Part shown: in pieces, positions 1-64,000 of the stretch | Layout: every line of letters starts with the position of its first letter | How positions within the stretch are numbered: position 1 is the stretch's first letter | Assembly: GCA_009726125.1 (NCBI GenBank) | Contig: WLIT01000001.1 | Location: forward strand, 124,001-188,000 | Direction of reading: 5' to 3' | From: Actinomycetota bacterium | Lineage (GTDB): Bacteria; Actinomycetota; Actinomycetes; Nanopelagicales; Nanopelagicaceae | Length of the DNA: 64,000 bases | Notes under the pieces: generated by a model | Seen by the model: only the letters and a program-made list of their open reading frames with translations | Database searches by the model: none | What the model was told of the DNA's origin: nothing | Translations under genes and position numbers: made by a program

Positions 1-422
1 GTCATCGCTTACTTACAAAGGAGACGGTTACGCTTTATGAAAGCGTCCAAGAATTTACCGTTGCAGAAATCGATGGCAAAGTTGTTGGTTGTGGTGCGAT
101 GCACGTTTTGTGGGAAGATTTAGCGGAAGTACGATCTGTTGCAGTAGATGAAAGCGTGCGCGGCAAAGGTGTCGGACACGGAATATTAGAAGTCTTGATT
201 AAGCGCGCAACTGAACTTGGGATCAAAAGAATATTTTGTTTAACATTTGAAACCGAATTCTTTGGTCGACATGGATTTGTGGAAATTCAAGGAACCCCGG
301 TCTCGCCAGATGTTTACACCGAACTACTGCACTCTTATGACAGCGGAGTTGCCGAATTTTTGGATCTTGAGAGCGTCAAACCAAATACCCTCGGCAATAC
401 CCGAATGCTGCTCACTCTTTGA
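1..422 (+). CDS. GNAT N-acetyltransferase, 5' truncated (ArgA-like)
   Basis: The reading frame is open from base 3 and its start lies upstream of the window; 139 residues are visible. They carry the GNAT acetyl-CoA site: a beta strand EVRSVAVDES followed by the pyrophosphate loop RGKGVGHGI, then a C-terminal region with FFGRHGFVEI, typical of the fold. The single-domain layout resembles the short amino-acid N-acetyltransferases that actinobacteria use as glutamate N-acetylating enzymes in arginine synthesis (Rv2747 type). That substrate is inferred from similarity remembered by eye; another GNAT is possible. It is followed by 159 bases and then clpC on the same strand, with no clear terminator between. 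Confidence 0.75.
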   Translation, partial: HRLLTKETVTLYESVQEFTVAEIDGKVVGCGAMHVLWEDLAEVRSVAVDESVRGKGVGHGILEVLIKRATELGIKRIFCLTFETEFFGRHGFVEIQGTPVSPDVYTELLHSYDSGVAEFLDLESVKPNTLGNTRMLLTL

Positions 423-484
423 TAACTCTTTAATATCGGGATTTGACCACTAAATATTGGGCAAAATCTCAGTTTTGCGGGCAT

Positions 485-504
485 AAATTGGGTCGAAATT
501 GGGT
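485..504 (+). repeat. Tandem 11-bp direct repeat upstream of clpC
   Basis: AAATTGGGT occurs at 485-493 and again at 496-504, an 11-base period (one helix turn), about 80-100 bases before the clpC start. Tandem sites one helical turn apart can be activator sites, but no known ClpC regulator operator (ClgR or HspR type) is recognisable, so the role is open. The rest of 423-581 shows only a TAGAGT -10-like hexamer at 529-534. Confidence 0.35.
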
Positions 505-581
505 TAGCCCCAGTACAGGCCTTCGCATTAGAGTTGTCCTATTGGCAGACCATAAATAGCAAGAAGAGAGGAAGCCCTGCG

Positions 582-3086
582 ATGTTCGAGCGCTTTACAG
601 ATCGAGCCCGACGAGTTGTTGTGCTGGCCCAAGAAGAGGCACGCATGCTCAACCACAATTACATCGGGACCGAACACATACTTCTTGGTTTAATTCACGA
701 AGGTGAAGGCGTCGCAGCAAAAGCTCTTGAAGCTCTTGGAATCTCACTCGAAGCAGTTCGTTCTCAAGTTGAGGAAATAATCGGACAGGGCCAACAGGCG
801 CCCTCCGGACATATTCCTTTTACACCGCGTGCGAAGAAAGTTCTCGAGCTATCACTTCGTGAAGCGCTTCAACTCGGTCACAACTACATCGGAACCGAAC
901 ACATTCTTCTTGGTTTAATTCGTGAAGGTGAAGGCGTTGCTGCACAAGTGCTAGTAAAACTTGGCGCAGATTTAAATCGAGTGCGTACTCAAGTTATTTC
1001 ACTTCTCTCTGGTTACCAAGGAAAAGAAGCAGCAACTTCAGGAGGACCTGCAGAAGGAACTCCATCAACATCATTAGTACTTGATCAATTTGGTCGCAAC
1101 CTCACACAGGCAGCGCGCGAAGGAAAACTTGATCCTGTTATTGGTCGCGACAAAGAGATCGAACGTGTAATGCAGATTCTCTCTCGCCGAACAAAAAATA
1201 ATCCAGTTCTAATTGGTGAACCTGGTGTCGGCAAGACGGCAATTGTTGAAGGTTTGGCACAATTAATTGTTAAAGGCGATGTTCCTGAAACTCTTAAGGA
1301 CAAGCAGGTTTACTCTCTCGATCTTGGAGCACTTGTAGCCGGAAGTCGCTACCGTGGAGATTTTGAAGAGCGCTTGAAGAAGGTCTTAAAAGAGATTCGT
1401 ACTCGTGGCGACATCATTCTTTTCATCGACGAGATTCATACCCTTGTTGGCGCAGGCGCAGCAGAAGGCGCAATAGATGCAGCAAGTATCTTGAAGCCAA
1501 TGCTCGCGCGAGGTGAGTTACAGACAATTGGTGCAACTACTCTTGATGAATATCGCAAGCACTTCGAGAAAGATGCTGCGTTAGAACGCCGCTTCCAACC
1601 AATTCAAGTTGCTGAACCAACCGTTGAACACACTATTGAGATTCTTAAGGGACTTCGCGATCGCTACGAATCTCACCATAAAGTTTCAATTACAGATGAA
1701 GCACTTGTCGGCGCTGCACAAATGGCTGATCGCTATATTTCAGATCGCTTCCTGCCAGATAAGGCAATCGATCTAATCGATGAAGCTGGTTCTAGACTTC
1801 GAATTCGTCGCATGACTGCGCCACCAGAATTACGCGCCTTTGATGACAAAATTGCCGATGCCCGCAAAGAGAAGGAATCAGCAATTGATTCTCAAGACTT
1901 TGAAGGTGCTGCTGCCTTCCGCGATAAAGAGAAGGTTTTGATCGCCGAGAAGCATGAAGCTGAAAAGAATTGGAAGGCCGGCGACCTAGATGTTGTCGCT
2001 GAAGTAACTGAAGAGCTAATCGCTGAGGTTCTTTCAAATGCAACTGGTATTCCAGTATTTAAATTAACTGAAGCAGAGACTGCTCGCTTGTTACGTATGG
2101 AAGATGAGCTGCACCGTCGCGTTATTGGCCAAGAGCAAGCAATCAAGGCTCTCTCTCAAGCAATTCGTCGGACACGTGCTGGTCTAAAAGATCCAAAGCG
2201 TCCTGGTGGTTCATTTATCTTTGCTGGCCCATCTGGCGTTGGTAAGACCGAGCTCTCTAGAACCCTTGCCCAATTTTTATTTGGAAATGCTGATGCACTT
2301 ATCCAACTCGACATGTCTGAATATTCTGAGAAGCACACCGCATCTCGACTATTCGGTGCACCTCCAGGTTATGTTGGTTATGACGAGGGTGGACAGCTAA
2401 CAGAGAAAGTTCGCCGCAAGCCATTCTCAGTCGTACTCTTCGATGAGATCGAGAAGGCGCATCCAGATATCTTTAACGCACTTCTACAAGTTCTTGAGGA
2501 TGGTCGACTAACTGACTCCCAGGGACGTGTGGTTGATTTTAAAAACACAATCATCATCATGACTACAAACTTAGGTACTCGTGATATTTCCAAGACGCTA
2601 AACCTTGGCTTCACAAATGCTTCAGATCAACAAGGAAATTATGAGCGCATGAAGGGCAAAGTTAGTGATGAGCTAAAGAGCCACTTCCGCCCAGAATTTT
2701 TAAACCGCATCGATGATGTAATTGTCTTCCATCAATTAAGCGAGAACGAGATCATCCAAATTGTTGACTTAATGATCACTAACTTGGATGAAAGACTTCG
2801 CGCTCGCGATATGGGAATTGAATTAACAACTGAGGCTAAATTGCTTCTTGCTAAGAAGGGCTATGACCCACTTCTTGGCGCGCGTCCACTTCGTCGTTGC
2901 ATTCAACGCGAGATTGAAGATGCACTTTCCGAGAAGATTCTCTTCGGTGATTTAAAGGCTGGAGAAATTATCTTGGTTGGAACCACAGTTGAAGATGAGA
3001 AAGATATTTTCACATTCAAGGGAATGCCTAAAGCTGAAATGCCAGATACTCCTGGCGATTTAGCACAAACTCCTACTGCTAATTAA
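582..3086 (+). CDS. clpC: ClpC, AAA+ unfoldase of the Clp protease
   Basis: ATP-driven unfoldase that feeds substrates into ClpP in the cytoplasm; essential housekeeping proteolysis in actinobacteria. The 834 residues show two tandem Clp-N repeats (each with [13 protein letters not shown]), first AAA+ module with Walker A GEPGVGKT at about 212-219, a UVR-type coiled middle segment, and second AAA+ module with GPSGVGKT at about 549-556, then the Clp C-terminal domain. The start is placed at ATG 582 because the family begins [13 protein letters not shown] and GAGAGG lies just upstream; an in-frame TTG at 534 would add 16 non-family residues. Its 3' end overlaps convergent radA by 8 bases. Confidence 0.97.
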
Positions 3087-4455
3087 TCTTTACGCGAGCG
3101 ATCGCCTGCTCTAAGCGGGCGACCTCCATAATTTCAATTCCAGGAATTTTAATATCACTTCCTGCTGGAACTATCGCCCGCTTAAATCCTAAACGTGCAG
3201 CTTCGGTAATGCGCTGCGTTACACCTGTAACTTTTCTAATCTCACCTGCTAAACCAACTTCACCAATAGCAATTAAATCTGCAGGAAGGGCTAACCCTTT
3301 TGCGGCTGAACCAACTGCGAGTGCAACAGCTAGATCTGCGGCAGGTTCGGCAATCTTCATACCCCCGACTGTTGCAACGTAAACATCGCGGCCAGAAGTT
3401 CTGATATTTGCGCGAAGTTCTAAAACGGCCAAAGTCATTGCAGTACGGGGGTTATCGAGCCCTGATGTAACTCGCCTTGAGTTTCCAAAATCACGCCCAT
3501 CAGGGACTGCAGCGCCTACAAGTGCTTGAATTTCTGCAAGTAATGGACGTCGCCCCTCAAGCGTCACCGTTACACAAGTCCCGGGAACAGGTTCGCTGTG
3601 ACGAGTTGTGAATAGCCCTGTTGGATCGGGGAGTGAAGTAATTCCATTCTCATTCATATCAAAGCAGCCAACTTCATCAGATGCCCCGAAACGATTCTTA
3701 ATAGCGCGAATCAAACGTAACCTGGAATGTCGCTCGCCTTCAAAATTAAGAACAACATCAACAATATGTTCAAGCAGCCTTGGCCCGGCAATTGAGCCAT
3801 CTTTAGTTACATGTCCAACCAAAATTAAAGTGATTGATCGTTCTTTAGCAATTCTTATTAGAGCAGCAGCAATTTCACGCACTTGAGTTACCCCGCCAGG
3901 GGCACCATCAACAGTGACGCTTGCAATCGTTTGAATCGAGTCGATAATTAGTAATTGCGGCTTAACCGAATCAATATGTGCAATTACCGAACCGAGTTCA
4001 TTCTCGGATGCAAGCCACAAATTTGGATCGATTGCATCTAAACGTTCAGCACGAAGGCGAACTTGTGATGCTGATTCTTCACCACTTATATAGAGCGCTC
4101 TAATATTTTGGCGCGCACTTTGCGCTGCAACGCTTAACAATAAAGTTGATTTTCCTACACCTGGTTCGCCTGCCAATAAGATTGTGGCTCCAGGAACTAA
4201 GCCACCACCTAAAACGCGATCTAATTCGCTGACACCACTTGATCGCGCCTTTGCATTTTCTAAACTAACTTCACCAATCGGTAGCGCTGCAGAAGTTACC
4301 TGGCCTGCGACTAGTGAAAGCCGCTTTGGAGCTGCTACTTCTTCAACCGAACCCCACGCCTGACATTCCCCACAACGTCCAACCCACTTAGTGGTTGTCC
4401 ACCCGCATTCCCCACAACGGAAGGGATCTTTAGCTGGTGTTACCTTCTTTGCCAT
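3079..4455 (-). CDS. radA: RadA (Sms), DNA repair and branch-migration ATPase
   Basis: RecA-like ATPase that processes recombination intermediates. The 458 residues show an N-terminal four-cysteine zinc finger (C14, C17, C28, C31), a RecA core with Walker A GEPGVGKST at 96-104, the RadA-specific KNRFG motif at 253-257, and a Lon-protease-like C-terminal domain without a proteolytic signature. Length is normal. The ATG has no Shine-Dalgarno; a TAGCCT hexamer ends 6 bases upstream, suggesting a leaderless mRNA. It converges on clpC (8-base overlap) and diverges from the actinorhodopsin gene. In many actinobacteria radA sits near disA, which is not in this window. Confidence 0.97.
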   Translation of the reverse strand: MAKKVTPAKDPFRCGECGWTTTKWVGRCGECQAWGSVEEVAAPKRLSLVAGQVTSAALPIGEVSLENAKARSSGVSELDRVLGGGLVPGATILLAGEPGVGKSTLLLSVAAQSARQNIRALYISGEESASQVRLRAERLDAIDPNLWLASENELGSVIAHIDSVKPQLLIIDSIQTIASVTVDGAPGGVTQVREIAAALIRIAKERSITLILVGHVTKDGSIAGPRLLEHIVDVVLNFEGERHSRLRLIRAIKNRFGASDEVGCFDMNENGITSLPDPTGLFTTRHSEPVPGTCVTVTLEGRRPLLAEIQALVGAAVPDGRDFGNSRRVTSGLDNPRTAMTLAVLELRANIRTSGRDVYVATVGGMKIAEPAADLAVALAVGSAAKGLALPADLIAIGEVGLAGEIRKVTGVTQRITEAARLGFKRAIVPAGSDIKIPGIEIMEVARLEQAIARVKIN

Positions 4456-4461
4456 CCCCGA

Positions 4462-4467
4462 AGGCTA
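4462..4467 (-). promoter_or_regulatory. -10 hexamer of radA (leaderless)
   Basis: Read on the minus strand, TAGCCT is followed by exactly 6 bases and the radA ATG, so transcription would begin at or next to the start codon. No ribosome-binding site is visible. Confidence 0.6.
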
Positions 4468-4661
4468 CTGGCAGGCGCCCACACACCCGAATAGTTCACC
4501 CCAATTTGTGCTCAAAATGCTGGGAATTCACCGAGAAATATGGACCTTTCTCCCTTAAAATATTGGTAAGCAGAAGTTGTAATTTTCATATGGGATTACA
4601 AAATATGTGGCTGGTGCTTCAATTGAGGCCCAGATCCAAAACGCCCCACGGAGGCTAAATA

Positions 4662-5429
4662 ATGGTAAACCTAACAAACGGTCAATGGAGCACGTTGTAT
4701 AACATGTTCTCATTTGGCTTGATTTCGATGCTTGCATGCACCGTTTATACATTGGTGTCACAAGCTCGTGTACTACCTAAATACCGTAATGCACTTGTTC
4801 TATCTTCAATGGTTACATTCATTGCTGCGTACCACTACTTCCGCATTTTCAACTCATTTGATGAGTCATCAGGTGATGGTGGAGTAACAGTTGGAACAGC
4901 AAAGGGTGCCTTCAATGAGGCATATCGTTATGTTGACTGGATCCTGACCGTACCTCTTCTACTTGTAGAAGTTATTGCAGTACTTGCGCTCGCTAAGGCC
5001 GCTGCAAGTTCACTAATCGGTCGCCTAGTCCCAGCCTCAGCAGCGATGATTGCTCTTGGTTACCCAGGTGAAATCTCAGCTGTTACAAGCACAAAGGTTA
5101 TGTTCGGCGTACTATCCACAATCCCATTCCTTTACATCCTTTACGTTCTATTCGTAGAACTTGGAAAGTCATTAGAACGTCAACCAGAAGGTGTAGCAGC
5201 AACAGTTGGTCGCCTACGTCTTCTCTTGATCGCAACATGGGGCGTTTACCCAATTTCATACCTACTACCAATCCTTAGCGATACATCTGCAACTGATCCA
5301 AGTGCATTTGTTAATCGCCAAATTGGTTACACAGTCGCAGACGTACTTGCTAAGTGCGTATTCGGATTAACAATCTACAAGATTGCTCGTCTGAAGTCTG
5401 CAGCAGAAGGCATGAAGGAAGATCACTAA
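4662..5429 (+). CDS. actR: Actinorhodopsin, light-driven proton pump
   Basis: Seven-helix retinal protein that exports protons on illumination. Key residues are readable: H58 (partner of the acceptor), D92 proton acceptor, T96, E103 proton donor (a DTE motif in RYVDWILTVPLLLVEV), L100 at the spectral-tuning site, predicting green absorption, and K231 as the retinal Schiff-base lysine in helix G. By hand alignment, G149 takes the place of proteorhodopsin F152, the small residue that opens a side window for a carotenoid antenna in xanthorhodopsin-like pumps. GGAGG at 4650-4654 supports the ATG. The 206-base upstream region contains no convincing -35/-10 pair that I can defend. A strong terminator follows, and lycopene cyclase and blh lie next door. 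Confidence 0.96.
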   Translation: MVNLTNGQWSTLYNMFSFGLISMLACTVYTLVSQARVLPKYRNALVLSSMVTFIAAYHYFRIFNSFDESSGDGGVTVGTAKGAFNEAYRYVDWILTVPLLLVEVIAVLALAKAAASSLIGRLVPASAAMIALGYPGEISAVTSTKVMFGVLSTIPFLYILYVLFVELGKSLERQPEGVAATVGRLRLLLIATWGVYPISYLLPILSDTSATDPSAFVNRQIGYTVADVLAKCVFGLTIYKIARLKSAAEGMKEDH

Positions 5430-5450
5430 TCTGATCTAGTTTTAAAATAG

Positions 5451-5490
5451 ATTTGGGGGCACCTACCAAGGTGTCCCCAAATTTTTTTCT
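5451..5490 (+). terminator. Rho-independent terminator after actinorhodopsin
   Basis: Arms 5451-5463 and 5470-5482 form a 13-bp stem with one G-U pair and loop TACCAA; the right arm runs into a seven-T tract (5482-5488). It starts 21 bases after the rhodopsin stop codon and is the only textbook intrinsic terminator I found in the window. Confidence 0.93.
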
Positions 5491-5522
5491 TTTTAAATCA
5501 CAGTAAAGGGGTATCCTTAAAC

Positions 5523-5759
5523 ATGACAAATTATCGCTGGGGTGGCTATTTATTAGTCGCAATGGGGCTTTTAAATTTGCGCTACCAAACCGGACAACCA
5601 GGTGTATTTACTCATAGTTTAATTATTCTCTTACCTGGAGCCTTAATTTTAATTATGAGCTTTATTTCTTCAACAGCAAAAATATTGAATACTAAAGGCG
5701 CCAAGATCGTTTCAATTGTAGTTGGAGTAGCAACAATTCTTTATGCCGCAATTAATTAA
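5523..5759 (+). CDS. Small membrane protein of unknown function
   Basis: A 78-residue protein with two or three hydrophobic segments (about 7-17, 32-48 and 59-76) and a basic stretch between the last two. I do not recognise a family. It sits between the actinorhodopsin terminator and the lycopene cyclase genes and overlaps convergent crtYd by 4 bases. TATCCT ends 5 bases before the ATG, and AAAGGGG lies further upstream, so it may be leaderless or weakly led. Its place in the phototrophy module suggests, but does not show, a link to rhodopsin or carotenoids. Confidence 0.7.
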   Translation: MTNYRWGGYLLVAMGLLNLRYQTGQPGVFTHSLIILLPGALILIMSFISSTAKILNTKGAKIVSIVVGVATILYAAIN

Positions 5760-6064
5760 TCTTTAGGCTGAAATCCTTTACGTCCCCAATAAACCCATAA
5801 GCTCATTACCGCTAATACAAGAGCGAAACCAAAGAGCAAATCTTCGACGGGTGCGCTACAAACTCTTCGTCCAATAATGGCATCAGGGCTGTACATAACT
5901 ATATTTCTAGAAGTTAGCCACCAATTCGTAATAAGTTGAAAAGGCAAAATAATTGCGTAAGAGGTCCAGAAAACGGATTTAGATAGCAACATAGTTTTAG
6001 CGCCATACATATCAAATAGAACTGCTGCGATAACACCACCCAGTGCAATATCTGTATAAATCAT
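5756..6064 (-). CDS. crtYd: Lycopene beta-cyclase subunit, second half (CrtYd type)
   Basis: One half of the heterodimeric actinobacterial lycopene cyclase, which closes the beta rings of carotenoids in the membrane. The 102-residue protein has three hydrophobic helices and the cyclase-domain signature APVEDLLFGFAL, equivalent to the PxE(E/D)xxF motif of the family. It is translated from an ATG overlapping the crtYc stop (ATGA, 6061-6064), so the two subunits should be made in equal amounts. The 3' end overlaps the small membrane protein gene by 4 bases. Product beta-carotene is the substrate of the neighbouring Blh. Confidence 0.9.
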   Translation of the reverse strand: MIYTDIALGGVIAAVLFDMYGAKTMLLSKSVFWTSYAIILPFQLITNWWLTSRNIVMYSPDAIIGRRVCSAPVEDLLFGFALVLAVMSLWVYWGRKGFQPKD

Positions 6065-6396
6065 TTAGATTCATCACCTACCAGCCAATGTTTTTTAACA
6101 GTACGAACACCTTCGATAGTCATAATGGCAGCGGTAGGAACTATTAAGAAGAAGAGAAACTCTTCGAGCGGGATATCGAATGGGCCATAAATTCCTAGAA
6201 TTTGTTCTGGATCAAATTTCCAGTGGCCATTTGCAACGGCATACGCATCCCAAATAATGAAGGGAATTGCTACTGGAATCACGCTCATCAGCACCCGCTT
6301 GATGCGACGTAAGACTTTAATTTTGAGAATTATTTCCAACCAAAAAGAACCAACTACGGTGAAGGCGAGCATTGCTAAATATCCAAACTTTAACAA
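6061..6396 (-). CDS. crtYc: Lycopene beta-cyclase subunit, first half (CrtYc type)
   Basis: Partner of CrtYd. The 111 residues form three membrane helices with the diagnostic motif PLEEFLFFLIVP near the C-terminus, preceded by WDAYAVANGHW, both characteristic of the lycopene cyclase domain family. The best start is TTG at 6396, with AGGGAG about 7 bases upstream on the minus strand; no ATG lies in a better position. It diverges from blh across only 45 bases, and both genes may use the symmetric GTATAC -10 element at 6428-6435. Together with CrtYd and Blh it takes lycopene to retinal. Confidence 0.9.
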   Translation of the reverse strand: MLKFGYLAMLAFTVVGSFWLEIILKIKVLRRIKRVLMSVIPVAIPFIIWDAYAVANGHWKFDPEQILGIYGPFDIPLEEFLFFLIVPTAAIMTIEGVRTVKKHWLVGDESK

Positions 6397-6427
6397 TCCA
6401 GCTCTCCCTTCAAATCACGAAGCCGTT

Positions 6428-6435
6428 CGTATACT
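6428..6435. promoter_or_regulatory. Shared bidirectional -10 element, crtYc / blh
   Basis: GTATAC is a perfect palindrome. Plus strand TATACT (6430-6435) ends 6 bases before the blh GTG, so blh would be leaderless. Minus strand TATACG (6433 to 6428) would start a crtYc message with a leader of about 25 bases including AGGGAG. One element could thus fire both ways. Confidence 0.5.
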
Positions 6436-6441
6436 AGTCCT

Positions 6442-7395
6442 GTGAATGGCGCCAAAACAGTATTTAACTCAGTTCGAAAATTCTCCACCCTTGCGGTTCT
6501 ATTCGCGATTCTTATCTCTGGGGTCTTGTCTTTAACATCTGCAGGTGAAAGCCTTGGCTGGCAGGTTGGCTTTGCGCTACTTGCACTGACACTCGGAATC
6601 CCACATGGTGCTATCGATCATTTAGTTGCCCTTCCAGCAACAACTAAACCGAAATGGTTTCTATTGATATTTATTTACATTGCAGTTTCCATAATTGCCG
6701 TTCTGGCTATTTTGCACTGGAATAAATTGGGATTTCAACTGGTTTTAGTAATGAGTGCTCTGCATTTCGGTTTTGGTGATGCTGCTTTTATAGCGGAGAA
6801 AGATCGACTCAATCTGAAAAGCAGAATGACCTTCAAGACGCAAACCATGTTTGCTATTTCATCTGGGACAATTCCGGTATTTATACCGTTGCTAAAAGGT
6901 TCAACGGCTAGTGCGCTCCGCGAAATTAACCCGTTATTGATTAGTTGGGCTGCTGATGTCTCGTCACAAATTAGGTTTTTAGTTGGTTTTTTCTTTATAG
7001 CAACGCTAATTCTTCTGTTAAAAGAGAAACGTACTCGGGAGGTTATGGATTTGGTGCTCTTGGCTGGACTCGCAATTATTGCGCCACCGCTAGTTGCATT
7101 CGCTGTTTACTTCGGGTTCTGGCATGCAATGCGCCACACTTCAAGGCTGACTTTAATTCTGCCAAAGGCAATTAAAGAAGCTGAGCGCAACAATCCTAAA
7201 GCTTCCTTCATTGCGGTTGTAATTCCAGGGCTACCGGCGCTCTTGGGAACAGTTCTTGTTGCTCTAGCAATTGCGCTTATTGACGGTAAGAATATTGATG
7301 TTAGCTACTTATGGTACTTATTAGTATTGGTCTGGGCCTTAACGGTGCCACACATGATTGTCACTTCAAAAATCGATCAAAAAGCGCTAGCTTAA
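6442..7395 (+). CDS. blh: Blh, beta-carotene 15,15'-dioxygenase (Brp/Blh family)
   Basis: Membrane iron oxygenase that cleaves beta-carotene into two retinals, supplying the actinorhodopsin chromophore. The 317 residues form many hydrophobic helices carrying the family histidines: H55 and H60 in GIPHGAIDH, H108 in SALHFGFGD, H228 and H232 in FWHAMRH, and H304 in VPHM. The start is a GTG placed exactly 6 bases after TATACT, with no Shine-Dalgarno. It diverges from the lycopene cyclase genes that make its substrate and stops 1 base before a convergent unknown gene. Confidence 0.94.
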   Translation: MNGAKTVFNSVRKFSTLAVLFAILISGVLSLTSAGESLGWQVGFALLALTLGIPHGAIDHLVALPATTKPKWFLLIFIYIAVSIIAVLAILHWNKLGFQLVLVMSALHFGFGDAAFIAEKDRLNLKSRMTFKTQTMFAISSGTIPVFIPLLKGSTASALREINPLLISWAADVSSQIRFLVGFFFIATLILLLKEKRTREVMDLVLLAGLAIIAPPLVAFAVYFGFWHAMRHTSRLTLILPKAIKEAERNNPKASFIAVVIPGLPALLGTVLVALAIALIDGKNIDVSYLWYLLVLVWALTVPHMIVTSKIDQKALA

Positions 7396-7396
7396 A

Positions 7397-8215
7397 TTAT
7401 TTACCTGCTGCAACTGTTGCGGGGTGAATAATAAAGAGCGGTAATTCACGCTTCTTCTGCTCTTTACGCGTTGTAGCTATTGCTTCAATTCGATTATCAC
7501 AATGCTCTTTGAGGACGTCGTAAGCTGGCTGTCCCATAAGTGCAACCAGTTCAACCTTATTTGAAATATAAACAGGTTCACGGCCTACATGTGCTTCAGT
7601 ATTGCTTGTGCAATACCAATCAAAATCTTCTCCACCATCTCCCCAAGCTAAGCGTTCATATTCACCAATTACATTTACCGTGATTTGTTTATCACCAAAT
7701 TCTCGCTCTTCAAAACTTCTGCGAATAGGAAGCTGCCAACAAACATCTGGCTTTGTTTCTACAAAATGCACGCCTTCTTTTTCAGCTAAGTGGTGAAGTG
7801 CGCAACCGAAGCTTCCGGTAAAGCCAGGAGCGCTGTAACCCTTGCGGTTCAAGAAAATACATGAATCTTCTATTTTTCTGGTTTTACGATCTTTATCTAA
7901 GCCAATTTCAGAAATTTGCATCTTGCCCTTAGATTTCTTTGGTTGGGCTTCATCAAAATACTGCCACATATCGGGTGTTAATCGCTTTGCAACTTCTAGT
8001 GTGCGTTTCTCATCTGCATCATCGGAGTAATAAGCACCGTCGGAACAACAACCAGCATCTGGTTTGTCAGCGTCAACGCCACAGCAACCATTTCCGTAGA
8101 TGCATGTCCAATAAGAAGTGAGCCAAGTCAGGTCGCATTTATAAAGCTCTTCTGGCTTTGCGGGATCAATAAACTCGACCCAGTCGCGAGCGAAATTTGG
8201 ATTTACCTCTGGCAT
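7397..8215 (-). CDS. Conserved cysteine-rich protein of unknown function
   Basis: A 272-residue soluble protein without signal peptide or membrane segment. It has 11 cysteines: C27, C38, a pair C44-C45, a pair C56-C57, then C119, C138, C159, C202 and C239. The spacing of the N-terminal six suggests a zinc or iron-sulfur site, loosely like YkgJ/DUF3109-type proteins, but I cannot name the family. It diverges from proC; a TAGGCT hexamer 8 bases before the ATG and an 8-bp inverted repeat at 8232-8250 form its control region. The 3' end is 1 base from convergent blh. Confidence 0.8.
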   Translation of the reverse strand: MPEVNPNFARDWVEFIDPAKPEELYKCDLTWLTSYWTCIYGNGCCGVDADKPDAGCCSDGAYYSDDADEKRTLEVAKRLTPDMWQYFDEAQPKKSKGKMQISEIGLDKDRKTRKIEDSCIFLNRKGYSAPGFTGSFGCALHHLAEKEGVHFVETKPDVCWQLPIRRSFEEREFGDKQITVNVIGEYERLAWGDGGEDFDWYCTSNTEAHVGREPVYISNKVELVALMGQPAYDVLKEHCDNRIEAIATTRKEQKKRELPLFIIHPATVAAGK

Positions 8216-8223
8216 AATCGCAG

Positions 8224-8229
8224 AGCCTA
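8224..8229 (-). promoter_or_regulatory. -10 hexamer of the cysteine-rich protein gene
   Basis: On the minus strand TAGGCT ends 8 bases before the ATG at 8215; there is no ribosome-binding site, so the message would have a leader of 0-2 bases. Confidence 0.45.
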
Positions 8230-8231
8230 GG

Positions 8232-8250
8232 GCTTATTTCTTAAATAAGC
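8232..8250. promoter_or_regulatory. Perfect 8-bp inverted repeat between divergent promoters
   Basis: GCTTATTT (8232-8239), spacer CTT, AAATAAGC (8243-8250). It lies between the two -10 hexamers of the divergent pair (8224-8229 minus, 8274-8279 plus) and covers the expected -35/spacer of the minus promoter. A dimeric repressor site is the simplest reading; the 3-base loop with no T-run argues against a terminator. Confidence 0.45.
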
Positions 8251-8273
8251 ACATCCGAGAAGTCGGCTTTAGG

Positions 8274-8279
8274 TAGGCT
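8274..8279 (+). promoter_or_regulatory. -10 hexamer of proC (leaderless)
   Basis: TAGGCT is followed by exactly 6 bases and the proC ATG at 8286. No Shine-Dalgarno is present. Confidence 0.6.
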
Positions 8280-8285
8280 TCTCTT

Positions 8286-9110
8286 ATGTCAATGCAATCT
8301 TCGTTCTCAACTTCCAAATACCAAGTTGGTCTAATCGGTGTTGGTGTTATGGGAGAGGCTTTAATTTCGGGACTCGTATCATCTAGATTTCCAAAGGCGC
8401 AAATTGTCTTTACGGAAAAGCGCACGGATCGAGCCCGTGAGATCTCCACGAAATATGGCGCTCGGGCCCTTGAATTAAGTGAGCTTGCAAAAAGCAGTGA
8501 CGTTATCTTGTTGGTAGTTAAGCCTCAGGATCTAGCAGATTTATTAGCAGCAATCGCTCCAGATTTAAATAAGAGCGCACTTCTTGTCTCGTTTGCTGCT
8601 GGTAAAACTACGAAATTCATAAGTGAGAAAACTTCGGAGAAAGTTTCAGTAATCAGAGTAATGCCAAATACTCCAACGCTTATCGGAGAAGGAATGGCAG
8701 CAATTTCGCTAGGCGCTAATGTGAGCCAAGAACAGGCTAAATTTGTCGTTGATTTTCTTGCCACCTGTGGCAAAGTAATTTCCGTAGATGAAAAATTGCA
8801 AGATGCCGTAACTGCTGTGAGTGGTTCTGGCCCAGCATATTTCTTCGCATTCGTAGAGGAAATTATCAGGTCTGGCATCGCACTAGGTTTATCGGAAGAG
8901 CAGGCTTCGACTCTTGCTATTCAAACAATCGTAGGTTCAGCGGCAATGTTGGAACAATCCGGCAAGAGCGCTACGACACTTCGTGAGAATGTAACGAGTC
9001 CAAATGGAACAACAGCGGCCGCTCTTAAAGTTTTTAAAGATGCAAATTTTGGTGAAATAATTGAGAAGGCAATGACTGCAGCGCGGGATCGGTCCCAGGA
9101 GCTAGCGTGA
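8286..9110 (+). CDS. proC: Pyrroline-5-carboxylate reductase
   Basis: Last step of proline synthesis: reduces 1-pyrroline-5-carboxylate with NAD(P)H in the cytoplasm. The 274 residues start, after a short polar leader, with the Rossmann motif GLIGVGVMGEALISGL, have the conserved VIRVMPNTPTLIGEGM, and end with the dimerisation region containing GSGPAYFFAF and LRENVTSPNGTTAAAL, all family signatures. The start follows TAGGCT by 6 bases. It overlaps the next gene by GTGA (4 bases), so a secreted protein of unknown function is translationally coupled to it. Confidence 0.97.
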   Translation: MSMQSSFSTSKYQVGLIGVGVMGEALISGLVSSRFPKAQIVFTEKRTDRAREISTKYGARALELSELAKSSDVILLVVKPQDLADLLAAIAPDLNKSALLVSFAAGKTTKFISEKTSEKVSVIRVMPNTPTLIGEGMAAISLGANVSQEQAKFVVDFLATCGKVISVDEKLQDAVTAVSGSGPAYFFAFVEEIIRSGIALGLSEEQASTLAIQTIVGSAAMLEQSGKSATTLRENVTSPNGTTAAALKVFKDANFGEIIEKAMTAARDRSQELA

Positions 9111-10054
9111 AATTTGGCGTTCTTCTTTTAGTAATTTCCCTCGCATGTTTTACACCAGAAGCAAATGCGGCAATTAAGGTAACACCATCCAAGGCGCCAA
9201 TTACCGTGATTTCTCCGGAAGGATCCGGTGATCAAATTTCTGATTTTATAGTTAACCCAACAGTAATCGCGATTGTTGGGACTATTGAAAGTGGCTTAGC
9301 AAATTTAGTAACCGCGCCAGCTCTAGGCGGAAGTGATGGTTTTATTACTGCTCTTGATAGCTCGAAAGTTAGACTTTGGGATTTGCGATTAGGAAGTACA
9401 AGTGACGATATTGCAACGGCATTAACTAAAGATAAATCAGGATATTTCTGGATTGCTGGTGCCACTTCAAAGCCGATGGAAACCCTTACGTCAACCGTCG
9501 ATACCACCACACTTAATTTGGACTCTGTAGTAATTGATCCTGTTAGTACTCCCATAAATTCTTTAAATAGATTGGTAATTTGGAAAGTTGGAATTACGGG
9601 ACAACTCGCGGAAACTTATTATTTTGATGTTGATGGTGTGATTGCCCCATCAGTCATAAACTTCGATGGAACTAAGCTAAACATAACTGGAAAGATCACA
9701 AAAGATTTGGTTACCCAACAATTCTCGATTTCATTGGATCAATTAGGCACTTTCTCTGGATTTACTCCAGGAAAGATCCCAGCTCCAAAACCACCGGCGA
9801 TTGCGACCATCAAAGCGGGAGTAAATAATTTAAAGAGTTTTATCTCAAAAACAACAATTATTGGCATTTCATCCTGGCGGGCAAAATCCCCGACGCCGGT
9901 AATAGTTAAATATACAAAAACTGGGAAGGCACTCGCTGCAAATTCATTTACCGGAAAGGTCAAGAAGATTCTCTGGCAATCTGGAATTGGGGCAGTTGTT
10001 TTAGTAGAGACGAATTTGGATAATGAAATTCACGTTCTTACAAATATGGCTTAA
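9107..10054 (+). CDS. Secreted protein of unknown function
   Basis: 315 residues starting with a clear Sec signal peptide (hydrophobic 4-15, probable cleavage after EANA near residue 21). The mature part is rich in beta-strand-like segments, with phrases such as GGSDGFITALD, IATALTKDKSGYFWIAG and ISSWRAKSPTPVIVKYTKTG that suggest propeller-like blades. I recognise no catalytic motif and no lipobox or sorting signal. Translation is coupled to proC by a GTGA overlap, and its stop directly abuts the stop of the convergent secreted metalloprotease. Whether it is released or held at the wall cannot be told. Confidence 0.75.
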   Translation: MKFGVLLLVISLACFTPEANAAIKVTPSKAPITVISPEGSGDQISDFIVNPTVIAIVGTIESGLANLVTAPALGGSDGFITALDSSKVRLWDLRLGSTSDDIATALTKDKSGYFWIAGATSKPMETLTSTVDTTTLNLDSVVIDPVSTPINSLNRLVIWKVGITGQLAETYYFDVDGVIAPSVINFDGTKLNITGKITKDLVTQQFSISLDQLGTFSGFTPGKIPAPKPPAIATIKAGVNNLKSFISKTTIIGISSWRAKSPTPVIVKYTKTGKALAANSFTGKVKKILWQSGIGAVVLVETNLDNEIHVLTNMA

Positions 10055-12427
10055 TTAAGGCTTTCTAAATAGGGTCAGTTTTCCCTCACTTGCTATCAAT
10101 GCAAATTTAATCTTATTAATGGTTATCCAGGCCGTAGATTTCGCGGATGCTGCACTTGTTCCTGATATTAAATTAAAAGTCTTATCTACTTTATTAAAAG
10201 TACATATGCGATCTTCACAACCAAAGATAATCGCTGATTCATCAACGGCGATAGGCGAACTTGGCGCACCAAAATAATCAGTCTTTGCGGTATTTGGAAG
10301 CGCTTCAACACCAACGTTGTTCCATTGAATCTGATCTGGCTTTGGAAGTGAAATTACTGATGCCCCCAACCAACTTGCATCCAAAGTTTTTGAATTTAAA
10401 GTAAGAGCAAGGTCATATCCTGCAACTATAGTATTTGTGCTACTTGCTTGAAGTGCTTGATATTTCCAATCTTCAGGAAATGGGCTTTCTCGTGTTGCAA
10501 TTCGGACATCGCCACGAAGTGCACTCTTGTCAGAATTGCTTACTGAAAGGATTGAATCATAGGCAACAGTGACTTTAGTTCCAACACTCTTTGCTCGAAG
10601 GTGGAATGCCACGTCGCCCATAGTTCTGCCATTAATTAGCGAGTCACCATCGACTATTTCATAGCGCCAATTTTTCCCATCGCGAACTGCGCCTAATAAA
10701 ATGCCTTGGCTTTCATCGCGATAAAAAACTTGTTCGCTGGTTAAAGTGATTGCACAAGCGTTAGAAACACTTACATCACTTCCAGTTCTTACCCTTGCCG
10801 CTTGCTTGTAATCCTGAATTATTGGGCCATCGCCATCTATAACTTCATAGCTCCACTTTTTCCCATTATAAGAGGCTCGGCGAAGATCTTTATTTGTTAA
10901 ATCTCCATAATAAAGATTTAAATACTCGGTCTTACCAATCTTATTTGTGCAGATTGAAACGCTTCCAGCAACGCTATTCTTAGTCTTTCCGCTCTTTGTT
11001 CCATCGCCATCGATAGTTTCAATTAGCCATTTCTTACCGCTCCAAGTAGCGAGTTTTAGCAGCCCGTTCTGGGTATCAGAATAAGCAACAACGGTCTTTC
11101 CGGCATACATTGCTGTTGCTAAATACTTACCATCAGCGGTCGGATCGATAATGGTTTTCCGCCAAACACCTTGCGGGATGATTCCATTAGTTGTCGCTTC
11201 AATTGAGATGCCCACTGCATTTTTTGCAGCTAAAGTGAAGGAATAGACCGAACCATTGATAAGCCCAGTAATAACTGCTGGGCTTGAGGTCACAATTTTT
11301 TCAGCCCCAGTTTGGTTTACTTTAATTACATAAGATGAAACTTGTGCAGTGCGTTGGTTAATTGGGGGATCGAAGCTGATAATTGCAGATCTATCACCTA
11401 CTAAAGCTTTCACATTTCTAGGAGTACCTGGAGTTCCAAAAGGTAACCCGGCTGGCGGTTTAGCTAACATGTCATCAAACATCGCCATTAATAACGGCCC
11501 AGGATCATGAAAAACTTCGCCGAGCTTCAAGTTCGGTGACATAACCGCATTTTTGGGATCGTTCTCAAATGTTGCTTCATCTAAGTGGCCTACCGATGAT
11601 CCACCTTCATAAACTTTCGGGGTATACAACTTAGGTTTAATTCCGTTATTTGCCCGTACTCCATTTACACCAGACCAGACAAGAGGTTCAGTTAGAGCTG
11701 TTCCTAAAGCGAGTGATGGTGAATCCAAATCCATTAATCGGCGACCATCTGAAAGTTGAGCATAGGCATCGAAAGGCGTTGGCTGTTGAATGCTGCCGTA
11801 ACCATATAGTGTGTCGTAATCTGCATTTGATAAGAAGCCAAGGCCGTGGCCCATTTCATGCAAAATCATTGATTCGAGATCATATTTCGTGCTTGGACAA
11901 TTTCCATCTGTTCCAAGATAAAGCATTGAACCATTCGTCGAGTTAATTCTAATTGTTACTTCAGGAATTGCCGGTTCAATATCTTCACCTGCAATTGCAT
12001 CCGCAAGTGCCGATGCGTACCACAAATCCTTATCTGGAATATTTTTGAAATTAGAATGAAGTTTTCCAGGTGAAGCTGCCGCGAGTGTTCCTGCGTTTGC
12101 TTGACGTTCCCACAAAATTTGAACTTTTACCGGAACCTGAGAAGCAAAATTCTCTGCCCAAACATCAACTGCAGCATTGATTGCGGGACGATAGATATCT
12201 GGAGTAGTTGTAAAATCAACTTTAAATGAACTCTTTGTAAGCGCTTTCTCTTGGGAAAAAGTTCTAGGTATGGCTCGCTTTGCTACTTGTGGGGCGCCAG
12301 ATTGATCTGCATAAAAATAGAGCCAAGGCGCATCTACCGATTTCACTTCGGATGGAAGCGCGTACGCAGGTGCTACGAAAACGCCGCCAAATAGCGCCGC
12401 AATTAGTAGAAGGTATCTGGCACGCAT
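10055..12427 (-). CDS. Large secreted zinc metalloprotease with fibronectin III domain
   Basis: Extracellular hydrolase of 790 residues. A signal peptide (about 1-23, ending PAYA) precedes a metalloprotease domain with HEMGHGLGF at 190-198 (H190, E191 and H194 zinc/catalytic) and a possible third ligand H281 in SSVGHLDEATF, followed by NAVMSP. A fibronectin type III domain covers about 335-415. The C-terminal part repeats a motif like KWxxExIDGDG three times, suggesting beta-propeller blades. Start chosen at ATG 12427, which follows TAGCGT by 7 bases; a TTG two codons upstream is less likely. Its substrate is unknown; the organism may use it to harvest peptides. Its stop abuts that of the convergent secreted protein. 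Confidence 0.85.
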   Translation of the reverse strand: MRARYLLLIAALFGGVFVAPAYALPSEVKSVDAPWLYFYADQSGAPQVAKRAIPRTFSQEKALTKSSFKVDFTTTPDIYRPAINAAVDVWAENFASQVPVKVQILWERQANAGTLAAASPGKLHSNFKNIPDKDLWYASALADAIAGEDIEPAIPEVTIRINSTNGSMLYLGTDGNCPSTKYDLESMILHEMGHGLGFLSNADYDTLYGYGSIQQPTPFDAYAQLSDGRRLMDLDSPSLALGTALTEPLVWSGVNGVRANNGIKPKLYTPKVYEGGSSVGHLDEATFENDPKNAVMSPNLKLGEVFHDPGPLLMAMFDDMLAKPPAGLPFGTPGTPRNVKALVGDRSAIISFDPPINQRTAQVSSYVIKVNQTGAEKIVTSSPAVITGLINGSVYSFTLAAKNAVGISIEATTNGIIPQGVWRKTIIDPTADGKYLATAMYAGKTVVAYSDTQNGLLKLATWSGKKWLIETIDGDGTKSGKTKNSVAGSVSICTNKIGKTEYLNLYYGDLTNKDLRRASYNGKKWSYEVIDGDGPIIQDYKQAARVRTGSDVSVSNACAITLTSEQVFYRDESQGILLGAVRDGKNWRYEIVDGDSLINGRTMGDVAFHLRAKSVGTKVTVAYDSILSVSNSDKSALRGDVRIATRESPFPEDWKYQALQASSTNTIVAGYDLALTLNSKTLDASWLGASVISLPKPDQIQWNNVGVEALPNTAKTDYFGAPSSPIAVDESAIIFGCEDRICTFNKVDKTFNLISGTSAASAKSTAWITINKIKFALIASEGKLTLFRKP

Positions 12428-12434
12428 GGGCAAA

Positions 12435-12440
12435 ACGCTA
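12435..12440 (-). promoter_or_regulatory. -10 hexamer of the metalloprotease gene (leaderless)
   Basis: On the minus strand TAGCGT is followed by 7 bases and ATG at 12427; no Shine-Dalgarno is visible. Confidence 0.5.
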
Positions 12441-12515
12441 GCAGTCCAACCTTCGGGACACCACTTGATTGGACTCTCTTCGCTTAGAAAAGGCTGGTAA
12501 TAACCATAATTATCA

Positions 12516-12521
12516 TAGAAT
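12516..12521 (+). promoter_or_regulatory. -10 hexamer of the glutaredoxin-like gene (leaderless)
   Basis: TAGAAT is followed by exactly 6 bases and ATG at 12528. The remainder of 12434-12527 shows nothing else recognisable. Confidence 0.55.
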
Positions 12522-12527
12522 TAATAA

Positions 12528-12767
12528 ATGGTTGAAGTAAGCATTTATTCACGGAGCAATTGTCATCTTTGTGATGTGGCCCTAGAAGTTTTAGAGCAGA
12601 TGCAGAGTGAATTTAGCTTCACAATCAATAAGAAATTAATCGATGGCAATCTTGAACTCGAAGAAAAATATGGTGAGAGTGTTCCAGTTATATTAATTAA
12701 CAATGAACCACATGATTTTTTCCGAGTTAATCCAGAGAGATTTAGATCAGTGATGTCCAAACTTTAA
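12528..12767 (+). CDS. Glutaredoxin-like thiol protein
   Basis: A 79-residue thioredoxin-fold protein. The redox motif CHLC lies at residues 12-15 right after the first beta strand (VSIYSRSN), and the cis-proline segment VPVILINNE follows, as in the short glutaredoxin family (DUF836 type). Actinobacterial members act in thiol-disulfide exchange, possibly with mycothiol, but the partner here is unknown. It starts 6 bases after TAGAAT. Its last 4 bases overlap the convergent XPB helicase gene. Confidence 0.88.
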   Translation: MVEVSIYSRSNCHLCDVALEVLEQMQSEFSFTINKKLIDGNLELEEKYGESVPVILINNEPHDFFRVNPERFRSVMSKL

Positions 12768-14416
12768 TCTGGATTAGCACTCAAGACATCGTCAGCATCG
12801 ATAATTCTATAGGCGTATCCCTGTTCAGCAAGGAAGCGTTGACGATTCTGTGCAAAGTCTTGGTCAACAGTATCTCTTGCAACAATTGAATAAAATCTTG
12901 CAGTTCTACCATCAGACTTTGGCCGCAAAATTCTGCCAAGTCGTTGCGCTTCTTCTTGCCGTGATCCAAAAGTTCCTGATACTTGGATGGCGATTGTTGC
13001 ATCTGGTAAATCAATTGAGAAGTTTGCAACCTTCGAAACTACTAAACATTTAATTTCACCAGTGCGATAGAGAGCAAATAGCCTTTCACGCTCTTTAATC
13101 GGAGTATCGCCTTTAATTAAAGGGACGCCAAGTTCGGCGCTCAAAGCATCAAGTTGGTCAATATATTGACCGATAATTAATACTTGTTCTTCACTATGTT
13201 TCTTCGCCAATGCAATCGCAACCTTACGCTTTGTGGCTGTTGTTGAACAGAAACGATATCGATCTTCAGGTTCTGCAGTTGCATAATTTAAACGTTCGTC
13301 TTGTGTTAAATTAACTCGAACTTCAATACAGTCAGCAGGCGCGATGTAACCTTGAGATTCAATTTCTTTCCATGGAACATCAAATCGTTTTGGTCCAATG
13401 AGTGAAAATACTTCGCCTTCCATGCCATCTTCACGAACGAGAGTCGCGGTTAAACCAAGTCGTCTGCGCGATTGAATATCTGCAGTAAATCTAAATATCG
13501 GAGCCGGAAGTAAGTGAACTTCATCGTAAATTATTAAACCCCAGTCAATTGCATCAAAGAGATCTAAGTGGGCATAAACGCCCTGTTTACGCGTTGTCAT
13601 AACCTGATAAGTCGCAATTGTTACCGGGCGAATCTCTTTCTTAGAGCCAGAATACTCACCAATTTCATCTTCATGAAGCGTTGTGCGTTTCAGTAATTCA
13701 TCTCGCCATTGTCTTGCGGCAATCGTGTTTGTAACAAGAATTAAAGTTGTGGCTTTTGCGTGTGCCATAGCAGCAGCGCCAACAATTGTTTTCCCTGCTC
13801 CACAAGGAAGTACTACAACACCTGAGCCACCGTGCCAAAAACCTTCAGCAGCTAGCTCTTGGTATTTGCGGATCTTCCAACCATCTTGAACTAAGTCAAT
13901 CTCATGGTGCTCGCCATCAACATATCCTGCAAAATCTTCTGCTGGCCAACCAAGTTTTAATAGCGCTTGCTTTAAGAATCCGCGCTGGCCTGGATGCACA
14001 ACGATAGTTTCAGCATCGAGTTGAAGTCCCAACATGGGTGCGACTTTCTTGCCTCGAGTGACTTCCTTGAGAACTGCTGGATCATGGGAAACTAAAACCA
14101 GACCATGTACTGGGTGTGCTTCTAACCGCAATCGTCCATAGCGTGACATAGTTTCTGCAACATCAACGAGAAGTGCATGCGGTACCGCAAAACGAGAATA
14201 CTTAAGTAGAACATCGACAACTTGTTCAGCATCATGTCCAGCAGCGCGTGCATTCCAAAGCCCAAGTGGTGTTAAGCGATAGGTATGAATATGTTCAGGT
14301 GATTTTTCAAGTTCGGCAAAAGAGGCTATCGCCCTTCGGCATTCATCACTGAGTGGATGATCAATATCAAGTAAAAGCGTCTTATCACTCTGAACAATTA
14401 GCGGGCCATCAGTCAC
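12764..14416 (-). CDS. XPB/Rad25-family DNA repair helicase
   Basis: Superfamily 2 helicase, the bacterial relative of eukaryotic XPB. The 550 residues have an N-terminal DNA-damage-recognition-like region, then RecA domain 1 with Walker A LPCGAGKT (203-210) and DEVH (298-301), motif GLTATLVRED (321-330), and RecA domain 2 ending with the arginine-rich QRLGRILRP. Mycobacterial Rv0861c is the nearest type. Last gene of a three-gene minus-strand operon; its ATG overlaps the M20 peptidase stop by 8 bases. The first gene of that operon is the usual Rv0862c-like partner. Overlaps the glutaredoxin-like gene by 4 bases at the 3' end. Confidence 0.95.
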   Translation of the reverse strand: MTDGPLIVQSDKTLLLDIDHPLSDECRRAIASFAELEKSPEHIHTYRLTPLGLWNARAAGHDAEQVVDVLLKYSRFAVPHALLVDVAETMSRYGRLRLEAHPVHGLVLVSHDPAVLKEVTRGKKVAPMLGLQLDAETIVVHPGQRGFLKQALLKLGWPAEDFAGYVDGEHHEIDLVQDGWKIRKYQELAAEGFWHGGSGVVVLPCGAGKTIVGAAAMAHAKATTLILVTNTIAARQWRDELLKRTTLHEDEIGEYSGSKKEIRPVTIATYQVMTTRKQGVYAHLDLFDAIDWGLIIYDEVHLLPAPIFRFTADIQSRRRLGLTATLVREDGMEGEVFSLIGPKRFDVPWKEIESQGYIAPADCIEVRVNLTQDERLNYATAEPEDRYRFCSTTATKRKVAIALAKKHSEEQVLIIGQYIDQLDALSAELGVPLIKGDTPIKERERLFALYRTGEIKCLVVSKVANFSIDLPDATIAIQVSGTFGSRQEEAQRLGRILRPKSDGRTARFYSIVARDTVDQDFAQNRQRFLAEQGYAYRIIDADDVLSANPD

Positions 14417-15485
14417 GAATTAATTCCTTAATAAAAGCAGTTAGAAGTTTCACTCGCGACGGAATTGAAGAGAGCAATATTTGTTCATGTGGTGCATGTG
14501 CGCCATCGCCAACAGCGCCGAGGCCATCTAAAACCCGAGCACCTACGGCTGCCGCGAAGTTGCCATCGCTTGCACCGCCGACGGATGCATGGCCTATAGG
14601 TTTCATGCCGATTTCACTCGCTACTTTCTCCAGAATTTCGTAGAGCTCCAAAGTTGCGGATGTTTCTAGCGGTGGTCTATTAACTCCACCAGTAACTTCA
14701 AGCTTCGCTTCAGAATGCGCGGCTACAAGTTTCTTTATTGAACTATCGATGCGAATTAACTCTGTGGTAGAAAATGATCGAATATCAATATCAAGTGTTG
14801 CTAGTGCTGGAACGGTATTTGTTGTAGTACCGGCTCGCATAACGGTAGGAACAACGGTTGTACCAAATTCTGGATTGGCAAGCTGGGCTACCTCAATAAC
14901 AATTGCGGCAATTTCTGTTGTCGCATTAATTCCTTTTTCGGGTTCTAACCCGGCATGTGATGCGCGGCCGTGAAGTGCAATTTGATACATCGCAGTTCCT
15001 TTGCGACCTGTTTTAACTTTTCCATTTAACGATGCTTCTAAGACCAGAACTGCACTTGCTGACTTTGAAACTCTCTCAATCAACGCTCTCGAGGTCTGAC
15101 TTCCAAGTTCTTCATCAGTCGTCGCAATAATCGCAACCTTCGAATGTGCGCCAGAAATTTCTTTAACTGCATAAATTGCTTGGAGAAAACCCGCCTTCAT
15201 ATCGAAAATTCCTGGGCCTTTTGCAATATCGCCAGTAACGCTCCATGTTGGAAGATATGAACCAGTTGGCCAAACGGTATCTAAGTGAGCGAGTAGAACG
15301 ATTTCAGGGTTCTTGCTACCCCACCAAAAAACTGGGCGACCATTCTCCTCAACAATTTCTGCAGCAGGGTTCAAGTTCTCTTCTGCAATTTTTACTGCAA
15401 GTTCAACTACTCCGCGGCAAGCTTTCAAGTCTTCACTTGGTGATTCAAATTCAACAAGTTTCTGCAAATCTTCGATGAAGGCCAT
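14409..15485 (-). CDS. M20-family metallopeptidase (glutamate carboxypeptidase-like)
   Basis: Two-zinc exopeptidase of 358 residues. Metal and catalytic residues are in place: H67 and D69 in LLAHLDTVWP, D95 in GIFDMKAG, E125-E126 in TTDEELGS, and a C-terminal histidine in GAVGDGAHAPHEQI. The dimerisation (lid) domain is recognisable from KTGRKGTAMYQIALHG. The family includes carboxypeptidase G2, DapE, ArgE and di/tripeptidases; the sequence looks most like the glutamate carboxypeptidase branch, but the substrate is uncertain. It lies between the Rv0862c-like gene (14 bases upstream) and XPB (8-base overlap), an odd place for a peptidase. Confidence 0.85.
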   Translation of the reverse strand: MAFIEDLQKLVEFESPSEDLKACRGVVELAVKIAEENLNPAAEIVEENGRPVFWWGSKNPEIVLLAHLDTVWPTGSYLPTWSVTGDIAKGPGIFDMKAGFLQAIYAVKEISGAHSKVAIIATTDEELGSQTSRALIERVSKSASAVLVLEASLNGKVKTGRKGTAMYQIALHGRASHAGLEPEKGINATTEIAAIVIEVAQLANPEFGTTVVPTVMRAGTTTNTVPALATLDIDIRSFSTTELIRIDSSIKKLVAAHSEAKLEVTGGVNRPPLETSATLELYEILEKVASEIGMKPIGHASVGGASDGNFAAAVGARVLDGLGAVGDGAHAPHEQILLSSIPSRVKLLTAFIKELIRD

Positions 15486-15499
15486 GGGATAAGTCTGCC

Positions 15500-17656
15500 T
15501 TACTTTGCCGGACTGACGCCGGTGATTCTTGGAATCCTAAAGCTCTGCATCTCACCAGTAGCGTGATCTCTAGCAATAAGCGTGCCTAGTGAAATAGAAA
15601 TCGGATCAATTAGTCGATTAGAAACCCCACCATTTGTATCGGCATAGCCAATCGTAAGACTTGCTTGTTCTTCAATATATTGATGCAGTAAATCCAAAGT
15701 TTCATTTGCGGTTGTACGAGGAACCTCACGTGGCTTATGTGAACTCGCTTTTTCACCAGTACGTAGCGTGCGTACCGCGGCTTTTATTATTATTTCACTA
15801 GGTGCATGAGTTTCACTTAAAACTCTTGGTGGTCTCGGTCTAGATTTCGCTCGCCGGATTGCAGGTGCAGAGATAAGAATCCCACTTGCATTCTCAGCGG
15901 CAGGCAAGTAATTCGCTTCACGAAGTGTTGCAATTACATCTCCAGGTTCGACATCACAAACTAGAACTTGCGAAGCCAATTTACGGAAGCGAAGAGGTTC
16001 CAACTTTCTATCATGCAAGATTTGAGTAACCAATCCTTCATCTTCGCAACGGATATAGGATTGTGCCGAACCAACACGTAAACGTCCGTGACGCTTTGCA
16101 ACATCATTGATTAAATATTCCAGCGGTTGTGGCACGGGTGTCTTTGAAGTTTTCTTTAAGAAATCTTTAATCTGTTCGCCAGTTTGACCATGATCCAAAC
16201 CACGTCGAATTGAACTTTCACTGAAACGATATACAGATGCACCGCCTCGACTCTCGATATCCGCAATTGTTCCAATCATGTTTGCGAGTTCCACAGTTAA
16301 TGGACCAGGCGCAATCGCACTGTTATCCGCCTGAATCAAAATATGATCAACAGGTTTAGGAAGCGCGCCCTCGACACCTAAATCATCAGCTTCACCGAGG
16401 AATGCAATTCCAAATTCTGACAGCGCTCCTTGGCCAGTAAGGCCAAGCCATTCTGCTTCGCGAAGGGTCCACTCAATATATTCCGCGTTGAATCTTTGTG
16501 GCATCTGCCAAGCAATAATTTCTTGAAGCGTTTTTAAATCTGGATCTAACTCTAAATTCTGCGACAAGATATTTAAAGTTACCTTACGCATAGATGCAAT
16601 ACCTGCGCGATCTAGCTCGGGTCCAAGGGGTGCAATATTTTTCTCGCCAGCTTTTCCAACGAGCCCACTTACACGTGAAGTTTCTAGCCATAAATTAACG
16701 AGGGCGCTCCATCTCTCTTCAAGAGATCTCGACATCCAAATATCAAAGGAGTTTGTCGGCAATATTTGATCATCTGTATCTATAACAATTAAGCCGCCCA
16801 AATAAAGTACTTCAGCAACGAGCGCCACACAATTTTCAGATACCCCAAGGTGATCCGCACTTCTTTTCAGATCACGAATTCCAAGGCCACCTGAACGAAG
16901 TGCTGTCGGAGGTTCATCAGACCAGTGATGGGCAAGCTCTTCACACCATCTCAAGAAGTTAGAAATATTTGCAATTGCAGCGCGATCAACATCACGTTGT
17001 TTGCGACCGGCCCCAGTGAATTTCTTTGCAAACGGCGTGAACTCTTTTAAAACTTTTCCACCGCGAAGATGCATTCCAACTTCTCGGGGTAGAACGACAG
17101 TTCGGGAATCCATCACCATTAAATAATTATTTTCTAATAACCAACCAATTGCTTTTCCTGGCGATTTGATATTTGCAACTTGTCCTCGAGGTGGACCCCA
17201 AGTTAGCCGTTCAAGTACTGCAGCTGAATCTGCAGGAATATCTTTTAAGCCTTTGAAATCTATCTTCTTGATGGATTGTGGACCTAGCCCTGCTGGCTCA
17301 TGTCCTATTAAATGAGGGAGATTTCCCGGTAATCTAAATTTGCTGCCATCTTTATATACAAGCCCCGCCGCCCATAGGCGCGGAAGTTCATCGCCAGCAT
17401 CTGGTGTTGTAATTGAAAGCAACTCTGCTTTGGAAAATGGTGAATTTAACGTGCAAGTCGCAGCTAAAACTTCTAATTGAAATTTATTTAGAGATTCCAA
17501 AGCGCGCATCAAACTCGGTGTTGAGTTTGCCCGAGCAGAAAGCGCGGATAAATCAGTGGGAACTGGAGATAGCAAGTCTGGGCGAACCTGGAAAAGCTCG
17601 GCAATTGCAGCATCGCTGCGAGCACGCAATTCATCGGCGAAAGAGTTAACAGACAT
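15500..17656 (-). CDS. XPB-associated protein with Ssl2-like helicase C-terminal barrel domain
   Basis: A 718-residue actinobacterial protein that normally sits next to the XPB helicase gene (Rv0862c type). No Walker A is present. The N-terminal half is helical with winged-helix-like stretches; a segment near ADNSAIAPGPLTVELANMI matches the barrel domain shared with XPB/Ssl2; the C-terminus around TIGYADTNGGVSNRLIDPIS resembles a WYL-like ligand-binding fold. Its activity is unknown; partnership with the helicase is inferred from gene order, here with an M20 peptidase gene inserted between. No clear leaderless -10 precedes the ATG. Confidence 0.85.
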   Translation of the reverse strand: MSVNSFADELRARSDAAIAELFQVRPDLLSPVPTDLSALSARANSTPSLMRALESLNKFQLEVLAATCTLNSPFSKAELLSITTPDAGDELPRLWAAGLVYKDGSKFRLPGNLPHLIGHEPAGLGPQSIKKIDFKGLKDIPADSAAVLERLTWGPPRGQVANIKSPGKAIGWLLENNYLMVMDSRTVVLPREVGMHLRGGKVLKEFTPFAKKFTGAGRKQRDVDRAAIANISNFLRWCEELAHHWSDEPPTALRSGGLGIRDLKRSADHLGVSENCVALVAEVLYLGGLIVIDTDDQILPTNSFDIWMSRSLEERWSALVNLWLETSRVSGLVGKAGEKNIAPLGPELDRAGIASMRKVTLNILSQNLELDPDLKTLQEIIAWQMPQRFNAEYIEWTLREAEWLGLTGQGALSEFGIAFLGEADDLGVEGALPKPVDHILIQADNSAIAPGPLTVELANMIGTIADIESRGGASVYRFSESSIRRGLDHGQTGEQIKDFLKKTSKTPVPQPLEYLINDVAKRHGRLRVGSAQSYIRCEDEGLVTQILHDRKLEPLRFRKLASQVLVCDVEPGDVIATLREANYLPAAENASGILISAPAIRRAKSRPRPPRVLSETHAPSEIIIKAAVRTLRTGEKASSHKPREVPRTTANETLDLLHQYIEEQASLTIGYADTNGGVSNRLIDPISISLGTLIARDHATGEMQSFRIPRITGVSPAK

Positions 17657-17697
17657 AACTGCCCTACTTTACCGAGTTTTAGGCGCTACTTCGACCG

Positions 17698-18456
17698 CTA
17701 ACTTCTAGGCGATAGATAGGAGAAGATGGCGGCAAACCTTGCGAGTATCGGACCAAAAATTGCCTTTAACGCTCGGGCTTTTCGAAAATCATGAATCGGC
17801 CAGTTTTCACGTATTGCACGAATCTGCAACAGAGTATCTGGATTAATTGCTGCAGGATTTCCAACCGCTGTCAGAAGTGGAAAATCATTATGACTATCAG
17901 AATATGCAAAGGAATTTGCGAGATCAATATTCTCGATTTCGGCCAACTCTCGAATTGCAATCGCCTTCTGGTTTCCATGCAATAAGAGGCCATTCATCTT
18001 TCCAGTGTAATTTCCATCAATAACTTCAGCCTTACTTCCAAGCGCTCCAGTGAAACCCAAACGCTTTGCAATTAACACTGCCATATCTTGTGGCGCCGCA
18101 GTAACAAGCCAAACCTCTTCATTATTTGCAAGATGTTGATTTGCAATTTCAATCGTTCCAAGCCAAAGCGCAGGCGAAACGAATTCGTCATAAATTTCAG
18201 ATGCTATTGCTTCAATTTCTTTAACGTTATGGCCTCCAATGAATTCAGTGGCGGCGTTCTGGAACTTTGCAATCTCTTCTGGTTTCTCAGCCCCAGTTAA
18301 GCGATACCTCAGGTTCGCTAGAACGAAGGTAGAGATATCGCGCTTGCTAAAGAATCCTCTTTGGTACATGCCACGACCGAGAAAAAAGATCGTTGAGCCA
18401 CGGATTATTGTGTTATCGACATCGAAGAAGGCAACTCGCTTGCCAAGATTCGTCAT
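17698..18456 (-). CDS. HAD-superfamily IB phosphatase (SerB-like)
   Basis: Cytoplasmic phosphomonoesterase of 252 residues. Motif I is FFDVDNTI with nucleophile D12 and acid D14; a later loop with YSDSHNDFPLL is motif III/IV. The size and the RGSTIFFLGRGMYQRGFF region match the TIGR01490-type HAD-IB proteins of actinobacteria, which are related to phosphoserine phosphatase but often of unknown substrate. A hydrophobic C-terminus (about 230-247) could touch the membrane. The ATG follows TAAGGT by 6 bases, back to back with the next gene. Confidence 0.9.
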   Translation of the reverse strand: MTNLGKRVAFFDVDNTIIRGSTIFFLGRGMYQRGFFSKRDISTFVLANLRYRLTGAEKPEEIAKFQNAATEFIGGHNVKEIEAIASEIYDEFVSPALWLGTIEIANQHLANNEEVWLVTAAPQDMAVLIAKRLGFTGALGSKAEVIDGNYTGKMNGLLLHGNQKAIAIRELAEIENIDLANSFAYSDSHNDFPLLTAVGNPAAINPDTLLQIRAIRENWPIHDFRKARALKAIFGPILARFAAIFSYLSPRS

Positions 18457-18462
18457 TACCCA

Positions 18463-18468
18463 ACCTTA
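18463..18468 (-). promoter_or_regulatory. -10 hexamer of the HAD phosphatase gene (leaderless)
   Basis: On the minus strand TAAGGT is followed by exactly 6 bases and ATG at 18456. Only 10 bases separate it from the opposing -10 at 18479-18484. Confidence 0.6.
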
Positions 18469-18478
18469 GCGTTCAAGT

Positions 18479-18484
18479 TATGAT
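18479..18484 (+). promoter_or_regulatory. -10 hexamer of the histidine phosphatase gene (leaderless)
   Basis: TATGAT is followed by exactly 6 bases and ATG at 18491. Its -35 region would lie around the start of the opposing HAD gene. Confidence 0.6.
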
Positions 18485-18490
18485 TGCCTC

Positions 18491-19111
18491 ATGGTTCAAG
18501 CGATTCACGTACTGCGACACGGAGAAGTCGAGAATCCGGAGAAAATTCTTTATGGCCGTCAACCAGGATGGCGACTTTCTACTCGAGGTCAAGAGATGGC
18601 ACGAGCCGTGGCTGATTGGTCGAAAGATCTAAATCTTGGAGCAATTCATGCATCGCCATTGCAACGTGCTCAGGAAACAGCGGCACCGATTGCTGCTCAA
18701 CATAATTTGAAAATTACAACCGATGAAAATTTAATTGAAGCTGCAAATATCTTTGAAGGAAAGAAATTTGAATTAGGTAGTGGCGTTCTTAGACATCCTG
18801 CATCTTGGTGGCATCTTCGCAATCCCGCTAAGCCTTCTTGGGGAGAGCCATACACCGAGCAAATTGAGAGAATGCTTGCTGCAGTGTTTGCTGCGCGCGA
18901 TGCGGCAAATGGCAGAGATGCGCTAGTTGTCTCTCATCAATTACCAATCTGGATTTTGCGATCTGCAGTTGAAGGTCGGAGATTGTTACACGATCCAAGA
19001 AAACGAATTTGTACTCTCGCATCCGTAACTACCCTGCACTTAGATGATGAGGGAATGATTAACAACGTTTCTTACACCGAACCCGCTAAACATTTGCTCC
19101 CTAATAAATGA
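18491..19111 (+). CDS. Histidine phosphatase family protein (phosphoglycerate mutase-like)
   Basis: Cytoplasmic phosphatase of 206 residues. The catalytic RHG triad is R9-H10-G11 in HVLRHGEVENP, and the second histidine is in LVVSHQLPIWILRSA. It heads the same cluster as in mycobacteria (Rv0525 to Rv0529), where it precedes the cytochrome c maturation genes, and its stop overlaps the next start (ATGA). The substrate is unknown; the stable gene order suggests a link with the maturation genes that has not been explained to my knowledge. Confidence 0.9.
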   Translation: MVQAIHVLRHGEVENPEKILYGRQPGWRLSTRGQEMARAVADWSKDLNLGAIHASPLQRAQETAAPIAAQHNLKITTDENLIEAANIFEGKKFELGSGVLRHPASWWHLRNPAKPSWGEPYTEQIERMLAAVFAARDAANGRDALVVSHQLPIWILRSAVEGRRLLHDPRKRICTLASVTTLHLDDEGMINNVSYTEPAKHLLPNK

Positions 19112-19656
19112 AGTTAATAATCGCCCTGGCTTCAACTCTACTTCTTACTTCATGTTCAACCGGCGGTCTCTCAAGTGATAGCGAAAAATCTTATGTATCT
19201 GGAAATGGCGTAGCAATATTAATAAAAGAACCACTTCGCAAGTCTGCACCTGATTTATCTGGTGAAACTCTCGGTGGCGGAAAATTTAATTATGAACTTG
19301 GGAAAGTGACAGTTGTAAATGTCTGGGCATCTTGGTGCTCTCCATGTCGAGCTGAAGCGCCAACTCTTTCGGCTCTAGCATCGAAGAATCCAGAGATACA
19401 ATTTGTTGGAATACTAACCCGAGACAATTTAAGTTCAGCTATAAGTTTCGTGGATAGATTTAAATTAACTTATCCAACTCTGATAGATGATGCGATAATT
19501 GCCAGCTTCAAAGGCTCACTCGCCGCAAATGCAATTCCGACAACTTTGATTATTGATGCTAAAGGTCGCGTAGCTGCTCGAATAAGTGGTGAAGTAACGT
19601 TCTCGCTTTTGCGTGAACTACTAGAGAAGGTATCTGGAGATAAGGTAAATGTTTGA
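19108..19656 (+). CDS. TlpA/ResA-like thiol-disulfide lipoprotein
   Basis: Membrane-anchored thioredoxin-fold protein that reduces apocytochrome c haem-binding cysteines outside the membrane. The 182 residues start with a lipoprotein signal (LLLTSC, lipidated C16) and carry the redox motif CSPC (C77, C80) within NVWASWCSPCRAEAP. ATGA overlap with the upstream phosphatase and an 8-base overlap with ccdA. CcdA should supply the electrons. Confidence 0.94.
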   Translation: MKLIIALASTLLLTSCSTGGLSSDSEKSYVSGNGVAILIKEPLRKSAPDLSGETLGGGKFNYELGKVTVVNVWASWCSPCRAEAPTLSALASKNPEIQFVGILTRDNLSSAISFVDRFKLTYPTLIDDAIIASFKGSLAANAIPTTLIIDAKGRVAARISGEVTFSLLRELLEKVSGDKVNV

Positions 19657-20380
19657 TTTTCTCGTAGATATAGTCTTCGATGGCAACTTATTGATTGCCT
19701 CGGCAGTTGCAATGATTGCTGGTCTAATTTCATTTGCCTCACCTTGTGTACTTCCACTAGTTCCCGGTTATCTGTCTTATGCAGCAGGAATGACAGAAGT
19801 TCGCAGCAGAGGCAGAGCGGCGCTTGGATCTCTACTATTTGTACTTGGATTCTCAGTTTTATTTATCTCGTACGGTGCACTTTTTGGCTCTCTTGGTTCA
19901 ACAATTTCTAGCAATTCGCAGGTAGTTTCGGTAATTCTGGGTTTACTTACAATTGCTATGGGCGTAATTTTTCTCTTCAATCAGAAGTTTTATCGATCAT
20001 TTAAGCCGGTCTGGAAAGTTCGTGCTGGACTAGCTGGTGCCCCTGTTCTTGGTTTCTTATTTGGAGTTGGCTGGACACCTTGTATCGGGCCAACCCTTGG
20101 TGCGGTTCAAACACTTTCATTCCAGGAGTCAAGTGCACTTCGTGGGGCAATTTTGAGTGTCGCTTATTGTTTAGGCCTTGGAATTCCCTTTATTCTTGTT
20201 GGAATATTTTTTGATAAATCGAATCGCCTAAGAAAATTTATCTCTCGGCATGGAAACTATCTAACTTTAATCGGTGGGACCTTCTTAATTTTGCTTGGAA
20301 TTCTTCAAGTGACTGGTTTGTGGGCTGATGTAATGAATTCTCTGCGTGGATTTATCTCAGATTTTGTACCGGTGATTTAA
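19649..20380 (+). CDS. ccdA: CcdA, thiol-reductant membrane transporter
   Basis: Six-helix membrane protein of the DsbD/CcdA family; carries reducing equivalents from cytoplasmic thioredoxin to the extracytoplasmic TlpA-like protein. The 243 residues hold the two redox cysteines C33 (FASPCVLPLVPG) and C145 (GWTPCIGPTLG), each followed by the proline pattern of the family. Overlaps tlpA by 8 bases and abuts resB. Confidence 0.95.
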   Translation: MFDFLVDIVFDGNLLIASAVAMIAGLISFASPCVLPLVPGYLSYAAGMTEVRSRGRAALGSLLFVLGFSVLFISYGALFGSLGSTISSNSQVVSVILGLLTIAMGVIFLFNQKFYRSFKPVWKVRAGLAGAPVLGFLFGVGWTPCIGPTLGAVQTLSFQESSALRGAILSVAYCLGLGIPFILVGIFFDKSNRLRKFISRHGNYLTLIGGTFLILLGILQVTGLWADVMNSLRGFISDFVPVI

Positions 20381-21838
20381 ATGTCTATTTCTACAGAACT
20401 AGATACCCGTTCTTCTCTGCGTTGGTTATGGCGCCAACTAACCAGCATGCGCACGGCGCTCATCCTGCTTTTACTACTAGGCATAGCTTCAATCCCTGGC
20501 TCAATTTTCCCGCAACGCTCTCAAAATCCCTTAAAAGTTAACGATTACTTTAAGAGTTATCCAGGTACCGCAAAGTTCTTAGATCAACTTTATATGTTCG
20601 ATGTTTATAGCTCTCCTTGGTTTAGCGCCATATATATCCTGCTATTTATATCGCTTATTGGCTGCGTGCTTCCAAGAACCTTCGAGCACTTAAAAGGAAT
20701 CGGTGCAAAGCCACCACTAACTCCGAAGAATTTAAATCGAATGGAGTTTCATACCGAAACTAATTCTGGCACGCTAGATCAGGCAGAAACTTGGCTTAAG
20801 AAACACCGCTTTCGAATTAGACGCGATGATAATTCAATTTCTGCTGAGAAAGGTTTCATGCGCGAAACTGGAAACTTGTTATTTCATCTCTCACTAGTTT
20901 TAATCTTGGTAGGAGTCGGCTTTGGGTCGCTCTTTGGGATGAAGGGTGACGCGATAATAAACGTTGGAGAGAGATTCATAAATATTCCAACTTCATACGA
21001 TGTTATGTCATTTGGAAAGTTGCAAACAGAGAAAACCTTGAGCCCCTTTTCAATTACGGCTACAGATTTCAAAGCAACTTATGAATTAACAACTGGTGCA
21101 CCAAGTGATTACAAACTAACTGTAAATATTGCTGATCCAGTTGGTTCAAAAGAAGTATCGAAAATTGTCAGAGTAAATTCCCCTTTAACTTTTGGCAGCA
21201 CCAAAGTTTATTTGCAAGCCAATGGATATTCGCCTTTAGTAACGGTTCGAGATAAATCTGGTGAAGTGAAATACCAAGGAGCAGTAATTTTCTTGCCACA
21301 AGATGGAAACCTAACTTCAATTGGCGCAATAAAAGTTCCAGATATGGAGCCACAAGTCGGTCTGATTGGATCATTTGTTCCAACCTTTGCCCGTAATTCA
21401 GAGCGAGGTGCTTTCTCAACTTATCCTGAAGTCTTAGATCCACGATTACTTGTTTCGATCTGGGTAGGCGACTTAGGACTTGATTCTGGGATTCCACAAT
21501 CTGTTTACCGCCTTGATACATCAGATATGAAGCGCATCGGATTGAAGACTTTGAAATTGAATGAGACTCATAATTTTGGTGAGGGCTCAATCACCTTTGA
21601 AGGTTGGACGCCTTGGGTCAACCTGCAAATAGTTAAAGACCCAGGCAAGATATACGCATTGCTTGGTGCCATCTTTGCAATTCTTGGCCTTTTGATGTCG
21701 CTCTTCACAAGATCGCGTCGAATTTGGGTTAAAGAGAACTTTGATAAATCGGGTGTTGAGGTTGCTGGCCTAGCAAAGAATTCAACGCCAGGTTTGGAAT
21801 CCGAAATTGTATCGCTTGTAAAAGAAATGAGAGGCTAG
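20381..21838 (+). CDS. resB: ResB, cytochrome c synthase subunit (system II)
   Basis: Works with CcsB to move haem across the membrane and attach it to apocytochrome c. The 485 residues have N-terminal membrane helices (about 22-42, 74-90 and 165-183), a large extracytoplasmic domain, and a final helix near 425-445, the ResB/Ccs1 topology; WRQLTSMRTALILLLLLGIASIPGS at the start is typical in its pattern of aromatic/basic residues then helix. It abuts ccdA and is 4 bases from ccsB. Confidence 0.94.
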   Translation: MSISTELDTRSSLRWLWRQLTSMRTALILLLLLGIASIPGSIFPQRSQNPLKVNDYFKSYPGTAKFLDQLYMFDVYSSPWFSAIYILLFISLIGCVLPRTFEHLKGIGAKPPLTPKNLNRMEFHTETNSGTLDQAETWLKKHRFRIRRDDNSISAEKGFMRETGNLLFHLSLVLILVGVGFGSLFGMKGDAIINVGERFINIPTSYDVMSFGKLQTEKTLSPFSITATDFKATYELTTGAPSDYKLTVNIADPVGSKEVSKIVRVNSPLTFGSTKVYLQANGYSPLVTVRDKSGEVKYQGAVIFLPQDGNLTSIGAIKVPDMEPQVGLIGSFVPTFARNSERGAFSTYPEVLDPRLLVSIWVGDLGLDSGIPQSVYRLDTSDMKRIGLKTLKLNETHNFGEGSITFEGWTPWVNLQIVKDPGKIYALLGAIFAILGLLMSLFTRSRRIWVKENFDKSGVEVAGLAKNSTPGLESEIVSLVKEMRG

Positions 21839-21842
21839 CTCC

Positions 21843-22733
21843 ATGAGTTCAACTGATTATGCGTACCTCTCAAACTATGGAATTTATTCAGCAATGGTTC
21901 TCTTTACTATTGCATTTCTTGCGCATGCCGCTGAAGTCGCGTTCTCGGTTCGAAATGTAGAAGAGAAAACTAAATTTGATTTTGCTCGTACTAAAAGAAG
22001 TGGTGATATTGGAACTGTAATGATGGTTCTGGGATTTGTATTTCTCTTTGCTGCGGTAATTCTCCGCGGAGCTTCAGCAAATCGCGTGCCTTGGGGAAAT
22101 ATGTATGAGTTCTCAATTACCGGCGCTCTCGCATTCACTGGTGCATATATTTTTGGCCTTTGGAAATATAAAATTAGATGGCTTGGACTCCCGGTGGCAA
22201 TTTCAGTTCTACTGACTCTTGGAACTGCAATCACAATTTTTTATGTACCAAGTGCTCCGCTCGTGCCGGCTCTTAAATCAACTTGGCTTGTAATTCACGT
22301 CGCTGCCGCAATTATTTCTGGTGGCGTTTTTCTACTTGCAAATTGCATCGCTGCGACTTATTTAATTTTAGATCGGTATGAGTCAACTAGCGGACGACCT
22401 GCTTGGGCGCAGAAATTACCTTCACTTGATGTATTGGATCAACTGACTTATCGCTTAGTTGCATTTGTATTTCCACTCTGGACATTTGCAGTTATCGCAG
22501 GAGCGATTTGGGCTGAAGCGGCTTGGGGTCGTTACTGGGGTTGGGATCCAAAAGAGGTTTGGGCATTTATTACTTGGGTTGCATATGCGGCTTATTTACA
22601 TGCTCGCGTAACTGTTGGGTGGCGCGGTCGTAAGGCTGCTTGGTTATGTTTATTTGCCGGGTCAACATTCTTATTTAATTATGTTTATATAAATATCTGG
22701 GGAAGTGGAAAACATACGTATAGCGGGCTTTAA
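21843..22733 (+). CDS. ccsB: CcsB (CcsA/ResC family), haem handling subunit of cytochrome c synthase
   Basis: Polytopic membrane protein of 296 residues with the tryptophan-rich haem-handling motif in GRYWGWDPKEVWAFITW and conserved histidines in the flanking helices. It completes the system II pathway started by TlpA, CcdA and ResB; the likely clients are the cytochrome c parts of a bc1-aa3 chain, which are not in this window. Convergent with the PLDc_N protein gene, with a 4-base overlap at the stops. Confidence 0.95.
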   Translation: MSSTDYAYLSNYGIYSAMVLFTIAFLAHAAEVAFSVRNVEEKTKFDFARTKRSGDIGTVMMVLGFVFLFAAVILRGASANRVPWGNMYEFSITGALAFTGAYIFGLWKYKIRWLGLPVAISVLLTLGTAITIFYVPSAPLVPALKSTWLVIHVAAAIISGGVFLLANCIAATYLILDRYESTSGRPAWAQKLPSLDVLDQLTYRLVAFVFPLWTFAVIAGAIWAEAAWGRYWGWDPKEVWAFITWVAYAAYLHARVTVGWRGRKAAWLCLFAGSTFLFNYVYINIWGSGKHTYSGL

Positions 22734-22993
22734 AGCTTGCGCAAGAAATCTGGATCATCATCGGGAGGAATAATTTTTCCGCGCCCACCGCGCCCACCGC
22801 TACCCTGGCCAGGATTTCGCTTGGGTCTTCCAATTACGAACCAGAGAATTGCGCCAAGTGATGAAAACAGAAATATTAAGAGGAGCCATGCCCATTTAGG
22901 CAATTTTAAAACTTCCTCTTGCGCAGTTCTAGCGCAATCAAAGAATGCGTAAAAAGAGAAGGCAAGAACTAAGAGTGTGAGTAATAAGCGCAT
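22730..22993 (-). CDS. Small PLDc_N-type membrane protein
   Basis: 87 residues: an N-terminal hydrophobic helix (2-17), a second helix (34-53) containing WAWLLLIFLFSSLGAILWF and followed by GRPKR, then a disordered Gly/Arg-rich tail. The two helices and the WF-IGRP ending match the phospholipase D N-terminal membrane domain, found alone in many actinobacteria, where its function is unknown. It starts 6 bases after TAAACT. Confidence 0.85.
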   Translation of the reverse strand: MRLLLTLLVLAFSFYAFFDCARTAQEEVLKLPKWAWLLLIFLFSSLGAILWFVIGRPKRNPGQGSGGRGGRGKIIPPDDDPDFLRKL

Positions 22994-22999
22994 AGTCGA

Positions 23000-23005
23000 A
23001 GTTTA
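23000..23005 (-). promoter_or_regulatory. -10 hexamer of the PLDc_N gene (leaderless)
   Basis: On the minus strand TAAACT is followed by exactly 6 bases and ATG at 22993; the hexamer falls in the 15-base gap behind menA. Confidence 0.55.
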
Positions 23006-23008
23006 AAC

Positions 23009-23872
23009 CTATGTTAAAGATAGTGCGAGCGTTATCAACAGTGATGTTAGTAATTGAAGCTCACCGGTTTTACTTAGGAGAGGGATAAGCGCCGGACCTG
23101 ATGCCCCACCATTGATTCCTTTAAGCAATTTGAATTGAAGTGGGAGCGTGGCCAAAACAAGTAGCGCCCATGGCGTAATGGCCGCGGCTGCAAGAGAGCA
23201 TAGAAGTGAGAGTAAAAGCAGGGCGATTATTAACTTCCGGGCCATAGCATCGCCAAGTCTTACGGCGAGTGTTCGCTTGCCTACTAGTTCATCTTCTGGT
23301 CGATCTCGCAGATTATTTAAACCAAGAATCGTGCAGGAGAGCGCGCCCATTGGAATAGAAAGTAAGAGTGATTGCCAAGTAATTCGCTCTGATTGCGCAA
23401 AATATGAGCCCATGGTCGCAACTAAACCGAAGAAGATAAATACTGAAACTTCACCGAAGCCACCATATCCATAAGGGTTCTTGCCACCGGTATATTTCCA
23501 AGCCGCAATAATGGCAATCGCACCAACAATAATTAGTAGTGGTGAAGTTCGAAGTGAAAGAAGAAGGCCGGCTATTGCAGCAAAGAGGTAAGTCAAAATT
23601 GCGGCTCGTTTGACTTGGAATGGCGCTTTCAATCCGCTGGCAACAAGGCGAATTGGACCAACTCGAACTTCATCTGTTCCACGAATTCCATCGGAATAAT
23701 CATTTGAATAATTGACTGCAATTTGTAATAACAAGCCAACAGTCAATGCCAACAGAGCATTTACCCAATTGATTTCTTGGCCATCAATATTTATGAGCGC
23801 TGTGCCAATTAGTACTGGGGCAATAGCCGCAGCTAGTGTGCGCGGACGAGCACCCGCAATCCAAATATTCAT
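23009..23872 (-). CDS. menA: MenA, 1,4-dihydroxy-2-naphthoate polyprenyltransferase
   Basis: Membrane prenyltransferase that joins the isoprenoid tail to the menaquinone head group. The 287 residues have about eight helices and the UbiA-family aspartate motif in NYSNDYSDGIRGTDE, with a second in NNLRDRPEDELVGK. It follows menE by 4 bases in the same minus-strand operon. The tail would come from the polyprenyl diphosphate synthase encoded at 46010, after the nuo genes. Confidence 0.96.
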   Translation of the reverse strand: MNIWIAGARPRTLAAAIAPVLIGTALINIDGQEINWVNALLALTVGLLLQIAVNYSNDYSDGIRGTDEVRVGPIRLVASGLKAPFQVKRAAILTYLFAAIAGLLLSLRTSPLLIIVGAIAIIAAWKYTGGKNPYGYGGFGEVSVFIFFGLVATMGSYFAQSERITWQSLLLSIPMGALSCTILGLNNLRDRPEDELVGKRTLAVRLGDAMARKLIIALLLLSLLCSLAAAAITPWALLVLATLPLQFKLLKGINGGASGPALIPLLSKTGELQLLTSLLITLALSLT

Positions 23873-23876
23873 CTAG

Positions 23877-24890
23877 TTATCTTTGCGCATTAATGATTAG
23901 CAAGCTGGCTTTGACACGGTCTGGTTTCCCAATTCCAAGCAACGGTATTTCATTAACTACTAAAAATTCTTTTGGAACAGCGGCTCTTCCAAATTTGTTC
24001 TGCAAAATATTAGATATTTTTACATGATCAATATCGGCATCAGAAAGCAGGCAGAGCTTCTGGCCCCACTCTGAATCTGGTATTGATGTTGCAAGGAAAT
24101 TTACATCTGGAAAATCCTTCGCAAGTGTGGAATCAATTGCTGCTAATGAAATATTTTCACCACCGGAAATTATTACATCATCAGTGCGCCCAATTATGAA
24201 TATCTTGCCATCTCTTATCTCGCCAAGATCACTTGTGATAAACCAGCCATCTGAAAAGCTCTCTAACCACAGCGCTTCTTGATCTTGATATCCACTGGAA
24301 AGAATTGGTCCCTTAATTTTTATCAAACCCGAACCTGTTAATTCCACCAAAACACCAGGAAGTGGAGCGTTGTTATAAACACAACCACCAGAAGTTTCAG
24401 TCATTCCATAAGTTACAAAAACTGTTATTCCCTTTGATCTTGCAATTTCAAGTAGTGAACCTTCAACTGCAGCGCCTCCGACTAAAACGACTTTGCAATT
24501 TTGTAAATGTTCCAATAATTGATTATCTCCGGTTAGCGCACGATGCAATTGAGTTGGAACTATTGCGGTGAAATCAGCTCGTGCTTCAACACCAACGACT
24601 TCGGTTCCAAGTTTTAGCGCTCGCGCCAGAACATTTAAACCAGCGATGTGATTAGTTGGAAGCAAGAGTGACCAAATATCACCAAGTTTGGCGCCGACAG
24701 CAGCATTTGATAATTCGGCAGATTTTGAAATCGCTGATGTAGAAAGTTCTACTTTTTTGTTAACCCCAGAGGAGCCAGTCGTGTTTATGATGACCAGAGT
24801 TGGGTCAACTTGGCTAAAGGCGGCAGATAGGGCTTGGGTCAGCTCAAGGTTTGATGGCTGGAGTCCAAGATCAATTACCGAAGTTTTCAT
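23877..24890 (-). CDS. menE: MenE, o-succinylbenzoate-CoA ligase
   Basis: Adenylate-forming enzyme that activates o-succinylbenzoate with CoA. At 337 residues it is short for an AMP-ligase but usual for actinobacterial MenE. Visible motifs: the P-loop-like [14 protein letters not shown], the A5-type [25 protein letters not shown] and [14 protein letters not shown]. First gene of the menE-menA unit; it diverges from menB across 39 bases, and a symmetric TAGGCTA element may drive both. Confidence 0.95.
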
Positions 24891-24898
24891 GACACCCG

Positions 24899-24905
24899 TA
24901 GGCTA
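24899..24905. promoter_or_regulatory. Shared bidirectional -10 element, menE / menB
   Basis: TAGGCTA reads TAGGCT on plus (24899-24904) and TAGCCT on minus (24905 to 24900). The minus reading ends 9 bases before the menE ATG (leader near zero to 2 bases). The plus reading would start a menB message with a short leader that includes AGGAGG at 24920-24925. Confidence 0.5.
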
Positions 24906-24929
24906 TCCATATATTTTGTAGGAGGAAAT

Positions 24930-25808
24930 GTGAGCAAACCTTTCAAGCGGGAGCCAGGAAGTCGGACCATTCCAAAATGGAGTACCGGCCTTGGTGGCGA
25001 GGGCTTTTCAGACATTATTTATGAAGTAGCTGAAGGCATGGCAAAGATAACAATAAATCGCCCAGAAGTACGGAATGCCTTTCGCCCGCAAACGCTTTTT
25101 GAATTACAAGACGCTTTTTCACTAGCTCGCGATGACGATTCTGTCGGAGTAATTATTTTTACTGGCGCAGGAAGTGAAGCGTTCTGTTCTGGTGGCGACA
25201 TAAATGTTCGCGGCGACGATGGTTACTTGGGCAACGATTCTTTAGCGAAAAAAGGAATTGGCCGACTAAATGTTCTAGATCTGCAAATCCAAATTCGTAG
25301 ATTACCAAAACCAGTTGTTGCAATGGTTGCGGGATGGGCTGTAGGTGGTGGACATGTTCTGCATGTTGTTTGCGATTTAACTATTGCAGCTGAGAATGCA
25401 AAATTTGGTCAGACCGGTCCAATGGTTGGTTCATTCGATGGTGGTTATGGTGCAGGTTTATTAGCAGCACACATTGGCCAGAAAAAAGCACGCGAGATTT
25501 GGTTCTTATGCCGACAGTACGACGCTAATGAAGCACTTGAAATGGGACTTGTTAACACAGTCGTACCAGTTTCAGAGCTTGAAGCAGAAACAGTTTCTTG
25601 GTGCCGCGAAATGTTACGACATTCACCAATGGCGCTTAGATTATTGAAGGCCGGATTAAATGCTGCAGATGATGGACTTGCTGGCGTACAACAACTTGCT
25701 GGCGATGCAACGCTCTTGTTTTACATGACTGAGGAAGGTCAAGAGGGTCGTGATGCATTTAAAGAGGGGCGTGAACCAAATTTCGATAAATTTCCAAAGC
25801 GCCCTTAG
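24930..25808 (+). CDS. menB: MenB, 1,4-dihydroxy-2-naphthoyl-CoA synthase
   Basis: Crotonase-fold enzyme closing the second ring of the menaquinone head group. The 292 residues include the N-terminal crotonase strand [17 protein letters not shown], the active-site loop [19 protein letters not shown] and the oxyanion region [15 protein letters not shown], both typical of MenB rather than general enoyl-CoA hydratases. The start is a GTG with a strong AGGAGG. It leads menB-menC-menD on the plus strand, with 7 bases before menC. Confidence 0.97.
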
Positions 25809-25815
25809 TTAAATC

Positions 25816-26796
25816 ATGTGGCACTTAGCTGAGATCTTTAGCGATCTAACTGTTGTTGCCATTCCTATGTGCACGAATTTTCGTGGCGTAAGCGTAAGAG
25901 AGGCTGCGCTATTTCGCGGGCCCGCCGGTTGGAGTGAATTCTCACCATTCCTTGAATACAACGTTGATGAATCAGAGCCCTGGTTAGCTGCTGCACTCGA
26001 AGGTGCCTATAAACCTTGGCCTGAGTTAATGCGAAAGACAATAGGAATAAATGCGACACTTCCAAAAGTAGAAATCAATCGGGTTGATGAAATGCTGCAA
26101 CGATTTCCTGGCGCAAAGACGGTAAAGATTAAAGTTGATGATTTTGAAAGTGATAATTATTTAGTGGAAGCCGCGCTGGACTTTAATCCAGATTTTAAGA
26201 TTCGCCTCGATGTTAATGGCGGTTGGGATTTAGAAACAGCGCTCTTAAACCTTTACAACTATTACCTCCGTTTTGGGAAAGTATTTGAATATATCGAGCA
26301 ACCATGTCTGGAGATTGCTGACCTAGTAAAGTTGAAAAAAGAGATTCCGATGAAGATTGCTATTGATGAGTCAATCCGAAAGGGTCTTAATAATGATTTT
26401 ACAAGTGCCAAAGATTTTGCTGATGTCGCAATAATTAAATGGGCACCATGTGGCGGAATATCGCGTGCAAACAAATTGATTGCAAATATTGGATTGCCGG
26501 CGGTAATTTCTAGCGCCCTTGATACCGGAATCGGAATTTCACATGGCCTCGCCTTGGCTGCAAGCCAGAATGAACTTAACTTTGATTGTGGGCTTGCAAC
26601 TACATCTTTATTTGTAAGCGATGTGGTTAGTCCAGAAATTGAAATAACTGCTGGCACTATCGCGGTCAAGAGAACAGAGCCTGATGAAGATTTAATCAAT
26701 AAGTATTCTGCAGCTCCAGACCGTAAGATTTGGTGGCAGAAGCGAATTGAACAAATTTGGGATACTGGGTTTGGAGAGAGGTGGCAACATGAGTAA
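25816..26796 (+). CDS. menC: MenC, o-succinylbenzoate synthase
   Basis: Enolase-superfamily dehydratase of 326 residues. The capping domain has FRGVSVREAALFRGPAGW, and the barrel shows the catalytic/metal set: KIKVDD (lysine), RLDVNGGWD (aspartate), YIEQPC (glutamate), AIDESIR (aspartate) and IIKWAPCGG (lysine). Overlaps menD by 8 bases, so the two are translationally coupled. Confidence 0.95.
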   Translation: MWHLAEIFSDLTVVAIPMCTNFRGVSVREAALFRGPAGWSEFSPFLEYNVDESEPWLAAALEGAYKPWPELMRKTIGINATLPKVEINRVDEMLQRFPGAKTVKIKVDDFESDNYLVEAALDFNPDFKIRLDVNGGWDLETALLNLYNYYLRFGKVFEYIEQPCLEIADLVKLKKEIPMKIAIDESIRKGLNNDFTSAKDFADVAIIKWAPCGGISRANKLIANIGLPAVISSALDTGIGISHGLALAASQNELNFDCGLATTSLFVSDVVSPEIEITAGTIAVKRTEPDEDLINKYSAAPDRKIWWQKRIEQIWDTGFGERWQHE

Positions 26797-28357
26797 TTCG
26801 ACTGATCTTGCCCGCCAGACAATTCGCAACTTAATTGAACTGGGAGTTAGCGACTTTGTTACCTCACCTGGCTCTAGAAATGCGCCACTATTAATTGCGC
26901 TATATGAAGCTAAAACTCGGGGCTTGATTGAACTTCATATTAAGTTAGATGAACGTGGAGCAGCCTTTTACGCCCTAGGTATTTCAAAGGCCACAAACAA
27001 GAGCGTTGTTGTGGTCTGCACAAGTGGTACTGCCGCAGCCAATTTCCATCCTGCACTTTTGGAAGCGCGCCATGCAAATAACAAATTGATTGCAATCACG
27101 GCAGATCGACCAGAACGCCTACGCAAAACGGGTTCGAATCAGACGACAGACCAGATTGGTATGTTTCCAAACATTCCGAGTTATGACTTAATCGCTGGCG
27201 TTAAATTTGAGATAGGAGAGGGGCCAACACATCTAAACATTCAATTTGATGAGCCACTTCTTTCTGCAGATAAGCGCGATTGGCTCTCGGGTTTAAAAAT
27301 AGTTATACCAAAAACAAAGCTAGAAAATCCTAAATCCTTAACTGTGAGTGGAAATGGTTTGATTGTTGTGGGTCACGATCGTGGAACATTTACAGTCCGC
27401 GAAATAGAAAAGTTTATTGAATCAGCTGGGCTTCCAGTTATCGTAGAAGATCCAATCTCCTTCAAATCAGCGATTGGCCATGCAAGTGCGATTTTGAGCG
27501 ATGAAGTTGTTCGAGGATATTTAAAGCCCGACTATGCAATTGTGATTGGGCGTACAACGCTATCTCGCAGCATAAATAGTTATGTTGCAAGTGCTGAGAA
27601 TAGTTATGTAATTGATCCAAGAATTTCCACAATTGATACTAAGCGAACTGCAACACAAACCTTCTTTGAGCTACCAAAATTAGAGGTTCAAACTCTTAAC
27701 CCCTCTTGGATTTCAGATTGGCAAGAAATAAAAAAAATTGCAGCAACAGAGATTTCTAAAGATCAAAGTTGGTCGGAACAAGTAGCTCTTTCAACGATTG
27801 CTGCTGGAATTCCAGATGGTTCAGCGCTCTTTGTGGGATCAAGCAGGCCGATAAGAGATATCGAGGCATTTGCAAAACCGCGGACTGGAATTGAGGTATT
27901 TGCTAACCGAGGACTTGCCGGAATTGATGGCAATTTATCCACGATATTTGGAATTGCAACTAACTTTGAGCGCTCATTTGCAGTCATCGGGGACTTAACT
28001 TTTCTTCATGATTTAACTGCCTTGTTAACACCACCTGGCGCTAATTTAACTATCTTTGTAATTGATAATAATGGAGGTGGAATTTTTTCAACTCTGCCAC
28101 AAGCCGGAGCAGATGGTTTTGAGGAGATTTTTGCAACACCGCAAAATCAAGATTTAGTTAAGTTAATTTCTGGATTTGGAATTAGTGTTTCTAAAGTTAA
28201 ATCAACATCTGATTTAAGCCTTGCGATTGCCCACGGTAAGAGCGGTCTACATTTTGTAGTGGTAGAAGTTCCAAAGAGGGAAGAAATGGCAGAAAATTTA
28301 GCTTTGACTTACGCTCGTGTTTCTAGCGCCGTTCGCATTGGGCTTAACTTAGCCTGA
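26789..28357 (+). CDS. menD: MenD, SEPHCHC synthase
   Basis: Thiamine-diphosphate enzyme adding 2-oxoglutarate to isochorismate, the first committed menaquinone step. The 522-residue protein starts MSNSTDLARQTIRNL with GGAGAGAGG upstream; longer in-frame starts run back into menC. Signatures: TSPGSRNAPL, the glutamate-containing ELHIKLDERGAAFYALG, and the ThDP-binding GDLTFLHDLTAL with VIDNNGGGIFS. Its last 49 bases overlap the convergent menF gene, so both C-termini are encoded by the same DNA on opposite strands. Confidence 0.96.
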   Translation: MSNSTDLARQTIRNLIELGVSDFVTSPGSRNAPLLIALYEAKTRGLIELHIKLDERGAAFYALGISKATNKSVVVVCTSGTAAANFHPALLEARHANNKLIAITADRPERLRKTGSNQTTDQIGMFPNIPSYDLIAGVKFEIGEGPTHLNIQFDEPLLSADKRDWLSGLKIVIPKTKLENPKSLTVSGNGLIVVGHDRGTFTVREIEKFIESAGLPVIVEDPISFKSAIGHASAILSDEVVRGYLKPDYAIVIGRTTLSRSINSYVASAENSYVIDPRISTIDTKRTATQTFFELPKLEVQTLNPSWISDWQEIKKIAATEISKDQSWSEQVALSTIAAGIPDGSALFVGSSRPIRDIEAFAKPRTGIEVFANRGLAGIDGNLSTIFGIATNFERSFAVIGDLTFLHDLTALLTPPGANLTIFVIDNNGGGIFSTLPQAGADGFEEIFATPQNQDLVKLISGFGISVSKVKSTSDLSLAIAHGKSGLHFVVVEVPKREEMAENLALTYARVSSAVRIGLNLA

Positions 28358-29541
28358 CTCTCGGCTAATTCATCTTCTGGATTAGATCCCGCAACAATGC
28401 CGCAGCCACTGTAAATTTGCATAGATTTTAAATCTTCAGATAGTTCACCGGCGCGAAGAGCAATTGCAATTTCACCATCTCCACGGCCATCAATCCAGCC
28501 AACTGGTCCGGCATAACGACCACGATTCAAATCTTCCAATTCATTAATGAGTCCGTTTGCAATATCTGTTGGGGTTCCACAAACGGCTGCAGATGGATGG
28601 AGTGAAGCTATGAGTGCGAAAATATCAATTGGTGCTGCAGAGTCATTAAGCACTCCAGTTACATCAGTAGCAAGGTGCATAACATTTGCAAGGTGCAGCA
28701 CAAAGGGGGATTCTGGAACATTGGTTGATGAACAGAAAGGTGAGAGAGCTTCAGCGACAGAGCGAACTGCATATTCGTGCTCTTCTAAATCTTTAGATGA
28801 CTTAGCAAGTGAGGCTGCTAGCCCTAAATCTCGCGCTTCATCACCAGATTTACGAATAGTTCCAGCCAAAATTCTCGATGTTACGAGTGATTTATTTAGG
28901 CGAACCAAGAGCTCTGGGGTCGCACCAATTAAGTTTGAAACTAAGAAGACCCAAGTTGAAGGGTAGTTCTCGGTGAGAAAGGTGATGAGATTTCGTTTAG
29001 AAATAGCTTCAGAATTGCGCGCAATTAGATCGCGAGCCAGAACAACTTTTTCGAGTTTGCCATCTTTAATCTTTTCAACTGCACTTGCTACGCGCTTCAT
29101 CCATTCATCTTCTGAGAGCGCACCAGCTTCAAATTTAACTTCACCTCTTTGGTTTTTCGTTACATATTTTGTAATTACGGGTTGGGTCTGATCACCGATC
29201 CAAGTTATCCAAGATTTTCCACCCTTATGTCCGATAATTATTTCCGGAATCACTAACTTAGATTCTTCTGAAGGATCGAAAGCGAATGAGGAGAAGAGAA
29301 TCGGCCCAGTTCCACTGCCATGGACATTATTTTGAATTTTGAGAGTTGCTAGTTGTTCGTGCCACCATTTTCGGGAATCAACAAATCGGTTCTTGCCTTT
29401 GACGCTAGAGCTCTTCCATTCACCAAAACCAATTAACCCCTCTCCACCACGAATCCAGGCGGCAGTAATTTCCAGATCGGTTGAAATTAGTTCAAGGGGA
29501 AGACGCTCACCAAGAAGTTCGGTAGTTATATTTGTCGGCAC
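28309..29541 (-). CDS. menF: MenF, isochorismate synthase
   Basis: Chorismate-using enzyme supplying isochorismate to MenD. The 410 residues belong to the EntC/MenF class: conserved KIKDGKLEKVVLARDL, RILAGTIRKSG, SKDLEEHEYAVRSV, LHPSAAVCGTP and YAGPVGWIDGRGDGEIAIALR. Start is GTG at 29541, 7 bases after TAAAAT and without a ribosome-binding site. It converges on menD with a 49-base overlap. Confidence 0.95.
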   Translation of the reverse strand: MPTNITTELLGERLPLELISTDLEITAAWIRGGEGLIGFGEWKSSSVKGKNRFVDSRKWWHEQLATLKIQNNVHGSGTGPILFSSFAFDPSEESKLVIPEIIIGHKGGKSWITWIGDQTQPVITKYVTKNQRGEVKFEAGALSEDEWMKRVASAVEKIKDGKLEKVVLARDLIARNSEAISKRNLITFLTENYPSTWVFLVSNLIGATPELLVRLNKSLVTSRILAGTIRKSGDEARDLGLAASLAKSSKDLEEHEYAVRSVAEALSPFCSSTNVPESPFVLHLANVMHLATDVTGVLNDSAAPIDIFALIASLHPSAAVCGTPTDIANGLINELEDLNRGRYAGPVGWIDGRGDGEIAIALRAGELSEDLKSMQIYSGCGIVAGSNPEDELAESQAKLSPMRTALETRA

Positions 29542-29548
29542 AGTTTAG

Positions 29549-29554
29549 ATTTTA
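29549..29554 (-). promoter_or_regulatory. -10 hexamer of menF (leaderless)
   Basis: On the minus strand TAAAAT is followed by 7 bases and GTG at 29541. It lies in the 21-base gap behind bioY. Confidence 0.5.
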
Positions 29555-29562
29555 ACCAATCA

Positions 29563-30147
29563 TTATCGTTTTGAAACGAAGCGCCAAACAAAAGGCAGGG
29601 CTGTACTTGCGACAGCAATTTTCAACAGTTCACCAAATATGAATGGCGTGAAACCCTTTTCAAAAGTCCAAGCCCAACTTTCACCCGTGTATTGGTGAAG
29701 CCAGATAAGTCCGAATGTGAAAACGATGGTATTTCCAATGATCATGGTTGGAATGACTGTCTTAATTTTTTGATCCCATTTGCGACCAGCAAGTGCTCCG
29801 AGCACAAGGGTAGAAATAAGCATTCCAACAAGGTATCCGCCAGTAGCACCAACAACTTTCTCTAGTCCATGTGAGCCGGCAGCAAAGATTGGAGCACCAA
29901 GAATTCCCATTAAAAGATAGAAGGCCATTGTGCTAAAACCAAGTGATGCGCCATATGCAGTACCAAGCAGAAGAACGCCAAGTGTTTGCCCAGTGAATGG
30001 AACTGGAGAACCAGGTATTGGAAAGGAGATTTGTGCCATGAGTGCGAGGAAAACAGTTCCCGTAAGTATTAGGGAAATCTGTGTTGCAGCCGAAGTACGT
30101 TGTATTAGCGCTGTTCTAAGGTTACTAACTTGCGATATCTCGGTCAT
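29563..30147 (-). CDS. bioY: BioY, biotin transporter substrate-binding subunit
   Basis: S component of an ECF-type biotin importer; 194 residues with six hydrophobic helices and the family segments FPIPGSPVPFTGQTLGVLL and the glycine-rich APIFAAGSHGLEKVVGATGGY. No ecfA or ecfT gene is next to it, so it would use shared ECF subunits or work alone. It is one of the few genes here with a clear ribosome-binding site (AGGAGAGG), and a large inverted repeat lies over its promoter region. Uptake of biotin fits an auxotroph, but biotin genes cannot be judged from this window. Confidence 0.95.
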   Translation of the reverse strand: MTEISQVSNLRTALIQRTSAATQISLILTGTVFLALMAQISFPIPGSPVPFTGQTLGVLLLGTAYGASLGFSTMAFYLLMGILGAPIFAAGSHGLEKVVGATGGYLVGMLISTLVLGALAGRKWDQKIKTVIPTMIIGNTIVFTFGLIWLHQYTGESWAWTFEKGFTPFIFGELLKIAVASTALPFVWRFVSKR

Positions 30148-30168
30148 GAATCGAACCTCTCCTTTTAT

Positions 30169-30193
30169 TTAAGTATTCAAGTACTTTACTTAA
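30169..30193. promoter_or_regulatory. Nested inverted repeat upstream of bioY, candidate operator
   Basis: TTAAGTA (30169-30175) and TACTTAA (30187-30193) are perfect inverted arms around an 11-base centre that itself holds the palindrome AAGTACTT (30179-30186). The element sits 22-46 bases before the bioY ATG, over the likely -10/-35 area, and 45 bases before menG on the other strand. It is not the classical BirA site nor a BioQ site I can recall, so the regulator is unknown; biotin control is the natural guess. Confidence 0.45.
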
Positions 30194-30225
30194 GTCTTTA
30201 ATTTGTGGTCGGAGCCTACTACCGC

Positions 30226-30231
30226 GAGAAT
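30226..30231 (+). promoter_or_regulatory. -10 hexamer of menG (leaderless)
   Basis: GAGAAT is followed by exactly 6 bases and GTG at 30238. It lacks the first T of the consensus, but the spacing equals that of other leaderless genes here and supports the start chosen. Confidence 0.45.
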
Positions 30232-30237
30232 ATACGC

Positions 30238-30930
30238 GTGAGTAGAGCAGACCTAGGCAAGGAGCCCGAAGAGGTTTCAGCCATGTTTGATGGCGTCGCC
30301 CGCCGTTATGACTTACTAAATGACTTGCTCAGCCTGGGCCGAACTAAAGCTTGGCGCAAAGTCGCAACCTCGATAATCGCTCCAAAACCTGGGATGCGAA
30401 TTTTAGATATCGCGGCTGGAACTGGATCTTCTAGTCGACCACTTGCCGACGCTGGCGCAGAAGTTATTCCACTCGATTTTTCAAAGGGAATGTTAGAGGC
30501 CGGTCGAAAACGTCATCCTGATTTAGCATTCACACATGGAGATGCGCTCGCACTTACATTTAAGGATAATGAATTTGATGTCACAACAATCTCTTTTGGT
30601 TTACGTAATACAACTGACACCTTAAAAGCGCTAAGAGAATCTTTACGGGTTTTAAGACCTGGTGGTCGTATGGTTGTAGTCGAATTTTCACAACCGACAA
30701 ATAGAATTTTTCGTACAATTTATCTTCGCTATTTAATGCGCGCTATCCCACCAGTAGCCAGAAAAGTTTCTTCTAACCCTGGCGCCTATATCTATTTGGC
30801 TGAATCAATTATTGCCTGGCCAAACCAAGCCGACTTGGCGGAGCTGATGAAAACTGCAGGATTTGAAAAGATTCACTGGAAAAATCTGACCTTCGGTATC
30901 GTCGCTGTGCATACGGGGTATAAGCCGTGA
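30238..30930 (+). CDS. menG: MenG/UbiE, demethylmenaquinone methyltransferase
   Basis: SAM-dependent methylase making menaquinone from demethylmenaquinone. The 230-residue protein has motif I ILDIAAGTGSSSRPL and the family blocks VTISFGLRNTTD and YIYLAESI. Start: actinobacterial homologues begin (M/V)SRAxLxKxPxEVxxMFDGVARRYD, matching GTG 30238; an upstream GTG at 30205 would add 11 residues and lies before the -10-like hexamer. Stands 95 bases ahead of nuoA on the same strand, between the men and nuo blocks. Confidence 0.95.
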   Translation: MSRADLGKEPEEVSAMFDGVARRYDLLNDLLSLGRTKAWRKVATSIIAPKPGMRILDIAAGTGSSSRPLADAGAEVIPLDFSKGMLEAGRKRHPDLAFTHGDALALTFKDNEFDVTTISFGLRNTTDTLKALRESLRVLRPGGRMVVVEFSQPTNRIFRTIYLRYLMRAIPPVARKVSSNPGAYIYLAESIIAWPNQADLAELMKTAGFEKIHWKNLTFGIVAVHTGYKP

Positions 30931-31011
30931 TTACTGCCACATTTTGAAGAGACCGACCAGATTCATTTTGAATTCATATTTGCAGATTGTGACCTGCAAC
31001 GCCTAAACCCG

Positions 31012-31017
31012 TAGACT
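31012..31017 (+). promoter_or_regulatory. -10 hexamer of the nuo operon
   Basis: TAGACT ends 8 bases before the nuoA GTG at 31026, predicting a leader of 0-2 bases. TTGTGA at 30987-30992 could be a -35 with a long 19-base spacer. No ribosome-binding site precedes nuoA. Nothing else is recognisable in 30931-31011. Confidence 0.45.
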
Positions 31018-31025
31018 CCCTTATT

Positions 31026-31385
31026 GTGAACCCATACGTACCGATCCTGGTAATTGGCGCAATCGGCTTCGGCTTCGGCTTAATTTCAATAGTTGCTGCC
31101 GCTGTCACAGGTCCAAAGCGATACAACAGGGCAAAAGTTGAAGCGTACGAATGCGGAATTGAACCTTCACCACAAGCTGCAGGTGGCGGACGTTTCCCTG
31201 TTAAGTATTTCTTAACAGCAATGTTATTCATTGTTTTTGATATTGAAATTGTTTTCTTGTATCCATGGGCTGTTACATTCGACAAGCTTGGACTCTTTGG
31301 CTTAGTTGAAATGGCGATCTTTATTGCAACAGTTTTTGTTGCATATGCTTATGTTTGGCGCCGCGGCGGATTGGAATGGGATTAA
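31026..31385 (+). CDS. nuoA: NuoA, NADH-quinone oxidoreductase subunit A
   Basis: Small membrane subunit of complex I at the junction with the peripheral arm. The 119 residues have three helices, with the conserved loop [11 protein letters not shown] (containing the subunit A cysteine) and the acidic [16 protein letters not shown] start. First gene of the 14-gene nuo operon; 4 bases separate it from nuoB, the widest gap in the run. Confidence 0.96.
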
Positions 31386-31389
31386 ATTC

Positions 31390-31944
31390 ATGGGTCTAGA
31401 AGAGAAATTACCTGCCGGATTTGCACTTACCTCCGTTGAAAATCTTGCTGGTTATATGCGCAAGAACTCACTCTGGCCAGCGACTTTTGGTCTCGCTTGC
31501 TGTGCAATTGAAATGATGGCATTTGGTGGTGGACGTTATGACGCTGCTCGTTTTGGAATGGAAGTTTTCCGCGCATCACCACGACAAGCAGATTTAATGA
31601 TTGTCGCAGGCCGGGTTTCAAATAAAATGGCACCAGTTCTTCGTCAAATTTATGATCAAATGGCTGCGCCAAAATGGGTTATTGCAATGGGCGCTTGTGC
31701 ATCTTCAGGTGGAATGTTTAACAACTACGCAATTGTTCAAGGTGTCGATCACATTGTTCCAGTTGATATTTATTTACCAGGATGTCCCCCACGTCCCGAA
31801 GCACTTATGGATGCAATCTTGAAATTACACGAACACATTGGTAGCGAAAAACTTGGTGTGAATCGTGAACAAATTATTCGTGAAGTTGAAGCAGCAGCAC
31901 TTGCCGCAAAGCCAACCCATCAATTAAAAGGATTGCTTGCATGA
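31390..31944 (+). CDS. nuoB: NuoB, complex I subunit B (cluster N2)
   Basis: Peripheral-arm subunit holding the terminal 4Fe-4S cluster N2 that reduces menaquinone. The 184 residues show the tandem cysteines in [11 protein letters not shown], then GACASSGG and PGCPPRPE, the four N2 ligands. Start is the ATG at 31390, where homologues begin (MGLEEKLP); longer in-frame starts lie inside nuoA. Overlaps nuoC by 4 bases. Confidence 0.97.
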
Positions 31945-32579
31945 GTGAGACCATCGGAATGTTTGGAACCAGTGGTTCCGGCGACACTTCAGGATTTGGT
32001 GGCCTAGTCCCGAGCGCAGCGAGCGTTGGATCTAGCGAACGCCCGTACGGCAGTTATTTCGATGAAGTAACTGATGAATTAGAACGTGCATATCCAGAAT
32101 TTAGTGATGCAATAGAAAAAGTCATTGTGGACCGCGGTGAATTAACTCTTCATGTAAAACGTGAAAAATTATTTGATACCGCTATGAAATTGCGCGATAC
32201 CCAATCACTACGATTTGAAATTTGTCTTGGTGTTAATGGCGTTCATTATCCGGAAGATAAGAGCCGAGAACTTCATGCGGTTTATCCATTACTTTCAATG
32301 ACACATAACCGCCGTATTCGTTTGGAAGTTAGCGTTCCAGATGCTGATCCACATCTGCCATCACTTGTTGAAGTTTGGGCCGGAAACAACTGGCATGAAC
32401 GTGAAACCTGGGACATGTTCGGGATAATTTTTGATGGCCATCCAGGGCTAACTCGCATCTTGATGCCAGATGATTGGCCAGGACATCCGCAACGAAAAGA
32501 TTATCCACTCGGTGGAATTCCGATTGAATATAAAGGCGCAACTTTTCCAGCACCGTCAGAACGTAGGTCTTACCAATGA
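31941..32579 (+). CDS. nuoC: NuoC, complex I subunit C (30 kDa)
   Basis: Scaffold subunit of the peripheral arm, 212 residues. Signature [28 protein letters not shown] and the C-terminal [13 protein letters not shown] are diagnostic (quoted here as two blocks: [10 protein letters not shown] and [12 protein letters not shown]). The first 35 residues are a low-complexity Gly/Ser-rich extension, common in actinobacteria. ATGA overlaps on both sides. Confidence 0.96.
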
Positions 32580-33913
32580 CAACTCACGATTCATATGCAT
32601 CAGCAACAGATACGACTGAAGGTCGCGTTTATTCAGTTACTGGTGGCGATTGGGATTCACTAGTTACTGAAATTGGCCAGACCAAAGAAGAGCGCGTAGT
32701 TGTAAACATGGGACCACAGCACCCATCAACTCACGGGGTACTTCGCCTGGTGCTTGAACTTGAAGGCGAAACGATCACTGAAGCACGTGCAGGAATTGGA
32801 TATTTACATACCGGTATCGAAAAGAACACGGAATATCGCACCTGGACTCAAGGCGTTACCTTTGTAACTCGCATGGATTATTTGGCTCCTATATTTAACG
32901 AGACCGCATACTGTCTTGGAGTTGAAAAGCTTCTTGGAATTACCGGCGACATTCCAGAACGTGCAAGTGAAATTCGTGTACTTATGATGGAACTTAATCG
33001 CATCTCATCACACATGGTGGCACTTGGAACCGGCGCGCTTGAACTCGGCGCACTTTCACCAATGATTTTCGCATTTCGCGAACGCGAGAAAGTTTTAGAT
33101 GTCTTTGAAATGATTTCTGGACTGCGAATGAATATGGCGTATGTACGCCCAGGTGGCGTTGCTCAAGATTTGCCTAAGGGCGCAATCACAAAGATTCGGG
33201 AAACTGTTAAAGAACTTCGACATAACTTTAAAGATAACGAGAAGCTCTTAGTTGGAAATACTATTTGGATGATGCGAACCCAAGGTATTGGCTACTTGGA
33301 TCTTGCGGGCTGTATCACTTTAGGAATTACCGGACCAGTTCTTCGCTCAACTGGAATGCCATGGGATCTACGTAAGACCGATCCATATTGCGGTTATGAG
33401 AATTATGAATTTGATGTTGTCACAACCGATACTTGCGATGTCTATGGTCGCTTCTTAATTCGCATGCAAGAACTTGAACAATCACTTCGCATAATTGAAC
33501 AGGCCTGCGACAAGTTGGAAAAATCTGAAGGACAGCCTGTAATGGTTGCTGATAAGAAGATTGCCTGGCCATCACAACTCTCTGTTGGCAGCGATGGAAT
33601 CGGAAATTCACTCGACCATATTCGCGAAATTATGGGAACTTCAATGGAATCTTTGATTCATCACTTTAAATTGGTAACCGAAGGCTTCCGTGTTCCTGCT
33701 GGCCAGGTTTATGCAGCAGTTGAATCACCACGTGGCGAAACTGGAGTTCACTTAGTTTCCGATGGCGGAACTCGCCCATACCGTGTTCATTTCCGCGAAC
33801 CATCTTTCAATAACTTGCAAGCAACTTCTGCGATGGCTGAAGGTGGAATGATCGCCGATGTTATTGGTGCTGTTGCATCTATCGATCCTGTTATGGGAGG
33901 TGTTGATCGCTAA
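32576..33913 (+). CDS. nuoD: NuoD, complex I subunit D (49 kDa)
   Basis: Forms the quinone-binding cavity with NuoB. The 445 residues include [20 protein letters not shown] with the quinone-site histidine, [16 protein letters not shown], and the C-terminal [23 protein letters not shown]. Overlaps nuoC by 4 bases and nuoE by 1 base. The expected quinone is menaquinone, given the men genes just upstream. Confidence 0.97.
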
Positions 33914-34539
33914 TGGAATTTACCGTTGAACAAGTAAAGATAATGGATTCTATTATTGCCAGATATCCACGTTCTCGATCTGCAGTAATGCCACTTCTTC
34001 ATTATGTACAATCAATTGATGGCTATATAACTCCACGCGGCATTGAAAAAATTTCGAAAAAGTTAGAAATATCAACTGCTGAAGTAACTGCCGTTTCAAC
34101 TTTTTATACCCAGTACCGAAGCGAGCCAGCTGGTGAATATCACGTTGGTGTCTGCATCAACACTCTTTGCGCAGTCATGGGCGGAGATGCAATCTACGAT
34201 TCTTTAACAGATCACCTTGGAATTGAAAATCATGAAACTACAAAAGATGGAAAAGTTTCAATCGAAAGAATTGAATGCAATGCTGCTTGCGATTTCGCAC
34301 CTGTTGTTATGGTGAATTGGGAGTTCTACGACAACCAAACGCCGCAAAGCGTTAAAGATTTAGTCGATGCCGCACGCGCAGGAAATCCACCAGCGCCAAC
34401 TCGTGGCCCTAATACTCTTCGTACTTGGAAACAAAATTCTGAAGTTCTTGCAGGACTTAGTGATGGTCTCGCAAATGAGGGTGTATCTGCTGGCGAACCA
34501 ACGCTACTTGGATTAAAGATTGCAAAAGGTGAGAAGTAA
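33913..34539 (+). CDS. nuoE: NuoE, complex I subunit E (24 kDa)
   Basis: Thioredoxin-like subunit with 2Fe-2S cluster N1a; ligands are in GVCINTLCAVMG (CxxxxC) and ECNAACDFAP (CxxxC). 208 residues, somewhat longer than the E. coli protein because of a C-terminal tail. Start overlaps the nuoD stop by 1 base (TAATG) and the gene directly abuts nuoF. Confidence 0.96.
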   Translation: MEFTVEQVKIMDSIIARYPRSRSAVMPLLHYVQSIDGYITPRGIEKISKKLEISTAEVTAVSTFYTQYRSEPAGEYHVGVCINTLCAVMGGDAIYDSLTDHLGIENHETTKDGKVSIERIECNAACDFAPVVMVNWEFYDNQTPQSVKDLVDAARAGNPPAPTRGPNTLRTWKQNSEVLAGLSDGLANEGVSAGEPTLLGLKIAKGEK

Positions 34540-35850
34540 ATGGATTCAAAAACAAAGCTAACTCCGGTCTTATCTGCAAACTGGGATGAGAAAGATTCAT
34601 TTACTATTGCAGGCTATAAGCGCAATGGTGGCTACAAAGCAGTTACAAAAGCACTCGCGATGGCGCCGGATGAAGTAATTCAAATGATTAAAGATTCTGG
34701 CCTTCGTGGTCGCGGTGGCGCTGGTTTTCCAACTGGAAGCAAGTGGGGTTTTATCCCACAAGGCGATAATAAAGAGCATTATTTAGTTGTTAACGCTGAT
34801 GAATCTGAACCAGGTACTTGTAAAGATACGCCGCTACTTCTTGCTAACCCACATGTGTTAATTGAAGGAATAATTATTGGTTCATATGCAATTCGCGCGA
34901 ACCATGCCTTTATTTATCTTCGTGGTGAGATTGTGCATGTTTATCGCCGTGTACAACAAGCGATTGAAGATGCTTACAAAGCGGGGCTACTCGGCAAGAA
35001 TATTGGTGGCAAGGGATTTGATCTTGAACTGACTCTGCACGCAGGTGCTGGTGCTTATATTTGTGGTGAAGAGACTGCGCTACTTGATTCACTAGAAGGC
35101 TTCCGCGGTCAACCTAGGTTGCGACCACCATTCCCAGCAATCGCTGGTTTGTATGCCAAGCCAACTGTTGTAAATAATGTCGAATCAATTGCATCTGTTC
35201 CAGCAATTATTAATAATGGCGTCGAATGGTTCCAAGCAATGGGAACCGAGAAGAGCAAGGGCTTTACGCTTTATTCGCTCTCAGGCCATGTAAATAATCC
35301 AGGTCAATTTGAAGCACCTCTTGGAATTACCCTTCGCGAATTACTTGAACTTGCCGGCGGGGTTCGAACGGGACACAAACTAAAATTCTGGACACCAGGT
35401 GGATCTTCAACACCAATGTTTACAGATGAGCATTTAGATACTCCTCTAGATTACGAAGGCGTATCAGCAGCTGGTTCAATGCTTGGAACTAAAGCCCTAC
35501 AAATATTTGATGAAACAACTTGTGTTGTTCGCGCGTCACTTCGGTGGAGTGAGTTCTATAAACATGAGTCTTGCGGAAAGTGCACCCCATGTCGTGAAGG
35601 AACCTGGTGGCTGGTACAGATGCTTCACGATCTTGAAGATGGCAAAGGAACTGAAGCCGATCTCACCAAACTACTTGACCTTTGTGACAACATCGCCGGT
35701 CGGTCATTCTGTGCACTTGCAGATGGCGCAGTAGCACCGATTATGTCTTCACTCAAATATTTCCGCGAAGAATACTTAGAACATCAGCGCAATGGTGGCT
35801 GTCCATTTGATCCAATTGCTTCAACAATATTCAAAACGGTAGGTGCGTAA
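34540..35850 (+). CDS. nuoF: NuoF, complex I subunit F (NADH and FMN site)
   Basis: Entry point of electrons: binds NADH and FMN and holds cluster N3. The 436 residues show the glycine-rich GLRGRGGAGFPTGSKWGF (FMN/NADH), ICGEETALLDSLEG, and the N3 motif ESCGKCTPCREG with C345, C348 and C351, the fourth ligand being in GRSFCALADG. Directly abuts both neighbours. Confidence 0.97.
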   Translation: MDSKTKLTPVLSANWDEKDSFTIAGYKRNGGYKAVTKALAMAPDEVIQMIKDSGLRGRGGAGFPTGSKWGFIPQGDNKEHYLVVNADESEPGTCKDTPLLLANPHVLIEGIIIGSYAIRANHAFIYLRGEIVHVYRRVQQAIEDAYKAGLLGKNIGGKGFDLELTLHAGAGAYICGEETALLDSLEGFRGQPRLRPPFPAIAGLYAKPTVVNNVESIASVPAIINNGVEWFQAMGTEKSKGFTLYSLSGHVNNPGQFEAPLGITLRELLELAGGVRTGHKLKFWTPGGSSTPMFTDEHLDTPLDYEGVSAAGSMLGTKALQIFDETTCVVRASLRWSEFYKHESCGKCTPCREGTWWLVQMLHDLEDGKGTEADLTKLLDLCDNIAGRSFCALADGAVAPIMSSLKYFREEYLEHQRNGGCPFDPIASTIFKTVGA

Positions 35851-38190
35851 ATGACGCCAGAACAAGCACTCCTCGAGACCCAAGCGCCGGTAGAAATGAT
35901 CACTGTCGTAATTGATGGTTTTGAAGTCACCGTGCCCAAGGGCACTTTAGTTATTCGTGCAGCAGAAAAACTTGGAATCCAAATCCCACGTTTCTGCGAT
36001 CACCCACTCTTAGAACCAGCCGGCGCTTGTCGTCAGTGTCTAGTTGATATTGAAATCAATGGCCGAGCATTTCCTAAGCCACAGGCTTCTTGCACTATTC
36101 CAGTCGAAAACAACATGATTGTTAAGACTCAACTAACTTCTCCAGTTGCCGAAAAGGCTCAAGCAGGAATTATGGAGTTTCTTCTTATTAACCACCCACT
36201 TGATTGCCCAGTTTGCGACAAGGGTGGTGAATGCCCACTTCAGAATCAGGCAATGAGTACTGGGCGTCCAGAATCACGTTACGAAGGCGTGAAGAGAACC
36301 TTTGAAAAACCAATCGCAATTTCTTCACAAGTTTTACTAGATCGTGAACGATGCGTTCTATGTGCACGCTGTACCCGCTTCTCGGAACAAATCGCCGGTG
36401 ACCCATTCATTACGTTGATTGATCGTGGCGCACTTCAACAAGTTGGTATTTACGAGAACGATCCATTCGAGTCTTATTACTCTGGAAATACCGTACAAAT
36501 CTGTCCAGTTGGTGCGTTAACCGGTACTTCATATCGCTTCCGCGCTCGTCCCTTTGACTTAGTCTCAATTGATTCTGCTTGCGAACATTGTGCATCAGGT
36601 TGTGCAATGCGTACCGACATTCGTCGTGGCAAAACTCTTCGCCGCTTAGCGGGAGATGATTCTTCAGTAAATGAAGAGTGGAATTGCGATAAGGGTCGTT
36701 GGGCATTTAAATATTTAACGAGTAGAGAACGTGTAACAACTCCAATGATTCGTGGTGCTGATGGTGAACTTCACGAAGCATCTTGGCCTGAAGCATTTGC
36801 TTTCGCAGCGGCTGGACTTAAAGGCAAGCGCGCCGGTGTTCTGGTTGGTGGCCGTGCAACTGTGGAAGATGCTTATGGTTACAGCAAATTTGCTCGGGTA
36901 GCACTTGGAACAAATGATATTGATTTCCGTGCCCGCCCACATTCTGATGAGGAAACCTCATTTCTTTCAAGCATCGCGCTCGGACTTACTACTTCATATA
37001 AAGATATTGATAAGGCAGATCAAGTTGTATTACTTGGCTTTGAACCAGAAGAGGAATCACCAATAGTTTTCTTGCGTATTTATAAGCAAGTTAGAAAGCG
37101 TGCACTTGCTGTTATCAGCGATGCTCCATTTGCAAGCCGTGGATCTGTAAAGTTAAGTGCAAAACTTGTAACTGAAATTTCGGAAATTTCTGGACTTACC
37201 GCAAAGAGCGTAATTTTGGTCGGCGAACGGTTATCTGAAAAAACTGGAGCGCTATCTTCAGCAGTTGCACTTGCTGAAAAGACTGGCGCAAAGTTGGCTT
37301 GGATTCCACGTCGTGCGGGTGAACGTGGCGCAATTACATCAGGCGCAATTTCAACGCTACTTCCAGGCGGCAGACCAGTCTCTGATGCGAGTGCTCGCGT
37401 AGATCTTGCAGCAGCTTGGTCAGTGGATTCACTTCCAAGTAATCCAGGAAGAGCAACTTCTGAAATTTTGTTGGCTCTCAGTGTGAAAAATCTAGATGCC
37501 GTTGTAATTGGTGGTGTTGATCCACTTGATATTTCAAACAATGCGCTTTCGCAATTACTTAACTCATTTGTTGTTTCTCTGGAGATAACTCATAGCGCAG
37601 TGACTGCGGTAGCGGATGTAGTTCTTCCAGTTGCTGCAGTAATCGAGAAAAGTGGCTCATTCCAAGATTGGCAGGGAAGTGCACGAGCATTTGATAAAGC
37701 TATTGCTGATTCACTTTCAAGAAGTGATGTTCGAATTCTCTCGATGCTTGCGGACGAAATGGGAACCCCAATTAATTTGCCAACGGTGGCAGCAACTGCA
37801 CGTGAAATTAGCGCCCTTGGAAAGTGGGATGGAAGCGCCGTTAAGTTCGAGAGCGCTACATCAGTGAAAGATTCAGCCACCGGAGATAAGTTAAACCTAA
37901 CTTCATGGCGATTGCTTCTAGATCTTGGAACTCTGCAAGATGGTGAAGCGAATCTAGCTGGAACTGCCCGCACAGCGAGTGCGCATATTTCAAATTCTCG
38001 CGCCTTGAAACTTGGCGTAAAAGTTGGCGAATTGATTTCGATTTCTTCAGATTTTGGGTCGTTAGAACTGCCTGTTGAAATCAGCGAGATGTCAGACAAT
38101 GAAATTTGGGTTCCACGAAATTCAATCGGTTCACAAGTAATTGCAAGCCTTGGCTTTGTTAGCGGCCAAGTTACGGTGGTGAAGGCATGA
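35851..38190 (+). CDS. nuoG: NuoG, complex I subunit G (75 kDa)
   Basis: Iron-sulfur wire of the peripheral arm, 779 residues. Readable ligands: 2Fe-2S N1b C49, C60, C63, C81; N5 H115, C119, C122, C128; N4 C168, C171, C174, C218. A further set C244, C247, C251, C279 (CxxCxxxC then C) matches the extra N7 cluster seen in E. coli and Thermus. The C-terminal two-thirds are a degenerate molybdopterin-oxidoreductase fold. ATGA overlap with nuoH. Confidence 0.97.
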
Positions 38191-39434
38191 CTACAGCACA
38201 ACTAATTGGTACTGATCCAGGTTGGATCTCCCTCGTAAAAGGCTTATTAATTTTTGTGGTCTGCGTTCTTGCAACGTTGATGTCAGTTTGGGGCGAACGT
38301 CGAATTGTTGCTCGCATGCAGCAACGCCTCGGACCAAACCGTGTTGGTCCATTTGGATTGGTTCAGGCTCTTGCCGATGGCATAAAGCTTGCACTTAAAG
38401 AAGATTTGATTCCAAAAGCAGCAGACCGAATCGTCTTTGTGCTTGCACCAATCATTAGCGCAACAACCTGCTTCATGTCATTTGCGGTTATTCCACTTTC
38501 TGGTGAGGTAACGCTCTTTGGTCATAAGACGGTTATGCAACTTACCGATATCCCAGTTGGCGTTTTATATGTATTAGCAATTGCCTCTGTCGGGGTTTAC
38601 GGAATTGTTCTTGCAGGTTGGTCCTCCGGATCCACATACCCACTACTTGGTGGGCTGCGTTCAAGTGCTCAAGTTATTTCATACGAAGTTGCGATGGGGC
38701 TCTCACTTGTTGCGGTATTTATTTATGCAGGTTCAATGTCAACCGCTGACATTGTTGCTGCTCAAAATCAATGGTGGTTCTGTGTAACTCTCTTTCCATC
38801 CTTCGTAATTTATGCAATCTCAATGGTTGGCGAAACAAACCGTGCGCCATTCGATTTAGCCGAAGCCGAGGGTGAATTAGTTGGTGGCTTCCACACTGAA
38901 TATTCATCACTTAAATTCGCACTCTTCTTCTTGGCAGAATATGTAAACATTGTTGCGGTCTCGGCGCTGGCAACCACTTTGTTCCTCGGCGGATACCACG
39001 CACTACCTGGCTTGGGCTTTACTGAAAGTTGGCTAGGTGGTTGGTTCACAGTTATCTGGTTCTTAGTAAAAGTTATCTTCTTCTTCTTTATATTTGTTTG
39101 GCTGCGTGGAACTCTTCCAAGACTTCGCTATGACCAATTCATGAAGTTTGGTTGGAAAGTTTTGATTCCATTCTCACTTGTTTGGATCATGGTCGTCGCA
39201 ACTCTTCGAGTGCTTTCACAACAAGGTGCTCCTCGCGCAGTGGTAATCGGATTTACAACTGGCGTCGTTCTTCTGGTACTAGCCGGTTCGAGCTTGGTGG
39301 AATCGGCAAAGAAGCGTCGGATTCGCGAAGATGCCTTAGGTGAGGTTCCAGCACCAAGTTTCCCCGTCCCTGCAATTCCTGGAAAATCTACAATCAAAGA
39401 AGTTATTAGAGAAACGGAGCAACTAAATGGATAA
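38187..39434 (+). CDS. nuoH: NuoH, complex I subunit H
   Basis: Membrane subunit at the interface with the quinone site; 415 residues, eight or more helices. Family blocks: [18 protein letters not shown], the acidic loop [20 protein letters not shown], and [19 protein letters not shown] charged cytoplasmic tail of about 50 residues follows the last helix, as in other actinobacteria. Overlaps nuoI by 8 bases. Confidence 0.97.
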
Positions 39435-40029
39435 CCCATTAACTCCGCGTTCAACTGATCTCGGTTTAACCGCAGCAGCAAAGGCAAATAAACCAATAGA
39501 AAACCAGGATGCAAAGAGTTTCTTTGCCCAACTTCAAGGCTTCTGGGTGACGTTAATTACGATGTTTAAGAAAGTTAATACGGTCCAATACCCAGAGGTT
39601 AAAGAACCAACAGCTGAACGTTTTCATGGTCGCCACCAATTAAATCGCTATGACGATGGTTTGGAAAAATGTATTGGTTGTGAGCTTTGTGCCTGGGCTT
39701 GCCCTGCAGATGCGATTCTCGTTGAAGGTGAATCCAACACTGAAGAGGAGCGCTATTCACCAGGGGAGCGATACGGCAAGGTTTATCAAATTAATTATTT
39801 ACGTTGTGTTTTCTGCGGCTTATGTATCGAAGCCTGCCCAACGCGCGCACTAACGATGACTAATGAATATGAACTGGCCGATGATACGCGCGCAAAAGTA
39901 ATCTTTGAGAAAGAAGATCTCCTTGCTCCATTGCGAGCTGGGCAATTGCAACCTCCGCATCCAATGGCACCAGGAAAAACTCATATTGATTACTACCGTG
40001 GTGAAGTCAAAGGTGACCTAAATGGTTAA
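39427..40029 (+). CDS. nuoI: NuoI, complex I subunit I (clusters N6a/N6b)
   Basis: Ferredoxin-like subunit, 200 residues, with two 4Fe-4S motifs: [12 protein letters not shown] and [12 protein letters not shown]. These pass electrons from NuoG to NuoB. The region [18 protein letters not shown] before the first motif is typical. Eight-base overlaps with nuoH and nuoJ suggest coupled translation. Confidence 0.97.
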
Positions 40030-40804
40030 CCTCGCACTCGAGGTCGGAAAAACTCTGCAACCAGAGGCAATTATGTTTTGGATATTGGCGCCACTAGCGG
40101 TTGTATCGGCGCTCGGAATGCTCTTTGTAAAAAAAGCTGTTCATTCTGCGCTACTACTCGCCTGGGTAATGATTACCTTGGCGATTTTCTATATTGCGCA
40201 AGATGCACTCTTCCTTGGAATTGTTCAAGTAATTGTTTATACCGGCGCGGTAATGATGCTCTTCCTATTTATTCTTATGCTTGTTGGTGTTGATAGTTCT
40301 GATTCATTAGTTGAAAATATTCGGGGTCAACGAGTTGCTTCTATCGTTGCCGCAGTTGGCCTTGGTGGACTAATTATCTCGCTTGTAAACCGGGCAACAC
40401 TTGGGGTTGAAACAATTGGTCTCCAAGATACAAACTCGGCAGGAAATGTTCAAGGAATTGCTGAAGAGCTTTTCACAAAATATGTTTGGGCCTTTGAAGT
40501 TGTTTCGGCCTTACTTATTACCGCAGCGCTCGGTGCAATGGTTCTTGCACACAGCACAGCAACAAAATCTCGTACGGCACAACGCGATCAATCAATCGCA
40601 AGATTCCGTGGCGCATCTCTTGCAACAGCGGCAGGACTTCCAGGCTCTGGTGTTTATGCCCGCCATAACGCGGTTGATGTTCCAGGACTTTTACCTGACG
40701 GAACCCCGGCTCCTTCTTCTGTCTCCGCAACACTGGATGCCCGAGGCGACATGCTCACTACAAAGCCATTCGAACTTGAAGTAAAAGAATTAGAGGAAGA
40801 TTAA
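40022..40804 (+). CDS. nuoJ: NuoJ, complex I subunit J
   Basis: Membrane subunit with five helices; 260 residues, longer than the E. coli protein because of a soluble C-terminal tail of about 70 residues (from [13 protein letters not shown] on), an actinobacterial feature. Conserved [20 protein letters not shown] contains the pi-bulge helix. Directly abuts nuoK. Confidence 0.95.
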
Positions 40805-41104
40805 ATGGATATCGCAAATTACATTTACCTTTCCGTACTTCTATTTACAATCGGTGCGATCGGCGTAGTTATACGCAGAAATGCCATCGTAGTTTTTATG
40901 TGCATTGAACTAATGCTTAACGCCGCAAATTTAGCTTTCGTAACCTTCTCAAGGGTTCATGGAAATCTTTCTGGACAAGTTGCATCATTCTTCACAATGG
41001 TTGTTGCAGCCTGTGAAGTCGTAGTTGGCCTAGCGATTATCGTTACGATTTATCGTTCCCGTCGATCAGCATCTGTTGATGATGCTAGTTTGTTGAAGCG
41101 TTGA
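40805..41104 (+). CDS. nuoK: NuoK, complex I subunit K
   Basis: Small antiporter-like subunit of 99 residues with three helices; the buried glutamates of the proton path are in [14 protein letters not shown] and [13 protein letters not shown]. Its TGA shares one base with the nuoL ATG. Confidence 0.96.
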
Positions 41105-42993
41105 TGACTACGAGCACAAATTTAGTTTATTTAATCGCCCTTCCACTTTTTAGCGCTGCCTTGCTTCTGCTTTTGGGTCGCATCGCAGATAAGTGGGGCC
41201 ATATCTTCGCAACGTTGATTTCAGGCTCAGTTTTTGTAATTGGCGTGGCTGAATTCTTCGCAATGCAGGACCGCGACGGTGAAGCCCGTGCTGCTACCCA
41301 AAAAGTATTTGAATGGATCTCAGTTGGCACCTTCCAAGTTGATGCTTCACTGCTTCTAGATCAACTTTCAATCTGCTTCGTGCTCCTAATTTCTGGTGTT
41401 GGAACACTTATACATATCTATTCCATCGCTTATATGTCCCACGACCACGACCGCAGACGCTTCTTCGCCTACTTAAATCTCTTTATTGCTGCGATGTTGC
41501 TCTTAGTTCTTGGAGATTCATATTTAAATCTTTACGTTGGTTGGGAGGGTGTAGGCCTTGCTTCATACCTATTAATTGGTTTCTGGAATCAAAAACCTGA
41601 ATACGCAACTGCGGCCAAGAAGGCATTCGTTGCTAACCGCGTTGGTGACCTTGGTTTATCACTTGCAATCATGATCGCATTTACACAATTTGGAACGGTA
41701 ACTTTCGCTGGCGTTAAAGAAGGCGCTTCTGGCGCATCTGCTGGCGCCTTAACTGCAATTGGTGCAATGTTGTTATTGGCCGCGGCTGGAAAATCTGCGC
41801 AATTCCCATTGCAATCCTGGCTTGGTGATGCGATGGCTGGTCCGACTCCAGTATCTGCACTTATCCACGCAGCGACGATGGTTACTGCAGGAGTCTACTT
41901 AATAACTCGTTCTAATTTTATTTTCGATGCTTCACCAACTGCACAGTTAATGGTTGTAACCGTTGGCGCGATTACCTTGTTATTTGGTGCTCTAATCGGT
42001 ACCGCAAAGGATGATATTAAGAAGGCGCTTGCCGCATCAACGATGTCGCAAATTGGTTACATGATTCTTGCGACTGGACTTGGTCCAGTTGGTTACGCCT
42101 TTGCAATCATGCACCTCTTAACTCATGGCTTCTTCAAGGCTGGAATGTTCCTTGGTGCTGGTTCCGTTATGCACGGAATGAGCGATGAAGTAAATATGCG
42201 ACGTTATGGCGCAATCGGCAAAGTAATGCCGATAACTGCTGCAACATTTGGACTTGGCTACTTAGCAATTCTTGGAGTTCCACCATTTGCTGGTTTCTAT
42301 TCAAAAGATAAAATAATTGAAACTGCATTTAATGCAGGGGGAATTGAAGGAATTTTATTAGGTGGCGCAACACTTCTTGGTGCCGCAATAACTGCTTTCT
42401 ATATGACTCGCGTAATAGTTTTAACTTTCACCGGAACCAAACGTTGGGATGAGAATGCTCATCCACATGAATCACCTCTCTTAATGTGGGCGCCAATGGC
42501 GATCCTGGCAATCGGTTCTGTTACATCCGGATTCTTACTAAATTCTGGAAGTGCGCTTGTTAATTGGCTACAGCCAGTTGTGAACGAACGCCATGAACAT
42601 CATGCCGAAGAGTTCTTGCCACCATTGGTGGTCTCGACAATGGCCCTAGTTGTTGTTGCAATCGGCATCGCATTCGCTATTTTGAAATATCGTACAGTTT
42701 CAGTCATCGCACCGACAGATGTTTCAATATTTACAAAGGCAGCACGTAAAGATCTTTATCAAGATTCATTTAACGAAGCAGTTTTGATGCGCCCTGGCCA
42801 GAAGTTAACTGCAGGCCTCGTAACAACTGATTATAAAGTTATTGATGGCCTAGTCCGAAGTGTTGGTTGGATAATTCAGACCACATCTTCAGCACTGCGT
42901 TCGATCCAAAATGGGTATGTCCGAAGTTATGCGCTAATAATGGTTCTCGGCGTCCTTACGCTTGTGACTGCAATCTGGATGGTGACGCTATGA
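41104..42993 (+). CDS. nuoL: NuoL, complex I antiporter-like subunit L
   Basis: Distal proton-pumping subunit, 629 residues, with about 14 core helices and the long lateral helix at the C-terminus. Typical blocks are [20 protein letters not shown] (key glutamate), [20 protein letters not shown] (key lysine) and [14 protein letters not shown]. Start is ATG 41104 at a TGATG junction; TTG one codon upstream is possible. ATGA overlap with nuoM. Confidence 0.97.
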
Positions 42994-44495
42994 GTATCTT
43001 GACCACACTGCAATTACTTCCGCTAATTGGCGCAATTGTTGTTGCCGTGTTGCCAGTTGGAAATGCAAAGTTAATTAAGCAGACCGCTCTTGGGTTCTCA
43101 CTTCTTGTCACAGCCGTCTCCCTCTTTATGGCCTTTAGCTTTAAGACAGATGAAACTGCACTTCAATTCACCGAAACTAGAAGTTGGATTTCAGCGTTCA
43201 ATATTAACTATTCCGTTGGTATCGATGGCATGGCACTCGCCTTGATCTTAATGACAACAATTCTGGTTCCTATTGTCTTCTTGGCTGGCTGGAATGAATC
43301 AGAAAATGGCCGCTGGAGCGTAAAAGTTTTCTACATCCTTCTTCTGATTCTAGAAACCATGATGATTGGCGTCTTTGCCGCAACAGATGTCTTCCTCTTC
43401 TATGTAATCTTCGAAGCGATGTTATTGCCGGTTTATTTCCTAATCGGCGGTTATGGCGTTGGCGAACGAGCTGCTGCGGCAATGAAGTTCTTGCTTTATA
43501 GCCTCTTCGGTGGATTGCTTATGTTGGCAGCTCTAATCGGCCTCTATGTTATCTCTACAAATCAAGGCGGCGGTACTTTTGATATCGCAAAACTTTCAGA
43601 GCTAACAATTGATTCAGCAACCCAGAATTGGTTATTCCTAGGATTCTTTATCGCTTTTGCGATTAAGGCTCCACTATGGCCGCTCCACACTTGGCTGCCA
43701 ACAGCGGCTAAATCTGCAACCGCTGGAACTTCAACCTTACTTCTTGGTGTTCTAGATAAAGTTGGAACCTACGGAATGATCCGCTTCTGTATGAACTTCT
43801 TCCCAGAGGCCACAAAAACTTTCACCCCAGCAATAATTACTCTTGCAGTAATTTCAATTCTTTATGGTGCCTTCTTAGCGATTGGCCAGAAAGAGATTAA
43901 CTCACTCATTGCCTTTACTTCGATTTCACACTTTGGTTTTATAACACTTGGAATTTTTGCACTCACATCACAAGGTTTAACTGGCGCGATTTTCTACATG
44001 GTCAACCACGGTTTCTCAACGGCTGCACTCTTCTTAACTGCGGGATGGATGATTAAACGTCGAGGCTCATCTAATATTGCAGATTTTGGTGGCCTGCAAC
44101 GAGTTACACCGGTTCTTGCCTGGTCATTCTTCTTGGCAGGTATGTCGGCACTTGCACTTCCTGGCCTCTCAAGCTTTATCAGCGAATTTTTAGTTCTAGT
44201 TGGTTCCTTTGCTAAGTATCCAGTTGCAGCAATTCTTGGAACAACCGGAATTATCTTGGCCGCGCTCTATGTTCTAATCGTGGTTCAAAGGTCGCTTCAT
44301 GGTGAAACTCCTGAAACCAATAAGGGAATTCTTGATTTAAACCTTCGCGAGAAGATTGCAATTGCACCCGTAATTGCGGTCTTAGTAGTTCTTGGGTTTT
44401 ACCCAAAGCCAGTGTTGAACGCCATTAACCCAACAACCCAGACCATCATGACGCATGCCGGGGTAAGCGATCCAATTGCAAAGGTGGCAAAATAA
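42990..44495 (+). CDS. nuoM: NuoM, complex I antiporter-like subunit M
   Basis: Proton-pumping membrane subunit, 501 residues. Blocks: [17 protein letters not shown] (key glutamate), [18 protein letters not shown] (key lysine) and [13 protein letters not shown]. The start is ATG 42990, overlapping the nuoL stop (ATGA); a longer in-frame reading would run 41 codons into nuoL and has no family match. Confidence 0.97.
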
Positions 44496-46010
44496 ATGTT
44501 AACGGCACCTAAATTAGATTATGCACTGCTTGCTCCAATTCTTATCATTCTAGGAACTGCTCTCTTAGGTGTAATTGTCGAAGCCTTTGTAAAGCAAGCA
44601 CTTAGGGCGCGTCTCCAACTTGTGATAGCTCTAGCCGGAATAAGTATTGCCCTAGGACAGTTATATCTTGTGCGCAATCAAGGAAGTTCTATCGCAGCAG
44701 TAACTTCAGTTTCAATCGATGGCTCAGGAATCTTTATTCAAGGCGCTATTTTGATATTTGCATTCCTTGGAATCTTAATCATTGCTGATCAAGACCATTT
44801 TGCACCACAAGCATCTACTCTTCCTGGATCAATCGAAGAAGCATCTGCTCTTGAATCTGGAAAACAACAGACCGAAGTCTTCCCACTAACCCTCTTTGCA
44901 GTATCAGGAGCAATGCTCTTTCCAATTGCAACTGATTTCATAACGCTCTTCGTTGCCCTTGAAGTTCTCTCACTTCCACTTTATTTAATGGTTGGTCTTT
45001 CTCGCCGTCGCAGATTGCTCTCCCAAGAAGCCGCGCTGAAGTACTTTTTGCTTGGCGCTTATTCATCGGCGTTCTTCTTATTTGGTGCCGCCCTTCTCTA
45101 CGGCTATTCCGGATCACTTTCGCTAAATGGCCTTACAGATGCCATCCGAGGTAGTGGTGGGAATGATGTATTTCTGCTTCTCGGAGCTGCGTTTTTATCA
45201 GTTGGCTTACTATTCAAAATTGGCGCAGTTCCATTTCACTCTTGGACTCCTGATGTTTATCAAGGAGCTCCAACACCAATTACGGGATTCATGGCCGCTG
45301 CTACAAAGGCAGCGGCATTTGGTGCAACGCTTCGAATCTTCTACATCGGCTTAGATGCTGCGCAGGTAAGTTGGAAACCAGCGATTGCCGGTATTGCAGT
45401 AATAACTATGATCTTTGGTTCCATTGCGGCAATTTCACAGCGCGACATTAAGCGAATGTTGGCGCTTTCATCTATCGCGCACACCGGCTTTGTTTTAATC
45501 GCTGTCGTATCTCTTAACAAAAGCGCCCTTAGCGCAACGCTCTTCTACTTAGTTGCTTACGGACTCGCAACTATTGGTGCCTTTGGAATTGTTACCTTAG
45601 TTCGAGATTCTGCTGGTGAAGTTACCGATATTAATCGCTGGGTTGGACTTGGTAAGAAATCTCCACTGGTCGCAGCAGTATTTTCATTGTTCTTACTCAG
45701 CTTTGCAGGAATTCCATTAACAAGTGGATTTGTTGGAAAGTTTGCAATCTTCTCCGCGGCCTACGAATCAGGAAATATCTATCTTGTAGTTGCTGGTGTG
45801 CTCTCTAGCGCAATAGCCGTTTTCTTCTACCTTCGCCTAATTCTTATGCTCTTCTTTGCCGGTGAAACAAATGGTTCAGTATCTGTTGTAATTCCATCTG
45901 TACTCACCCGAATAGCCATATCCATCAGCGCAATCGCAACAGTAGTACTTGGCCTGGCACCATCTCTTCTACTTGATGTTGCACAAAACTTCGCCTACTT
46001 CTTACGCTAA
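44496..46010 (+). CDS. nuoN: NuoN, complex I antiporter-like subunit N
   Basis: Third antiporter-like subunit, 504 residues. Blocks: FVALEVLSLPLYLMVG, FKIGAVPFHSWTPDVYQGAPTP (in part) and RDIKRMLALSSIAHTGFVL. Ends the complex I set; its TAA shares one base with the ATG of the following polyprenyl synthase gene, so the tail enzyme is co-transcribed with complex I. Confidence 0.97.
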   Translation: MLTAPKLDYALLAPILIILGTALLGVIVEAFVKQALRARLQLVIALAGISIALGQLYLVRNQGSSIAAVTSVSIDGSGIFIQGAILIFAFLGILIIADQDHFAPQASTLPGSIEEASALESGKQQTEVFPLTLFAVSGAMLFPIATDFITLFVALEVLSLPLYLMVGLSRRRRLLSQEAALKYFLLGAYSSAFFLFGAALLYGYSGSLSLNGLTDAIRGSGGNDVFLLLGAAFLSVGLLFKIGAVPFHSWTPDVYQGAPTPITGFMAAATKAAAFGATLRIFYIGLDAAQVSWKPAIAGIAVITMIFGSIAAISQRDIKRMLALSSIAHTGFVLIAVVSLNKSALSATLFYLVAYGLATIGAFGIVTLVRDSAGEVTDINRWVGLGKKSPLVAAVFSLFLLSFAGIPLTSGFVGKFAIFSAAYESGNIYLVVAGVLSSAIAVFFYLRLILMLFFAGETNGSVSVVIPSVLTRIAISISAIATVVLGLAPSLLLDVAQNFAYFLR

Positions 46011-46999
46011 TGTCTCAAATTGGTATTCCGGATATTGATCCGGCACTTGAAAAAGAACTCCTTGCCTCTATGGCTGAAGTGGAATCTTTTTTACGTGCAG
46101 CAATAGAAGGTAAATACCCATTAGTCATAGAAACTTCAAGACACTTAGTTGATGCTGGTGGCAAGCGACTGCGCCCGCTTCTTACCTTGATTGCTTCACA
46201 CTTTGGAGACCCAAAGGCGAAAGGAATTATTGAAGCCGCAGTTGTCTGTGAACTCACCCATCTTGGAACTTTGTATCATGATGATGTCATGGATGATGCG
46301 CCACTTCGACGTGGTGTTGCCAGTGCAAATAATAGATGGAACAACACGGTAGCAATTCTTACCGGAGATTATTTATTCGCAAAGACTTCTCAATTATTGG
46401 CTGATCTTGGGCCAGAAGCTGTTCGTCTACAAGCGTTAACTTTCGAGCGATTAGTAATTGGCCAAATAACAGAGACTCAAGGTTCAAGTTCTGGTAAAAC
46501 TCAACTTGAGCATTATCTAAGTGTGGTTGCAGATAAGACTGGCTCATTAATTTCGGCCAGTGCTAGATATGGCGCAATGATTTCAGGCGCCGATTTAAAA
46601 ATCATGGATGCTCTTACAAAATTCGGCGAAGAGATTGGCATAGTTTTCCAACTCGCAGATGACATCATCGACATTGCAAGTGATTCAAAGGAGTCAGGTA
46701 AAACTCCAGGAACTGATCTACGTGAAGGTGTTCCAACTCTTGTTACGTTATTTATCCTTGAATCAGATGATCCGGCTGATTTGGAATTGAAGAAGTTATT
46801 GTCAGCGCCAATTACCGATGACGCCGTAGTTCAAGAAGTCATTTTAAAATTACGAAACCACAGTGCGCTAACAAGATCACGCGAACTTGTTGCAAAGTAT
46901 GGTCAGTTCGCTCAGGAGCACCTTAAAACCCTGCCAGAGGGCGCAGCGAAAGCGGCTTTAGTCGGGTTGAGCCAAGCGGTTATCTCGCGAACTTCCTGA
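46010..46999 (+). CDS. Polyprenyl diphosphate synthase (menaquinone side chain)
   Basis: Trans-isoprenyl chain elongase, 329 residues, soluble. First aspartate-rich motif DDVMD at 91-95 and second DDIID at 217-221. The residues 4 and 5 before the first motif are T87 and G86, both small, which favours a long chain. Last gene of the nuo operon (TAATG overlap), an arrangement common in actinobacteria; it most likely makes the tail joined by MenA. Its last 42 bases overlap the convergent rarD gene. Chain length cannot be told from sequence alone. Confidence 0.93.
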   Translation: MSQIGIPDIDPALEKELLASMAEVESFLRAAIEGKYPLVIETSRHLVDAGGKRLRPLLTLIASHFGDPKAKGIIEAAVVCELTHLGTLYHDDVMDDAPLRRGVASANNRWNNTVAILTGDYLFAKTSQLLADLGPEAVRLQALTFERLVIGQITETQGSSSGKTQLEHYLSVVADKTGSLISASARYGAMISGADLKIMDALTKFGEEIGIVFQLADDIIDIASDSKESGKTPGTDLREGVPTLVTLFILESDDPADLELKKLLSAPITDDAVVQEVILKLRNHSALTRSRELVAKYGQFAQEHLKTLPEGAAKAALVGLSQAVISRTS

Positions 47000-47857
47000 T
47001 TTTATTAAGTCATAACCAAGAGTTATCAAAGCAAGCCAGATAAATACAAAACCCAGCCATCTTGCACTTGGCATCGGCTCATGCCGCAGGAAAACCGCCA
47101 ACATAAATTGAATTGTTGGAGTCAAATATTGCAAAAGTCCAATCATCGTAAATGGAATTCTCGTTGTTGCGCCATTAAAGAGAAGTAGGGGAATAGCAGT
47201 TACCAGCCCCGCACCAATTAATAGCGCTGATAACCCAACACCATTACCAAATTGGCCCTCACCTTTCTGACCAAGCCAAATCAAATAGCTGCCATAAAAG
47301 AGTGAGGAAATAAGAGTTTCGATTGCCAACCCCTGCAACGACCCCAAATTGATCTTCTTCTTAACAAAGCTATATGAGCTCCATGAAAAAGCTAGGGCGA
47401 ATGAGATCCAAGGAGGTCTGCCGTAGTCAATTGTTAAAATAATTACGCCAATAGTCGCAACAATGAATGCAATCCATTGAATTTTCCGCATCTCCTCTTT
47501 GAAAGCAAGAATTCCCATAAGAACTAAGAGGATCGGCTGCATGTAATAACCGAGTGATGCCTCAACTATCTGTTCATGATTTACTGCCCAGATATATGTA
47601 ATCCAATTTATTGAAATCAAGCCTGCCGCTAACGTAAAACGCCAGAAGATTCCAGGTGAAATCATTAGCGTAAAAGTGGATTTGAGTTGGCGGGCAAATC
47701 CAAGTGCAATTATGCAAAATACAAGTGACCAAACCGCTCGGTGCGAAACTATCTCTAACGGATTTGCTGGCTTTAAGAGCGGCCAATAAAGTGGAAAGAG
47801 TCCCCAGAATGTGTAGGAAGTAAAACCATAAATCAAACCGAGACGATATTTACTCAT
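46958..47857 (-). CDS. rarD: RarD, EamA-family transporter
   Basis: Ten-helix drug/metabolite-type permease of 299 residues with the RarD opening GFTSYTFWGLFPLYWPLLKP and NWITYIWAVNHEQIVEASLGY. Family members are poorly characterised; some export amino acids or confer chloramphenicol resistance. It follows yajQ by 3 bases in one minus-strand unit. Its C-terminal 42 bases overlap the polyprenyl synthase gene on the opposite strand. Confidence 0.9.
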   Translation of the reverse strand: MSKYRLGLIYGFTSYTFWGLFPLYWPLLKPANPLEIVSHRAVWSLVFCIIALGFARQLKSTFTLMISPGIFWRFTLAAGLISINWITYIWAVNHEQIVEASLGYYMQPILLVLMGILAFKEEMRKIQWIAFIVATIGVIILTIDYGRPPWISFALAFSWSSYSFVKKKINLGSLQGLAIETLISSLFYGSYLIWLGQKGEGQFGNGVGLSALLIGAGLVTAIPLLLFNGATTRIPFTMIGLLQYLTPTIQFMLAVFLRHEPMPSARWLGFVFIWLALITLGYDLIKSGSSRDNRLAQPD

Positions 47858-47860
47858 CTA

Positions 47861-48349
47861 TCAGCGATAGTTCGTAAATTGAACCGCAAAATCTAACTTC
47901 TGTTCTTTAACCAAAGCCATAGTTGTCTGTAAATCATCACGAGATTTACTCGTAACACGAAGTGTTTCTCCCTGGATCTGAGTCTTAACAGATTTAGGAC
48001 CATCATCACGAATTATCTTTGCAAGCTTCTTTGCATTCTCAGTTGAGATGCCCTCTTTGAGTGTGCAATTAATCTTATAAATCTTGCCACTAAGTTCTGG
48101 GTCAGTTGATTCCAAATGCTTTAAAGAGACCTGACGCTTGATTAACTTATCTTTAAACACTTCTAGAACAGCTTTGGCTTTCTCTTCAGATTGGCCCTCA
48201 ATTAGAAACTTCTCGCCAGACTTTTCAATCTTGCTATCGGTATTTTTGAAATCAAACCGGGTGGCAATTTCGCGATCCGCTTGATTGAAAGCATTATCAA
48301 CTTCCATGTGATCAACTTCAGAGACAATATCAAAACTTGAATCAGCCAC
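47861..48349 (-). CDS. YajQ-family nucleotide-binding protein
   Basis: 162-residue cytoplasmic protein with two small alpha/beta domains; the opening SSFDIVSEVDHMEVDNAFNQ and TRFDFKNTDS are hallmarks. Some homologues bind cyclic di-GMP or nucleic acid; the role here is unknown. GTG start; AAAGGGG lies about 8 bases upstream, and TATAAA at 48361-48366 (minus strand) is a possible -10 giving a very short leader. First gene of the yajQ-rarD pair. Confidence 0.93.
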   Translation of the reverse strand: MADSSFDIVSEVDHMEVDNAFNQADREIATRFDFKNTDSKIEKSGEKFLIEGQSEEKAKAVLEVFKDKLIKRQVSLKHLESTDPELSGKIYKINCTLKEGISTENAKKLAKIIRDDGPKSVKTQIQGETLRVTSKSRDDLQTTMALVKEQKLDFAVQFTNYR

Positions 48350-48407
48350 TTAAAGACCCCTTTATAGTGTTTATCTTTTGCTTATTCTAATGAGCGCAAT
48401 TGTAGGG

Positions 48408-48413
48408 TAAATT
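48408..48413 (+). promoter_or_regulatory. -10 hexamer of the lldD-like gene (leaderless)
   Basis: TAAATT is followed by exactly 6 bases and ATG at 48420. An in-frame GTG at 48414 sits directly behind the hexamer and is the less likely start. Confidence 0.5.
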
Positions 48414-48419
48414 GTGCTC

Positions 48420-49643
48420 ATGATTCGCAGCTCTCGTAAATTCCCGAGCCTGCCATATTTCTGGTCCTTGATTGATTGGACCCTACCTTCGCTTAATCCA
48501 TATAAAGGTGAATTGCAACGAGCACAGAGTATTGGCGACTTGGCGTTGATTGCTAAGAAACGCACCCCAAAAGTTGTATTCGATTATGTCGAGGGTGGCG
48601 CAGTAGACGAAATCGCATATTCCAGAACTCGAGATGCTTTCACTAGAATCGAATTCAATTCTCGGGTATTACGAGATGTATCGAAGATTGATACCACTGA
48701 AAAAATCTTAGGAAAAGTTGTTGATATCCCAATTTGTTTTGCACCAACTGGATATACCCGATTAATGCACCATGTTGGCGAACCAGCAATAGCAAACGTT
48801 GCCGATAAGAAGAATCTGATTTATGCACTCTCCACAATGGGAACAACATCACCGGCCGAACTTGCAGCCGCAGTTCCTAATTCAAGACGTTGGTTCCAGC
48901 TTTATATAATGAAAAATCGCAGCGATAGTCTGGCTGTTATCAAACAAGCTAAGGACAATGGTTTCGAAACTTTAGTTTTAACGGTTGACACCCCTGTAAC
49001 AGGATTGCGCTATCGAGATAACAGAAATGGCCTTACGATCCCTCCACGAATTCGAATCAATACCGTTTTTGCAATTGCTCGCAAACCGATCTGGTGGCTC
49101 AATTTATTCACTACTGGGAAATTAGAATTTGCCGCTTTTCGAGGTTGGGATAAATCACTTTCACATTTGGCGGCAGCAATTTTTGACCCGTCAACTACCT
49201 TTAAAGATATCTCTTGGCTGCGCTCAGTTTGGAAGGGACCAATTGTTGTAAAAGGAATCCAAAGCGTTGAGGATGCAAAAGCAGTTGCAAAACTTGGGGT
49301 TCAAGGAATTATTCTTTCCAATCACGGTGGTCGCCAATTTGATCGTGGCCCAATCCCGCTAGAGATACTTCCTGACGTCGTTAAAGCAGTTGGCAATAAA
49401 GTAGAAATTTATATTGACGGCGGCGTCATGTCTGGCCTTGATGCACTTGGTGCAATCGCACTTGGTGCAAAAGCGGTATTCATCGGCCGCGCTTATTTAT
49501 ATGGCGCGATGGCGAATGGCGAAGCCGGCGTCGAACAAGTCATTGAAATTATGCGACGAGAATTCGAAAATGGTATGGCGCTAACGGGTGCAACTAATAT
49601 TGCTGAAGTTCGCAAAAACGGTGCTCGGATTCGGGGTTTATAA
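48420..49643 (+). CDS. lldD: FMN-dependent alpha-hydroxy-acid dehydrogenase (L-lactate dehydrogenase type)
   Basis: Oxidises an L-2-hydroxy acid, most likely L-lactate to pyruvate, passing electrons to the quinone pool. The 407 residues form the FMN barrel: FDYVEGGAVDE, APTGYTRLMHHVGE, WFQLYIMKNR, TVDTPVTGLRYRDNR, the active-site base in LSNHGGRQFDRGP, and the phosphate site EIYIDGGVMSGLDAL. It abuts an SDR gene with no gap. L-lactate is a predicted end product of the fucose route encoded at 54917-60608, which gives this enzyme a local job. Glycolate or mandelate oxidase activity cannot be excluded. Confidence 0.88.
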   Translation: MIRSSRKFPSLPYFWSLIDWTLPSLNPYKGELQRAQSIGDLALIAKKRTPKVVFDYVEGGAVDEIAYSRTRDAFTRIEFNSRVLRDVSKIDTTEKILGKVVDIPICFAPTGYTRLMHHVGEPAIANVADKKNLIYALSTMGTTSPAELAAAVPNSRRWFQLYIMKNRSDSLAVIKQAKDNGFETLVLTVDTPVTGLRYRDNRNGLTIPPRIRINTVFAIARKPIWWLNLFTTGKLEFAAFRGWDKSLSHLAAAIFDPSTTFKDISWLRSVWKGPIVVKGIQSVEDAKAVAKLGVQGIILSNHGGRQFDRGPIPLEILPDVVKAVGNKVEIYIDGGVMSGLDALGAIALGAKAVFIGRAYLYGAMANGEAGVEQVIEIMRREFENGMALTGATNIAEVRKNGARIRGL

Positions 49644-50426
49644 ATGAGCAAAATTGCAATAGTTACTGGGGGAGCCAAAGGAATTGGCTATGGCAGTACT
49701 AAACGTTTACTAGACGATGGCGCAACTGTAATTATGTTCGATGTAGATGAAGCAGGACTCAGTAAAGCCCAAGGCGAATTAGCTGGCTACGGGGAGCGCA
49801 TCTCAGGAATGAAAGTAGATATTTCATCGGATGCCCAAGTAAAGGCAGCAATCGAAAGTGTTGGCAATAAATATGGCCATATTGATTACCTCGTGAATTG
49901 TGCCGGTATTCAAACCTATGGAACAGCCGTTGATACCAGCGAAGAGACCTGGGATAAAACCTTTGATGTAAATGTTAAGTCCATGTATTTAACTGCCAAA
50001 TATGCGATTCCATTTATGCGCAAAGTAAAAGGCGGATCAATAGTAAATATCTCCTCCGTTCAATCGTTAGCAAACCAGAAAGGCGTTGTTGCATATGCCG
50101 CTTCTAAAGGTGCAATTAATTCGCTTACTCGTGCAATCGCTATCGACCATGCAGCAGAACAAATTAGATGCAATGCGATCTTGCCCGCATCGGTTGATAC
50201 CCCAATGCTCCGGGCATCTGCTCGCGCTTTCAGCAGCACTAGAAGTGAAGAAGATATTTTGCAAGAGTGGGGAAGTTCCCACCCAATCGGTCGTATGGCA
50301 ACAATTCACGACATTGGCGAACTAGTTGGTTTCTTATGTTCTGATAAAGCCTCATTCATTACCGGAAGCTCTTATGTAATCGATGGTGGACTTATGACTC
50401 AAGTCCCAGTCATCTTGCCGGAATAA
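49644..50426 (+). CDS. SDR-family NAD(P)-dependent dehydrogenase
   Basis: 260-residue short-chain dehydrogenase: cofactor loop TGGAKGIGYG, D64-like acidic residue after VIMFDVDEAG (favours NAD), NCAGIQ, catalytic serine in NISSVQS, and YAASK. C-terminal GSSYVIDGG is typical. It directly follows the lldD-like gene and so probably handles a related hydroxy acid or sugar; an SDR-type L-fucose dehydrogenase is one possibility, giving redundancy with the AKR at 57531. The substrate cannot be read from sequence. Confidence 0.85.
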   Translation: MSKIAIVTGGAKGIGYGSTKRLLDDGATVIMFDVDEAGLSKAQGELAGYGERISGMKVDISSDAQVKAAIESVGNKYGHIDYLVNCAGIQTYGTAVDTSEETWDKTFDVNVKSMYLTAKYAIPFMRKVKGGSIVNISSVQSLANQKGVVAYAASKGAINSLTRAIAIDHAAEQIRCNAILPASVDTPMLRASARAFSSTRSEEDILQEWGSSHPIGRMATIHDIGELVGFLCSDKASFITGSSYVIDGGLMTQVPVILPE

Positions 50427-50433
50427 AACCGAT

Positions 50434-50462
50434 TTCGAGTGCGTGCCTTAATAAGGTAATCT
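50434..50462 (+). promoter_or_regulatory. Promoter of tRNA-Tyr
   Basis: TTCGAG (50434-50439), 17-base spacer, TAATCT (50457-50462); transcription would start near 50469, about 15 bases before the mature tRNA. Confidence 0.5.
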
Positions 50463-50483
50463 ACGCAAGCCGTAAAAAACCCT

Positions 50484-50568
50484 GGCGGGTTGCCCGAGCG
50501 GCCAATGGGAGGGGACTGTAAATCCCCCGGCTCTGCCTTCGAAGGTTCAAATCCTTCACCCGCCACCA
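50484..50568 (+). tRNA. tRNA-Tyr (GTA)
   Basis: Acceptor stem GGCGGGT (50484-50490) pairs with ACCCGCC (50558-50564), then A50565 and encoded CCA. Anticodon stem GGGGA/TCCCC encloses loop CTGTAAA with anticodon GTA at 50518-50520. A long variable arm marks a class II tRNA, as expected for bacterial tRNA-Tyr, and the T loop GGTTCAAATCC is present. It ends 4 bases before the stop of the convergent psiE-like gene. Confidence 0.97.
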
Positions 50569-50572
50569 GTGA

Positions 50573-51058
50573 TTATTTACTTACGTTATTTTTCCGAGCC
50601 GCACGTGATAAAAATAGTGCAAAGACGAGTGCTACAACGATTCCGGTGTTCACGCCCATTTCCATTAGAGCACGGTTAAAATATTCTGTTGTCTTCTCTT
50701 TTTCCATAGTAAGAGATGCTCCGACAGTAAGAATGTGTCGAACGGCTGCAATTACGCCAATAATCAAGAAGTTATCAAGTTGGAAAATTCCATCAGTGAA
50801 TCGAACAATGACCGTTCTCATGATCTCTAGAATAATTACGACAAAGAGAATGTCATTAATTCCTTGAATCATTCCTAATGGAAAGAACGGCCGGGTTTCA
50901 ATCAGGCGTTGAAGACTATAACCAGAAGCCAATACTGAGATTACGAATAAAACTATTCCAAGAAAGCCATGCAATATATCTTCGAGTTTATCGATGAAAT
51001 TTGCAGGAATAAGTGACTCATCGTTTGTGAGTAAACCCTTGACTGACTTGTACTTCAT
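50573..51058 (-). CDS. PsiE-family membrane protein
   Basis: 161 residues with four hydrophobic helices (about 33-50, 68-85, 99-113 and 139-154). The segment DNFLIIGVIAAVRHILTVG and the cluster EIMRTVIVRFTDG match the phosphate-starvation-inducible PsiE family. Its function is not known in any organism to my knowledge. It starts 12 bases behind the sugar permease gene and may be the last member of that operon, which is unusual company. Confidence 0.75.
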   Translation of the reverse strand: MKYKSVKGLLTNDESLIPANFIDKLEDILHGFLGIVLFVISVLASGYSLQRLIETRPFFPLGMIQGINDILFVVIILEIMRTVIVRFTDGIFQLDNFLIIGVIAAVRHILTVGASLTMEKEKTTEYFNRALMEMGVNTGIVVALVFALFLSRAARKNNVSK

Positions 51059-51070
51059 ATCTGCCCGCCG

Positions 51071-52087
51071 CTAACTTATTTCGCCTGCGCTACGACGTCG
51101 GACGTTATCTCCCCAAACTGCGAGAACGATAACCGCACCAGTAATTACATATTGCCATTCTTGCTGTAGTTCAAGAATTCGAAGGCCATTAACCAGAACA
51201 GCCATAATCAGCGCTCCAATTATGGTTCCGCTTATTGTTCCTTTTCCACCGAGAAGTGAGGTTCCACCAATAATTACTGCAGCGATGGCTTCAAGCTCGT
51301 AGCCAAGGCCAAGGTCTGGGCGGGCTGATCCAAGTCGAGAGGTAAGAACAATTGCTGCCATTCCTACATATAGTCCACCAATTCCGTAGATTGCAACTAA
51401 CCAGTTATTAACCTGTACGCCGGAAAGCTTTGTCGCGGCTGTATTCGAGCCAATAGCGAATGTATAGCGACCAATAACGGTTTTATTCAAGACAATTGCT
51501 GCAATTATTGCGCCGACAAAGAGAATAAGAACGCCATTTGGAATCTTAGGTATTAAATTACCTTGAGCAATAGAATCCCAACCCTTTACATCTGTAGTGA
51601 AAAGTACTGGTTTCATATCGGAAACAATTAGCGCTAGGCCTTGAGCCGCCTTCATAGTCGCCAAGGTTGCAATAAATGGTGGAAGTTTCAATATGGTAAT
51701 TAACAGGCCATTTATCACGCCAAGGATTCCACCGACGATGAGACCAACAAGAATTCCAGACCAGACATTTAGGTGCATAGATTGAACGGTTTTACCTACG
51801 ATAATTGCTACGAGGGCCGTTGCTGTTCCGATTGAAAGATCGATTCCACCGGTAATGATGACGAAAGTAGTTCCAATCGCAAGTAATCCAATAACGGTTG
51901 TCGACATCAAAATACCACCGGACACGTTCTCCCAAGAGGCAAAGACTGGGCGCATAATCGTGAAGAAAATAAAGATGACGACGAGGCTTCCCAGGGCAAG
52001 TACTCGACCTATCTCGCGTTTCACCAAGGCGGCGATTTTGCTTCCACCCTCAACTTCACCATCTACTGCTTTAATTGCATCTGACAT
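51071..52087 (-). CDS. Sugar ABC transporter permease (RbsC family)
   Basis: Membrane channel of a carbohydrate importer, 338 residues, about ten helices. Typical of the BPD_transp_2 family: VIITGGIDLSIGTATALVA, INGLLITILKLPPFIATLAT and IAAVIIGGTSLLGGKGTISG. Follows the ATPase gene by 38 bases with a purine-rich AGGAAAAGAGAG site. One gene is enough, since RbsC-type channels work as homodimers. Substrate probably L-fucose or a related sugar, inferred from the neighbouring catabolic genes. Confidence 0.94.
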   Translation of the reverse strand: MSDAIKAVDGEVEGGSKIAALVKREIGRVLALGSLVVIFIFFTIMRPVFASWENVSGGILMSTTVIGLLAIGTTFVIITGGIDLSIGTATALVAIIVGKTVQSMHLNVWSGILVGLIVGGILGVINGLLITILKLPPFIATLATMKAAQGLALIVSDMKPVLFTTDVKGWDSIAQGNLIPKIPNGVLILFVGAIIAAIVLNKTVIGRYTFAIGSNTAATKLSGVQVNNWLVAIYGIGGLYVGMAAIVLTSRLGSARPDLGLGYELEAIAAVIIGGTSLLGGKGTISGTIIGALIMAVLVNGLRILELQQEWQYVITGAVIVLAVWGDNVRRRSAGEIS

Positions 52088-52125
52088 TGCTCTCTCTTTT
52101 CCTGGTCTCGTTGATTCTTGTGTGA

Positions 52126-53631
52126 CTAATTTCGGAATTTCGTGGCGTATTGCATTATTTTGTTCTGATCTGCATCTTTATTATCAATGATTCCTGTTAA
52201 TTTGCCTTCACACATGACCGCAATGCGATCAGACATCCGCAAAATTTCGGGAAGTTCGGAGGAAATCATGATGATTGATTTACCTTCTTTTGCTAACTTG
52301 GTCAGTAATTTGTAAATCTCGTCCTTCGCACCAACATCGATACCGCGAGTTGGCTCATCGAAAATCAAAATATTGCAATCTCGGGTTAGCCACTTTGCGA
52401 TAACAACTTTTTGTTGATTTCCACCAGAGAGGTTCTTCACATATTGATTTTCAGATGGAGTACGAATAGATAATTGTTTAATGGCATCTCGCACAATTTT
52501 TCCCGCAGGCTTAGTCTTTAGGAAACCAAACTTATTTGAGAAAGCAGGTATTGAGGAGAGAATTACATTGAAGGTTACATTTTGGACTAAGAGCAACCCA
52601 TATTTCTTGCGATCCTCTGATAGATAACCAATGCCTGCTTTTACCGCATCTGCAGGGCTTTTAATCTTTACCTCTTTGCCGCTGAGAAAAACTTTTCCAG
52701 AAGTCTTTGGGTCTGCTCCGATAAGTGCGCGGGCAAGTTCAGTGCGGCCGGCACCCATTAGACCAGCGAAGCCCAAGATTTCACCTTTGCGAAGTTCGAA
52801 TGAAACATCACGAAGAAGTTTTATATCTGAAATACCCTCAACTTTTAGGACGACTTCATTACTTAGTGGCCGAACATCTGGACGCTGATCTTGTTCAAGC
52901 TTTCGACCAACCATGAGCGAAATTACTTCAGATATAGAAGTTTCGGTGGTATTTAAAGTTTTAACATATTCACCATCACGGAGGACTGTAATTCGGTCAG
53001 TGATGCTGCTTAGCTCTTCTAAGCGGTGGGAGATATAAACAACGCCTTTGCCGGCCGCTCTTAGGGTGCGAATAATTTTAAATAAAGATTCAGTTTCGGT
53101 AGGTGTAAGAGAAGAAGTTGGTTCGTCCATGATGATAACTTCACCGCGGTATGAGACAGCCTTAGCGATTTCTACCATCTGTTGTTTTGCGATGGTTAGA
53201 GTTCCGACAAGTTGCTTTGGATCTAAAGTTAACTCAAGTTCTGCAAGCAGATCTTTTGCAGCTTTATTTAGCTTTGCATTATCGAGAAATACTCGTCCTT
53301 TGCGGCGATCTTCACGACCGATAAAAATATTCTGCGCAACCGTTAAATCTGGCATTAGATTCAACTCTTGGTGAATAATACTAATTCCCAATTTTTGTGC
53401 TTCGTGTGGGCTAGAAACGTCTACGTGGTTTCCTTGATAGACAATATCGCCCGCATCTTTCTTGTAAATTCCTGAAAGAATCTTCATGAGCGTTGATTTA
53501 CCTGCGCCATTTTCGCCAACAATCGCGTGAACTTCACCCTTATTAAGATCGAAATGCACATTGTTAAGTGCCTTAACGCCAGGGAACTCCTTGCTTACAC
53601 CAGTCAAGGATAAGAGTTGCGTTGTTGCCAT
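52126..53631 (-). CDS. Sugar ABC transporter ATPase (RbsA/MglA type, two domains)
   Basis: 501 residues with two nucleotide-binding domains. Domain 1 has Walker A GENGAGKSTLMK and Walker B VIIMDEPTSSL. Domain 2 has the relaxed P-loop GLMGAGRTELARAL, signature LSGGNQQKV and ILIFDEPTRGID. This asymmetry is normal for the family. Ribosome-binding site GGGGGGAA precedes the ATG. Separated from the binding-protein gene by 156 bases that hold a 14-bp hairpin and a pair of direct repeats. Confidence 0.96.
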   Translation of the reverse strand: MATTQLLSLTGVSKEFPGVKALNNVHFDLNKGEVHAIVGENGAGKSTLMKILSGIYKKDAGDIVYQGNHVDVSSPHEAQKLGISIIHQELNLMPDLTVAQNIFIGREDRRKGRVFLDNAKLNKAAKDLLAELELTLDPKQLVGTLTIAKQQMVEIAKAVSYRGEVIIMDEPTSSLTPTETESLFKIIRTLRAAGKGVVYISHRLEELSSITDRITVLRDGEYVKTLNTTETSISEVISLMVGRKLEQDQRPDVRPLSNEVVLKVEGISDIKLLRDVSFELRKGEILGFAGLMGAGRTELARALIGADPKTSGKVFLSGKEVKIKSPADAVKAGIGYLSEDRKKYGLLLVQNVTFNVILSSIPAFSNKFGFLKTKPAGKIVRDAIKQLSIRTPSENQYVKNLSGGNQQKVVIAKWLTRDCNILIFDEPTRGIDVGAKDEIYKLLTKLAKEGKSIIMISSELPEILRMSDRIAVMCEGKLTGIIDNKDADQNKIMQYATKFRN

Positions 53632-53657
53632 TTGTTCCCCCCGATAAATAAATTGAA

Positions 53658-53687
53658 TAAATTGCGTAAATTTCCTAAATTGCGTAA
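53658..53687. repeat. Direct repeat pair ahead of the ABC ATPase gene
   Basis: The 12-mer TAAATTGCGTAA occurs at 53658-53669 and 53676-53687, 18 bases apart, in an AT-rich stretch between the hairpin and the ATPase start. It might be a regulator site or a trace of slippage; no promoter is obvious. Confidence 0.4.
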
Positions 53688-53722
53688 TTCGAGCTATTTA
53701 AAACGCTCTCTAGATAATAATG

Positions 53723-53754
53723 CATAATGGCCAGGATTTCTCCTGGCCATTATG
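53723..53754 (-). terminator. Hairpin between binding-protein and ATPase genes (attenuator-like)
   Basis: Perfect 14-bp stem (53723-53736 with 53741-53754) and loop of 4. No T-run follows on the minus strand, so it is not a full intrinsic terminator; a stem here would protect the 3' end of the upstream message or reduce read-through, raising binding protein over ATPase and permease. Confidence 0.6.
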
Positions 53755-53787
53755 ACTAACTTTTTACAAATAAACGATTAAATCGAA

Positions 53788-54786
53788 TTATTCGTAAAGG
53801 TTTCCTGCGATCTTTGGATCTGCGATGTTTGCCTTGTTGTAGTAGTAGAACCCTGTGTCGATAAGGTTCTTAGGAACTGTCTTGTTGCGAACGTAGTTAA
53901 CTAGCGCTTCAACAGTCTTTGCTCCGATACCCATTGGGCTCTGTGTAATCGCACCTGATTGTAGGCCTGACTTGATGTTAGCCATTTGTTGCTTGCCTGA
54001 GTCAAATCCGATCAACTTAACTTTACCCTTGGTCAACTTAGCGGCCTTGAATGCTTGTCCAGCACCAATTGAAACGCCTTCGTTAGTTCCGTAGATACCC
54101 TTAAGATCCTTGTTTGCAACAAGAGCTGCGCTTGTGATTTCTTGCGCCTTAAGTGCATCTCCACCTTCTGAGTATTGAACTGGAAGAAGTGTGATGTTCT
54201 TGTACTTAGCCTTGATACGGTTTACGAAACCATCGCGGCGATCGATACCAGTTTGGTTTGTTTGTGAGTGACCAATAACCAAAACCTTACCCTTGCCACC
54301 GATTAGAGCGGCTAACTTGTCAGCTGCAAGTGAACCTGCTGCTGTGCTGTTTGTGTATGCAACGCCAAGTGCACAGTCAGAGCTAACGCCAAGCTTTGGC
54401 ACTCCACCTGTACAGCTAGCTGCTGTATCGAACATGTAAACAGGAATTCCTGCTGCGTTTGCTGCCTTTAGGTGTGAAACAGATTCTGTTGTACCTAGAG
54501 CTGCATATCCGATTGCATCTGGCTTTAGCGCAATTGCACCGTCAAGCATTTCAAGTTGCTTGTCGATCATTGTTTCGTTTGCAGGACCTTGGAAGTGAAT
54601 AGTTGCATTCATCAACGCAGCTTGTGTTTCTGCACCCTTTTTAACTGCTTGCCAGAATTGGTGAGTTTCACCCTTTGAAATTAATTCAATCTTTAGTGTC
54701 TTCTCAGCAGCGTTAACAGCTGAACCTGTTCCGACAACTAGTGCCATTGCTGATGCAACAGCAACGATAGTTAGAACTTTCTTCAT
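53788..54786 (-). CDS. Sugar ABC transporter substrate-binding protein (RbsB type)
   Basis: Extracytoplasmic receptor of the importer, 332 residues. Periplasmic-binding-protein type 1 fold: KGETHQFWQAVKKGAETQA, LDGAIALKPDAIGYAALG, AAGIPVYMFDTAA, GIYGTNEGVSIGAGQAFKAA and KVKLIGFDSG. It has a Sec signal peptide ending near VNA (about residue 27) and no lipobox cysteine, which is odd for a cell without an outer membrane. Ribosome-binding site AAAGGAAA. Codon use looks biased to one pattern (many GCT/GCA and AAG), fitting high expression. First gene of the transporter operon. Confidence 0.95.
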   Translation of the reverse strand: MKKVLTIVAVASAMALVVGTGSAVNAAEKTLKIELISKGETHQFWQAVKKGAETQAALMNATIHFQGPANETMIDKQLEMLDGAIALKPDAIGYAALGTTESVSHLKAANAAGIPVYMFDTAASCTGGVPKLGVSSDCALGVAYTNSTAAGSLAADKLAALIGGKGKVLVIGHSQTNQTGIDRRDGFVNRIKAKYKNITLLPVQYSEGGDALKAQEITSAALVANKDLKGIYGTNEGVSIGAGQAFKAAKLTKGKVKLIGFDSGKQQMANIKSGLQSGAITQSPMGIGAKTVEALVNYVRNKTVPKNLIDTGFYYYNKANIADPKIAGNLYE

Positions 54787-54916
54787 TTGTTTCCTTTCGA
54801 AAGCAGCGGAATCGCTGTGGCAGAACCCTATAAAACAATGGGTGACGCGTCCATATTTTTAGGGTCGATATACGCTGATAAACCATTTCGTTATCAAATT
54901 GTTACTAGATGGGCGG

Positions 54917-55762
54917 CTAAAGGGCGAGGTTATAGGCGTGAATCGCCGTTTTGCTCCAGAAATGCTCACCCTCACTTGGACTAAGCCCAAGGGTTAATTG
55001 CTCTGCCAAATCAATGACTTGGCCATAAGTTCCACCTAAAGTTGCAACTGGCCAATCCGATCCAAACATTAGTCTTTGCGGTGTAAATATTTCTAACAAA
55101 TGATCGGTATATGGTTTGAAATCTTGAACTTTCCAATCGTGCCAATTTGCTTCTGTTACCAATCCAGAAATTTTGCAGACAACATTTGGGAACGAAGCGA
55201 GTTCGGTCATTAAAGATTTCCAAGGTTCCATTGTTCCCTTTGCAATGTATGGCTTAGAAATATGGTCCATTATAAATTGCACTTCAGGACAGGCTTTTAC
55301 AAGTGCAACTGCTCCAGCAAGTTCTGGAGTCTTACTCAATAAATCATAAGCAATTCCGAATTCGCCAAATTTGCGAACATTCGCAATAGTTTCAGCCTTG
55401 CCTAAATAATTTGGATCAGGATGATCTTGGGCGATATCCCTAATACTTTTCAGGTACTTTGCTCCTGGCAAATCTAAATACCCCTGCAAGTATTCAATCG
55501 CATCAGGTGCATCAATCTTTAACCAACCAACAACTCCAGCGATGAGGGAATCACTTTCGGCAAGCGCTAGAAGCTCTGGAGTTTCGGCATAGTCAGTGAC
55601 TGTTTGTACTAAAACTGTCTTATCAATTCCATGGCCAGCAATCGCTTCACGCAGATCGGCCATCGAAAAACTACGGCGAATTGGTTGCATTGCATCACCA
55701 GTAATCCAGCTTTGATCGCGGACAGAGAGATCCCAAATGTGATGGTGGGAATCAATTCTCAT
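54917..55762 (-). CDS. Amidohydrolase-family sugar lactonase (L-fucono-lactonase type)
   Basis: Metal-dependent hydrolase of 281 residues. The N-terminal IDSHHHIWDLS holds the first metal histidines; VQFIMDHISKP, and RLMFGSDWPVA near the C-terminus holds the catalytic aspartate. This is the COG3618 group that opens 1,4- or 1,5-lactones of L-fuconate, L-rhamnonate or L-galactonate. It would act right after the AKR dehydrogenase at 57531 and before the dehydratase at 58576. Start follows a 9-bp tandem repeat. Also last in the minus-strand unit of four catabolic genes. Gap 54787-54916 to the transporter holds no recognised motif. Confidence 0.88.
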   Translation of the reverse strand: MRIDSHHHIWDLSVRDQSWITGDAMQPIRRSFSMADLREAIAGHGIDKTVLVQTVTDYAETPELLALAESDSLIAGVVGWLKIDAPDAIEYLQGYLDLPGAKYLKSIRDIAQDHPDPNYLGKAETIANVRKFGEFGIAYDLLSKTPELAGAVALVKACPEVQFIMDHISKPYIAKGTMEPWKSLMTELASFPNVVCKISGLVTEANWHDWKVQDFKPYTDHLLEIFTPQRLMFGSDWPVATLGGTYGQVIDLAEQLTLGLSPSEGEHFWSKTAIHAYNLAL

Positions 55763-55788
55763 ATTTAGCCTATTTAGCCTATTTAGCC
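55762..55788 (-). repeat. 9-bp tandem repeat with in-frame stop codons
   Basis: On the minus strand the unit GGCTAAATA occurs three times. The first copy contains the last codon (GGC, Gly) and stop TAA of the 2-hydroxyacid dehydrogenase gene, and the next two repeat TAA in the same frame at 9-base intervals; the last copy runs into the ATG of the lactonase gene. Confidence 0.85.
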
Positions 55789-56685
55789 CTGAGCGACAAT
55801 ATTGTTTAACGCTTTGCCCTGGGCCAAGAGCGCTAATTGCGATTCGACTAGTTTGCGGCCACGAGGTTCAAATGCAGTTGAGTTTCCACCAACGTGTGGA
55901 ACAAGTAATAAATTCTTAGCGCTCCATAACGGGTGGCCGGCTGGAAGCGGTTCTGGATCGGTTACGTCGAGCGCTGCATGCAATCGTCCGGAATTAAGTT
56001 CTGCAATTAGGGCTCCGGTTTCAATAATCGGTCCACGTGCAACATTTATTATTAATGCGCCATCCTTCATCTTTGCTAGACGCTCTTTATTAAACATATG
56101 TCGGGATTCATCAGTGAGTGGCAGAATTAAAATTACGATATCGAGGCTTGGTAAGTGCTTATCTAGCTCATCGATCTTTATTGAGCCATCACGCCCGGAT
56201 TTCGAGAAACTTATAACTGAAACATCGAACCCAGATAAATTCTTAACAACCTGCTTGCCGATTGATCCAAAGCCAATTACCCCAATTTTGCTATCTGAAA
56301 GCGAAGTAAAACGTCGGTGATCCCATTTGCCCGCTATTTGATCCCGAATAAATTCTGGAAAACCACGACGTGATGCAAGAGCAAGGCCAACAGCAAGTTC
56401 CGCGGTTGAGGCGTCGTGAACTCCGCTGGCGTTGCAGAGAGTTAGACCAGGTCTAACAAAAGCAAGAGCATCGTCATATCCGGCATTTGGCATTTGTAAA
56501 GTTTTTAAGTTTGGCATCTTTGCGGCATATGAAAGGGCTGCTGCGCCTCCCATATAAGAAGGTACATAAAAGTTAATTAGCGAAAGGTCTGAAGTATCTA
56601 GCGGGAAATCTTTAGGGGAGTACAAGGTGACGCCATCAGGTACGGATAAGTCTGACCATTGGGTCCACGCCACAATCTTGCTCAT
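55783..56685 (-). CDS. D-2-hydroxyacid dehydrogenase family protein
   Basis: NAD-dependent dehydrogenase of 300 residues. Rossmann motif GVIGFGSIGKQVV, NVARGPIIETGAL with the catalytic arginine, VTDPEPLPAGHPLW and the histidine in VPHVGGNST are all standard. Substrates in the family include glyoxylate, hydroxypyruvate, lactate and phosphoglycerate. Here it sits inside the fucose-type locus, 3 bases from the FAH-family gene, so it may reduce or oxidise a pathway 2-oxo acid. The specific reaction is unknown. Confidence 0.88.
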   Translation of the reverse strand: MSKIVAWTQWSDLSVPDGVTLYSPKDFPLDTSDLSLINFYVPSYMGGAAALSYAAKMPNLKTLQMPNAGYDDALAFVRPGLTLCNASGVHDASTAELAVGLALASRRGFPEFIRDQIAGKWDHRRFTSLSDSKIGVIGFGSIGKQVVKNLSGFDVSVISFSKSGRDGSIKIDELDKHLPSLDIVILILPLTDESRHMFNKERLAKMKDGALIINVARGPIIETGALIAELNSGRLHAALDVTDPEPLPAGHPLWSAKNLLLVPHVGGNSTAFEPRGRKLVESQLALLAQGKALNNIVAQG

Positions 56686-56688
56686 TAA

Positions 56689-57534
56689 TTAACGCCTCTC
56701 TTGAATTACTTCAACGGTATTGATTAATTTACCAATACCCGCAACATCTATTTCAACTACATCGTTTGCCTCTAGGGAAATATCTAGCGGTGGGACTATT
56801 CCAGTACCGGTTGAAAGAATTACACCGTGTGGGAAGTCTTGGCATCTAAATAGATAGGTAATCAAATCTTCTAAGGTCCGATTTAGCGATCCAAGTGAAG
56901 TTTCGGCCTCCCAAGCAATTTTGGTACCCCGAACTATCTTCGCTTTGATTGTCATTTCTGCCGCACTAGGTGCAAGCCAGGATGGCGTTATATCGGGACC
57001 AATTGCGGTCGAACCTATATAAATCTTTGCTTGTGAAAGATAAAGCGGATTTTCACCCTCAATTGTCCGCGCGGTCATGTCATTGCAAATTGCATAACCA
57101 ATAATTTCGCGATGCTTATTTATATATATTGCAACTTCTGGTTCTGGAACTGATGCGGCTGAATCAAAACGGATTCCAACCAGAGCGTTTGTTCCACGGG
57201 AACGAACCGCGCTTGATTTGAAAAATAATTCAGGGCGGTCGGCTTCATAAACTCTCTGATAAACATCAGGAACGCCAGACTCTTCCTTGCGGGCATCGCG
57301 TGAGCGAAGATAGGTAACACCAGCGCCCCACAATTCAATTTCTGGCGAAATTGGTGCAGCTAATTCACCAGTTACAGAGCCTGAAGTATTTGTGACTGCA
57401 GATTTTAATTCAGCAAGAGTTAGGTGCATTGCCTTAGTCAACGTCGGAATATTTGGAACTAAGTTATGTCCAGCACTCGTTGTAACCGCAAACTGGTATT
57501 CGCTTGCGGCCGTTTTTAGTATTGAAAATTTCAT
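56689..57534 (-). CDS. Fumarylacetoacetate hydrolase-family enzyme (deoxy-keto-acid hydrolase or dehydratase)
   Basis: 281 residues with the FAH core: metal ligands E in ASVPEPEVAIY, conserved GYAICNDMTAR and STGTGIVPP. The segment WGAGVTYLRSRDARKEES is shared with sugar-acid members. In L-fucose routes a FAH enzyme cleaves 2,4-diketo-3-deoxy-L-fuconate to pyruvate and L-lactate; a close relative is 2-keto-3-deoxy-pentonate dehydratase, so both are possible. Start: ATG 57534 with AAAGGA upstream, overlapping the AKR stop (ATGA); a longer in-frame start is within the AKR gene. Confidence 0.87.
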   Translation of the reverse strand: MKFSILKTAASEYQFAVTTSAGHNLVPNIPTLTKAMHLTLAELKSAVTNTSGSVTGELAAPISPEIELWGAGVTYLRSRDARKEESGVPDVYQRVYEADRPELFFKSSAVRSRGTNALVGIRFDSAASVPEPEVAIYINKHREIIGYAICNDMTARTIEGENPLYLSQAKIYIGSTAIGPDITPSWLAPSAAEMTIKAKIVRGTKIAWEAETSLGSLNRTLEDLITYLFRCQDFPHGVILSTGTGIVPPLDISLEANDVVEIDVAGIGKLINTVEVIQERR

Positions 57535-58508
57535 TGCGAAATCCTTTCGATTAGTTTTGCATCTTCTAGTTGCGCCCAAATATCTGCTGGAAGTTCTAAA
57601 TCAAAATCAGCGATATTTGATAGCAATTCCTTACTATTTCGAGATCCGGTAAGAACTGATGTGACCGCAGGATGACGAAGCGGAAATTGCAGCGCAGCTG
57701 CAGTTAGTGGAATCCCACGCTCACTTAAGAACGCACCGATATCTTGCGCCCGCTTAATAATTTCATCCGATGCAGGCAAGTATTCAAAAGTTGCACCAGG
57801 TTTTGGATCCGCGAGAACACCAGAGTTAAATACACCACCAATAGTGATGTCTACCTTGCGCTCTAACGCATATGGAAGCAATTCATTTTGCGCACTCTGA
57901 TCAAGCAAGGTGTAACGACCGGCAATAAGCGCAAGATCTAGATCAACTTCCTTCATGATTTTCATCGCAGCGTCGCAGAAATTAATACCAATTCCAATTG
58001 CTTTTATAATTCCTTGGCGTTTGAAATCTGCAAGAACCGGATATGCGTTGTTGATGGCTTCTGGAATATGTTCTTCAGCGTCATGCATTAAAGCGATGTC
58101 AATGTGGTCAACACCTAATCGTTCTAAACTCTCGTTAAATGAGCGCTTGGTACCTTCCGGTGAATAATCGAAGACTGGTTGAATATGTGGATCGGCATCT
58201 GGAAACCAGGGGACCGGATCCGCCTTTTCAACGCGATTCAGAACTCTTCCAACTTTGGTCTCCAAAATAAATGGTTCTGGAACTGTTCTCAATACTCGCC
58301 CTAAGCGCTCCTCTGAAAGACCATGTCCATATAGTGGAGCGGTATCAAAGTAATTAATTCCTTGCGCAAGTGCCGTCTTTATAAGAAGATCACTCTCATT
58401 GTTTTCAACTGTTGTAAAAAGCCCAGCAAGCGGAGCAGTTCCAAGACTTAACCGGGTAATTTCTACAGGAACGCGCTTCATCCTAACTTTCTGGCTATGA
58501 CGCGGCAT
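57531..58508 (-). CDS. Aldo/keto reductase, L-fucose dehydrogenase type
   Basis: 325 residues, TIM-barrel oxidoreductase of the D-threo-aldose 1-dehydrogenase group, which oxidises L-fucose, D-arabinose and similar sugars to lactones. Visible: RLSLGTAPLAGLF, NYFDTAPLYGHGLSEERLG with catalytic D and Y, LETKVGR (K) and ALMHDAEEH (H). It heads the minus-strand catabolic unit and diverges from the dehydratase gene. Start ATG 58508 follows TACGAT by 7 bases; an in-frame ATG at 58481 (MKRVPVEI) fits the family N-terminus just as well. Confidence 0.9.
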   Translation of the reverse strand: MPRHSQKVRMKRVPVEITRLSLGTAPLAGLFTTVENNESDLLIKTALAQGINYFDTAPLYGHGLSEERLGRVLRTVPEPFILETKVGRVLNRVEKADPVPWFPDADPHIQPVFDYSPEGTKRSFNESLERLGVDHIDIALMHDAEEHIPEAINNAYPVLADFKRQGIIKAIGIGINFCDAAMKIMKEVDLDLALIAGRYTLLDQSAQNELLPYALERKVDITIGGVFNSGVLADPKPGATFEYLPASDEIIKRAQDIGAFLSERGIPLTAAALQFPLRHPAVTSVLTGSRNSKELLSNIADFDLELPADIWAQLEDAKLIERISQ

Positions 58509-58515
58509 GAAATTT

Positions 58516-58527
58516 ATCGTATAGGAT
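58516..58527. promoter_or_regulatory. Overlapping divergent -10 elements, AKR / fuconate dehydratase
   Basis: In ATCGTATAGGAT the minus strand offers TATACG (9 bases before ATG 58508) or TACGAT (7 bases), and the plus strand TATAGG or TAGGAT. The plus message would have a leader of about 40 bases ending in AAAGGA before ATG 58576. Confidence 0.45.
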
Positions 58528-58575
58528 TTTTACTAATAAGCGAAGAGTTCACGTCCAAAATTGCAAAGGAATCGC

Positions 58576-59874
58576 ATGCCAAAGATCACCGGCTTTAAAA
58601 CCGTAGATGTCAGATTTCCAACTTCCCGCGGGCTAGATGGATCTGATGCGATGAATAAAGAACCAGATTATTCTGCAGCACTGGTAATTCTTGAGACAGA
58701 TGACCCGAAACTTCAAGGACATGGTTTTGTATTTACCTGCGGCCGAGGGAATGATTTGCAATGCGCTGCAATTGAATTATTAGCTCCATATGCTGTTGGT
58801 CGCGATATCGATGACTTAGCAAAGAGCATGGGCGAATTCGCAAAGAGTTTAGTTAGAGACTCTCAAATTCGCTGGCTTGGACCAGAAAAAGGCGTGACTC
58901 AAATGGCAGCGGGCGCCGTTGTAACAGCAGTCTGGGATCTTGTAACAAAGAATGCGAAGAAACCACTTTGGAAATTTCTTTCAGATATGTCACCCGAAGA
59001 GATTGTCGAACTTATTGATTTCCGTTACATCACCGATGCGCTGACTCCTGATGAAGCGTTAGAAATTTTACGTAAAGCAGAACCAAATCGCGCTGCGAAT
59101 GAAGCAAAATTATTAGAAGTTGGATTACCCGCTTACACAACAACTCCGGGTTGGCTCGGATATACCGACGAGAAAATGGTTCGCCTTGCTAAAGAAGCAG
59201 TTGCTTCTGGATATAAATTAATTAAATTAAAGTGTGGTGGAAGCCTTGAAGATGACAAGCGCAGATTGCGCCTTGCCCGCGAGGCGGTAGGTCCTGATAT
59301 CAAAATTGCAATTGATGCCAATCAAGTTTGGGATGTAAATCAAGCGATTGAATGGATCAAAGGAATTGGCGATGTAAATCTGCACTGGGTTGAAGAACCA
59401 ACAAATCCAGATGATGTTCTTGGCCACGCTGCAATTGCAAAGGCAATTGCCCCAGTACGTGTTGCAACTGGCGAACATGGCATGAACCGAATTATTTTCA
59501 AGCAGATGTTGCAGGCTAAATCATTTTCATTTATGCAGATAGATGCAACTCGTGTTGCAGGTATAAACGAGAACTTGGCAAATATTTTGATGGCTGCAAA
59601 ATTCGGCGTTCCAGTCTGTCCGCATGCTGGGGGAGTTGGCTTATGCGAATTAGTTCAGCACCTAGCAATGTTTGATGCGGTTGCAGTCACCGGGCACCAT
59701 CCGGATCGAGTTGTTGAGTTCGTTGATCACTTGCACGAACACTTTGTAGTTCCAACAATCATTAAAAATGCGCACTACATGCCGCCCCTAAAGCCAGGTG
59801 CTGGTGGCGAAATGTTTGCCCAGACAATTTCAGATTTCACATTTCCAACCGGAAAAGAATGGATAACAGCATGA
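58576..59874 (+). CDS. L-fuconate dehydratase (enolase superfamily)
   Basis: 432-residue mandelate-racemase-type enzyme that dehydrates L-fuconate to 2-keto-3-deoxy-L-fuconate. Family blocks: DVRFPTSRGLDGSDAMN at the start, TCGRGNDLQCAAIE, KLKCGG (catalytic KxK), AIDANQVWD and WVEEPTNPDD (metal ligands), GEHGMNR and CPHAGGVGLCE. The overall pattern is that of the FucD group. Start ATG 58576 with AAAGGA upstream; the TTG five codons earlier is rejected. Stop overlaps the next SDR gene (ATGA). Confidence 0.92.
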   Translation: MPKITGFKTVDVRFPTSRGLDGSDAMNKEPDYSAALVILETDDPKLQGHGFVFTCGRGNDLQCAAIELLAPYAVGRDIDDLAKSMGEFAKSLVRDSQIRWLGPEKGVTQMAAGAVVTAVWDLVTKNAKKPLWKFLSDMSPEEIVELIDFRYITDALTPDEALEILRKAEPNRAANEAKLLEVGLPAYTTTPGWLGYTDEKMVRLAKEAVASGYKLIKLKCGGSLEDDKRRLRLAREAVGPDIKIAIDANQVWDVNQAIEWIKGIGDVNLHWVEEPTNPDDVLGHAAIAKAIAPVRVATGEHGMNRIIFKQMLQAKSFSFMQIDATRVAGINENLANILMAAKFGVPVCPHAGGVGLCELVQHLAMFDAVAVTGHHPDRVVEFVDHLHEHFVVPTIIKNAHYMPPLKPGAGGEMFAQTISDFTFPTGKEWITA

Positions 59875-60608
59875 ATACAGAGTTCGCAGGATTAACCGCA
59901 GTCGTAACTGGAGCAGGTTCAGGTATTGGACTTGCAACAGCAAAGATTCTTAAAGATCGAGGCGCAACGGTTTACGGCCTCGATCTTGCAGAAGGTGGAA
60001 TGTCAGGTGTTGCAACTTGGGTACATTGCGATCTCGGTGACGATGCATCAGTGGCTAAAGCATTTGAAGGAATTACTAAGTTAGACATCCTCATTAATAA
60101 CGCTGCAATCAGCGCAGTTGGAACCATCGAATCCAATTCATCTGAAGAGTGGCTAAAAGTTATGAATGTGAATGTTCTTGGCATCGTTCGTACTTCCAAA
60201 TCAGCGCTACCTTTACTTCGCAAGAGTAAATCGGCAGCAATTGTTAACACTTGTTCTGTTGCTGCTACTGCGGGAATTCCAAAGCGTGCGGTTTACAGCG
60301 CATCCAAAGGCGCAGTTCTTTCGCTAACACTCGCAATGGCTAATGACCATATTGTTGATGGCGTTCGCGTTAACTGCGTTAACCCAGGAACCGCTGATAC
60401 ACCTTGGGTGCAACGTTTACTTGCACAAGCAGCAGATCCAGTTGCCGAGAGAAAAGCACTCGAAGCGCGTCAGCCACTCGGTCGCCTTGTTTCATCTGAG
60501 GAAGTTGCTAGTGCAATTTGTTTTCTAGCTAGTCCACTTCAAGGTTCAACGACCGGAACTTCGCTAACTATTGATGGTGGAATGCAAGGGTTACGCATAC
60601 CTAAGTAA
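59871..60608 (+). CDS. SDR dehydrogenase, probable 2-keto-3-deoxy-L-fuconate dehydrogenase
   Basis: 245 residues: cofactor loop TGAGSGIGLA, NNAAIS, serine in NTCSVAATAG and YSASKGA, and C-terminal TGTSLTIDGGMQG. Coupled to fuconate dehydratase by an ATGA overlap, which strongly suggests it oxidises the dehydratase product to the 2,4-diketo acid. The final codons and stop are the first unit of a four-copy 9-bp repeat. Start ATG 59871; an ATG at 59859 would add four residues. Confidence 0.88.
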   Translation: MNTEFAGLTAVVTGAGSGIGLATAKILKDRGATVYGLDLAEGGMSGVATWVHCDLGDDASVAKAFEGITKLDILINNAAISAVGTIESNSSEEWLKVMNVNVLGIVRTSKSALPLLRKSKSAAIVNTCSVAATAGIPKRAVYSASKGAVLSLTLAMANDHIVDGVRVNCVNPGTADTPWVQRLLAQAADPVAERKALEARQPLGRLVSSEEVASAICFLASPLQGSTTGTSLTIDGGMQGLRIPK

Positions 60609-60635
60609 CCTAAATAACCTAAATAACCGAAATAA
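60600..60635 (+). repeat. Four-copy 9-bp tandem repeat with in-frame stop codons
   Basis: Units CCTAAGTAA, CCTAAATAA, CCTAAATAA and CCGAAATAA. The first unit is the last two codons (Pro, Lys) and stop of the SDR gene; the other three repeat TAA in the same frame every 9 bases. The rest of the 157-base gap to 60765 holds an AT-rich stretch and the promoter below. Confidence 0.88.
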
Positions 60636-60733
60636 AGTCACCTTTCCGCTCGTAAGAAAATAAGTATCTAAGCAAATTTGTCGTGCCTCGGCCGTGGTTG
60701 AAGCAAGGCAAATTACCTTTTCATTTTTTATTG

Positions 60734-60749
60734 CTCTTACATATAAGAG
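60734..60749. promoter_or_regulatory. Inverted repeat over the acetamidase promoter, candidate operator
   Basis: CTCTTA (60734-60739), CATA, TAAGAG (60744-60749): perfect 6-bp arms. It lies 4 bases before the -10 hexamer, covering where the -35 and spacer should be, a standard repressor position. Confidence 0.5.
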
Positions 60750-60753
60750 AACG

Positions 60754-60759
60754 TAGGAT
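60754..60759 (+). promoter_or_regulatory. -10 hexamer of the acetamidase gene (leaderless)
   Basis: TAGGAT is followed by exactly 6 bases and ATG at 60766; no Shine-Dalgarno. Confidence 0.6.
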
Positions 60760-60765
60760 ATTTAT

Positions 60766-61770
60766 ATGGACATAATTGAATTTAAGCCAAGTCGAGACCA
60801 GTTGAATTACACATTCGGCGGCGCAGCACCAGTCATGCGGATTAAACCTGGAACGGCGCTCAAGCTTTGGTCAGAAGATGCATTTAACAACACTATAAAT
60901 AAAGTTACAGATCTCTCGAGTGAAAAAGTTGATTTACGTTTTGTAAATCCACAGACTGGTCCTTTTTATGTGGAAGGTGCAGAACCTGGTGATGCATTAG
61001 CAATTCATATTGTAGATATGAAGCCCGCACGCGGACATGGCGCATCAAGCACAATTCCTTTTTTTGGTGGATTAACATCAACAGACAGAACCTCGATGTT
61101 GCAAGATGCACTTCCGGATACAACTTGGATCTATGAGGTAAATACTGCAAAGAACACCGTCGGTTTTCAATCCCGTTTTGGTGATTTTTCAGTCGAGCTT
61201 CCAATTGAATGCATGTTTGGAACTATTGGTGTTGCGCCAGCCGGTGGTGAAGTTCGTTCTTCACTTGTTCCGGAACGTTTTGGTGGAAACATGGATTCAC
61301 CTGAAGTTCGAAAAGGCGCGACAGTTTATCTTGGCGTGAATGTTGATGGCGCGCTATTTTCGATAGGTGATGGACATTATCGACAAGGTGAAGGTGAGGC
61401 CTGTGGCACTGCAGTTGAAGGCGCAATGGATTCAATAATTATTGTGGACTTAATTAAAGGTGCTGCTCCTGCATGGCCTCGCGTTGAGGATGATAATTTC
61501 TATATGGCAATTGGGTCGTCTCGGCCGATGGAAGACTCTTGGAGAATCGGGCAAGTAGAGCTAATTCGTTGGTTCCAAGAGCTATATGGACTCCACCAGA
61601 TGGACTCATATCAATTACTTTCTCAAATTACAAAGGCACCAATTGCCAATGTTGTTGATGCGAATTACAGCGTCGTTATAAAAGCTGCTAAAGAATTGCT
61701 ACCTAATGTGGGTGCTTTCAAAGGTATGCATGCAAGTCTAAAAGAGAGAGCAAAAGATCTAAAGCTTTAA
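60766..61770 (+). CDS. Acetamidase/formamidase family protein
   Basis: 334-residue hydrolase of the FmdA/AmdA family, which releases ammonia from small amides. Family blocks: TGPFYVEGAEPGDALAIHI, GHGASSTIPFFGG, ECMFGTIGVAP, GGNMDSP, GVNVDGALFSIGDGHYRQGEGE and AIGSSRPMEDSW. Follows the fucose genes but has its own leaderless promoter with a candidate operator. The next gene, an SDR, is 24 bases downstream with a ribosome-binding site, so the two form a unit of unknown purpose; the true substrate may be something other than acetamide. Confidence 0.92.
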   Translation: MDIIEFKPSRDQLNYTFGGAAPVMRIKPGTALKLWSEDAFNNTINKVTDLSSEKVDLRFVNPQTGPFYVEGAEPGDALAIHIVDMKPARGHGASSTIPFFGGLTSTDRTSMLQDALPDTTWIYEVNTAKNTVGFQSRFGDFSVELPIECMFGTIGVAPAGGEVRSSLVPERFGGNMDSPEVRKGATVYLGVNVDGALFSIGDGHYRQGEGEACGTAVEGAMDSIIIVDLIKGAAPAWPRVEDDNFYMAIGSSRPMEDSWRIGQVELIRWFQELYGLHQMDSYQLLSQITKAPIANVVDANYSVVIKAAKELLPNVGAFKGMHASLKERAKDLKL

Positions 61771-61794
61771 ACCCGTCACTACGAAAGGATCAAA

Positions 61795-62556
61795 ATGGAT
61801 CTACAGATGAAGGGTATGAACGCAATTGTTACAGGAGGTACCAAAGGAATCGGTCGAGCGATTGTTGAAGCGCTACTAAGTGAAGGCGTAAATGTTGCAT
61901 TTTGTGCTCGAAATGCGGATGATGTAAAGAAAGCTGAATCAGATCTCAGTAAGAGCGGTGCAAAGGTCATAGGAACTTCAGTTGATGTTGGGAATGAAAC
62001 ACAACTAGGAAAATGGGTCAATGATTCCGCAAAAGCTTTTGGTGGTTTGGATATAGTTGTTTGTAATGTGAGCGCACTTGCAATTCCGGAGAGTGAAGAA
62101 AATTGGCAATCATCTCTAAATGTAGATGTTATGCATACTGTGCGAACTTGTAATGCAGCGATTCCATATCTTGAGAAGAGTAAAAACGCATCGATTGTAA
62201 ATATTTCGAGCGTTTCAGGCCGCGAAGCTGACTTTGCTGGTGGGCCTTATGGAACTGCTAAAGCAGCAATTATTGCTTACACCAAGCACCTCTCATTTTC
62301 TCTAGCAGGAAAAAATATTCGTGCCAACACAGTGTCTCCGGGAAATACTTATTTCCCTGGTGGCGTTTGGGAGAATATTGAAGGAGGAAACCCAGATCTC
62401 TTTAAATTTGCGATGGGACTAAATCCAACTGGAAGAATGGGAACACCAGAAGAGCAGGCATATGCAGTAACTATGTTGGCTAGTCCACGTGCATCTCGTA
62501 TTTCTGGAACTAACTTAGTTGTAGATGGCGCACTTACGCGCGGAATTCAATTCTAA
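61795..62556 (+). CDS. SDR-family oxidoreductase with altered NNAG motif
   Basis: 253 residues: TGGTKGIGRAI (cofactor), catalytic NISSVSG and YGTAK, C-terminal SGTNLVVDGA. The usual NNAG is replaced by CNVSA, a variant seen in some actinobacterial SDRs, so activity is probably kept. AAAGGA precedes the ATG. It directly abuts the convergent msrB gene (no base between). Substrate unknown; gene order ties it to the acetamidase. Confidence 0.85.
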   Translation: MDLQMKGMNAIVTGGTKGIGRAIVEALLSEGVNVAFCARNADDVKKAESDLSKSGAKVIGTSVDVGNETQLGKWVNDSAKAFGGLDIVVCNVSALAIPESEENWQSSLNVDVMHTVRTCNAAIPYLEKSKNASIVNISSVSGREADFAGGPYGTAKAAIIAYTKHLSFSLAGKNIRANTVSPGNTYFPGGVWENIEGGNPDLFKFAMGLNPTGRMGTPEEQAYAVTMLASPRASRISGTNLVVDGALTRGIQF

Positions 62557-62985
62557 TTACTTTTCTTCGAGAATTAACGAGACTGAATTGATGCACCATC
62601 TTTGATCAGTTGGCACTTCATAACCTTCACCTTCAAAAACATGTCCTAGATGCGACCCACAATTTGCACAACGAACTTCAATTCGAACACGCATTCCAAG
62701 TGAGCGATCTTCAATCAACTCGACAGCATCATCGGTAGTTGGTGCATAGAAAGAAGGCCAACCACATCCGGAATGGAACTTGGTTTCACTTTTAAATAGT
62801 TCGTTGTTGCATGCCTTGCATCGGTAACTTCCAACTTTGTCGGTATCTGTGTACTCACCTGTGAATGGGCGCTCAGTTGCACCGTGGCGTAGAACTTCAA
62901 AAGAGGTCTGATCTATTTCAGAAGCCAGTTTGGCATTATCAATTTGCACGGGATACTTCTTATTTGAGCTGATTTCACTAGACAT
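62557..62985 (-). CDS. msrB: MsrB, peptide-methionine (R)-S-oxide reductase
   Basis: Repairs oxidised methionine in proteins; 142 residues. Zinc-binding pairs CKAC and CANC, resolving region HSGCGWPSF, and catalytic cysteine in QRWCINSVSL. The ATG follows TAATAT by 6 bases. Complete single-domain enzyme, no msrA fused or adjacent. Confidence 0.96.
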   Translation of the reverse strand: MSSEISSNKKYPVQIDNAKLASEIDQTSFEVLRHGATERPFTGEYTDTDKVGSYRCKACNNELFKSETKFHSGCGWPSFYAPTTDDAVELIEDRSLGMRVRIEVRCANCGSHLGHVFEGEGYEVPTDQRWCINSVSLILEEK

Positions 62986-62991
62986 GTGCTC

Positions 62992-62997
62992 ATATTA
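62992..62997 (-). promoter_or_regulatory. -10 hexamer of msrB (leaderless)
   Basis: On the minus strand TAATAT is followed by exactly 6 bases and ATG at 62985. Confidence 0.6.
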
Positions 62998-63034
62998 CGC
63001 AATCTTCACTGGGCTTGCCACATATAGAGATAGA

Positions 63035-63040
63035 TAGAAT
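63035..63040 (+). promoter_or_regulatory. -10 hexamer of the FUSC-type gene (leaderless)
   Basis: TAGAAT is followed by exactly 6 bases and GTG at 63047; no Shine-Dalgarno. Confidence 0.55.
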
Positions 63041-63046
63041 TACCTC

Positions 63047-64000
63047 GTGCGCAAATTGATGAAGCGAGTTTTTAAACTCTTTACCGACCGCCGAACTTGG
63101 GTGCGCCTAATTTTTGTTTCAGCGATTGCATCTGGAATCGCTTGGCAGGTTGGCGACTTATTAGTTAAAGATGGTGGCGTTGTAGCCGCGATTATCTGCG
63201 CTTTGAGCATTCGAATTTCGCTTTATAAATCGGTTCGGGAAGGTTTTGGCCAAATTGTCGGAACCGCAATCGGTGCTGGTGTGGCACTCGCTTGTGTTGC
63301 ACTCTTTAATTTTGGAATTGTCTCAGTAGCACTAACAGTTCTCTTCTGTTCTGTGGTTGCTCGCGCACTTCACTTAGGAGAAGTTGCTTCGGTAAACGTT
63401 CCTGTTACTGCACTAATTGTTATAGGACCTGGCTTAAGTGAGAGCACTGCGCTTTCGAGACTTTCTTCAACGCTTATTGGCGCCACAGTTGCAATTATTT
63501 TCTCGTATTTTTCAAATGGTAAAACACCAGCAGCTCGCACCGTAGACAAGATAAGTTCGCTTGCAAATAAATGTGCAAAGTTATTGGGAGAAATGTCCGA
63601 AGGTGTTGCAGCTGGTTATGATCAAGAAGAAGCCGGGCACTGGTTAGCAAAAGCTCGTTTGCTTGTTGAAGAAATTCCGGGAGTCCGAGCCCAAGCACTC
63701 GAAGCTCGCGGTCATGCGAAATGGTTTCCAACTGCTGAAGTTGATGAAGCTGAAGAACTTTATATTCGAGGGGTTGCAGTTGAGCACACAGTTGTTCAGG
63801 TAAGAACAATTGCAAGAACGCTTTTTGATTCTTCAGTTAAGGGCGGAATTGCGGAAGAGACTAAACGCGATATTGCACAAGCGCTTTCTGCTGCAAGTTT
63901 TGCCGTTAGTTCGAAGGCGGAACAAATTAAAACTACTCAAGGAATTGCAGATTCAAGATCTGCAACACAAGATGTAAGAATTGCAGGAGCTGCACTTGCT
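63047..64000 (+). CDS. FUSC/aromatic acid exporter-like membrane protein, 3' truncated by window end
   Basis: The frame is open from GTG 63047 to the window end (318 codons). After a basic start (RKLMKRVFKLF) come about six hydrophobic segments in the first 160 residues, including VAAIICALSIRISLYKS and IVGTAIGAGVALACVALF, then a long charged, helical cytoplasmic part with coiled-coil character. This half-membrane, half-soluble plan matches FUSC/ArAE-type proteins, which export aromatic acids in some bacteria; the function here is unknown. A search with the complete protein would be needed to name the subfamily. Confidence 0.8.
   Translation, partial: MRKLMKRVFKLFTDRRTWVRLIFVSAIASGIAWQVGDLLVKDGGVVAAIICALSIRISLYKSVREGFGQIVGTAIGAGVALACVALFNFGIVSVALTVLFCSVVARALHLGEVASVNVPVTALIVIGPGLSESTALSRLSSTLIGATVAIIFSYFSNGKTPAARTVDKISSLANKCAKLLGEMSEGVAAGYDQEEAGHWLAKARLLVEEIPGVRAQALEARGHAKWFPTAEVDEAEELYIRGVAVEHTVVQVRTIARTLFDSSVKGGIAEETKRDIAQALSAASFAVSSKAEQIKTTQGIADSRSATQDVRIAGAALA

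What the first reader, a model, noticed from the sequence alone, without database searches (positions are those of the whole stretch)
4662..5429. Actinorhodopsin keeps the antenna-window glycine
Hand alignment of helix E with green proteorhodopsin puts G149 opposite F152. In xanthorhodopsin a glycine at this place opens a side window for a carotenoid antenna. With DTE (D92, T96, E103), L100 (green type) and K231 intact, the pump may use a carotenoid antenna as well as retinal, and the neighbouring genes make cyclic carotenoids. No hydroxylase/ketolase (crtZ/crtW) lies in this window, so the antenna pigment is unknown.
Basis: partly seen in the sequence, partly recalled or inferred. Interest (0 to 1): 0.6.

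Follow-up and report, generated by a model that had tools for sequence, protein, structure and literature searches.

The report
Light-pump keeps a carotenoid antenna window
A freshwater actinobacterium's light-driven proton pump has the small opening that lets related pumps add an orange antenna pigment; the opening was already known in this pump family, but nearly all its relatives keep it, and the one exception found sits in a genome whose orange-pigment genes have decayed.

Summary
Window 4662-5429 (+) encodes a 255-aa actinorhodopsin. G149 aligns without gaps with the antenna glycine of xanthorhodopsin (G156), Gloeobacter rhodopsin (G178) and Kin4B8 (G153), and opposite GPR F152 when anchored from the helix-E end. 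DTE, L100 and K231 are as stated. The antenna idea for actinorhodopsins is already published: ActR-13023 has the equivalent Gly145 and binds its native carotenoid (PMC8113403).

Three results go beyond the finding. (1) 176 of 177 distinct Nanopelagicales opsins keep G149. (2) The only closed window (G149F plus T153M; MAG ZLKRG08) lies in a genome where no Blh, CrtYc/Yd or CrtA was found, crtB, crtI, the glycosyltransferase and crtA are missing from the crt site, and crtD is degenerate: one derived event in a draft genome. (3) The window's genome has no CrtZ-, CrtW/CrtR-, P450- or CrtO-type enzyme, but a second crt cluster (CrtE-B-I, CrtD-, CruG-, CruF-, CrtA-like) predicts a deoxymyxol-type glycoside, i.e. 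salinixanthin without the 4-keto group.

Antenna function in vivo is inferred, not shown. Lutein/zeaxanthin is not supported: the ring-A pocket (Y-L-I-L) resembles Gloeobacter rhodopsin (Y-L-M-L), not Kin4B8 (Y-A-S-Y).

The parts
4662..5429 (+). Actinorhodopsin (ActR), 255 aa, seven-helix light-driven H+ pump of the xanthorhodopsin/actinorhodopsin group
   Evidence: PF01036, 7e-39; model; top folds psXR, GR, RlActR, XR, Kin4B8
4935..4970 (+). D92 / T96 / L100 / E103: DTE motif plus green-type tuning leucine
   Evidence: invariant in 177 distinct relatives
5106..5108 (+). G149 codon (GGC): antenna-window glycine = XR G156, GR G178, Kin4B8 G153, GPR F152
5118..5120 (+). T153 codon: second window residue = GR T182, Kin4B8 T157
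   Evidence: roles of these residues in PMC9151804 and PMC13093654
5127..5129 (+). F156 codon = GR F185 (carotenoid locked motif)
5259..5276 (+). Helix-F ring-A residues Y200, L201, I204, L205 (Kin4B8 204/205/208/209 = Y A S Y; GR = Y L M L; XR = Y M M A)
5352..5354 (+). K231, retinal Schiff-base lysine
5449..5484 (+). Terminator-like 16-pair stem followed by a T run just after ActR (suggests a single-gene transcript)
   Evidence: consensus match only
5756..6064 (-). CrtYd-like lycopene cyclase subunit
   Evidence: PF18916, TIGR03462
6061..6396 (-). CrtYc-like lycopene cyclase subunit, overlaps crtYd by 4 bases
6442..7395 (+). Blh, beta-carotene 15,15'-dioxygenase (retinal synthesis)
   Evidence: PF15461; TIGR03753 above cut-off

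Best explanation
The gene encodes an outward light-driven H+ pump with an open carotenoid window between helices E and F beside the retinal ring. Blh makes its retinal from beta-carotene. The window is kept because the cell fills it with its own pigment, most likely the beta-ring end of a monocyclic deoxymyxol-type glycoside made by CrtE-B-I, CrtYcYd, CruF-, CrtD- and CrtA-like enzymes and a CruG-like transferase. Blue-green light absorbed by the carotenoid then passes to retinal. Shown here: the residues, their conservation, the gene set, and the co-decay in one lineage. Inferred: binding, energy transfer and the pigment's structure.
For: Glycine aligned with three rhodopsins known to bind carotenoids. 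G149 and T153 are kept in 176 of 177 distinct relatives and Y200 in all 177. The one exception (L097, genome G226) has G149F (TTC for GGC) and T153M, two of its four changes at 100 otherwise invariant positions; both sites matter for carotenoid binding in GR (G178W abolishes it; the T179G/T182G double mutant impairs it). In G226 a whole-genome search found ActR and a diverged CruF but no Blh, CrtYc, CrtYd or CrtA; the syntenic crt site lacks crtB, crtI, GT2 and crtA, and its CrtD-like ORF has lost the FAD motif. Closure is derived: L097 groups at 100/90 with glycine-bearing opsins of genomes that have CruF, CrtA and lycopene cyclase. Pigment genes; CrtY+CruF+CrtD+CrtA-OH make deoxymyxol in E. 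coli (PMC11855829); a keto-free salinixanthin exists in Rhodothermus (PMC5822342). ActR-13023 binds its native carotenoid and the initial pumping rate rises (PMC8113403).
Against: The binders described in the papers read carry a 4-keto or hydroxylated ring; beta-carotene does not bind Kin4B8, and reducing salinixanthin's keto group abolishes binding to XR. No enzyme that would modify the ring was found here. The CruF/CrtD/CruG/CrtA assignments score below NCBIfam equivalog cut-offs. CruF is also universal in relatives without ActR, so the pigment has another role too. The exception is a single MAG at about 6x coverage with unreported completeness; CrtB and CrtI were sought only in 571 kb of about 1.4 Mb plus the syntenic site.
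Confidence: 0.6

Rival explanations
1. The glycine is kept for fold or photocycle reasons or by descent; no carotenoid is bound in this organism.
For: No ring-modifying enzyme found; beta-carotene does not bind Kin4B8; canthaxanthin does not bind ActR-13023.
Against: Glycine is not structurally required: GR G178W is more stable and pumps better, and GPR and BPR carry F or W there. The only natural closure coincides with carotenoid-gene decay.
Confidence: 0.22
2. The native carotenoid binds but mainly shields or stabilises the pump, with little energy transfer.
For: In GR, G178W mimics benefits of carotenoid binding; salinixanthin binds Kin4B8 without transfer; in ActR-13023 only the initial rate rose.
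Against: Efficient transfer is known for XR and Kin4B8; not tested for this protein.
Confidence: 0.12
3. The window is filled by an exogenous xanthophyll such as algal lutein or zeaxanthin.
For: No CrtZ/CrtR/P450 found; Kin4B8 binds lutein and zeaxanthin.
Against: Ring-A pocket lacks the polar S/Y of Kin4B8. The closed-window lineage lost its own carotenoid genes, which would not matter if pigment were imported.
Confidence: 0.06

Closest known systems
ActR-13023 (Candidatus Aquiluna IMCC13023), PMC8113403
   Same: Actinorhodopsin with the XR-type glycine (Gly145), DTE motif and own retinal synthesis genes; binds its native carotenoid
   Different: Different lineage (Luna-1); pigment unidentified; its carotenoid gene set not compared here
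Xanthorhodopsin of Salinibacter ruber (3ddl)
   Same: Window glycine and tyrosine; its monocyclic glycosylated antenna resembles the one predicted here
   Different: 46% identity in the fold match; its antenna has a 4-keto ring, for which no enzyme was found here
Gloeobacter rhodopsin (6nwd)
   Same: Same window and near-identical helix-F ring-A residues (Y L M L against Y L I L)
   Different: Binds 4-ketocarotenoids; has T179 where ActR has V150
Kin4B8 (7ytb, 8i2z)
   Same: Window G, T, Y
   Different: Polar S208/Y209 at ring A, suited to 3-hydroxy xanthophylls; ActR has I204/L205
RlActR (9hfk), Rhodoluna lacicola
   Same: Best sequence match in PDB (E 4e-82), glycine kept
   Different: Phe in place of window Tyr200; no antenna experiment found in PMC11790970

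Membership tests
Actinorhodopsin | Best PDB match to a known actinorhodopsin, DTE motif, Schiff-base lysine | tested here: met
Actinorhodopsin | Cys/Thr at helix A and Cys at helix G | tested here: met
   C26 and C232; feature as given in PMC8113403
Actinorhodopsin | Outward light-driven H+ pumping | not testable with these tools
   Inferred from the motif and from pumping shown for ActR-13023
Antenna-binding (fenestrated) rhodopsin | Glycine in place of bulky residue at XR 156 | tested here: met
Antenna-binding (fenestrated) rhodopsin | Tyr at XR 207 / Kin4B8 204 | tested here: met
   Y200
Antenna-binding (fenestrated) rhodopsin | GR carotenoid locked motif G-T-T-F (178/179/182/185) | tested here: inconclusive
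   G149, T153, F156 kept; GR T179 is V150 here
Antenna-binding (fenestrated) rhodopsin | Bound carotenoid with energy transfer to retinal | not testable with these tools
   needs reconstitution
Kin4B8-type (3-hydroxy xanthophyll) binder | Polar residues at 208/209 near the ring hydroxyl | tested here: not met
   I204, L205
4-keto antenna system (XR/GR type) | Own 4-ketolase (CrtW or CrtO) | tested here: not met
   No PF00487; own amine-oxidase-family proteins are CrtI-like, CrtD-like or other, none near the CrtO cut-off
Deoxymyxol/salinixanthin-type monocyclic carotenoid pathway | Lycopene cyclase + CruF + CrtD + CrtA-OH (+ glycosyltransferase) | tested here: met
   Homologues of each present; several below equivalog cut-offs, product not tested

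The most novel reading that the evidence does not exclude
Nanopelagicales actinorhodopsins use an antenna whose ring is plain (neither 4-keto nor 3-hydroxy), a deoxymyxol-type glycoside received by a hydrophobic GR-like window, and the window closes (Gly to Phe, Thr to Met) when a lineage loses its carotenoid genes and must import retinal. This would break the rule that the bound ring needs a keto or hydroxyl group, and gives a natural test of antenna use.
Probability: 0.4. Interest if true: 0.68.

Novelty: new member of a known kind. Interest (0 to 1): 0.48.

Why it matters
[quoted passage not shown] Whether their pump harvests blue-green light with a carotenoid bears on their energy budget. 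The finding now comes with a named pigment candidate, a pocket prediction, and a natural closed-window homologue that can serve as an experimental control.

Tried and rejected
Ring hydroxylation or ketolation by known enzymes: PF00487, PF04116 and P450 absent in the own genome (the first two also absent in the 24 genus-mates searched); CrtO ruled out among the amine-oxidase hits. C50 carotenoids by CrtEb: the three UbiA-family genes are one not typed further, MenA (window 23009-23872), and a weak unassigned prenyltransferase; not supported but not excluded. CruF as a marker of antenna use: rejected, since it is in 108/108 near-complete genomes with or without ActR. CrtA presence: absent in 6 of 21 ActR-less against 1 of 87 ActR-bearing near-complete genomes (Fisher 2e-4), but all six belong to one genus, so this may be one or a few events. 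Exact mass: the ActR-13023 pigment (m/z 591.4946) is 77 mDa from sodium-deoxymyxol (591.4173), so no match is claimed; its 472/501 nm bands would also fit lycopene (own knowledge). Dwulit-Smith 2018 and Tzlil 2025 were not held, so earlier statements on acI antennas could not be read; PMC12805836 cites the former for an actinorhodopsin carotenoid.

Full report
What is there. Window 4662-5429 (+) is an intact 255-aa actinorhodopsin gene, the only ActR match in its genome (1.31 Mb, 94.8% complete). The family includes genomes titled Candidatus Nanopelagicus and Planktophila. Downstream lie a strong terminator-like hairpin (5449-5484), a two-subunit lycopene cyclase on the other strand, and blh. 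Of 61 relatives' loci with at least 2.5 kb downstream, 21 carry all three neighbour genes.

The window residue. G149 is aligned glycine-to-glycine and without gaps in helix E with xanthorhodopsin, Gloeobacter rhodopsin, psXR, Kin4B8 and RlActR. PMC12308411 takes the glycine (XR G156, Kin4B8 G153) and the tyrosine (XR Y207, Kin4B8 Y204) as marks of a carotenoid site; here they are G149 and Y200. Alignment with GPR is unstable because the DE loop differs by two residues, but anchored at YxxYxL it gives F152. An AlphaFold model (pLDDT 79) places G149 in helix 5 (142-171) and its best fold matches are psXR, GR, RlActR, XR and Kin4B8; no coordinates were available, so window geometry was not measured.

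Which pigment would fit. The ring-A residues of helix F are Y200, L201, I204, L205: nearly GR's (Y L M L) and unlike Kin4B8's polar S208/Y209. Among 177 relatives position 204 is always I, M, L or V. This argues against the lutein/zeaxanthin analogy.

What the cell can make. Own genome: no FA_desaturase (CrtW/CrtR) or FA_hydroxylase (CrtZ) domain, likewise none in the 24 genus-mates searched, and no P450. A second crt region on contig C32 (locus L133) holds CrtB, CrtI, CrtE, then a CrtD-like desaturase, a CruG-like GT2, a CruF-like hydratase and a CrtA-like oxygenase. In Nonlabens, CrtY+CruF+CrtD+CrtA-OH yield deoxymyxol in E. coli and CrtZ is needed to reach myxol (PMC11855829). Rhodothermus makes salinixanthin-like acyl glycosides both with and without the 4-keto group (PMC5822342). 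The expected pigment is therefore a salinixanthin-like glycoside with a plain beta ring. This is inference from homology: the CrtD, CruF, CruG and CrtA models score below their equivalog cut-offs.

Family survey. In 201 genomes of the order, ActR is in 87 of 108 near-complete ones, CruF in 108, lycopene cyclase in 105, CrtA in 101. Of 177 distinct ActR sequences collected, 176 have G149.

The exception. L097 (VEQG01000005.1, MAG ZLKRG08, genome G226) has F149 (TTC) and M153. It departs from the other 176 at only four of 100 invariant positions (R36H, G149F, T153M, G194A), though that is more than any other sequence in the set. Two of the four fall in the window; picking at least two of four window sites by chance has p about 0.007, a post hoc figure. 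Its pump motif is intact. A whole-genome search of G226 finds ActR and a diverged CruF but no Blh, CrtYc, CrtYd or CrtA; the same search found the cyclase at 53-64% identity in four other genomes that carry it. At the syntenic crt site crtE remains, the CrtD-like ORF is 362 aa without GxGxxG and scores 38 bits against 290, and crtB, crtI, GT2 and crtA are missing. The tree nests L097 among glycine-bearing opsins (100/90) beside three genomes that keep CruF, CrtA and cyclase. So closure and decay are both derived in one lineage. GR G178W shows that closing the window blocks carotenoid but gives a stable, better pump (PMC9151804), which makes the change understandable once the pigment is gone.

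What is and is not new. Glycine, docking model and carotenoid binding for an actinorhodopsin were published in 2021 (PMC8113403), and PMC12805836 refers to an actinorhodopsin carotenoid in acI. I found no held paper giving the ring-enzyme-free deoxymyxol prediction, the pocket comparison or the ZLKRG08 co-decay, but two key papers were not readable, so novelty of these points is tentative.

Limits. One exception is one event in a draft MAG. Binding, energy transfer and the pigment were not tested. A plain-ring antenna would go against the present rule that the bound ring carries a keto or hydroxyl group, which is the main reason for caution.

Noticed in passing
L281:7268-10123 (genome G226, ZLKRG08): Decayed crt site: crtE kept, CrtD-like ORF without FAD motif, CruF-like protein at 42% identity still open. 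What a retained, diverged CruF does without carotenoid synthesis is unexplained.
   Followed up: partly
genus g3 genomes G007, G044, G068, G080, G113, G123: ActR-less genomes that also lack the CrtA-like gene; three of them (G044, G113, G123) lack lycopene cyclase too, so would make only acyclic carotenoids.
   Followed up: partly
order Nanopelagicales, e.g. G018, G041, G121: Several genomes carry two lycopene cyclase pairs (four PF18916 hits), one near ActR or on another contig and one near the CruF cluster, suggesting separate cyclases for retinal and for the complex carotenoid; the window's genome has only the ActR-linked pair.
   Followed up: no
window 7397-8215 (-): 272-aa cysteine-rich protein next to blh with no Pfam match.
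   Followed up: no
L134:2687-3853 (-): 388-aa FAD amine-oxidase-family protein of unknown role in the same genome, next to a large multi-pass membrane transporter-like protein.
   Followed up: no
Genome contigs records L038, L041, L089: MAGs titled 'Bifidobacterium breve' whose opsins are 76-93% identical to this one; the titles look like mislabelled freshwater Nanopelagicales.
   Followed up: no
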